DNA of 34,028 nucleotides. It comes from Candidatus Latescibacterota bacterium (GTDB taxonomy: Bacteria > Krumholzibacteriota > Krumholzibacteriia > Krumholzibacteriales > Krumholzibacteriaceae). The stretch lies in the NCBI GenBank assembly GCA_019038625.1, contig JAHOYU010000198.1, forward strand, positions 1 through 34,028, in the 5' to 3' direction. Below, piece after piece: positions 1-34,028 of the stretch (position 1 is its first letter; each line of letters begins with the position of its first letter). The notes below the pieces were generated by a model, which did no database searches, was not told the DNA's origin, and saw only the letters and a program-made list of their open reading frames with translations. The translations under genes and the position numbers were made by a program.

Positions 1-749
1 CTTGTCATCCCTCCATACCAGACATCGCCCCAAGCGAGCGCGCCAAGGGTGAGTTTAGCAACAAGGACCGCTCCCTCTTCCTCCAGTCTCTGTACTACAG
101 TGGCAGTTTCCTCGATCACCTGTTTTCGGTATGGCTCGGCTCCCCATGTCGTAGGATGGCCAGGCACAGAAAAAAGATCCTTCACTCCATACGGTATTCC
201 ATGAAGAAGTCCCCTGTATCTGCCATCAGCCATCTCCGCATCGGCACGTTCGGCCTGTCTCATGGCAAGGTCTTCAGTGAGTGTGATAACACACTCCAGG
301 TCCGGCCCGTACTTTTTCAATCTTTCTATGTAAAAGCGTGTAAGCTCGACCGATGTGATCCTGCCGGCCCTTAACAGTCCTGCAAGCTGACAGATCGAAT
401 AGAATGCCATTCTGTCACTATCCTCAGGGAGATCTGTTCCTGTGAGCGGGACAAGGGAATACCCCTGGCCTTCTTTCGGCATTTCCACCCCCCCGGGGAG
501 TGGATCGAATTCCACCGCAGGTGGTACTCCATTCGCAATATCGAACTTCCTGAGTTCCAGAAAACTTCCCAGTTGGTCATTTACTTCACCGAGAAGAGAA
601 TCGATCTCATTTTCATCGAATTCCAGTCCGGCAAGTTTCTGTGCAGTTCGCACATCGTCTCGCACAATCTCCTCATCAGTCGGTCCAGAGCACGAAAATG
701 ACATGATCACGACCACAGTCATTAAAAGAAAGGATAGATGCTTTTTCAC
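1..749 (-). CDS. Secreted amidase-family lipoprotein (N-terminal part)
   Basis: The gene runs leftward off the window, so only about 249 N-terminal residues are seen. The GTG at 749 is chosen because GGAGG lies 8 bases upstream; an in-frame GTG at 758 abuts the RBS and an ATG at 764 precedes it. The first 20 residues are a hydrophobic signal ending in a lipobox-like SFSC, suggesting an outer-membrane or periplasmic lipoprotein. After an Asp/Glu-rich linker comes the amidase-signature fold: SICQLAGLLRAGRITSVELT, then HGIPYGVKDLF, whose Lys is the catalytic Lys of the Ser-cisSer-Lys triad, then TTWGAEPYRK. The cis-Ser and nucleophile Ser lie beyond the edge. Family members hydrolyse amides (GatA-like); the export signal argues against a tRNA amidotransferase. 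Substrate unknown. Confidence 0.85.
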   Translation of the reverse strand, partial: MKKHLSFLLMTVVVIMSFSCSGPTDEEIVRDDVRTAQKLAGLEFDENEIDSLLGEVNDQLGSFLELRKFDIANGVPPAVEFDPLPGGVEMPKEGQGYSLVPLTGTDLPEDSDRMAFYSICQLAGLLRAGRITSVELTRFYIERLKKYGPDLECVITLTEDLAMRQAERADAEMADGRYRGLLHGIPYGVKDLFSVPGHPTTWGAEPYRKQVIEETATVVQRLEEEGAVLVAKLTLGALAWGDVWYGGMT

Positions 750-884
750 AGCGCTCACCTCCATGGAGTATAAAACTGATTGACGAATGATACCCCAGGG
801 GCATCGCGAAATAAAGAAGTTATGCAGAATTCCTGAATCCATTAATTCTGAGATTGCTCGACCTGGGTCATAAAATAATCACCC

Positions 885-913
885 TTGACATCATGTATGG
901 TTTTTCATACATT
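885..913 (+). promoter_or_regulatory. Sigma70-type promoter with palindrome in the spacer
   Basis: TTGACA at 885-890 is a perfect -35 box; after 17 bases TACATT at 908-913 is a fair -10. The spacer carries a perfect inverted repeat, ATGTATG at 893-899 and CATACAT at 906-912. This fits an operator that blocks polymerase, and the small HTH protein encoded downstream is the obvious candidate repressor. Predicted by eye only. Confidence 0.6.
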
Positions 914-973
914 ATGTGTAGTTATTCATCCTTTTGCATCGCAATCGTCATAGACACTATCGAAAGGATCAAC

Positions 974-1425
974 ATGACTCTGTGGCAGAAAAGAGCATTC
1001 CTGTTGACCATTGTCTGGACCATCGTCCTTGCCGGATTCATCGCCTGTTTTTTTCCGGCGAAGGGGTCTCGGATTTCACCAAGGGAAGCATGAGAAGAAA
1101 TATCACTGGCGGTCTCATTGCGGCAGGACTCATCTCACGGGTAATCATTATTTATATTACCAGGACGAAAAAGAACGAGAAGAGGATCTTAGTGGACGAA
1201 AGGGACAGAGAGATCTCCCGCCGTGCTGCGGAAGGTTCGTTTCACACTCTCGCGATATTCGTGTTTTTTGCCTGCATCATCCTTCATGACAACTTTCTCA
1301 GTGAAGGTTCGATACCAGTCGAGTGGATGTTTCTCCTCGCATTCGCTACTCTTATCCTTGCGCATCTGACCCAGTCAACCATCTCTCTCCTTTTCTATCA
1401 CAGGAGGGACGAATCCAGTGGCTAA
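974..1425 (+). CDS. DUF2178-like membrane protein, reading frame broken at a T7 run
   Basis: ATG at 974 follows AAAGGATCAAC. The first frame encodes a hydrophobic helix and stops at 1093; the rest of the protein continues in the -1 frame to 1425. The junction is a T7 run at 1048-1054 phased as T TTT TTT. A -1 shift there gives a continuous protein of about 150 residues reading ...[20 protein letters not shown]..., with four membrane helices and a cytosolic [12 protein letters not shown] segment like the DERD motif of DUF2178 proteins. Alternatively the second part starts at ATG 1090, overlapping the first stop as ATGA, to give 111 residues. DUF2178 genes often pair with a small HTH regulator, as here (8-bp overlap). 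One missing T in the assembly would explain the break equally well. Confidence 0.65.
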
Positions 1426-1633
1426 GGCCAGAGTAAGCAATATAGTGAGAAAACTCAGGTTCGAACACGACGAGATGACACAACAACGTCTATCGGAACT
1501 CAGCGGTTGCACTCGCCAGACAATCATGGCTCTGGAACAGGGGAAATATGTACCCTCTCTCTCCCTTGCCTTTCGGATCGCAAAAGTATTTAGTCGTGGA
1601 ATAGAGGAAGTCTTTTCGTACCAGGACGGCTGA
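1418..1633 (+). CDS. Small XRE/YozG-like HTH transcriptional regulator
   Basis: A 71-residue one-domain DNA-binding protein. GTG at 1418 is preceded by AGGAGG with about 10 bases between, and overlaps the end of the membrane-protein gene by 8 bases, so the two are co-translated. The helix-turn-helix is plain: [20 protein letters not shown] (residues about 20-39), followed by [17 protein letters not shown] and the family ending IEEVFSYQ. Regulators of this size commonly repress their own operon; the palindrome at 893-912 is a plausible site. Ligand or signal not evident, though the membrane partner may be the sensor or antagonist. Confidence 0.9.
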
Positions 1634-1689
1634 TGTGCTGAACCGACCATCCACGAAAACTTCATATTGGAGGTGTGAAAATATAAAAA

Positions 1690-1767
1690 TGGCGCCCCCA
1701 ACGGGATTCGAACCCGTGTCGTCGCCGTGAAAGGGCGATGTCCTAGACCTGGCTAGACGATGGGGAC
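1690..1767 (-). tRNA. tRNA-Glu (anticodon TTC)
   Basis: Read leftward from 1767, the acceptor arm GTCCCCA pairs with TGGGGGC (one G-T pair). The anticodon loop CCTTTCAC carries TTC, and the T-arm is CGGGTTCGAATCCCG. The body is 75 nt (1693-1767) and the CCA tail is encoded at 1690-1692. The sequence closely follows the E. coli tRNA-Glu pattern, so identity is secure. Confidence 0.96.
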
Positions 1768-1897
1768 GCACTTAGCTTTGCCAGTCCGATTGGACTGATG
1801 GAAGTTATCAATGCGAAGTGCCGAAGTCAACTGGAAAAACAATCAGAAGAGGTAAGAATACAACTTTTTCAATAAATCGATAACCTGTATATCATCT

Positions 1898-4666
1898 TCA
1901 GTCCGGCTCGTCATCGAAAAAGGAAAGCTGCCCGGAACCACTATTCCTGTCTTTCTGGGAAGGCTGCCTGTGCTTGAAGAAATCACCTGCCCTTGCGTGT
2001 TTTTCATAAAAAGCGAGTGTCACATCCTTCAATTCGGAGTGTGTGGTCATCAGAAAATCAAACAAGCCAGAGTCAATAAGGTCATTCACTGAATCCATAG
2101 CCAGCTTGTGAGAAAGCCTCTCCATGAAATCGACAAGATTTCCGAAAGGTCCATTATTCTCTCTTTCATCCAGGATGACAGCCAATTGCTCGTCGCCGAG
2201 TCCTCCCGATTCGTTCAGGGGCGACCTTATACCCCCAGGCACTATCTCGTACTGCAACCCGCTTGAATTTATATCGGGCGAAAATACTTCCTTGTTGATA
2301 CCTGCAAGGTAATCGAGGTAGCTCTTCTGCCTCTCTTTCGTGTCACCTGTATTATTCAGAAGTCCGGCAAAATACTCATCGTGATGATTTGCCTTGAGCC
2401 AGGCTGTCCGGTAGCTTATGTAAGCCTGGGCGCAGCTGAAGGCTCTGTCGTAAGTAAATCCTGTGTTATGCAGGAGGAAATCGAAGATCTTCTGAGCATC
2501 CTCCTCATTTATCTCCTTCTCCATAGCTCCTCTTATAAAATCCAGCCTTGCCCCGAGTAACGAACCTGCCTCCTTCTTCGAAACAGCTATTTCGATTCTC
2601 TCCGCGCGTTCCCCGGTTATACCGGCTGAGTCCTTGAGTATCTCCCTTATCTGTTGTTTGAAAAGAAGCAGCCCACTGGTACTCTCCAACGCTCCTGAAA
2701 GCGAATGATGTGGAAGCAGCACTTTCCCTTTCTTTCCAGCGTTTTCCAGATACTTCTGCCACAGCCTTCCTTCCAACGGTGCCGGCCTGTACAATGAGAT
2801 CACGTTGACGAGTCCCTCGAAATCCATGGGCTGGGTCTTCATCAGCAGATCCCTTATCCCCCTGCTTTCCAGAAGATATACACCGGTGGTGTCTCCCCGG
2901 GATATCATCTCGTAAGTCGTCGTATCATCGAGAGTGGGAGGCATCCCGACAGAGGGGCTCCTTTCCTTTTCTCCATCATCGTCGCCACCACCATCAAACC
3001 CCAGCATATGGAAGGTGTCGTCGAGAGCGGCAAGAAAATGAGAGCGCTGGACAACTACCGTCCAGCCGCCAATAGCCTTAATCGCCCTACTATCTACCAT
3101 ACAGAACTCTTCCCCGTTACTACCTGTGATGCAGGCCAGATAATCCTCCATCTTCTCGGGCAATACTACGACTCTGGAAGTGTTCAGATTGAAATGATGC
3201 ACTCTTCCCCTGAGAGATTCAGCCCCGCGAAGAATCATTCTCACTTCATTATTACCGTTATACATCCTTGCAAGCTGATCCGAATTGTCGAGCAGGTCCT
3301 GAAGTGAATCCTTCTTCCTCACCGAGGACAGTGCCTCAGAGATCGCTTTGCTGGTCTCATCCGCCAGGTCAGAGTGTTCCATTATCGTCTTGACCAACGT
3401 GACAAGCGACATCTCCTCCCGTACCACCTGGTTGAATACACCGCTTTTCGGAAGCATAGACTTCAGGGCAAGCATAAAGACTTCTCTCGCGCCCTTCGGT
3501 TTGATCAATTCCAGCTGCGGTGGTACACCCTTCCCCGGCGCGTTGAACGATTCGAATAACAGGCCGTGCTCGACAGGATTGAGAGGAATTATATCAAGCA
3601 GAAAGGCTACAAGACTGTCGAGGATCTCGCTGCCTATGATCTCCAGCCTGACACCTCTTCTGCGGAACCCGTCCAGAAGTTTTCTCAGAAACAGGATAAA
3701 CCCGGACAGATCCTCTCGCCCCGCACTTTTTATCTCATCCTGCATCATCGTCCTGAGTTCCGCGATCTCATCCTTTCTCCTGTTGTGAAAGGCAAGAAGG
3801 AATCTTCTGTCACTCATCTCGGCAAGTGTTTTCTCAGAATCCTTGTCTGAGCTGAATTCTATCCTGTCTTCCATGAGAAGGTCGAATTCACATCTCCCGG
3901 CGATCCTTCCTGATTCTTCCAGAGCATCTGAATATCCGTAGAAAAACGGGTCGAGTTCTTTCTTCCTCTTCAGAAAATATTCCGGGTGATTTTCCTCTGT
4001 ATCATACTCATTCGTATCGCCCGAGATCTTCCTGAGAGTGGAATATGCAGACGCATCCTCTCTCAAAGCAAACCTGTCATTATTCGTTGTTACCAGCGCC
4101 ACTCCCATTTTTCTTGAGAGAATGCTGAACTGCTCTATGATAAACTGCTCTTTTTCCACGTTGTGATTCATGATCTCAAGAAAGACGTTCCCACTGCCGT
4201 ATATCGTTACGAGTTTATCGACGACCGCTCTCTCCCTTGGCAGATTTCCGTGCAATACGGCCTGGCTGGTCTCGCCTTTCAGACAGCCGGTCAGAGCTAT
4301 CAATCCCTCCCTGTGAAGGACCAGTTCCTGCTCCGTGACATATTCCAGCTTTTCTTTCTCGTGATGTTTTTGTATCAGGTCAATGATATTCCTGTAACCT
4401 CTGTCGTTTTCCGCCAGAAGAGTCAGATGGTATGTCCCGCTGTTACCCGTCAGGGAGAGATGCCTGATCTCAACGCCGAATATAGCTTTGATTCCCGCTA
4501 TTTTCGCTTCATTCGCGAATTCATAATGTCCGATCGCCGTCCATTTATCTGTGAGGGCTACCGCATCCATTCCAAGAAATGCCGCCCTTGAAATGATCTC
4601 GGTCGGAGTAAACATTCCTGAATACGCACTGTTTATACTGTGGACATGCAGTGGAACGTAGGGCAT
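1898..4666 (-). CDS. DnaE-like PHP/polymerase III alpha homologue lacking catalytic Asp residues
   Basis: A 922-residue relative of the DNA polymerase III alpha subunit, shorter than DnaE (about 1160) or DnaE2/ImuC (about 1050). The N-terminal PHP domain is recognisable (HVHSINSAYSG at 7-17, LTDK at 38-41, GVE at 64-66, GLIALTGCLKGE at 121-132), but the usual LTDH His is Lys and NDVHY reads NNDRF. The palm region aligns by SLVAFLLDIIPLNPVEHGLL (351-370), yet the invariant PDIDIDF that holds two catalytic Asp is PQLELIK (383-389), the GSAAGS motif is lost and no DFLG with the third Asp is found. The fingers region is well kept (YLLESRGIRDLL, SLYRPAPLEG, FKQQ). A C-terminal HhH segment and QLSFF near the end resemble DnaE and a clamp-binding motif; no OB fold is visible. 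ATG 4666 follows GGGGAG. Likely a non-polymerising paralogue; role unknown. No imuA/imuB neighbours. Confidence 0.85.
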   Translation of the reverse strand: MPYVPLHVHSINSAYSGMFTPTEIISRAAFLGMDAVALTDKWTAIGHYEFANEAKIAGIKAIFGVEIRHLSLTGNSGTYHLTLLAENDRGYRNIIDLIQKHHEKEKLEYVTEQELVLHREGLIALTGCLKGETSQAVLHGNLPRERAVVDKLVTIYGSGNVFLEIMNHNVEKEQFIIEQFSILSRKMGVALVTTNNDRFALREDASAYSTLRKISGDTNEYDTEENHPEYFLKRKKELDPFFYGYSDALEESGRIAGRCEFDLLMEDRIEFSSDKDSEKTLAEMSDRRFLLAFHNRRKDEIAELRTMMQDEIKSAGREDLSGFILFLRKLLDGFRRRGVRLEIIGSEILDSLVAFLLDIIPLNPVEHGLLFESFNAPGKGVPPQLELIKPKGAREVFMLALKSMLPKSGVFNQVVREEMSLVTLVKTIMEHSDLADETSKAISEALSSVRKKDSLQDLLDNSDQLARMYNGNNEVRMILRGAESLRGRVHHFNLNTSRVVVLPEKMEDYLACITGSNGEEFCMVDSRAIKAIGGWTVVVQRSHFLAALDDTFHMLGFDGGGDDDGEKERSPSVGMPPTLDDTTTYEMISRGDTTGVYLLESRGIRDLLMKTQPMDFEGLVNVISLYRPAPLEGRLWQKYLENAGKKGKVLLPHHSLSGALESTSGLLLFKQQIREILKDSAGITGERAERIEIAVSKKEAGSLLGARLDFIRGAMEKEINEEDAQKIFDFLLHNTGFTYDRAFSCAQAYISYRTAWLKANHHDEYFAGLLNNTGDTKERQKSYLDYLAGINKEVFSPDINSSGLQYEIVPGGIRSPLNESGGLGDEQLAVILDERENNGPFGNLVDFMERLSHKLAMDSVNDLIDSGLFDFLMTTHSELKDVTLAFYEKHARAGDFFKHRQPSQKDRNSGSGQLSFFDDEPD

Positions 4667-4735
4667 CCCATGGACTCCCCGTTAGAAAGTGTGCTTATCT
4701 TTTCCAGTTATCTTCAATTGTGCTGGACAACCCGC

Positions 4736-4793
4736 CATCATTCAATATAATATTTGCATCATGTTTGAATGATGCATTGTATCTCTATACAAT
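4736..4793 (+). promoter_or_regulatory. Promoter with overlapping inverted repeats before the phosphatase gene
   Basis: TTGAAT (4765-4770), a 17-base spacer and TACAAT (4788-4793) make a good sigma70 promoter about 50 bases before the phosphatase ATG. Two nested inverted repeats share the -35 region: CATCATTCAA (4736-4745) pairs with TTGAATGATG (4765-4774), and TGCATCAT (4755-4762) pairs with ATGATGCA (4769-4776). Such overlap suggests a repressor or activator site; the same intergenic stretch also serves the divergent DnaE-like gene. Confidence 0.5.
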
Positions 4794-4844
4794 TTTGCGG
4801 GTCGCCGAAAGAGTGGTCGTCGCTTTCATGAACGGAGTCTTTGC

Positions 4845-6143
4845 ATGAGTTCACAGGAAAATAAGACAAATATTCTTAAAGATGAAAATGAACGCCTGAA
4901 GGCGGCGATCGAAGAACTTTCGATCCTTAACGATATATCTACCGCTATCAACTCGACTCTTTCCCTCGAAGAGATCATTGAACTGATCGTAAAGAAGTGC
5001 GTAAAACATATCGGTGCCGAACAGGGAACAGTCACGCTCCTTGACAGTATGGAACAAAAGAACCCCTTCCAGACGATGATACGTCAGGTTGACAGGTCGA
5101 GCGATTTCCTTCCTCTCCATCTGGATACTCAGATCACAGGCTGGATACTGGTCAACCGAAAACCGCTGCTCATCAACGACATGGAATCCAATGAACATGT
5201 CAGGATACCGAAGAATGAAGAAAATCCCGTAAACACCCTTTTGAGTGTACCCCTTCTCCTCAAAGGCAGAGTCATTGGATCGCTGAACCTCTTCAACAGA
5301 AACACGCCCGGTGGTTTCACGGATGCCGACAAGAGACTACTGAGCATTATCGCTACCCAGTCCGCTCAGGTGATCGAGAACGCAAGATTGATCGAAGAGG
5401 AAAAATCATTATTGCATCTCCAGGAAGAGATGAAGATGGCCTTCAAGATCCAGATGGGGCTCCTGCCCAAAGAAAAACCCGCGATCGATGGATACGATAT
5501 TGCAGGAAAAAGCATACCAGCAAAGACTGTGGGTGGCGATTACTACGATTTCATAATGGCAGGAGACGGCAGGATTATGATCTGCCTTGGAGATGTATCC
5601 GGAAAAGGGATGCCCGCGGCACTTCTGATGTCGAATCTCCAGGCTACTTTCCGTGGACAGGACCTCAGCAGACATACACCCTGTGAGATCATGAGCAGGT
5701 CCAACAAACTACTGTTCAGAAGTACAGATCCCGACAAATTCGCCACATTCTTTTTCGGCCTTCTTGACAATACCAGACATGAATTTCACTACTGCAATGC
5801 TGGCCATAACAATCCTATTCTGACGCACAAGAATGGGGATCACTACTTCCTGGATACCGGAGGGCTTATACTTGGAGCCCTGGAGGAATCCACGTATACT
5901 GACACTATAATATCACTCGCAGTCGGCGATACACTCCTTGTTTTTTCCGATGGCATCTCCGAAGCCAGGAATCCTTCGGATGAAGAGTATTGCGAGGAGA
6001 GAATACTCGAAGTCCTCACCAAAAACCCTCATCTCGATGCCGCCGGGATAGTCGACCACATTATCAATGAAGTAAATACCTTCGCCGATTCAAGAGATCA
6101 AATGGACGACATGACCGTAGTCGCGATGAAGAGACTTTTCTGA
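4845..6143 (+). CDS. GAF domain plus SpoIIE/PP2C-type serine phosphatase
   Basis: A 432-residue cytosolic signalling phosphatase of the RsbU/SpoIIE type. ATG 4845 follows GGAG at 7 bases. Residues 5-30 form a short coiled coil; a GAF sensor spans about 30-185 (ILNDISTAINSTLSLEEII ... LLSVPLLLKGRVIGSLNLF); a helical linker leads to the PPM domain at about 205-432. Metal-binding motifs are intact: GGDYYDF (230-236), GDVSGKGMPAALLM (249-262), NAGHNNP, FSDGISEA and DDMTVVAMK. The enzyme should dephosphorylate Ser/Thr, classically an anti-sigma-factor antagonist, but no STAS or RsbW-like gene is nearby. The next gene on the same strand is a Ser/Thr kinase, a natural counterpart. Confidence 0.93.
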   Translation: MSSQENKTNILKDENERLKAAIEELSILNDISTAINSTLSLEEIIELIVKKCVKHIGAEQGTVTLLDSMEQKNPFQTMIRQVDRSSDFLPLHLDTQITGWILVNRKPLLINDMESNEHVRIPKNEENPVNTLLSVPLLLKGRVIGSLNLFNRNTPGGFTDADKRLLSIIATQSAQVIENARLIEEEKSLLHLQEEMKMAFKIQMGLLPKEKPAIDGYDIAGKSIPAKTVGGDYYDFIMAGDGRIMICLGDVSGKGMPAALLMSNLQATFRGQDLSRHTPCEIMSRSNKLLFRSTDPDKFATFFFGLLDNTRHEFHYCNAGHNNPILTHKNGDHYFLDTGGLILGALEESTYTDTIISLAVGDTLLVFSDGISEARNPSDEEYCEERILEVLTKNPHLDAAGIVDHIINEVNTFADSRDQMDDMTVVAMKRLF

Positions 6144-6231
6144 CGGCCGGATCACGACCACCATTCGACATTATAATTATCACAGAAATCCAGGAAAAAC
6201 GCGATAGCACGATAAAAGGACAACTGATTCC

Positions 6232-6260
6232 TTGATAATAATCTCGTTTTGTGTCAAAAT
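6232..6260 (+). promoter_or_regulatory. Possible promoter of the kinase gene
   Basis: TTGATA (6232-6237), a 17-base spacer and CAAAAT (6255-6260) stand 42 bases before the kinase ATG. The -10 is weak. The 159-base gap between phosphatase and kinase leaves room for separate transcription; no terminator is evident in it. Confidence 0.3.
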
Positions 6261-6302
6261 TCGGTTACCTGCTAAGGCATACTTCAAACAAAAGGAAAAT
6301 CG

Positions 6303-8645
6303 ATGATAGGGAGTACGATATCCCATTATAGAATCGTCGAAAAAATAGGTGAGGGCGGAATGGGTGTGGTCTACAAGGCTCAGGACACCCGCCTCGAACG
6401 TGATGTCGCACTCAAATTCATTCATCCCTCCCGTATCTCGTCCGCACGTGACAGAGCTTGTTTCGCGAGGGAAGCACGCTCTGCGGCTGCACTCGATCAT
6501 CAGAATATATGCGCGATCCATGAGATCGAGGAATTCAGAGGCCGGACCTTCATCGTGATGGCTTATTGCGAAGGCGTACCCCTCAGCGATATGACTGCCG
6601 GACACCACTTCACCCTTGAACAGGCTCTCGGAGTAATGCGTCAGATACTGGAGGGGCTTAGTTCCGCGCACGATAAGGGAATCATACACAGGGACATCAA
6701 GCCATCCAACATCGTCGTCGAACCTGAGAAGCTGAAAGTCAGGATCACCGACTTTGGTCTTGCCAGGGAAATCAGCGCGGCCTCATCTGCAACAATGGCC
6801 GGACATTCAGGAACGCTGGAATACGCTTCGCCGGAACAGGTAACCGACGGAACAGCTGATACGAGAAGTGATGTATGGGCGTCAGGTGTCACATTCTATG
6901 AACTCATTGCTGGCAGGCGGCCTTTTGAGGGAGAATACGCAGCATCCATCATATACAATATCCTTAATTCTGAACCGGACCTCTCCACCTTTCCACATGG
7001 CCCGGCGGGCGATGCCGCCATAAATATCATATCGAGAAGCCTGGAAAAGAACCCAGACAGCCGATACCATGATGCTGGTGAGATGTTGAACGATCTCAAT
7101 GCTGCATACGACCTTCTGGATGACGAAGACAGGCATGTTCACATTCATCCGACCCCTTCGAATAAGATCCCGGCAGCCTGGACCCTTGTTATCGTTGTCC
7201 TCGCGATCATTGCTGTCCCGCTTATCCTATGGATACTTTCCGGCTCTTCCTTTACTCCTGACAGTCATCCTCTCGGTACCATAGATACGACCGGCACGAT
7301 ACTGTCCGAAGCAGATATTATCTTCGAGAGAGGAAAGGCCACTTACGACGGTGGTGATCAAACAACAGGAATCACCCTGATCGAGCAATGCATCATGATG
7401 GATCCCGATCACATAGAAGCTCTCAAGACCCTTGCTGCTTACTACAACGCCAGCGGCGACTCGAAGAAAGCAGCCGACTATATCGACAGGGCAAAGAAGA
7501 TCGCTATTGGCAAGGGTAATTCTATAGATCTGCTTAAGTGTAATATTGTAGAGGCATACGTATGGCACGACTGGAACATGGCAGTAAGAAACCTGAACTC
7601 GCTTCTTGAAGAAAAGCCGAACGACATCAGGGGGCATCTCAATCTCGGATACATAATGTCACGGTATCTCAGACAGTTCGATGAAGCCATCATACATTTC
7701 AGAACAGCCCTGGACCTGGACCCGAAGAACGATCTTGGAATGAACGGATCTGCCTGGAACTACATCGGAAACGCTCTTCTCTTCTCCGGAAGGCCCGAGG
7801 AATCTATCAAGGCATTCCGGAAATACGGTGAACTGGCTACAGGGTCACCTGATCCCGTTAACAGCCTCGCAACTGCCTTTTATTTTTCAGGCAATTTCCA
7901 TGAAGCTGTCCGGATTACAGGAAACGCGATTAAGGAAAACCGTCATAATTTCAAATTCTTCGAAGTACTTGGCAGATCCTGCCTGTCTCTTGGTCAGTGG
8001 GAAAGGGCCGTTGATTCTCTTAACAGATACATTGGCGCGTCTCCATCCCAGGGATACAAGGCGGCTGGCCATGTCCACCTGGCCCGACTTTATCTCGCAC
8101 AACGTGATAGAAGAGCATTCGACCGAGAAATAGAAAGTCTTCTCTCGATATCACCAGGCTCACTTAAAGCGAGGTGGCTCTCTGGCCTTGCTTGCGTCCG
8201 ACTTGATAACGATACAGCCGCAGCAGTAAATTATCTGGAAGAAATGCGCACCATCATGACTGACCCTTTTGTCTTTAACGGAATCCCGTGCACGAAGCAT
8301 CTCGAGGGAATCATACTTCTCGCGGAAGGCAGTCTTGAGGAAGCCATCGAAAAACTTGAGGCTGCCGAATTCGCCTCGCCGAGAGAGTTTTTCTATTTCG
8401 GCAAGGAACTGATCCGTGGACTGATCGAGATAGGTCGGATAGATCGAGCAGAAGAAAAAGGCACCGACCTTCTTTCTCTCAATAGTAATGATTATGAATT
8501 GCTGATCCTCATGAACAGCATCTATCTGAAAAAGGGAGAAAATGGAATTGCGTCTCAATACAAGGAACGTGTATTGAAGGTCCTTGAGAATAGCGATCCC
8601 GGATTCTTCCCACTTAATGATTTCATATCTAAATCCGGACTTTGA
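6303..8645 (+). CDS. Membrane-anchored Ser/Thr protein kinase with TPR repeats
   Basis: A 780-residue Hanks-type kinase. ATG 6303 follows AAAGGAAAATCG. The N-terminal kinase domain (about 9-270) has all core motifs: glycine loop IGEGGMGVVYKA (15-26), ATP Lys38 in VALKF, HRDIKPSN (129-136), DFG (150-152), SPEQ (176-179) and SDVWASG. A single membrane helix at about 292-312 puts the kinase inside and the C-terminal 450 residues in the periplasm. That half is a run of TPR-like helices (for example YIGNALLFSGRPEESIKAF) from about 340 to 765. The layout is common in bacteria with many PknB-like kinases; the TPR part probably senses or binds envelope partners. It follows a PP2C-type phosphatase and may act on the same targets. 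Confidence 0.94.
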   Translation: MIGSTISHYRIVEKIGEGGMGVVYKAQDTRLERDVALKFIHPSRISSARDRACFAREARSAAALDHQNICAIHEIEEFRGRTFIVMAYCEGVPLSDMTAGHHFTLEQALGVMRQILEGLSSAHDKGIIHRDIKPSNIVVEPEKLKVRITDFGLAREISAASSATMAGHSGTLEYASPEQVTDGTADTRSDVWASGVTFYELIAGRRPFEGEYAASIIYNILNSEPDLSTFPHGPAGDAAINIISRSLEKNPDSRYHDAGEMLNDLNAAYDLLDDEDRHVHIHPTPSNKIPAAWTLVIVVLAIIAVPLILWILSGSSFTPDSHPLGTIDTTGTILSEADIIFERGKATYDGGDQTTGITLIEQCIMMDPDHIEALKTLAAYYNASGDSKKAADYIDRAKKIAIGKGNSIDLLKCNIVEAYVWHDWNMAVRNLNSLLEEKPNDIRGHLNLGYIMSRYLRQFDEAIIHFRTALDLDPKNDLGMNGSAWNYIGNALLFSGRPEESIKAFRKYGELATGSPDPVNSLATAFYFSGNFHEAVRITGNAIKENRHNFKFFEVLGRSCLSLGQWERAVDSLNRYIGASPSQGYKAAGHVHLARLYLAQRDRRAFDREIESLLSISPGSLKARWLSGLACVRLDNDTAAAVNYLEEMRTIMTDPFVFNGIPCTKHLEGIILLAEGSLEEAIEKLEAAEFASPREFFYFGKELIRGLIEIGRIDRAEEKGTDLLSLNSNDYELLILMNSIYLKKGENGIASQYKERVLKVLENSDPGFFPLNDFISKSGL

Positions 8646-8685
8646 TATCGAAGGATATTCTGTTTTCTTTCAAGGAGGTAATATC

Positions 8686-8991
8686 ATGACGGATGTCGAG
8701 TTCAAAGGATGGGAGATTCCTGTCAGCGATCTCGAAAACATGCTGGAGTTGTGCAAGACTACAGGAATGAAGAGCATGGTCTTTGGCACTGCATGCATGG
8801 AACGCGATGAGGTCGTTGAATTCATCGACCCGAATGGCGGAGAATATAAATACGGAAGTTACAAATTGTTCATCAAGGGATATATTGTCAAATCCCTTGG
8901 TCTATTGTGCGCTTTCCCTCTCGCTCCGGCAGTCACCTATTTCGATGAATTCCCTCCGATCCCGCCAGAACCGTTCAAGGACGGCCCCTGA
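8686..8991 (+). CDS. Small protein of unknown function
   Basis: A 101-residue protein I do not recognise. The frame is open further upstream, overlapping the kinase gene end, but ATG 8686 has an excellent AAGGAGG at 6 bases and is chosen. It starts FKGWEIPVSDLENMLELCKT, is mildly acidic, has a short hydrophobic stretch (YIVKSLGLLCAFPLAP, about 69-84) and a proline-rich tail FPPIPPEPF. No signal peptide. It sits 40 bases after the kinase gene and before a strong terminator, so it is probably the last gene of the kinase transcript. Confidence 0.7.
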   Translation: MTDVEFKGWEIPVSDLENMLELCKTTGMKSMVFGTACMERDEVVEFIDPNGGEYKYGSYKLFIKGYIVKSLGLLCAFPLAPAVTYFDEFPPIPPEPFKDGP

Positions 8992-9020
8992 CACTCTGCT
9001 CGTGCTATAAAAGGGAAAAA

Positions 9021-9053
9021 GGGATTGCCGCTGGAAAGGCAATCCCTTTTTTT
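9021..9053 (+). terminator. Rho-independent terminator
   Basis: A perfect 9-bp stem, GGGATTGCC (9021-9029) and GGCAATCCC (9038-9046), with an 8-base loop, is followed by seven T. It ends the rightward kinase transcript; the A-run on its left side could let it work leftward too. Confidence 0.93.
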
Positions 9054-9062
9054 CATGTTTTA

Positions 9063-9092
9063 TAAAGCCCGGAGGTGGCGTTCCGGGCTTTA
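9063..9092 (-). terminator. Hairpin terminator for the leftward TonB gene
   Basis: TAAAGCCCGGA (9063-9073) pairs perfectly with TCCGGGCTTTA (9082-9092) around an 8-base loop. It lies just downstream of the TonB gene stop and its leftward continuation is T-poor (CTTTATAAAA), so termination efficiency is uncertain. It faces the terminator at 9021-9053 between convergent genes. Confidence 0.65.
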
Positions 9093-9123
9093 CTTTAAAG
9101 CAGGAGCGTGACAGTTCGAGTGG

Positions 9124-9744
9124 TCAGTTCAGCCTGAACGAGACTGGCACAGCGATGCTGGCCTGAACAGGGACCACTCCCTGCCTTGCGGGCTCGAAGA
9201 GAAACTGCATAACCGCAGCGATAGCAGCCCTCTCCAGTACAGATGTAACGCTGGAGTGAATTATCACAGCCGAAATTACCTTGCCATCGGTTCCCAGGAG
9301 AGCCTTGATCAGGACATCCCCCTCAACACCGGCAAGCCTGGCCAGTTCGGGATATTCCGGTCTGACCGATCTAATTAGTACCGGGCTCTTGTCGAAGGCA
9401 TAATAGACTGGGACCGTCTCCTGAAGGATCGGAGCATTGAACTGATTCTTGAATATATCCGGAGTCATGGTTCTGGGGAAAAACGGTTCATCCTCCACCT
9501 CCCCTGCCCCGACTTTGACAACCGGAACAAGAGCAGGTGCCTTGACCTCTGGTGGTTCTTCTATCTCTATTATGGGTTCCATCTTTATAACATCGAATAC
9601 TGGTTGTTCTGCCAGTCGGTATGGAGAAAATGTGAACGGGGGAATAAGATAGAACAGGGCGAAATGTATTGCTATCGCGCCTAGCACCGCACGTCCTATA
9701 TAGAGTTTATAATCACCCTTGAACTTCGCGTTAACAGTCAGCAT
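9124..9744 (-). CDS. TonB-family energy transducer
   Basis: A 206-residue inner-membrane protein. ATG 9744 follows GGGAGGTGTCGA. One N-terminal membrane anchor lies at about 16-36 (YIGRAVLGAIAIHFALFYLI); a proline- and glutamate-rich periplasmic stretch follows (IIEIEEPPEVKAP); the TonB C-terminal domain is about 113-206 with SVRPEYPELARLAGVEGDVL and a final beta strand VPVSFRLN. TonB couples the proton-motive force through ExbB/ExbD to outer-membrane receptors; neither exb gene nor a receptor is in this window. The anchor lacks the SxxxH of classical TonB but has a nearby His (AIHFALF), and many Bacteroidetes/FCB relatives look like this. Confidence 0.9.
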   Translation of the reverse strand: MLTVNAKFKGDYKLYIGRAVLGAIAIHFALFYLIPPFTFSPYRLAEQPVFDVIKMEPIIEIEEPPEVKAPALVPVVKVGAGEVEDEPFFPRTMTPDIFKNQFNAPILQETVPVYYAFDKSPVLIRSVRPEYPELARLAGVEGDVLIKALLGTDGKVISAVIIHSSVTSVLERAAIAAVMQFLFEPARQGVVPVQASIAVPVSFRLN

Positions 9745-9846
9745 TCGACACCTCCCATGATTCTCTCCCGGCCTTATAGGCCGCCATCATCTCACGGTCG
9801 GTACCAGTCGGTTTTGAGTGGGGTCGGTTTCCCTTGTGGCAGGTTT

Positions 9847-9875
9847 AATATAATACTTTTTTTCTCTGGACGCAA
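9847..9875 (-). promoter_or_regulatory. Promoter of the TonB gene
   Basis: Read leftward, TTGCGT (9875-9870), 17 bases and TATATT (9852-9847) form a likely sigma70 promoter between the M14 peptidase stop and the TonB gene, giving an untranslated leader of about 100 bases. That leader contains a small perfect hairpin, CGGCCT-TAT-AGGCCG at 9769-9783. Confidence 0.45.
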
Positions 9876-9888
9876 TGCAGTTAAAATC

Positions 9889-12579
9889 TCACTCGACTGA
9901 CGGGTCCGGAAGAAGCAATCCGTTCAGAAGTAGTTTGTAACATCCGGCTGTCGATGCCCTGAACTGGGGATTGAATCCATAGAGGACCAGCTGCCCCTTG
10001 TTCTTGCGGAACCAGACAAGGGCAGCGTGCCCTCCCGCTTCCTCAAGTTTTTCAGCATATCCACTCACGAGGATATCACTTTCCGGGATCCTGCCCACTA
10101 CCCGTCTGTCCATATCAAAGGCGGGGATGGAAGTTGCGAACACCGGTCTCCCACGAAAAAACACGTTTACCTTCTTCCCCATACCCAGACTTAATAGATG
10201 GTCGGTCGCCAGATCTATTCTCACCAGCGAGCCCGGGCAATACAACCCCTTTTCCTTCAAACGTTTCGAAATATCGTTGAAGGGAAGAGTGAATTCGTCA
10301 CCGTTGTCCTTCTCCTCGGATAGAGCTAACTCTCCGCTGAACAATCCCGCCGATCTTCCCCATGCTAAAACAGTCCCGCCGGAATCGATGAACCTGAGCA
10401 GTTTCTCTTTTCCCTTTTTCCCCATACCTTTTGTATAACCCGGCGGATAACCACTCGAATAATATCTCTCTCCTGACTTGTATTTACCTGTCATCAGGAC
10501 AGATTCATCAGTGTCCGGTATAAGGATAACGTCAAATTTTCCGGCCAGGTCCCTGTCCTCCAGCTCACCGGGCCGTAGAACCTTAAAGGGTATACCGTAG
10601 TCGTCTAAAAGATACCTGGTCCATCCTGCGTCCATGTCGTGCCGGAAAGTCTCTACCAGGCCTGTCCGAGGTATTGTGAGCTTCGTCAGCGAATCCTCTC
10701 CCGGAATCATATCTTCTCCGGTAAGACATAGCGGCTGAACGCTGAGACCATCATTCAGTAAAGCAAGCTTTTCCCCATTTCCACTGACCAGGAAACTACC
10801 CTTTTCAAATACGGCCGGTCCGGCTTCGAAATCCTCGTCCAGCCTGAATACCGACAGCCCACGTTCCGCGGCTTTGAAAACAGCCTTAAAACTCTCGTTA
10901 TATCTCACGTTGAGCAGGACATGCCTGATATTTTGATCTTCCGGCCTGCTATAAAGTCCATCGATCCTGAACCGGCCCTCGATCTCACTCATCGAAGTCT
11001 CAATACCAGGTTCTCTTTTATCTATCCTGAACGAAGTCACTCCCCTGTGAAGAGGCAATGACCATGAAGTGATATCATAAGGTTTGATGATCTCTCCACC
11101 CGGAGTATAGTGCCTTACCGGAAATTGCTGACGTTCCATCACTTCCTTGATAAAAGCTCTGAAGGGTTGAGCCAGGGGGACCACTATATCGCCCCTTTGA
11201 ATAATAGTTCCTTCACCTGTCAGGATATCATCTTTAGTCTCATATACTTTTACACCATGCTCCTTCAGCAGATCGACGATATGGCAGAGTTCACCCAGGT
11301 CACGCTGCCTCTCGATTCCCGATGGCATCACGAAATAGAAAGGAGGCTCTGTCTTTCCCTTCTCTACCTCTATTTGGCAGATATTATTTCTGAACCGGAG
11401 AATATCCTTTCGGTGATTCGAAGCGGTCCTGATTATCGACATCGTCGAACTTATCTCATAATCAACGATATCGGAGAGTCGCCACCATCCTCCCTCCCAC
11501 GGCTGCGGCATGTTGGTACCTTTCTTGTATTCGGAAAGTCCTTTTCCATGGACACGCAGTTCTCCCGGTTCCACGTAGACCGGTTTTGCATATTGCGCAC
11601 TGGCGCTTTCGGTGAGAAATCCGATCACGTTCTTCCATATACAAGTCTCCGTAGATCCGGGCCAGTAGTCGTCGAACAGGTACTGGCGGGTCACACCCGA
11701 ACAACCGTCAGCGGTCATATCCTTCATAAGGTTCGATCCGAATATACCGATCCAGTTCCAGAGGGAAGCATCAATGTTCTGTGCTATCGGATCATGGTTG
11801 GGCGGCACGAAATAGCGTACACCGCTCGATCCCATCTGGTGCTTCTCGACCATTACCTGTGGAAACCACTCATGGCTGAATAATCTCGATACAGCTTTCG
11901 TATCCATTTGTGTCAAAGTCACAAAATCGCGATTATTGTCATGGCCGACATATTTATGATAGATGCCGGGCATCCTCGAGCCCTCGAATCTGGTTCCCTT
12001 GTACTCCATGTAATGATGGACGACCATATCCATCCCGTCAGGATTGTGGCAGGGGACAAACATGTAGACGACTTCGTCCAGCGACTTGATCTTTGATGAG
12101 ATATCAGTCGTAACGAGATCATACGCTATCAGGGGGGCAGATTGAGAAGGTCCGACTTCGCTTGAATGCATCGAAAGCGTAGCGACGAAGAACACCCTGC
12201 CATCATCTATCATCTGTTCAAGTTCTGATTGGGGGATATCCTGTTCAAGAGCGAGTCTTTTATTGATTATTTTCAATTCATCGAGTCGCCCGATATTTTC
12301 CTCCGATGATATGAAGACGACAAAAATCGTCCTTCCCATCGGAGAGATTCCGATCTCCCTCATCTCCATCATCGGAGAAGCCTGATCCAGTAGCCCAAGA
12401 TATTCGATCAACTGATCATAGTCGAAGAGTTCTCCATCAGCCCCAGGCTTAAAACCGAAGAATTCTTCAGGGCTTGTAAATCCCCCGGCCACAGCCTGCC
12501 CGCCTGAAAAACATCCGAGTAGTGATAAACCCAATACAATGACTATGATCCTTTTGAGATAATATACAGAGATGAGCAT
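9889..12579 (-). CDS. Secreted M14-family zinc carboxypeptidase, lipoprotein
   Basis: An 896-residue exported peptidase. ATG 12579 follows GAGGAGGAAAGG. The signal peptide ends in LLGC (Cys23), a lipobox. The M14 catalytic domain occupies about 50-400: zinc ligands His138 and Glu141 in MHSSE, NPDGMD (179-184), NNRDF (215-219) and the third ligand His247 in EKHQMG. The long C-terminal half (about 400-890) is not a standard carboxypeptidase part; it includes a class I amidotransferase-like alpha/beta stretch (KFDVILIPDTDE, then GGTVLAWGRSAGLFSGEL) seen in other large M14 proteins. The enzyme should trim peptides in the periplasm or at the cell surface. The downstream TonB gene is co-oriented but has its own promoter. 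Confidence 0.88.
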   Translation of the reverse strand: MLISVYYLKRIIVIVLGLSLLGCFSGGQAVAGGFTSPEEFFGFKPGADGELFDYDQLIEYLGLLDQASPMMEMREIGISPMGRTIFVVFISSEENIGRLDELKIINKRLALEQDIPQSELEQMIDDGRVFFVATLSMHSSEVGPSQSAPLIAYDLVTTDISSKIKSLDEVVYMFVPCHNPDGMDMVVHHYMEYKGTRFEGSRMPGIYHKYVGHDNNRDFVTLTQMDTKAVSRLFSHEWFPQVMVEKHQMGSSGVRYFVPPNHDPIAQNIDASLWNWIGIFGSNLMKDMTADGCSGVTRQYLFDDYWPGSTETCIWKNVIGFLTESASAQYAKPVYVEPGELRVHGKGLSEYKKGTNMPQPWEGGWWRLSDIVDYEISSTMSIIRTASNHRKDILRFRNNICQIEVEKGKTEPPFYFVMPSGIERQRDLGELCHIVDLLKEHGVKVYETKDDILTGEGTIIQRGDIVVPLAQPFRAFIKEVMERQQFPVRHYTPGGEIIKPYDITSWSLPLHRGVTSFRIDKREPGIETSMSEIEGRFRIDGLYSRPEDQNIRHVLLNVRYNESFKAVFKAAERGLSVFRLDEDFEAGPAVFEKGSFLVSGNGEKLALLNDGLSVQPLCLTGEDMIPGEDSLTKLTIPRTGLVETFRHDMDAGWTRYLLDDYGIPFKVLRPGELEDRDLAGKFDVILIPDTDESVLMTGKYKSGERYYSSGYPPGYTKGMGKKGKEKLLRFIDSGGTVLAWGRSAGLFSGELALSEEKDNGDEFTLPFNDISKRLKEKGLYCPGSLVRIDLATDHLLSLGMGKKVNVFFRGRPVFATSIPAFDMDRRVVGRIPESDILVSGYAEKLEEAGGHAALVWFRKNKGQLVLYGFNPQFRASTAGCYKLLLNGLLLPDPSVE

Positions 12580-12685
12580 CCTTTCCTCCTCTTATCATGC
12601 TGAAATTCAAGATATCAAGCTTGAGTAATTTCTTCATGCGTGACTGGTAGGATAACATAGACCCTGTCCTGATACCAATTTCCTT

Positions 12686-12714
12686 TTGACTGCCGAGGGC
12701 TCAGGCCATACAAT
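12686..12714 (+). promoter_or_regulatory. Promoter of the acetoacetyl-CoA synthetase gene
   Basis: TTGACT (12686-12691), exactly 17 bases, and TACAAT (12709-12714) make a strong sigma70-type promoter 75 bases before the ATG. It lies in the 210-base gap between the divergent peptidase and synthetase genes. Confidence 0.65.
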
Positions 12715-12789
12715 TGCCACTCTGAATATGACCAGGCGGGGATTACGTAGATAACGGATCCCGCCATGTGACAGCGAAAGGAACAATCG

Positions 12790-14745
12790 ATGAACGAGAT
12801 GCTCTGGCAACCTTCCAGGATACGGATTGAAGAGACCAACATGTTCAGGTTTATGAACTTTATCAATGAAAGATACGACCTTGACTTCTCCCTCTACGGG
12901 GAGCTTTGGGAATGGTCCATAGAAAACCTGCCATCTCTCTGGGAATCGCTCTGGGACTTTTTTGATATAATCCACTCAACTCCCTACGATGAAGTCCTCG
13001 TCGACGGCGATAAGATGCCTGGAGCCCGCTGGTTCACCGGAGCCAGGCTCAACTTCGCCGAAAACCTGCTCCGTTACAGGGACGACCGTGCGGCAATAAC
13101 CTCATGGAGCGAGAACGGAGATCAGAGAGAACTGACATACGCCCAACTCTATGACCGTGTCGCCAGACTTGCACGCGCAATGAGAGATATGGGCATCGAG
13201 AAAGATGATCGCGTCGTTGGGTTCATGCCCAACATCCCCGAGGCCATTATCGCGATGCTGGCTGCTGCGAGCATCGGGGCCACATGGTCATCTTGCTCCC
13301 CCGATTTCGGAATAAAGGGAGTACTGGACCGATTTGGACAGATAGACCCAAAGCTGATCTTTACTGCAAACGGCTATTCATATAACGGAAAAAACTTCAA
13401 TTCCCTAGAACAGATATCCGGCATACTCCAGAAACTTCCCTCCATAGAGAAGGTAGTAGTGGTCCCATATACAGACGAAAGCCCTGATATCGGTTCAATA
13501 GAGAATGGCATCCTGTTCGACGACTTCATCTCGTCCGAAGACGGTCTCGATATCGAGTTCGAACAGCTACCCTTCGACCACCCTCTATACATCATGTATT
13601 CGTCTGGCACGACCGGCCTTCCCAAGTGCATGGTCCAGAGTGCCGGAGGTATACTTATCCATCATATGAAGGAGCTGGCCCTGCATACGGATGTGAAAAG
13701 GGAGGACAATATCTTCTATTTCACCACCTGCGGATGGATGATGTGGAACTGGCTCACGAGTTCCCTTTCCCTTGGCGCGACCCTTGTCCTCTTCGATGGG
13801 TCACCTTTCTACCCGAATCCTGGAGCTCTTTTTAAAATGGCCGACAAAATCGGTGTAACGATCTTCGGCACCAGCGCGAAATATCTCTCTGCTGTAAACA
13901 AGGTCGGGCTGAAGCCAGCTGAAGAGTTCGGACTTTCATCGCTCAGGGCCATTCTCTCCACCGGTTCACCACTCAGTGTGACCGAGTTCGATTTCGTGTA
14001 CAGACATATAAAGAAAGACCTGTGCCTGTCCTCGATTGCCGGAGGGACCGACCTCAACGGCTGTTTTGCCGCTGGTAATCCGATGGGACCAGTCTACAGG
14101 GGTGAGTTGCAATGCAGGACCCTGGGCATGAATGTGAGAGCTTTCGGGTCTTCGGGGCAGTCCGTTGAAAATGAACAGGGAGAACTGGTCTGCCTGTCTC
14201 CCTTCCCATCGATGCCTATATATTTCTGGGATGACGAGGACGGCGTAAAGTATCACAGGGCATATTTTGATGTGTATCCTGGCATATGGCGGCATGGGGA
14301 CTATGTGATGATCACCGGCACAGGAGGAGTAATCTTTTACGGCAGATCAGATTCTACCCTGAACCCGGGAGGTGTCCGCATCGGAACCTCCGAGATCTAC
14401 AGACAGGTCGATACGATTGAAGAAATCGAAGATTCTCTTGTAATCGGTCAGGATTGGAAAGACGATGTAAGGGTGATCCTCTTCGTCAAACTGCGTGCGG
14501 GGTTCGAACTGAGCGAAGAACTGATAACGAAAATAAAGAAGACGATCAGGAAGAATACCACACCGAGACACGTTCCCGCCAAGATACTGCCAATAGCCGA
14601 TATCCCCTATACGATAAATATGAAAAAAGTCGAGATTGCAGTAAACAAGATCATCCATGGCAAGTCAGTCACCAACCAGGAAGCACTGAGAAACCCGGAA
14701 GCGCTCGAATTGTACAGGGACATCCCTGAGCTTTCACTGGACTGA
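12790..14745 (+). CDS. Acetoacetyl-CoA synthetase
   Basis: A 651-residue ANL-superfamily ligase that makes acetoacetyl-CoA from acetoacetate, ATP and CoA in the cytosol. ATG 12790 follows AAAGGAACAATCG. Length and the N-terminal segment (MLWQPSRIRIEETNMFRFM, GARWFTGARLNFAENLL) are typical of the acetoacetate-CoA ligase branch rather than acetyl-CoA synthetase. The ATP-binding loop SSGTTGLPK is at 271-279, the AGGTDLNGCF adenylate motif near 418, GDYVMITGTGG in the hinge, and the C-terminal IPYTINMKKVE holds the adenylation Lys. The gene converges with an acyl-CoA dehydrogenase/thiolase-fold operon, so the cluster appears to handle keto acids and their CoA esters. Confidence 0.93.
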   Translation: MNEMLWQPSRIRIEETNMFRFMNFINERYDLDFSLYGELWEWSIENLPSLWESLWDFFDIIHSTPYDEVLVDGDKMPGARWFTGARLNFAENLLRYRDDRAAITSWSENGDQRELTYAQLYDRVARLARAMRDMGIEKDDRVVGFMPNIPEAIIAMLAAASIGATWSSCSPDFGIKGVLDRFGQIDPKLIFTANGYSYNGKNFNSLEQISGILQKLPSIEKVVVVPYTDESPDIGSIENGILFDDFISSEDGLDIEFEQLPFDHPLYIMYSSGTTGLPKCMVQSAGGILIHHMKELALHTDVKREDNIFYFTTCGWMMWNWLTSSLSLGATLVLFDGSPFYPNPGALFKMADKIGVTIFGTSAKYLSAVNKVGLKPAEEFGLSSLRAILSTGSPLSVTEFDFVYRHIKKDLCLSSIAGGTDLNGCFAAGNPMGPVYRGELQCRTLGMNVRAFGSSGQSVENEQGELVCLSPFPSMPIYFWDDEDGVKYHRAYFDVYPGIWRHGDYVMITGTGGVIFYGRSDSTLNPGGVRIGTSEIYRQVDTIEEIEDSLVIGQDWKDDVRVILFVKLRAGFELSEELITKIKKTIRKNTTPRHVPAKILPIADIPYTINMKKVEIAVNKIIHGKSVTNQEALRNPEALELYRDIPELSLD

Positions 14746-14777
14746 CCATCGCTGCCTCGTGTGGCCCCATTGGGGAC

Positions 14778-15935
14778 CTAAACGTCGAAGCAGCCTATAT
14801 GTCTTGATATCACGAGACGCTGGATCTCCGAAGTACCCTCTCCTATAGTCAGGAGCTTGTAGTCGCGGAAGAACCTCTCGACCTTGTATTCCTTCATCAG
14901 GCCGTATCCACCCAGTATCTGCACTGCGTTGTCGACAACCCGGCCCATCACTTCGCTGCAGTATAATTTCGACATGGCCGCCTGCTTTGAGAATGGTTTT
15001 CCCGCGTCCTTGAGGGCGCATGCTTTATAAAGAAGCGCTCGAGCAGCCTCGATCTCTGTAGCCATATCGGCAAGTTTAAACCCGTTCGCCTGGAATGTAG
15101 AAATGGCTCTTCCGAACTGCTCCCTTTCCCGCGCGTATTGAAGGGCAAGTTCGAATGCCCCCTGAGCACCTCCAAGTCCCATCGCCGCGATCGCAAGTCT
15201 GCCGTTGTCGAGGGTTTCGAGCATCTGCTTAAAACCTTCTCCTCTTTTTCCAAGAAGGTTCGCTTCGGGAACCCTGCAGTCCTCGAAGAAGAGTTCCCCG
15301 GTATCTGACGCCCTCCACATCATCTTCCCTGTCATCTTCTTCGCCTCGAATCCTGGAGTACCGTTCGGGACGAGGATACAGGACATCTCTTTCTTGCCAT
15401 CGCTTCTCTGGCCGGTTATCGCCTGGACGGTACAGACGCTGGCGAGTTCGGAACTTGAGTTAGTGATAAATATCTTGCTGCCGTCTATCACCCACTCACT
15501 ACCTTCCATCTTCGCTGTAGTCTTGCTCGCTCCGGCATCTGAACCCGCGTCTGGTTCTGTCAGGCCAAAGGAGGCGAGAATCTCGCCCTTGCAGAGCCTG
15601 GGAAGCCATTCCTCTTTCTGCTCCTCGTTCCCGTAATAATAGATAGGGCCGATACCCAGAGAATTCCCTGCCGCGACTGTCGCTCCCTGCGACCCGTCGA
15701 TCCTGGCGATCTCCTCGACCGCAATTATGTATGAGAGGTAGGTCATACCGGATCCGCCATATTTCTCTGGAACGATTATCCCGAAAAGCCCCATCTCGGC
15801 CATCTTCCGGGTAAGCTCGATAGAGAATTCTTCCTTCTCATCCAGCTCCAGAGCTACAGGAGCTATCTCGTTCTCGGCGAAGTCACGGATACTGTCGCGC
15901 AGCATCCTCTGCTCTTCAGCAAGTCCGTAATTAAT
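14778..15935 (-). CDS. Acyl-CoA dehydrogenase
   Basis: A FAD-dependent acyl-CoA dehydrogenase of about 375-385 residues oxidising a CoA ester to the 2-enoyl-CoA and passing electrons to ETF. Counting from the ATG at 15905, FAD-binding FGLTEPDAGSD lies at 113-123, and the catalytic base is Glu356 in IGEGTSEIQR, the short/medium-chain position. QILGGYGLMKEY is typical. The start is unusual: the family N-terminus ([L/Y]xLxEEQRMLRD) is encoded upstream of the ATG, and the only codon before an in-frame TAA that suits initiation is ATT at 15935, placed 7 bases after GGGGG. If ATG 15905 is used, ten conserved residues are lost. Last gene of the leftward thiolase-DUF35-dehydrogenase operon. Confidence 0.92.
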   Translation of the reverse strand: MNYGLAEEQRMLRDSIRDFAENEIAPVALELDEKEEFSIELTRKMAEMGLFGIIVPEKYGGSGMTYLSYIIAVEEIARIDGSQGATVAAGNSLGIGPIYYYGNEEQKEEWLPRLCKGEILASFGLTEPDAGSDAGASKTTAKMEGSEWVIDGSKIFITNSSSELASVCTVQAITGQRSDGKKEMSCILVPNGTPGFEAKKMTGKMMWRASDTGELFFEDCRVPEANLLGKRGEGFKQMLETLDNGRLAIAAMGLGGAQGAFELALQYAREREQFGRAISTFQANGFKLADMATEIEAARALLYKACALKDAGKPFSKQAAMSKLYCSEVMGRVVDNAVQILGGYGLMKEYKVERFFRDYKLLTIGEGTSEIQRLVISRHIGCFDV

Positions 15936-15975
15936 GCTACTACCCCCCTGTTACACAACTCACTTCATGTATATT

Positions 15976-16566
15976 CTAGAAACTGAACCCTTCAGGCAGA
16001 TCTTCTGCCTTCGTCCCGTCAGGGACCCAGGAGAGGTCCAGGATCGTAAATGTCGGATTCTTCGTCCTGAATATGGGAACGACCTTCATCCCCATCTCAG
16101 GTTCACCGATCGACATGTAACTCATCAGGATCGTATCGACTCCCTCAAACTCGATATTTATGAACTTTATTGGCTTATCGAGCACATTGAAGGCACCTGA
16201 GCGTTCACATACCATGAATGTGTGAACACTGGATTTAGTCCTGGCTTTATCGGTCATATCCAGGACTGTGTTCTTGCCGAGACAGTCAGGACAATGGATC
16301 CTGAACGGCTGGTAGATCGTTCCCTTGTACTCGCAGTCGGGATTGTCACATCTTGTGGCCAGCAATTTACCTTCTCCAAGTGCTTCGAAGAATGGTGCCT
16401 CTCCACCATACATGTGGATATAGGTCATAGCCCTCGGATTTGTCACCCCCATCAGCTTCAATCCATCATCTTCGTTCCGTATGGGCGTATTGGGAGTGGG
16501 GTGATGAAATTCACCCTTCAGCTTGTATCTTCTGTTCTTAACATTTACCTGTCCGAACGTACTCAT
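15976..16566 (-). CDS. DUF35 zinc-ribbon/OB-fold protein
   Basis: A 196-residue member of the Zn-ribbon/OB-fold family (DUF35) that partners thiolase-fold enzymes. ATG 16566 has AAGGAGAACGATA upstream and is 12 bases past the thiolase-fold stop. The zinc ribbon is Cys73-x4-Cys78 ... Cys92-x2-Cys95 (CDNPDC, CPDC); the OB part follows from about 108 to the end (SSVHTFMVC ... GVDTILMSYMSIGEPEMGMKV ... VPIFRTK). In known pairs the DUF35 protein holds the thiolase or aldolase active and may shuttle acyl-CoA. Fused forms such as ChsH2 in steroid degradation help Ltp2 cleave C-C bonds. Its N-terminal 50 residues are longer than usual. Confidence 0.9.
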   Translation of the reverse strand: MSTFGQVNVKNRRYKLKGEFHHPTPNTPIRNEDDGLKLMGVTNPRAMTYIHMYGGEAPFFEALGEGKLLATRCDNPDCEYKGTIYQPFRIHCPDCLGKNTVLDMTDKARTKSSVHTFMVCERSGAFNVLDKPIKFINIEFEGVDTILMSYMSIGEPEMGMKVVPIFRTKNPTFTILDLSWVPDGTKAEDLPEGFSF

Positions 16567-16578
16567 TATCGTTCTCCT

Positions 16579-18015
16579 TTATGCGTCTTTGTCGATAAGA
16601 TGATCGGGATCCATAAGAATGGTCGATGTCACATGTGAGCCGACGCCGGCGTGGCTGATGGCCATACCTCTCTTCGCGCCCTTGACCTGCAGGTCGGTCC
16701 AGTCAGCAGGTTTCTCCCTGAAGAACTCTTTCCATCTCTTATCGTCACCATGAATCTCGGCCCATCTGTTCCAGATGTGCATAGCGACCTCGAATGTCTG
16801 CATGATTCCAGTCGCCCCGACAGCGTGCATGCATCCTATGAGCCCACCCGATATATTGGAGGGAAGCCTGCCCGGCTCACCTGTATTCGGATTCGTGTGG
16901 TAACAGTCTCCCGACTCGACATAATCACGGCCCTCGCCGTATGGCCTCACGCCGATGTCTTCATACGACTGAACGTCACTGATCGTGAACGCGTCATGCA
17001 GCTCAAGGAGATCCAGGTCCTCGTTCGGGTCTTTTACACCTGCCATCCTGTACCCGTAATAAGCTGCCATTCTCGCTCCAAGAAACCCGGTGAATCCCGG
17101 ATACCTGTCTCCACCAGGGAACCTTTCCCCGAGGTCCTTGTACTGATCGGCTGTCTCATTCGGGAGAAGAGGTATTTCCATATTCCTTCTGTCGGCGGGC
17201 CTGAGCGTATGTGAACCGGCCGCGACCCAGATACGAAGGGGCTTGTGAGGGGAATCCTTGGTAAGCTTCATCGCTGTATCCTCATCACAGATGATCGCGC
17301 AGGCGGCGCCCACACTCATCAGACAGCAGTCAAGCGCCCTGAGAGGGTATGCCACTACCGGAGAATTGAGTACATCGTCTACGGTGATCTTCATCGGAGA
17401 CTGCGCGAAAGGATTCATCCTGGCGTATCCGTGATGCTTCACGGATATCTCGGCCAGGGTCTTGCGGAAAGAATCCTCGGATTTACCGAAGACCTGCCAG
17501 TATTTCTGAGCCATTACAGCATAGTAGCCTGTATAAATGTGACCAAGTGGTGATTCCCAGTCCTTGTCAGCGGCACATGAGATCAGGAAGTTCCCCTCGT
17601 CGGTCGGAACCTCGTCCATCCTTTCCCAACCCATCGCCAACACACAGTCTGAATAACCGGAAGCTACTGCCTTGACAGCCTCCCAGAGAGTCGAACCACC
17701 GGTCGCCCCTCCTGTCTTTACACCGATATTTCCAAGCGGATCCAGGCCGAGACGGTCGTGGATTACAGCCTCACCGAGAAGCTGATCGCCGAAATGGTCG
17801 GCGAAATGTCCGTAATAGCATGAATGGATATATTTTTTCAATTCCGCTGCTGACATATTGATCATGTCCGCGGCCATCGTCAGCGCATCGACGCATAGCT
17901 CTTCTGTCCTTTTCTCGGGAATCGCCCTGCCGAACTTCGATTGGCCAGCCGTCACAAGATATACCGGCTTCATCATTTTCGGCACCTTCAACTGCTGTTC
18001 ACTGAACTTGATCAT
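16579..18015 (-). CDS. SCP2/Ltp2-like thiolase-fold enzyme without the nucleophilic Cys
   Basis: A 478-residue thiolase superfamily protein. The frame opens to 18222, but ATG 18015 has AAGGAG at 8 bases and starts the domain. The nucleophile loop, normally GGCASGS, reads GGATGGS (102-108), so the Cys is Ala104. His residues remain in ELHDAFTI and GGLIGCMHAVGATG, matching the SCP2-type NEAF and GHPxGATG motifs. Thiolases of this group lacking Cys include Ltp2-type aldolases that work with a DUF35 partner in retro-aldol cleavage of beta-hydroxyacyl-CoA; the next gene is such a partner. Annotation as acetyl-CoA acetyltransferase would be misleading. Operon head, followed by DUF35 and acyl-CoA dehydrogenase genes. 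Confidence 0.85.
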   Translation of the reverse strand: MIKFSEQQLKVPKMMKPVYLVTAGQSKFGRAIPEKRTEELCVDALTMAADMINMSAAELKKYIHSCYYGHFADHFGDQLLGEAVIHDRLGLDPLGNIGVKTGGATGGSTLWEAVKAVASGYSDCVLAMGWERMDEVPTDEGNFLISCAADKDWESPLGHIYTGYYAVMAQKYWQVFGKSEDSFRKTLAEISVKHHGYARMNPFAQSPMKITVDDVLNSPVVAYPLRALDCCLMSVGAACAIICDEDTAMKLTKDSPHKPLRIWVAAGSHTLRPADRRNMEIPLLPNETADQYKDLGERFPGGDRYPGFTGFLGARMAAYYGYRMAGVKDPNEDLDLLELHDAFTISDVQSYEDIGVRPYGEGRDYVESGDCYHTNPNTGEPGRLPSNISGGLIGCMHAVGATGIMQTFEVAMHIWNRWAEIHGDDKRWKEFFREKPADWTDLQVKGAKRGMAISHAGVGSHVTSTILMDPDHLIDKDA

Positions 18016-18396
18016 TCCTTGGACTCCTTTTCCAGAAACGTTGGGATCTCGATGACCATTTACATTCCAGACTGCAAGAACAAGCAAGGATCGCTTGTTC
18101 CAGCAACACAAAATCGTGAGAAAGCTGTTTCTCACAACAATTATCCGAATAGCCTGATATGACCTTTCGCATTGTGATGCCCAGGCCGCATTAGCGCCGA
18201 TTCTACCAGAGCCGCCTTCCAATGTCTAGATTTTATAATTGCATTTTTTGGTGTTGTTGATAGAGCCTGCATAGGCAGCCTTATGCTCAGGAATTACTGA
18301 GCGACAAGGGATTTATCAAGTGCCGTCATTTGAAGTCAATAAGCCTTATATGGTATAATCTATAGAGATAGAACGACATCATGAGAGGAGACATCA
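18016..18396. promoter_or_regulatory. Divergent control region with two palindromes
   Basis: This 381-base gap has no gene. Near the leftward operon are two perfect inverted repeats: GAACAAGC (18078-18085) with GCTTGTTC (18093-18100), and GTGAGAAA (18116-18123) with TTTCTCAC (18128-18135). A possible leftward promoter, TTGCTT-17-TGTAAA, overlaps the first. A further small repeat GCTCAG/CTGAGC lies at 18285-18302. On the right a clear rightward promoter is listed separately. The palindromes are good operator candidates for a TetR- or FadR-like regulator of acyl-CoA genes, which is not in the window. Confidence 0.5.
18330..18359 (+). promoter_or_regulatory. Sigma70 promoter of the secreted-protein gene
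   Basis: TTGAAG (18330-18335), 18 bases and a consensus TATAAT (18354-18359) lie 37 bases before the TTG start at 18397. Confidence 0.65.
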
Positions 18397-18942
18397 TTGT
18401 TTAGGACTATTTATACATACCTCGTTTTTATCCTCATTATAACAGCTGCATCCAGCGGTACAGAAGCTATGGAAGTGAACTGTCACGACGGGTCTTCGAT
18501 CAATGGGATTGAAGGTTTTGGCATACAGGTATTCTGCAATTCTCTAGCTGAGAAGATTCTCGTCCACGATTCCCTTGTCCGCGACTATGCCAGCATCCAC
18601 CTGAGGTCATCAGGCCTGGATCTCACAGATGAGCTGGGCCCTGAATCCGGGATGTTCGGCGTATTTATCACCAGTGTGGAATGGATCGTGGACGGCAAAG
18701 TCAGGGGATATGCTACTTCTGTGAATATAAATGTCAACCGGACGGCTCTCTGCCTTCTTGGAGACGACGAATTTCACGCGATATCATCAATTGTCTGGGA
18801 AGAGGACCGGCTTGTCGTCACGGACGATCGACGCAGCCGCGATCTTATCCTTGATTCGATCTCCGGGACTCTCGACAATTTCCTGAAAGACTTCAGCAGG
18901 GCCGACCCCGAGAAAAACCTCGATCTTGCTGGCCGGAGATAA
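18397..18942 (+). CDS. Secreted protein of unknown function
   Basis: A 181-residue protein I do not recognise. It starts at TTG 18397, 6 bases after GAGGAG; there is no better ATG in frame. Residues 1-24 form a signal peptide ending near TEAMEV. The mature part has two early Cys (NCHDGSS and QVFCNSL) and acidic beta-rich sequence (VFITSVEWIVDGKVRGYATSVNI). It was probably exported to the periplasm. It ends 3 bases before the convergent dehydratase gene, with no terminator between them. Confidence 0.75.
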   Translation: MFRTIYTYLVFILIITAASSGTEAMEVNCHDGSSINGIEGFGIQVFCNSLAEKILVHDSLVRDYASIHLRSSGLDLTDELGPESGMFGVFITSVEWIVDGKVRGYATSVNINVNRTALCLLGDDEFHAISSIVWEEDRLVVTDDRRSRDLILDSISGTLDNFLKDFSRADPEKNLDLAGRR

Positions 18943-18945
18943 TGG

Positions 18946-19911
18946 TCATTCACCCAGTATATCGAATAAAAGGGCTGGGTCGATATTCCCGCCACAGATG
19001 ATGATAACTACTTTTTTACCCTGGTATTCTGACGCGACAGATTCGAACGCGGCAAGGGAGACTGCCGCCGCCCCCTCAACGGACCTCTCTTCTTCATCGA
19101 TGATCCTTCTCAGGCTGGCCCTGATCTGATCCTCGCTGACGTCGATGAACCGGTCTACTATATCACGGCAGAGGTCGAAGGTAATGGCCCCTTGCTCGAT
19201 ACCACCAGCTGTCCCGTCGGAGATCGTGGGCAGAGACTCCACATCCACTATCCGTCCAGCTCTCACAGATTCTGCCATCGCTCTCGAATTCACAGGACTG
19301 CATCCGACTACTTCGATCTCCGGGTTCATGGACTTTAAATATCCTCCTGCTCCTGATATCAACCCTCCTCCACCTACAGATGCGAACAGGGCATCGACCC
19401 TGCCTGTCTGTCTGGATATCTCCAATCCTGCAGTTGCCTGGCCGGCGATCACAAGGGGATCGTTATAGGGAGAAAGGTAAAGCATGTCGTTTTCAACCGC
19501 GAAACGCCTCGCGTGAAGTTCGGTGTCCAGATTGTCAGTCCCGAAATATCTGATCTCGGAACCCGCGCTTTTCAAGCGATCGAGTTTAGCTGGAGACACC
19601 GTCTCGGGAACGAAGATAATACAATCTCGCCCCGTTTTCCGCAGAGCGTAGGCAACGGCCAGGCCATGATTGCCGGTCGATGCTGTCACTACTCCTCCGG
19701 GGAATTCACCCTCGTCTATCGCCATCACCCTGTTTAGAGCGCCGCGTACCTTGAATGATCCAGTGTACTGCGCATCTTCCAGTTTGAAAAATACTTCCCC
19801 ACCGGACATATATGAAAGGTAATCAGAGCGGGAAAGAGGGGTCTGCCTCAAATGTGTGTGGATCCTCTCATACGCCTTCAGGGCAGCAGAAGGAATATCA
19901 CCTGTCTTCAT
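18946..19911 (-). CDS. Threonine/serine dehydratase (PLP fold type II)
   Basis: A cytosolic PLP enzyme of about 321 residues, the short catabolic (TdcB/serine racemase-like) form without the ACT domain of biosynthetic IlvA. ATG 19911 follows GGAG at 7 bases; the frame also opens from TTG 19950. PLP Lys54 lies in TGSFKVRGA, the substrate loop is TASTGNHG, the phosphate-binding loop SVGGGGLISG, and the C-terminal CGGNID contacts the pyridine ring. It should deaminate L-threonine or L-serine to 2-oxobutyrate or pyruvate; serine racemase activity cannot be excluded. Divergent from the YihY gene. Confidence 0.9.
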   Translation of the reverse strand: MKTGDIPSAALKAYERIHTHLRQTPLSRSDYLSYMSGGEVFFKLEDAQYTGSFKVRGALNRVMAIDEGEFPGGVVTASTGNHGLAVAYALRKTGRDCIIFVPETVSPAKLDRLKSAGSEIRYFGTDNLDTELHARRFAVENDMLYLSPYNDPLVIAGQATAGLEISRQTGRVDALFASVGGGGLISGAGGYLKSMNPEIEVVGCSPVNSRAMAESVRAGRIVDVESLPTISDGTAGGIEQGAITFDLCRDIVDRFIDVSEDQIRASLRRIIDEEERSVEGAAAVSLAAFESVASEYQGKKVVIIICGGNIDPALLFDILGE

Positions 19912-19988
19912 CTCCGGACTCCAATCATCATTGCCAGGATCCATATGCAATCTTGACGGCCAGCACCTCTTAAAGGTAACCTCTTTAC

Positions 19989-20888
19989 ATGTTGATGAAA
20001 AGGTTAAGATCGTTTTCAGGAATTTTCAAGGATGCCGCCTACGGATGGGTCAACGACGATGTGCCGGCGATGTCGGCAGCGATAGCCTATCACGCGATCC
20101 TCTCTCTCGCGCCCCTGCTCATAGTGTTGCTTGGAACAATAAGCATGATCTTCGGCGCTGAAGCTGTAGAGAATGAGCTTCTCGTCCAGATCGAACTCTC
20201 TGTCGGCCCCAGAGCCGCCATGGCAGTGAAAAGCGTGATGGACAACACACGTCAGACCACATCAGAAGCGGTCGCGGTCGGGGGAAGTTCACTTATACTT
20301 CTTATCATATTCTCCACTGGAGTATTCAAGCAGCTGATCGGATCGCTGAACGTGATATGGGGGCTCGCTGACGATGCTCGAAAAGGCTTCCGTGGTGGAG
20401 TGCTGAGGATGATAAGGAGACATATGTTGGCCTTCCTTATGCTGATCGGCCTGGCCCTCTGGCTGTATCTACTGCTCATTTCCAAGACTTTGACGATCAT
20501 TCCGGAGAAAATCATCCTCGAATCCTTTCCGAAATCGGCAGGATACATGCCACAGGTCCCCGTTCTCCTCTCTCCGGTCCTGTTCACCTTCATTTTCGCT
20601 ATTCTTTACCGTGTACTGCCTGACCGCCATATTCCCTGGAAAGATGTCTGGTTCGGCGCAGCGTTTACGGCGCTTCTTTCGGTCATCACCGAAAAACTCA
20701 TAGGGTTCTATCTTCAGAAGACGATAGTAACTTCTCTCTATGGCGCTGCCGGTTCCCTTATCATCGTTCTCTTATGGATATACTGGTCGGCAGTCGTCTT
20801 CCTCTTCGGCGCCGAACTGGCAAGGGCATACGCGCACAGACTCGGATCACTTCGGCAGATCCCTACCGGGAACAATCCTGAAGACTAG
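19989..20888 (+). CDS. YihY/BrkB-family inner membrane protein
   Basis: A 299-residue polytopic membrane protein of the YihY (formerly RNase BN) family. Six or so membrane helices are seen, with the family hallmarks WVNDDVPAMSAAIAYHAILSLAP near the N-terminus, FSTGVFKQLIGSLNVIWG in the middle, and LYRVLPDRHIPWKDVWFGA then YGAAGSLIIVLLWIYWSAVV near the end. The latter is the most conserved stretch. The start is ATG 19989 or the ATG two codons later; AAGGTAA lies upstream. Function is not settled; the family is not an RNase. Single-gene unit. Confidence 0.93.
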   Translation: MLMKRLRSFSGIFKDAAYGWVNDDVPAMSAAIAYHAILSLAPLLIVLLGTISMIFGAEAVENELLVQIELSVGPRAAMAVKSVMDNTRQTTSEAVAVGGSSLILLIIFSTGVFKQLIGSLNVIWGLADDARKGFRGGVLRMIRRHMLAFLMLIGLALWLYLLLISKTLTIIPEKIILESFPKSAGYMPQVPVLLSPVLFTFIFAILYRVLPDRHIPWKDVWFGAAFTALLSVITEKLIGFYLQKTIVTSLYGAAGSLIIVLLWIYWSAVVFLFGAELARAYAHRLGSLRQIPTGNNPED

Positions 20889-21124
20889 CCACATTCCATT
20901 ATTTCTCACATCTCGAAGGGGTAGATTAAACTTTACCTGACTCACGCGCACGATTCAGGAATTGTTTTTGCTATATACTCAGATGGAAGAGTGGCAACAT
21001 AAATATTGTCTTTCAGGGCTGGTATAAAACAATAACTTAGCGACATCCACGCCTGAACTATGACCCGGTCATCTGTTGCAATCCGCTGCTTCTCCGAATC
21101 GGATCGCCACAGACGAAAGGAAAT

Positions 21125-22114
21125 ATGAAGGAATACGAGATAAAATATGTGGACGTCTTTACTACCTCTCCCTTTCATGGGAATTCCGCCGCGGTGATCA
21201 CGGACGCAGAAGGACTTACGACCAATGACATGTACAAGATAGCCGGGGAGATCAATCTTTCCGAGTCGACTTTCGTCAGTCCCCCCGAATCGGGACGCTC
21301 CGCCGCAAAAATCAGATTCTTCACTCCGGATGTAGAATACAACCTCAGTGGACATGCGATGATCGGTACCTGCTTCGTCCTCGCGGAAAATGGTTTGATA
21401 TCTTTGCCTGACGGGATGTCCCGTGTGGTAATTGATACCAAGGTCGGACCTATCCCCATCGAATTCACTTTTGAACAGGAAAGCCAGCGATCTACCAATT
21501 CAATTAATGGTGATCATGTAAGACTATCCGGTGAAAACAACGGGCTTCTTCGCAGTATCATGATGCAACAGACTGTCACTGATCATCGAACGACAGATCT
21601 TGATTTAAACGAAATCGCCTCTACACTCGGCATCGATCCCGGGCTTGTCCTTCATACCGGCCTTCCTTTGGAGATCCTGTCGAACGGCCTCATCCAGCTG
21701 GTGATCCCGATTCAGAACCAGTCTGCGCTTATCAATATGAATCCTGACCTGATTAAATTGAAACTGATGAATGACAGGTTCGGTATCCAGACGGTCGACA
21801 TATTCACCCTCGATTCACTCGACGAGAAAAGTATCACATATTCCCGACATTTCTCTCCCGGATCCGGCTTGTGGGAAGACCCGGGGTCAGGTACCGCGGC
21901 GGTCAGTATCGCTACATATCTCGCCAGACACGGAGTTATTTCAAAAGGCTCCTATGTTATGAGACAGGGCAAGGATCTCGACCAGCTATGCGATGTCTTT
22001 GTGGACATAAGGGATAATAATAACGGGATGAACACGGCCTGGGTCGGAGGACTGGCAGTGACTTCCATAAAAAGGAAAATGTCGATTCGCGACCAGTCAA
22101 TAATGATAGCCTGA
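21125..22114 (+). CDS. PhzF-family isomerase
   Basis: A 329-residue enzyme of the diaminopimelate-epimerase fold. ATG 21125 follows AAAGGAAAT. The N-terminal half has DVFTTSPFHGNSAAVI (10-25) and the general-acid/base Glu47 in NLSESTFV; then FFTPDVEYNLSGHAMIG, which binds substrate. The C-terminal half repeats the fold (SPGSGLWEDPGSGTAA). PhzF converts trans-2,3-dihydro-3-hydroxyanthranilate in phenazine producers, but most homologues isomerise other metabolites and there is no phenazine cluster here, so only the family can be named. Divergence from the typical SPGSGIxEDPVTGSA motif (PGSGTAA here) is mild. Confidence 0.88.
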   Translation: MKEYEIKYVDVFTTSPFHGNSAAVITDAEGLTTNDMYKIAGEINLSESTFVSPPESGRSAAKIRFFTPDVEYNLSGHAMIGTCFVLAENGLISLPDGMSRVVIDTKVGPIPIEFTFEQESQRSTNSINGDHVRLSGENNGLLRSIMMQQTVTDHRTTDLDLNEIASTLGIDPGLVLHTGLPLEILSNGLIQLVIPIQNQSALINMNPDLIKLKLMNDRFGIQTVDIFTLDSLDEKSITYSRHFSPGSGLWEDPGSGTAAVSIATYLARHGVISKGSYVMRQGKDLDQLCDVFVDIRDNNNGMNTAWVGGLAVTSIKRKMSIRDQSIMIA

Positions 22115-22156
22115 CACGTTTTCCAGAGAGTCCGTCAGGCAGATACTTGTCGCTGC

Positions 22157-25108
22157 TCAGTTCCAGACACCATCCATAAGTCTTCTGACAGTAATATATG
22201 CGTTGTCTGTACTCTCGATAAACATGTTGTAGAGTATTTTCGCCGCTTCAGGTGTATTCTCCATTCCGAAAGATTCAGCGACTGCTCCCATAGAGTCCAT
22301 TTCTATCTCGTCCTGTGCTGCTACCTTGAGACGATATATATCTCTCAGCCTCCTGATAAAGTTCATATGCTCAATGATCATATCGAAGTCATCAGCCTTT
22401 TCCGGAGAAAGTTCCTTGAGATTCTCCAGCATCTTTCTCGAAAGAGGATCTCTGAGCCTGTGCCTCGCCTTATAAATGAGAAGAAGCATCTCGATATCCC
22501 TCTGCCCCCCGGGACACTCCTTGATGTTCGTGCGCACGGAGGCGTCAGTACTGGAATGTCTCCCCATCGTTTCCTGATAGAGATAATCAACAAATTCTCT
22601 GTTTCTCTCGAAGATCAGCGGCTCGACTATAGTCTTCATCAGTTTCTTGTCAAGTTTACGCGTGCCGGTCAACATCCTTGACCCGAGTATCTGTGAAAGG
22701 TCGACGTAGACGTTATCGCTCGTGCCCGACAAGTGATCGACCAACTGTTCGAAACTCACCAGATAACTTCCGAAATGGTCGGCGAAACGGTGATGAGGAA
22801 GTATTCCACGTTTGAGGATGTGAAAATTCATCTTCGCGACGATCCTGTTGCAGAGTGTGATCGTCTCTGCGTCACTTGAATCGAGGATAAAGAACATATC
22901 GTAATCATCGTCGAACCCCTGTTCCCTGGCATGTCCTCCCGCCGCATACATGGCCAGCAGATCGTGAGTCTGGACCGGATAACCATGCGCCATATGGACG
23001 TCCTGCATCGCAAACTCATAGAGAAGTTGAGTATATCTGTCACTGAACTCTATAAATTCTGCATCGGTTCGTTCACTGCCTGCTCCTGACAGCACCAGCA
23101 GGCTGACTCTTACGAATTCCATATCGTAGTAATCCCCGACACGCTTGAAGAGGATATCCAGAGGCTCCAGCGAAGTCAGGTCGCTGTACAGACCGTCACT
23201 TATTTCCCGGAGGCGTTCATTGTTGTAAAGATTCTTTATAAATACGGGGTACTTGCTCAATATAGGATGGAAATGCCTTCGAAAGAAATGACTGCTCTGC
23301 CTGTGGATATTCGTCAGGGCCACAAGTTGACCGTGGTATTTCGCTGTATCCGGCAGTACAGGTTTCTTCCTTATGATAGCCATGAAATTCTCCAGCTGCT
23401 TCCAGCTCAGATTCGCCAGGAAATTATTCAGGATCACCGGGTGTGAGACGGAAACCACCGAGAGAGAGTCTGATGCATCCGGCAGTTCCCCCAACTCATT
23501 TATCATCAGACTACTGAGAAATCCGAACAGTTCCCTTCCCTCATCGGTCTCCGACCTCTTCGCGAGGATCGTTAGGAATTTCAGGATCGGCGCGGGATCA
23601 TGCTGTATCCCGGAGACATAGACAGATCCCACTCTTCTGCGCATCTTTTTATGCAGCATCGCGAACGATCTGATGAATTCGCTGTAGAACTCCCCAGAGG
23701 GGTCGTCCAGTTCATCAAGAAAATCGTCCCAGTATGTGATGTTCGCGGAAAAGAACGATTTCTTTATGAAATCGACAGCGAGATTCCCATTGTAATCCGG
23801 ATCAGAATGAATCTTTCCCGACAGTATCGGCCGAAGGACACTGACATCTTTCAGGTGCTTTCTCAGATCTCCAGTAAGGATGTCTATCGCGTCTACACTT
23901 TTTTCCAGAAACCGGTAATAAAGGACCAGCATGAAATCCTCTGCAGGCACCATGCCTCTGTCTTCGAATCCGATCATTCGCGCGATACCGGCTACCATAG
24001 CCTCGACAGGCTCCTCCCTGATGGCGATTTCCTCATCCTGAGCCACCAGTAACTGATAGAGGTGTCGGAAAAGTTCGAAAAAACTCAGGGTCTTCTCAAT
24101 GTCGTCATACTGTTCCTTTCGCCAGGTATCTTTTATCCTCAATTCATCCAGGATCTCCCACGCGTTGACCTTTTCGATACCATGAACCAGTTTCAGAGCG
24201 GACAGTAGCCCCCTGATAGGTCGCAATCCGTCTTCCTTCGGATTGATCGAGTAAGTTGAAAGAGGCCTTGAGAGTACCGAGCGGATCTCCCCCAGAATCC
24301 CACGAAGAAACCCCTCATGAAAACGATTCTGCCTGTTGTGGCTGTCGAAGAAAAACCTGTCTGTGACTCTTTCCCTGAACTCTTCGTGAAGATTCTTGCT
24401 GCCAAGGATGGTAGCTGCCCCGATCATCTCGTTAACCATGATGAAATCGTAGGCGTTCTTGTCGAGGACTTCTTCATACTCCTCTATTGTGGCAGTAAGG
24501 CTTTTACTTCCAACATATTCTGACAGATGAAAATGAAGCCTGGTGGCAGTCTTGAACATCTGGTTCGAAAGCTTTCCCAGCGCCCTGTTCAACGCTTCAG
24601 GATCCTCACCACTCCGCCTCACGATCCCAAGATCTATATCGTCCTGGTCAGATTTTGTGCCCACACCGAGCATTACGAATTCGGGATAAGAGATATCCTC
24701 GAGGAAGATACTCAATAGACCGTGCATATAACTCCTGGTAAGCTGCCTGAACATGCGGCCCACCTCAAGCATGAATTTTCTGCTTGTATGATCCCTCACT
24801 GTGCTTGTCGCCAGTTCAAGTTTTACAAGATCGACCATCCTGAGGTTCATATGCAGGAATTGCAGGGCATAATAGCAACCAAGCATTTCGAGGGCCTCGT
24901 CCTTCGATCGAGCGGATTTCCGAACTACATCCATTTCACCTGGAATATCCACGGAATAGCTCCACAGATGTACCCTGTCCCGCACACCCTCTCTCTCAAG
25001 CGCGGATAGCAACGAATCGATACTGGATGAGACCATGTGGATATATTTGAGATTGTAATTGCCGAGATTCGCCGTCTTTTCGGCAAGCCTCGCGAGAGGT
25101 TGTTTCAT
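22157..25108 (-). CDS. Large protein with two GlnD/GlnE-like nucleotidyltransferase modules
   Basis: A 983-residue protein with two nucleotidyltransferase heads. Module 1 has GVGTKSDQDDID (148-159) and, after a helical part, NPKEDGLRPIRGLLSALKLV (289-308). Module 2 has GGHAREQGFDDDYDMFFI (724-741), and NIKECPGGQRDIEMLLLIYK (861-880) is close to the GlnD segment NIKxxPGGLRDI. The tandem heads and length recall GlnE (adenylyltransferase for glutamine synthetase), while the KExxGG-R-I motif recalls GlnD. Neither the ACT nor the HD domain of GlnD is seen. Module 1 keeps DDxD but has a worn PGG motif. The ATG at 25108 overlaps the korC stop by 4 bases (ATGA), so translation is coupled. Target unknown; I infer a regulatory NMP transferase. 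Confidence 0.75.
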   Translation of the reverse strand: MKQPLARLAEKTANLGNYNLKYIHMVSSSIDSLLSALEREGVRDRVHLWSYSVDIPGEMDVVRKSARSKDEALEMLGCYYALQFLHMNLRMVDLVKLELATSTVRDHTSRKFMLEVGRMFRQLTRSYMHGLLSIFLEDISYPEFVMLGVGTKSDQDDIDLGIVRRSGEDPEALNRALGKLSNQMFKTATRLHFHLSEYVGSKSLTATIEEYEEVLDKNAYDFIMVNEMIGAATILGSKNLHEEFRERVTDRFFFDSHNRQNRFHEGFLRGILGEIRSVLSRPLSTYSINPKEDGLRPIRGLLSALKLVHGIEKVNAWEILDELRIKDTWRKEQYDDIEKTLSFFELFRHLYQLLVAQDEEIAIREEPVEAMVAGIARMIGFEDRGMVPAEDFMLVLYYRFLEKSVDAIDILTGDLRKHLKDVSVLRPILSGKIHSDPDYNGNLAVDFIKKSFFSANITYWDDFLDELDDPSGEFYSEFIRSFAMLHKKMRRRVGSVYVSGIQHDPAPILKFLTILAKRSETDEGRELFGFLSSLMINELGELPDASDSLSVVSVSHPVILNNFLANLSWKQLENFMAIIRKKPVLPDTAKYHGQLVALTNIHRQSSHFFRRHFHPILSKYPVFIKNLYNNERLREISDGLYSDLTSLEPLDILFKRVGDYYDMEFVRVSLLVLSGAGSERTDAEFIEFSDRYTQLLYEFAMQDVHMAHGYPVQTHDLLAMYAAGGHAREQGFDDDYDMFFILDSSDAETITLCNRIVAKMNFHILKRGILPHHRFADHFGSYLVSFEQLVDHLSGTSDNVYVDLSQILGSRMLTGTRKLDKKLMKTIVEPLIFERNREFVDYLYQETMGRHSSTDASVRTNIKECPGGQRDIEMLLLIYKARHRLRDPLSRKMLENLKELSPEKADDFDMIIEHMNFIRRLRDIYRLKVAAQDEIEMDSMGAVAESFGMENTPEAAKILYNMFIESTDNAYITVRRLMDGVWN

Positions 25109-25686
25109 CTGTCCTCGTCCCTGTCACGTTTGTTCAGACACTGGATGTCTCTGCCTTCAAGAAGCCCGAACCCGTATTCAAAGGAAGCCAGGTATTCCTC
25201 TTCCAGTTTTTTCGGAGCCCTGCTCACGATTGCATCCTGTAACGATTTTCTGCTGATGACGTTACATGCCGAGGCAAATATTCCAAGGATTATGATATTC
25301 GTCTGAGCGTTTTTCAGGTCCTGCCCGGTATCGATGCATAGTCTCACCTTCTGCTCGAGTCTGCCATGAACCCTGTCGTCTGTTTCGATCTCCTCATCTA
25401 TGACAAGCAGCCCACCTGGTTTAAGATCGCATATATAGGCATCATACGCATCGGGAGTGAGGGCAAGCAGAAAATCGACCAGTTCCACGCGGGGCGAATC
25501 GATGGCGCGGTCTGAAAGGATAAGGTCCGCCCGACAGGTGTTCCCCCTGGCCTCCGGCCCAAAAGAACAGCTCTCGGATGCATAAAGGTCTTCATATATC
25601 GCTGCTGCTTCCGCAAGTACCCTGGCAGCATCGATCAACCCGTGAGCTCCGGCTCCACTCAGCCTGATATCGTATCTAAACGACAC
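25105..25686 (-). CDS. korC: 2-oxoacid:ferredoxin oxidoreductase gamma subunit
   Basis: A 193-residue KorC/PorC-type subunit. The frame opens to 25968, but GTG 25686 has AAGGAGG at 6-7 bases and begins at the conserved FRYDIRLSGAGAHGLIDAA. Other family marks are CSFGPEARGNTCRADLILS (40-58, usually SYGPEARGG), VDFLLALTPDAYD and the hydrophobic DLKPGGLLVID. It normally pairs with KorA and KorB to oxidise 2-oxoglutarate or other 2-oxoacids to acyl-CoA while reducing ferredoxin; no korA, korB or ferredoxin gene is here. The downstream gene is a nucleotidyltransferase overlapping it by ATGA. A weak promoter-like TTGTAA-17-TATCGT lies upstream. Confidence 0.85.
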   Translation of the reverse strand: MSFRYDIRLSGAGAHGLIDAARVLAEAAAIYEDLYASESCSFGPEARGNTCRADLILSDRAIDSPRVELVDFLLALTPDAYDAYICDLKPGGLLVIDEEIETDDRVHGRLEQKVRLCIDTGQDLKNAQTNIIILGIFASACNVISRKSLQDAIVSRAPKKLEEEYLASFEYGFGLLEGRDIQCLNKRDRDEDR

Positions 25687-25816
25687 GCCGACCCTCCTTG
25701 CATAAATCTCCCGAAGAGGATTCATCAGGTGCCACGATACACTTATGAATATTGTTTTACAAGGATGAAGATTGTACAGGGAATTTACGGCCTGACCCGC
25801 AGACCAGTCATCCCGT

Positions 25817-26443
25817 TCAGCCATCAGGAACAGCAAAAGACTGAACATCGATCTGCACGAACTGTCCATCGAACGGATCGGGATACGGAGGAACTCCGGA
25901 AACGATGATAGGGTTTCCCTGGTCATCCATATTCTTTGTCGATAACCCGTCACCACCCGAACCTGCATAAAGGGTTATCGTTGCTGAATGGTCCATCAGA
26001 ATGGTTTTCTGAATATCCATCAGAAAACAATGATCTATTCCGGATGATCCCGCGTTTAAATAGTAAATCTGGAAAGGAGAGGATATCTGTATCCTGAATA
26101 TATTGAAGGAGCTTTCGGCCGGTGTGCCCCCTGCGATCCACATCTCGTCCTTCATGATCCAGCCTGTATATGTCCTCTGCTCTACAAGCCCACGAAGCCT
26201 TATCGTCACCTCGTAAGTGACTCCCTCGTCCCCGACAAGCGTGGCAGATACTTCGTCAGATTCAGGGGTGGTGCAGTTGGCCTGGGCATTACCATCGCCG
26301 GTGCAGGGTAACTCTACCCGGATATCATCGAGCGAGGCTATCGGGTCACTCCCTGTAATGTTCTCATCCGAACTACAACCGACCATAAGCAGAATACATC
26401 CGATGCAGCAGCCACAGGCGAAAATAATCGAGAATCTTCTCAC
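25817..26443 (-). CDS. Lipoprotein of unknown function
   Basis: A 208-residue exported lipoprotein. GTG 26443 is 6 bases after GGGAGG. The signal peptide ends in LLMVGC with the acylated Cys at 23, followed by SSDEN (Asp near +2/+3). The mature region has an Asp-rich start and beta-strand sequence (TYEVTIRLRGLVEQRTYTGWI), ending YPDPFDGQFVQIDVQSF. Not recognised as a family. It precedes korC by 130 bases on the same strand; whether they share a transcript is unclear. Confidence 0.75.
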   Translation of the reverse strand: MRRFSIIFACGCCIGCILLMVGCSSDENITGSDPIASLDDIRVELPCTGDGNAQANCTTPESDEVSATLVGDEGVTYEVTIRLRGLVEQRTYTGWIMKDEMWIAGGTPAESSFNIFRIQISSPFQIYYLNAGSSGIDHCFLMDIQKTILMDHSATITLYAGSGGDGLSTKNMDDQGNPIIVSGVPPYPDPFDGQFVQIDVQSFAVPDG

Positions 26444-26514
26444 CGAAGCCTCCCTGTCCAGAAAGGATCATGGAATCAGACTATATTTCAGAGAATTCTT
26501 TTACCGGCTGTCTG

Positions 26515-27594
26515 TCAAAGTTCCAACCAGCAATCATCTTTGTTGAGTTTCTTACGGAACAGTTTTCCTGCAAGAAGCTTGTCTTTAGCCTGATGATATT
26601 TGAAATATATATGATCATCAAGACGACCGACAATCTCGATTTTACCAGTCTCATGCGACATGACAAATCGAAATCTCTTGCTGGGTCCATCAAGCATCGC
26701 CCTCGTCTCTTCTACGATCTCAAGAGCTCTGAATAATGGGATCTGGTAGATATGTTTTACTGTTTTTACGGGGCGACATTGAAAGACATAGTATGGAGTG
26801 ACGCCGTTCCTTGTCAGCTTACTCTGTAATTCAGCCAGGACTGCAGGTTTATCATTGACCCCCTTCAACAGGACGGTCTGATTCAGAACTGTCATATTTG
26901 CGTCATTCAATATTTTTATAGCTTTTACAGCGCGTGGAGTGATCTCTTTCGGATGATCAAATTGCGTTACAATGTATAACTGCTTTCTTTCGCGAGAACA
27001 ATCTCCCAAAATATTCAACAGTTCATCGTCCTCTATTATTCTGTCAGGATCGACTACGGGGATCCGTGTTCCTATTCGAATAAACTTCAAATGCTGAATG
27101 CCTGCTAATTTCTGTAAAATATCTGCTATTTCGTCATTCGGTAATGTTAATGGATCACCTCCGCTTAAAAGTACGTTTGTGATCTCCTTGTGCGTTTCAA
27201 GATATTCAACTACCAGATTCCAGTCTGTTACTATCTCATCCGATACTATACCTGCTAATCTTTTCCTGAAACAGTGGCGACAATACGACGCGCATTGATT
27301 TGTAGCCAATATCAGGGCTGTCTGGGAATACTTGTGCTGCAGGCCACGCAATTTGGTGTTATCAGATTCTCCACTTGTATCATAACTTCCCTCTGACCTG
27401 TTTTCTTCTATAGAAGGAATCACCATTCTGCGGATAGGATCATCCGGATCGTCCCAGTCAATCAGGTCCATATAATATTGGTTAAGTGACATCGGATGAC
27501 TTTTAATGATCTTTTCGATCTCATTTCGTTCATCAGGATTAAACGAAACATATTGTTCGAGTTGTTCTATCGTTCTTATATTTTTAACATCCAT
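26515..27594 (-). CDS. KamA-family radical SAM protein, substrate residues changed
   Basis: A 359-residue relative of lysine 2,3-aminomutase. ATG 27594 begins a canonical N-terminus. The radical SAM cluster motif is Cys101-x3-Cys105-x2-Cys108 (CASYCRHCF), followed by VLLSGGDPLTLP. PLP may bind the Lys of TGKIEIVG near the C-terminus, equivalent to GGGKIP. The substrate region YYLYQCD, whose Asp binds the lysine side-chain amine in KamA, reads YYVFQCRPV here, so the substrate is probably not lysine. It is also unlike EpmB (QLD). The gene and its surroundings are AT-richer than the flanks, suggesting acquisition by transfer. Function unknown beyond a radical-based rearrangement of an amino acid or similar. 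Confidence 0.85.
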   Translation of the reverse strand: MDVKNIRTIEQLEQYVSFNPDERNEIEKIIKSHPMSLNQYYMDLIDWDDPDDPIRRMVIPSIEENRSEGSYDTSGESDNTKLRGLQHKYSQTALILATNQCASYCRHCFRKRLAGIVSDEIVTDWNLVVEYLETHKEITNVLLSGGDPLTLPNDEIADILQKLAGIQHLKFIRIGTRIPVVDPDRIIEDDELLNILGDCSRERKQLYIVTQFDHPKEITPRAVKAIKILNDANMTVLNQTVLLKGVNDKPAVLAELQSKLTRNGVTPYYVFQCRPVKTVKHIYQIPLFRALEIVEETRAMLDGPSKRFRFVMSHETGKIEIVGRLDDHIYFKYHQAKDKLLAGKLFRKKLNKDDCWLEL

Positions 27595-27651
27595 CTGGTC
27601 GGGTCAACTTCCCTTCCGGAGATACCTGTACAATAAAAAGTCCTCAAGCTT

Positions 27652-27666
27652 TAACCCTGCGGGTTA
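27652..27666. repeat. Small hairpin in the gap upstream of the KamA-family gene
   Basis: TAACCC-TGC-GGGTTA is a perfect 6-bp inverted repeat within a 258-base gap that has no gene. The motif AAGCTTTAAC occurs twice around it (about 27647 and 27693). No T-run follows, so it is not a clear terminator. Confidence 0.35.
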
Positions 27667-27852
27667 CATCCATTTTTCTTGCTGAAGATGCCAAGCTTTA
27701 ACAAGCAGAGTAAGACATGCCCTAGTGGTGGGATAATAAGACATCTGGAATAATATTGGAAGAACTATTCGAAAACATTTTCATATTTAAGCATACGATG
27801 CATTACAAAGAGTCTCCAACTACCATAAACAACTAGATTTGTACTAATCCGA

Positions 27853-28431
27853 CTATACCTTCAACCAAGCTGCGAGGATGAGACCAAGATCTGCCAGAAT
27901 GTGTGACACAAGAGGTGCGGCAAGACTGTCTGTCCGTTTTGTCATTCGATACCAGATGCTGGATACCGTTGTAAAAACTACAAAACACAGGATGAGTCCC
28001 GGGATGTTCAGCAGAGAATACAGGACGACTATGTGGTACCCCGCGAACACAGGATGCGAGACTTGAATGTGTTTGCGAAGCTCAGCCCAATGCAACTGTT
28101 CAAGGAATGGATGAATTATCCCGAAGTAGGGAATCATCGCCAATAGGGACAGGCGAGACAGGTGATGATCTGCTAACCACACCGACAGGTCTTCACGCGC
28201 TATATAGGGCAGAATAAAGTAAAACAATGGTCCCGCAAGTACCGCAGGCAGAGCCAGAAGCATGATGCGTTTGCGATCAGGCCAGCGCATGTCGGAAAGA
28301 GATCTTCGCGACCAGAACAGGATCTGTCCGTGATACGCCAGAATGGCCAGCCACGCGTTGGAAAACCCGCACCAGAAGACACCGACGGCGATATATGGTG
28401 CAAGCAGTTTGAGTGTCTGTTTCACATTCAT
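27853..28431 (-). CDS. CPBP-like membrane protein
   Basis: About 192 residues from ATG 28431 (the frame also opens from ATG 28479). Five or more membrane helices. The sequence HPFLEQLHWAELRK resembles the EExxxR motif of CPBP/Abi intramembrane proteases, but with EQ in place of EE. Later YHIVVLYSLLN and APLVSHILADLGLIL occupy the FxxxH and HxxxN/D places. The family includes prenyl-protein proteases and bacteriocin-immunity proteins; the altered glutamates make activity doubtful. No clear RBS is seen. Confidence 0.55.
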   Translation of the reverse strand: MNVKQTLKLLAPYIAVGVFWCGFSNAWLAILAYHGQILFWSRRSLSDMRWPDRKRIMLLALPAVLAGPLFYFILPYIAREDLSVWLADHHLSRLSLLAMIPYFGIIHPFLEQLHWAELRKHIQVSHPVFAGYHIVVLYSLLNIPGLILCFVVFTTVSSIWYRMTKRTDSLAAPLVSHILADLGLILAAWLKV

Positions 28432-28531
28432 CAGCAAAAGGTTAAAATGCAGGGGCGCACGGCGGCACCAGATGACCACCTGTTAGCACGACTGATATCA
28501 GCCAGCAGGAACCACACGTTCATAGCGTCTT

Positions 28532-29656
28532 CTACCCCCTTGCCTGTTGATGCTGGTAATATTCTAACGTCCCACGATATAGAGCTCGCATCAGGAAGTC
28601 GGGACTCTCTAAAGAAAGCTTCTCGAAGGGTTGGTCCAGAAGGATCTTTAGCAATCCCAGCATTTGACTTCCATAGGTATCCATGCACTCCTTTGGTTTT
28701 ATCCCGGGCCAGGAATAACAGCTTACTGACATCCGTCGATAAGCGCTACTGACGCCTTTCGGAAGCAGATCGAACGCGGGGTCGTCCAGAGGGAACTCGT
28801 ACTGATCCAGGTTGCCCGTAGGAATGCCCTCAACGGCTTTTACCTGAATCGGCTCACGATCAGCGATGTAGGGATCGACTGTGACATCCAGGACCACAGC
28901 GTGCTTTGGCAGAATACCGACCAGATGATTGGCAATAATATGTCGAGTAGGATCACTGCGGGAGGTAGCATCTACTAGCATGTCTGTCCGCTTAAGCAGA
29001 GCTCTCAGCGCTGTCTCATCCTGAGTTATGTTGCGACCGATAAGATGTACGATCACTCCAGGAACTCCACGACTTAGGTACTCTTTATTCAGGGTCACAT
29101 CACCGTATTTGGTAGCAGCCTCAGCAGCAAAGCGACCCACCGGTCCAGTACCCAGGATAACTACTTCAATAGGATTTCGACCTTTGTCAGCAAAGGTCGG
29201 GTAAGTTTTCTTTAATGCGCGAAATCCGGCCCACACGGCGTTCCAACTCGTACCTCGAAGGTTCTCGATCAACCGCACCCCATCATCACTCTCCACACTG
29301 TCCATGGAAACAGGACGAAAACCAAGCTCCGATATCAACCGTATGCGACTTGGATGCGTGGAATAATGCAGCATGGAAAAAAGTATGGTGCCGGACTTCA
29401 TCCGGGGCAGCTCATCGTCTTCCGGCGAACGGACCTGAACGACAATATCCTGGTCATAGCAATCCTGATTGCTGCCAATATGGATGTTGCCGTGCCCCTC
29501 AACATACTGCCAGGGTTCTTTATCGATTCCAGAGCCACTGCCTTCCTCGATCACGATCCCTTTGGCTCCCGGGGCAAGGCCGTGCATCAAATCGGGAAAA
29601 TAATCCCGCACCTCGCCGGGTTCTTTATGCATTCGAGGAAAGCCTATTGTCAGCAT
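28532..29656 (-). CDS. Alanine dehydrogenase/PNT-family oxidoreductase
   Basis: A 374-residue NAD(P)-binding protein from ATG 29656, which has AGGAG at 6-7 bases (the ATG at 29683 lacks one). It follows the AlaDH/PNT fold: an N-terminal IGFPRMHKEPGEVRDYFP, a catalytic region VVQVRSPEDDELPRMKSGTI then SMLHYSTHP with the conserved His, and the Rossmann GTGPVGRFAAEAA. The Lys that binds pyruvate in AlaDH is Arg here (VQVR), so alanine is not assured; a lysine- or other amino-acid dehydrogenase is possible. Located between the CPBP-like gene and the arsM remnant. Confidence 0.8.
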   Translation of the reverse strand: MLTIGFPRMHKEPGEVRDYFPDLMHGLAPGAKGIVIEEGSGSGIDKEPWQYVEGHGNIHIGSNQDCYDQDIVVQVRSPEDDELPRMKSGTILFSMLHYSTHPSRIRLISELGFRPVSMDSVESDDGVRLIENLRGTSWNAVWAGFRALKKTYPTFADKGRNPIEVVILGTGPVGRFAAEAATKYGDVTLNKEYLSRGVPGVIVHLIGRNITQDETALRALLKRTDMLVDATSRSDPTRHIIANHLVGILPKHAVVLDVTVDPYIADREPIQVKAVEGIPTGNLDQYEFPLDDPAFDLLPKGVSSAYRRMSVSCYSWPGIKPKECMDTYGSQMLGLLKILLDQPFEKLSLESPDFLMRALYRGTLEYYQHQQARG

Positions 29657-29798
29657 GTCTTTCTCCTGTTCCAATATTTTCATTTGTTATAGCAATTTCG
29701 ATTCTTTGCCGTATCGATAGTGTTAGCTGCAAAATGAACTGTGTATCTTCTGCCACGATGGTAATATCTGATACTATGGCGGGGATTTATGTTATCTG

Positions 29799-30170
29799 TC
29801 AAGGTACTTCCACTTCGCGCAATATAGATTCAAGTTCATGTATGAAAGATGCTCCGGCCATACATCCAGTAAAAAGAGACATGTCCTGCTTTACGCTATC
29901 TGGCAATTCGGCTGTGGCGACAATATCAGAGATCGCCAGCCTTCCTCCCGGTTTCAACACCCGGAATGCCTCACTGAACACTTTTCTTTTTTCAGGGGAA
30001 AGGTTGATGACACAATTTGAGATGATGACATCGACTGTCCGGTCTGCTACCGGAAGATTCTCTATCTCTCCCAGGCGAAATTCGACATGATCATATCCGT
30101 CGCTCCTCGCGTTCTTGCTGGACTTGCTGGTCATTTTCGATGTCATATCAACGCCTATGAGTTGTGCCAT
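29799..30170 (-). pseudogene. Remnant of arsenite methyltransferase (arsM)
   Basis: A 123-residue fragment that is plainly ArsM in the middle: GYDHVEFRLGEIENLPVADR, then SNCVINLSPEK (Cys53) and VLKPGGRLAISDIV, then TGCMAGASF (Cys103). These two Cys bind As(III) in ArsM. Missing are about 70-80 N-terminal residues with the glycine-rich SAM loop and the first Cys, and the C-terminal 100 or so residues; it stops at REVEVP. The in-frame sequence before the ATG does not encode ArsM. It cannot be a working methyltransferase as it stands. Confidence 0.75.
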
Positions 30171-30235
30171 TATAAGCCTCTTATCGAGAAACTGTTTCCA
30201 GCTTATCCTTATTTACATGTGAAGCAAGAATACAT

Positions 30236-30478
30236 CTAGATTTTCATCTTTTTCGAAACAAACACCCGAAGTGTACATTTACATAAAGTCAGGTCTCCAA
30301 GATCAAAAGCAAACAAGCAGGAAGGGGAATCATCTTCACCACAGTCGACATAGGATTCTATCCCAAAATCCTTTGCCTTGCATATATCCTTGAAATCCTG
30401 CTTATAACATCTGAAATCTTTGGGACAATCTATGTTCATCATAATCTTCTTGATCTCTTTGTCATACTTATTTTCCAT
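30236..30478 (-). CDS. Seven-cysteine small protein
   Basis: An 80-residue protein beginning at ATG 30478 with the pattern DCPKDFRCYKQDFKDICKAK and later SCLFAFDLGDLTLCKCTLRV (Cys18, 24, 33, 46, 54, 66, 68). I know homologues of this pattern as uncharacterised small proteins, often in anaerobes. Cysteine spacing suggests metal binding. It stands just upstream of the arsM remnant on the same strand, which hints at metal stress, but no function is established. A 7-bp inverted repeat (30510-30516/30534-30540) lies upstream. Confidence 0.75.
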   Translation of the reverse strand: MENKYDKEIKKIMMNIDCPKDFRCYKQDFKDICKAKDFGIESYVDCGEDDSPSCLFAFDLGDLTLCKCTLRVFVSKKMKI

Positions 30479-30799
30479 TTTGATTCATCTTTCTTTCTGA
30501 CGCTTCCATCGTCGATGTTGATATAAAAAACAAATCGACGGGTCATATTAATTTTCGTTGATTAATGTGATAAACTTTAACAAGAAATCCCCATCCCCTA
30601 CTATTACACCAGGATCAATATGAAATATTTTGAAAATTTATGAAGTAATTTGAATGATTCAGTAATTTTTTGTGAAGGCCCTGAGCCTGTTTAAAGTGTA
30701 TGAAAAGTTTAGTGGTTGGTTTTATAGAACGGTTCGGGAATGAATTATTTATCAATGGTTCAGGAATGATTTTGTGATTAGTTCATGATCATCTGCATA
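30479..30799. other. AT-rich gap of 321 bases without a gene
   Basis: No ORF with a start and RBS is seen on either strand. It holds the inverted repeat CGTCGAT/ATCGACG (30510-30516 and 30534-30540), 30-60 bases upstream of the Cys-rich gene, and an imperfect direct repeat (GGTTCGGGAATGA at 30731, GGTTCAGGAATGA at 30757). It is much richer in A and T than the flanking genes. Confidence 0.5.
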
Positions 30800-31969
30800 T
30801 TATTTCCCCTTGATCCCGAACAGGAAGCGTGTGAGCCGGGTACGCTTAACCAACTCACAGCATATTACACTGATAACGAATGATGCTACGCAGAGCATGA
30901 CAAACTCGACAAGTATGCCTCGCCCCAACCGGGTGATGTAATGACCCGCTATCGACATGACGGTCAGATGAAAGATGTAGAATGGATACGAGATCCTGTT
31001 GAAATATCTTAGAAACCTGTTTGTTAATGAAAGATATTTCTGCGCGATGCTCATGACAGCCACGACCCAGAACCATGTGTTAAGCCCGGCTACCAGAGAG
31101 TAGATAGCGTAGTTCAGATTATGCGCGTTGGTCGAGAACGAAGGAAGATTGAATTGCATGAACAGTTTGGCGGCCGAGAACAGTATCCCCAGGACCAGGG
31201 CTGCCACTGTATGCCTGCTGAAAGTTTTGCTGAACCTCTTGTCGCGGGCGATGATGAACCCGAAAAAGAAGGCTGCCATATTGTATGTAAAATATCCCCA
31301 GTCGGAATACAGGGTGTTCCTGTAGAACGGCCATATCGGTGAGAGGATCGCAAATATCAGGGATACAGGTATACCCATGAGGAATATCGCCCCCCATCTT
31401 CTCGTCAGGAATCCCACGATTGAATCGATCAGGCGGTCCTTCCCGGCGCGGATGCGAAGGAATATGGGCAACAGGACAAGCGAATGTATGAAGAGGTATC
31501 CAGCGAACCACATATGAGCCCAGTTCGGCCCGCCTGTGGACTCCGAGTAAAAGGTCGTCATCAGGCACCATGGCCAGAATTGAGTAAAGTAGTTGACTCC
31601 GCTGAGGTCCAGGTCGGTAGGCCAGAAATAGCCGAGCGGCGCGAAGAGAAAGACCATGAAGGTAAAAAGAGGGATCAAGAGCCGCTTGACTCGCTCCATT
31701 ATGTATTGTTTTGGTGACCTGTGCTGCAGTGCTATAAAGGTACTCGTCCCTGCGATGAGGAACAGGAGAAACATGTGAATGGGGCTTAGGAAGTTGACGT
31801 AGTAATGGAGTATCTTCCAGGCGACGGTTCCCTTTTCGACAGAAGAAAAGCCACTCACACTGGTAATCATCCAGGCCGCGTGGAATGGTATCAGATTGAT
31901 CGTGACGATCACCCTGAGCCAGTCCAACTCGTACTTTCGTTCAGGTTTCGCCACTGGAGGATTATTCAC
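30800..31969 (-). CDS. Acyltransferase family 3 membrane protein
   Basis: A 389-residue inner-membrane protein with about ten helices, of the OafA/NodX acyltransferase-3 family. Landmarks are the N-terminal ELDWLRVIVTINLIPFHAAW with the family His, RVKRLLIPLFTFM, NWAHMWFAGYLFIHSL, and the late FNRISYPFYIFHLTVMSIAGHY. Such proteins transfer acetyl or other acyl groups to sugars or lipids on the outer face. The acceptor is not evident from neighbours. The next gene in the leftward run starts 40 bases upstream. Confidence 0.87.
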   Translation of the reverse strand: MNNPPVAKPERKYELDWLRVIVTINLIPFHAAWMITSVSGFSSVEKGTVAWKILHYYVNFLSPIHMFLLFLIAGTSTFIALQHRSPKQYIMERVKRLLIPLFTFMVFLFAPLGYFWPTDLDLSGVNYFTQFWPWCLMTTFYSESTGGPNWAHMWFAGYLFIHSLVLLPIFLRIRAGKDRLIDSIVGFLTRRWGAIFLMGIPVSLIFAILSPIWPFYRNTLYSDWGYFTYNMAAFFFGFIIARDKRFSKTFSRHTVAALVLGILFSAAKLFMQFNLPSFSTNAHNLNYAIYSLVAGLNTWFWVVAVMSIAQKYLSLTNRFLRYFNRISYPFYIFHLTVMSIAGHYITRLGRGILVEFVMLCVASFVISVICCELVKRTRLTRFLFGIKGK

Positions 31970-32008
31970 GCTTCTCCATATCTCCAGGTGTCCATCTGCC
32001 CTTGGGGA

Positions 32009-32740
32009 TCAGTCGCTCTTCTCCCACAGGGAAAATATTTCAAACAAATAGTCGAATGACGGCCGGTCGAAAGTATGCTGGCTGATGTATTTGAAACGTA
32101 GAATACCTTCTCGATCGATCAAATAGACTGCCGGGATGTTCTGATCGACCTTACTCCCGGACCATTCTGTTTGGAACAGGCCAAACCGGTTCGACACGTT
32201 CCTTTCTTCGTCCAGAAGCAGTGGAAACGGAGTGGGAGCCTCCTCACCTTCGGGCAAGGTTATTGCTTCGGGAGCTACTTTCCTTATTATGTCGACAAAC
32301 TTCTTCATACCCTCATCCAGTTCACCATAATCCGAAGGATTCTTCATATCATCGACACTCTTGAGCGCCGATGGCAAGGCAGCGATCCAATTCTCGATGG
32401 ACCCTTTATCATAAGGGAATACATACAATATCTGCAGGTCGAGATGCTCGGGAATATTTCCGACACTCTGGCGGGCAAACAACTGAGCATGTCGATAGAA
32501 ACAGAAGTGACACCACCCTCCTTCATATGCATACCCACGGGGGAACATCAACATCACATTGCGGCCTTTGTAATCGGACAAGCTTACAGTCTCGCCCTGA
32601 TAGGACTTCAGGGTGAAGTCCGGCATCGCATCACCAACGGACACCCATTGCTTCTCCGAAGCCTCAACGACTACACATACCAACAGTATAGCCAGGAATA
32701 TCGTGCCAATGAATCCACGGGTCGAACGGTGATAGATCAT
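32009..32740 (-). CDS. Secreted thioredoxin-fold (AhpC/TSA-like) protein
   Basis: A 243-residue exported protein. The frame is open to 32968, but ATG 32740 has AAGGAG nearby and precedes a hydrophobic signal helix (9-26). After WVSVGDAMPDFTLKSYQGETV comes the thioredoxin/peroxiredoxin fold; the redox motif is Cys77-x-x-Cys80 (WCHFC), preceded by MFPRGY. The C-terminal cis-Pro region is NIPAVYLIDREG. The CxxC rather than TxxC suggests a thiol-disulfide reductase or bacterioferritin-comigratory-like peroxiredoxin in the periplasm. A long insert with Pro/Glu (PEGEEAPTPFPLLLDEE) separates the halves. Confidence 0.8.
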   Translation of the reverse strand: MIYHRSTRGFIGTIFLAILLVCVVVEASEKQWVSVGDAMPDFTLKSYQGETVSLSDYKGRNVMLMFPRGYAYEGGWCHFCFYRHAQLFARQSVGNIPEHLDLQILYVFPYDKGSIENWIAALPSALKSVDDMKNPSDYGELDEGMKKFVDIIRKVAPEAITLPEGEEAPTPFPLLLDEERNVSNRFGLFQTEWSGSKVDQNIPAVYLIDREGILRFKYISQHTFDRPSFDYLFEIFSLWEKSD

Positions 32741-32798
32741 CTTTTCTCCTTCTGTTTCTTTATCCGATCCATGATTATGTGCAACGTCTACTGCTGCA

Positions 32799-33215
32799 TC
32801 ATAGATGAAAGTCTCCAGCCGATTCTGGTTGGTAAATGATCTTCTCAATGCTGATTCGCCGCATTCCCGAGGGAACCGGCCATTCAATGATATCTCCTTC
32901 CGCATAGCCGAGAATGGCTGTACCGATTGGAGCGAGGATAGAGATAGCTCCCGCGTCCACATCCGCATCTTTGGGAAATACCAGAGAATAGGTCATAACC
33001 TCAGAAGTATCGGTGTCGCGAAGAACTACCTTCGAGTTCATGGTCACCACATCCGGGGGTATGTCTTCGGACAACACCACCTTGCCTCGCGCAAGTTCTC
33101 CGGCCAGGTCCTCCAGATCCTTTCTGCTTTGTTCACCAAACTCCTCAGCCACAGCGATGATTTCTTCAAGCCGTTCCTTATCAAATCCGGTAATAAATAT
33201 CTTTCTTTTCTTCAT
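32799..33215 (-). CDS. rnk: GreA/GreB-family factor, Rnk-like
   Basis: A 138-residue protein with a short N-terminal helix pair (about 1-45) and a C-terminal FKBP-like GreA/GreB domain (about 50-130: VTMNSKVVLRDTDTSEVMTYSLVFP ... GTAILGYAEGDIIEWPVP ... ISIEKIIYQP). This matches Rnk, the regulator of nucleoside diphosphate kinase, which binds RNA polymerase but has too short a coiled coil for transcript cleavage. ATG 33215 has GGAGG at 5 bases. Its own promoter is at 33266-33293. Confidence 0.85.
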   Translation of the reverse strand: MKKRKIFITGFDKERLEEIIAVAEEFGEQSRKDLEDLAGELARGKVVLSEDIPPDVVTMNSKVVLRDTDTSEVMTYSLVFPKDADVDAGAISILAPIGTAILGYAEGDIIEWPVPSGMRRISIEKIIYQPESAGDFHL

Positions 33216-33265
33216 GATTACCTCCAGTGCTTAATGCCACCGACCAGTCTCCCCTTCCAGCATTA

Positions 33266-33293
33266 ATCATAGCGGAATTACTGTCCCATGCAA
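33266..33293 (-). promoter_or_regulatory. Promoter of the rnk-like gene
   Basis: Read leftward, TTGCAT (33293-33288), a 16-base spacer and TATGAT (33271-33266) form a likely sigma70 promoter about 50 bases before the ATG. Confidence 0.55.
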
Positions 33294-33320
33294 CCAAATA
33301 CTGAAGTGAAAATCAGCCGG

Positions 33321-33379
33321 GTATAGTAGCAAAAACGCTACGGTACAGGCCATGTATAGTAGCGTTTTTGCTACGGTAC
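33321..33379. repeat. Twin 26-bp repeats with oppositely oriented 6-bp cores
   Basis: Two 26-bp units start at 33321 and 33354. Both have the left flank GTATAGTAGC and the right flank GCTACGGTAC; the core is AAAAAC in the first and its reverse complement GTTTTT in the second. The inner 16 bp (33326-33341 and 33359-33374) are therefore perfect inverted repeats around a 17-base loop. It lies between the rnk promoter and the cupin stop. It could fold as a long hairpin terminator for the cupin gene, or be recombinase-type sites; there is no U-tract after it in the leftward direction. Confidence 0.8.
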
Positions 33380-33441
33380 GCGTGTTTGTAAACGTCATTC
33401 TCACTTCCTGTTCCTGACCTAACATGCGACTGCGGATCAAA

Positions 33442-33759
33442 TCAGGATTTGATCATTGTAAGCATCATTTTAAATCTCTTAACAGCTTGCAGAGAATGGG
33501 GTTCATTTACCGGTAATATTATCATTTCACCCGCTTTCAAAATATACGGATTTCCTGAGATCATAATTTCCGCTTCACCATCCAGCACACAGATCAAAGC
33601 ATCGAATGGTGCGGTATGCTCGCTTAATCCCTGCCCCTGGTCAAAAGCAAACAATGATACTGTACCGGTCTCTTTTTTAATTATGGTCTTACTGACAACG
33701 GACTCTTCCTGATAGGTCACCAGATCAGTTATAGAATTCACTTTCGGTTCAGAACTCAT
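33442..33759 (-). CDS. Single-domain cupin protein
   Basis: A 105-residue cupin, starting at ATG 33759 with AAGGAAG at about 5 bases; an in-frame ATG at 33774 would overlap that RBS. The two cupin motifs are visible: SEHTAPFDALICVLDGEAEIMI and ILKAGEMIILPVNEPHSL. The metal-binding residues are H (SEHTAP), possibly D and the late H (EPHSL), so one metal may bind. Small cupins of this kind are often sensors or unknown enzymes. No partner gene is adjacent. Confidence 0.82.
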   Translation of the reverse strand: MSSEPKVNSITDLVTYQEESVVSKTIIKKETGTVSLFAFDQGQGLSEHTAPFDALICVLDGEAEIMISGNPYILKAGEMIILPVNEPHSLQAVKRFKMMLTMIKS

Positions 33760-33827
33760 TTTTCTTCCTTTCAAAATTACTACGTTTATTAGTTCGATTC
33801 ATCTGGAATAACAATAAATATACTATC

Positions 33828-33900
33828 TGAACTTCCCCTGGTTCTCTAGACACCTTCCAGGTTACAATAGACCTTAAAGGAGGAGTCGATGGGTAGCAAG
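33828..33900 (+). mobile_element. Possible decayed IS3-type left end
   Basis: TGAACTTCCCC at 33828 leads to TAGACACCT, then AATAGACC, then AAAGGAGGAGTCG and an ATG at 33889. This order (TGAAC terminal repeat, short leader, RBS, orfA start) is that of IS3-family left ends. The frame reads MGSK and is then replaced by a second TGGACTTCCC end. Only the tip remains. Based on pattern memory, without a search. Confidence 0.35.
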
Positions 33901-34028
33901 TGGACTTCCCACGGTTTCGTAGACATCTAAAGGTCATAGTTAGAGGCGCGTGTCTTCCCCAGGATCTGCTAAGTATTTCATGCTATAATAATACCACAAT
34001 CGGGACTACTCTTTCAGCCCCTTAACGC
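33901..34028 (+). mobile_element. Second IS-like end, running into the window edge
   Basis: TGGACTTCCC at 33901 aligns with the end at 33828 over 28 bases with about 21 matches, including GGTT and TAGACA. It begins directly after the fourth codon of the putative orfA start. A weaker third copy, CTTCCCCAGGATCT, starts at 33954. No transposase frame is seen up to the edge. Confidence 0.3.

Follow-up and report, generated by a model that had tools for sequence, protein, structure and literature searches.

The window, that is, the whole 34,028-nucleotide stretch of DNA analysed here, is contig C198 of genome G000 (genomes are labelled G and loci L, each with a number). On its reverse strand lie two overlapping genes (Table 1), one coding for a double nucleotidyltransferase and the other, immediately upstream, for a gamma subunit of 2-oxoacid or 2-oxoglutarate:ferredoxin oxidoreductase (KOR). 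We refer to the former product as the KOR-linked NTase, to the genomes that encode a double NTase of this 983-residue type as carriers, and to the diverged gamma subunit as KorC'. The end of korC' (25105) overlaps the start of the NTase gene as ATGA, as an earlier sequence-only reading had described. The limits of 22157–25686 that it gave to the pair are likewise correct, since the NTase reading frame runs from 22157 and the GTG start of korC' at 25686 is preceded by AAGGAGG. Neither korA nor korB was found within the window, so that korC' is not in one operon with them here; a complete korABC set is located on another contig (C41) of the same genome.

Table 1. Features of the korC'–NTase gene pair in the window.
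Feature	Position	Strand	Basis or remark
korC', diverged second gamma subunit of 2-oxoacid:ferredoxin oxidoreductase	25105..25686	(-)	GTG start, PF01558
KOR-linked double NTase, 983 aa from ATG	22157..25108	(-)	ORF and profile matches; homologues in 27 genomes
N-terminal head motif VGTKSDQDDID, residues 149-159	24632..24664	(-)	G150, T151 and D154-D159 invariant
Central helical region, residues 431-590	23339..23818	(-)	fastest evolving part, dN/dS 0.15
C-terminal head motif GGHAREQGFDDDYD, residues 724-737	22898..22939	(-)	aligns to GlnD GGYGRxEL..SDVD
GlnD_UR_UTase-like helical domain of the C-half, with NIKECPGGQRDIE	22238..22576	(-)	profile match

In the NTase, two nucleotidyltransferase heads occur in tandem, and a helical domain resembling GlnD_UR_UTase comes after each of them. 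Comparison with Pfam profiles yielded a match to PF08335 (GlnD_UR_UTase) in the C-half (6e-15) and a weak, below-cut-off match to DUF294_C in the N-half (0.0064); no match to HD or ACT domains was found in the 983 residues, and none to the GlnE domain PF03710 at an E-value of 0.1. Together with the motifs in both heads, these results bear out the double-headed architecture without HD and ACT domains that had been read from the sequence. The motifs G-T-x-x-D-Q-D-D-I-D (residues 150–159) and G-G-x-A-R-E-Q-x-x-D-D-D-Y-D (residues 724–737) are unchanged in ten homologues with identities down to 36%. The C-half has both features of the GlnD/GlnE-type superfamily, a G-G...D-x-D head and a GGxRD helical domain, and its head keeps the GG...DxD arrangement; in the N-half, the glycine loop is shorter than that of the GG...D-x-D heads of GlnD and GlnE, so that the N-terminal head may be inactive.

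Profiles of the two halves align with each other (hhalign, 98%, 8e-14). The C-half profile also aligns with the N-terminal module of GlnD (2e-12), including the KExxGGxRD motif, and with GlnE-N (1e-7); the N-half profile aligns weakly with GlnE-N (6.5e-5). An AlphaFold model of the full NTase, built from a four-row alignment, had a pLDDT of 73.6 with weakly modelled heads, and the N-half modelled alone had a mean pLDDT of 57.8, too low for a fold comparison. The sole significant fold match of the full model in the PDB was the N-terminal domain of GlnE (1v4a, E-value 2.4e-6, TMt 0.71). Comparison with a same-genus genome gave dN/dS values of 0.07 for the NTase and 0.08 for korC', which indicates strong purifying selection; constraint is about equal in the two heads and weaker in the middle region.

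The korC' product consists of a POR domain (PF01558, 9e-19) with the SxGPExRG motif preserved, as in a gamma subunit, and the closest solved structure to its profile is that of the gamma subunit 3on3 (3e-54). The orphan KorC' copies form one diverged clade (support 100/99), apart from the gamma subunits encoded in the operons of G033 and G095. In the Zixibacteria-labelled phylum, 17 of the 18 carriers and none of the 114 non-carriers (best score, 182 bits) matched the KorC' profile at 238 bits or more; this profile was built from carriers, and copies that were left out of it (G001, G015 and G104) still scored at least 238 bits. In the window's phylum, such scores were likewise confined to carriers. 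An ordinary korC is kept elsewhere in carrier genomes. Relative to canonical KorC, the changes G21A, K22R, Q38E and S80A (numbered from the GTG start) are fixed in KorC', and N165Y is found in 18 of the 20 copies, the operon gamma subunits of G033 and G095 having Asn at this position. No strictly invariant tyrosine that could act as an acceptor was found in KorC', the near-conserved Tyr165 being the only candidate. KorC' evolves fast, and in the window lineage, which has a long branch, the GGQG loop has changed to GAHG. With regard to the coupling of korC to the NTase described in the sequence-only reading, the partner is, with the exception of G033 and G095, a diverged extra KorC' and not the gamma subunit of a catalytic operon.

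Analysis of the phylogenetic distribution showed the NTase to be encoded in 27 of the 220 genomes searched, which represent three phyla. Carriers account for 8 of the 80 genomes of Krumholzibacteria, the phylum of the window, 18 of the 132 genomes of the Zixibacteria-labelled phylum (that of locus L010) and one of the eight genomes of the Eisenbacteria-labelled phylum (that of L011). The window NTase is 60% identical to a Zixibacteria-labelled homologue and only 39% identical to the homologue from G033, a member of its own class, so that the gene has likely been transferred between lineages. The NTase frame of G104 (L025, G104:C262, 549–3488) contains two in-frame TAG codons and may represent a decayed gene, an assembly error or a case of recoding.

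A gamma-subunit gene is located directly upstream of the NTase gene, on the same strand, in 23 of the 26 assessable loci from two phyla (the remaining locus, in G094, is truncated at the end of its contig). The exceptions are G005, G011 and G081, in the last of which the NTase gene lies behind hdr genes. The ATGA overlap was found only in G000, G001 and G007; at the other loci the two genes are separated by gaps of 12–250 bp, and in G095 by a gap of 762 bp that contains one ORF. The product of this intervening ORF (L064, 9621–10373, reverse strand) is 250 aa long and has an NTase-like stretch, IIGAFSLLIRG..WDLDLLF, with no Pfam match. In G033 and G095, all of korDABC precedes the NTase gene on its own strand. 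In Zixibacteria-labelled genomes, the usual arrangement, also found in G007, starts with hdrC-hdrB, continues with NTase-korC' on the opposite strand and ends with a divergent korDABC-hdrA-mvhD-hdrC-hdrA cluster. Many NTase loci lie within such KOR and heterodisulfide reductase (HDR) clusters, and genes for isocitrate dehydrogenase (icd) and aconitase adjoin the pair in G009 and G015. The co-occurrence of korC with the NTase is thus conserved across phyla and, together with the matching presence and absence of KorC' and carriers, rules out a chance neighbourhood. The NTase is paired with an extra gamma subunit in two and probably three phyla.

KorA and KorB of the KOR operon match models of the 2-oxoglutarate type well; KorB scores 343.5 bits, the cut-off being 364, which makes 2-oxoglutarate a likely, though not a certain, substrate. 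Clusters in which kor and heterodisulfide reductase genes are intermingled have been described in tubeworm symbionts and Chromatiaceae (PMC6315080). The korABCD-hdrABC clusters of those bacteria share this arrangement with the loci studied here, but the words 'nucleotidyltransferase' and 'uridylyl' are absent from the main text of that paper. The window genome has no close KOR-linked HdrA, and HDR is therefore dispensable as a partner.

The classical example of a central metabolic enzyme switched by a two-headed nucleotidyltransferase is glutamine synthetase with GlnE, GlnD and PII. The KOR-linked NTase resembles GlnE in having two tandem modules of NTase and GlnD_UR_UTase domains, a length of about 950–1000 aa and no HD or ACT domain. 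Nevertheless, in a tree of the separate halves, the N- and C-halves of the KOR-linked NTase formed one clade (99/96), distinct from the clade of GlnE halves (100/98) and from that of GlnD (97/96). This tree has long branches, includes only six GlnE proteins and contains flagged E. coli rows, and is therefore good, but not final, evidence that the KOR-linked NTase belongs to neither of the two. It seems that the double head evolved on two occasions, here by a separate duplication of a GlnD-type module in parallel to GlnE. Further differences are the missing PF03710 match and a location next to kor rather than gln genes, with regard to GlnE, and the second head and the lack of HD and ACT domains, with regard to GlnD. 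The kor neighbourhood is conserved and the phylogenetic position lies outside GlnE, so that neither of the two findings that would have spoken against the sequence-only reading was obtained.

Genuine GlnD and GlnE are encoded besides the KOR-linked NTase in G005, G007 and G033, whereas none were seen in seven other carriers (G000, G001, G009, G011, G015, G080 and G081), where PF08335 is confined to the KOR-linked NTase. Among the 16 carriers tested, PII is present in G007 and G033 only; it was not found in the other 14, which include the window genome and single-contig carriers, and an action of GlnD type on PII was rejected on these grounds. Carriers without GlnE have glutamine synthetases that lack the adenylylation motif NLYDLPP; their site reads NVFEMSN, NIFNMSS, NLDTMPK and the like. 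The motif is seen only in genomes with GlnE, as NIYDMPP or NIYDLPP; in carriers without GlnE, a tyrosine occupies this column only in one glutamine synthetase each of G000, G009, G011 and G015, without the motif. These sites and the tree of halves led us to reject an action of GlnE type on glutamine synthetase. The KOR-linked NTase thus occurs independently of GlnE, PII and the glutamine synthetase adenylylation site, and the link to nitrogen control proposed in the sequence-only reading finds no support in the PII and glutamine synthetase data.

We suggest that korC' and the NTase gene together encode a module dedicated to the regulation of 2-oxoglutarate:ferredoxin oxidoreductase, in which a GlnE-like reversible NTase would have KorC' as its docking partner or substrate; we put this tentatively, at a little below an even chance. 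The NTase would be a two-headed protein nucleotidyltransferase that arose when a GlnD-type module was duplicated independently, with one head attaching a nucleotide (AMP or UMP) to an acceptor residue of the KOR complex and the opposing head removing it, and with KOR activity changing as a result. KorC' would either bring the NTase to KOR or itself be the subunit that is modified or that senses, a role played by PII with GlnD and GlnE. Such a module is consistent with the upstream gamma-subunit gene in 23 of 26 loci, the korDABC-NTase order in G033 and G095, the restriction of KorC' to carriers, the recurring block of hdrC-hdrB, NTase-korC' and korDABC-hdrA-mvhD-hdrC, the fold match to GlnE-N, the equal constraint on both heads and the icd and aconitase neighbours. 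Against it count the three exceptional loci, the lack of a strictly invariant tyrosine in KorC', the fast evolution of KorC' with its altered GGQG loop, the short loop of the N-terminal head and, in the window genome, the missing close HdrA and the placement of korABC on another contig.

The regulatory module could also work with KorC' as the switch proper, an additional, PII-like subunit to which the NTase attaches a nucleotide and whose state determines whether it associates with the KorAB complex, substituting for the usual gamma subunit, or dissociates from it. Its near-obligate pairing with the NTase, its separate clade, the four fixed substitutions with N165Y in most copies and the retention of an ordinary korC would fit this role, yet in G033 and G095 a complete operon supplies its ordinary gamma subunit as the partner, and KorC' has no strictly invariant acceptor tyrosine and does not adjoin the NTase in G005 and G011; we consider this role unlikely. 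Slightly less probable is an NTase devoid of transfer activity that serves as a nucleotide-sensing scaffold for the assembly of KOR with heterodisulfide reductase or ferredoxin: the invariant acidic motifs of both heads, the GG...DxD arrangement of the C-head and the strong constraint on both heads argue against the loss of activity that the short, poorly modelled loop of the N-head and the clustering with HDR genes might suggest. The NTase might instead make a small nucleotidylated compound or modify a protein other than KOR, with the pairing reflecting no more than co-regulation with 2-oxoglutarate metabolism. The weak DUF294-type matches (a family with no known substrate) and the lack of adjacent korAB in the window lineage point in this direction, but the near-obligate partner is one protein, KorC', rather than pathway genes in general, which leaves this option more doubtful again. 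Finally, a disguised GlnE or GlnD, adenylylating glutamine synthetase or uridylylating PII with an incidental kor linkage, would have the same architecture and a GlnE-like fold and would suit the seven carriers that lack other GlnD and GlnE, but is very improbable in view of the canonical pair in three carriers, the rarity of PII, the glutamine synthetase sites and the grouping of the two halves outside GlnE and GlnD.

Returning to the regulatory module of KOR, its most specific form would be a two-headed NTase that evolved in parallel to GlnE and, by way of a pseudo-gamma subunit devoted to this task, both adds a nucleotide to KOR and takes it off again. The flow of carbon and low-potential electrons at 2-oxoglutarate would thereby come under reversible control, in bacteria most of which lack PII; this we hold somewhat more tentatively than the general proposal. 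If it is true, the same kind of switch as that of glutamine synthetase and GlnE was invented separately for a carbon and electron branch point, and the NTase and KorC' are a concrete protein pair on which this can be tested in uncultured anaerobes. HepT/MntA provides a precedent for a nucleotidyltransferase whose adenylylation target is encoded by its partner gene (PMC7641770). That HEPN/MNT system is likewise a two-gene module with a protein target, which for korC'-NTase is a proposed one; it differs in that the target of MntA, an antitoxin, is a toxin with RNase activity (PMC7641770), whereas korC'-NTase combines two heads with a subunit of a metabolic enzyme. The KOR-HDR linkage (PMC6315080) and the modification of a two-gene-module partner by an NTase (PMC7641770) have therefore been described already. 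For a nucleotidyltransferase tied to KOR, we found no account in the open-access papers searched, in agreement with the earlier suggestion that the system is undescribed.

Several other genes of the window deserve mention. Upstream of korC' and on the same strand lies a KamA-family radical SAM gene, and between the two is a 208-aa lipoprotein-like ORF that is absent from this place in the same-genus genome (L012); these two upstream ORFs occupy 25817–26443 and 26515–27594. A DnaE-like protein (1898–4666) has only 922 aa and scores just below the cut-off of the polc model; it is a truncated or variant DNA polymerase III alpha subunit. An 896-aa ORF without an NCBIfam match occupies 9889–12579 on the reverse strand. 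In the region 4845–8645, a gene for a phosphatase-like regulator with RssB/SpoIIE-type matches precedes one for a Ser/Thr kinase that has TPR-type repeats. Part of a large protein encoded at L014 (10887–14171) and L015 (12552–16028) resembles this phosphatase-like regulator; its gene is divergent from korC' and is followed by the icd and aconitase genes.
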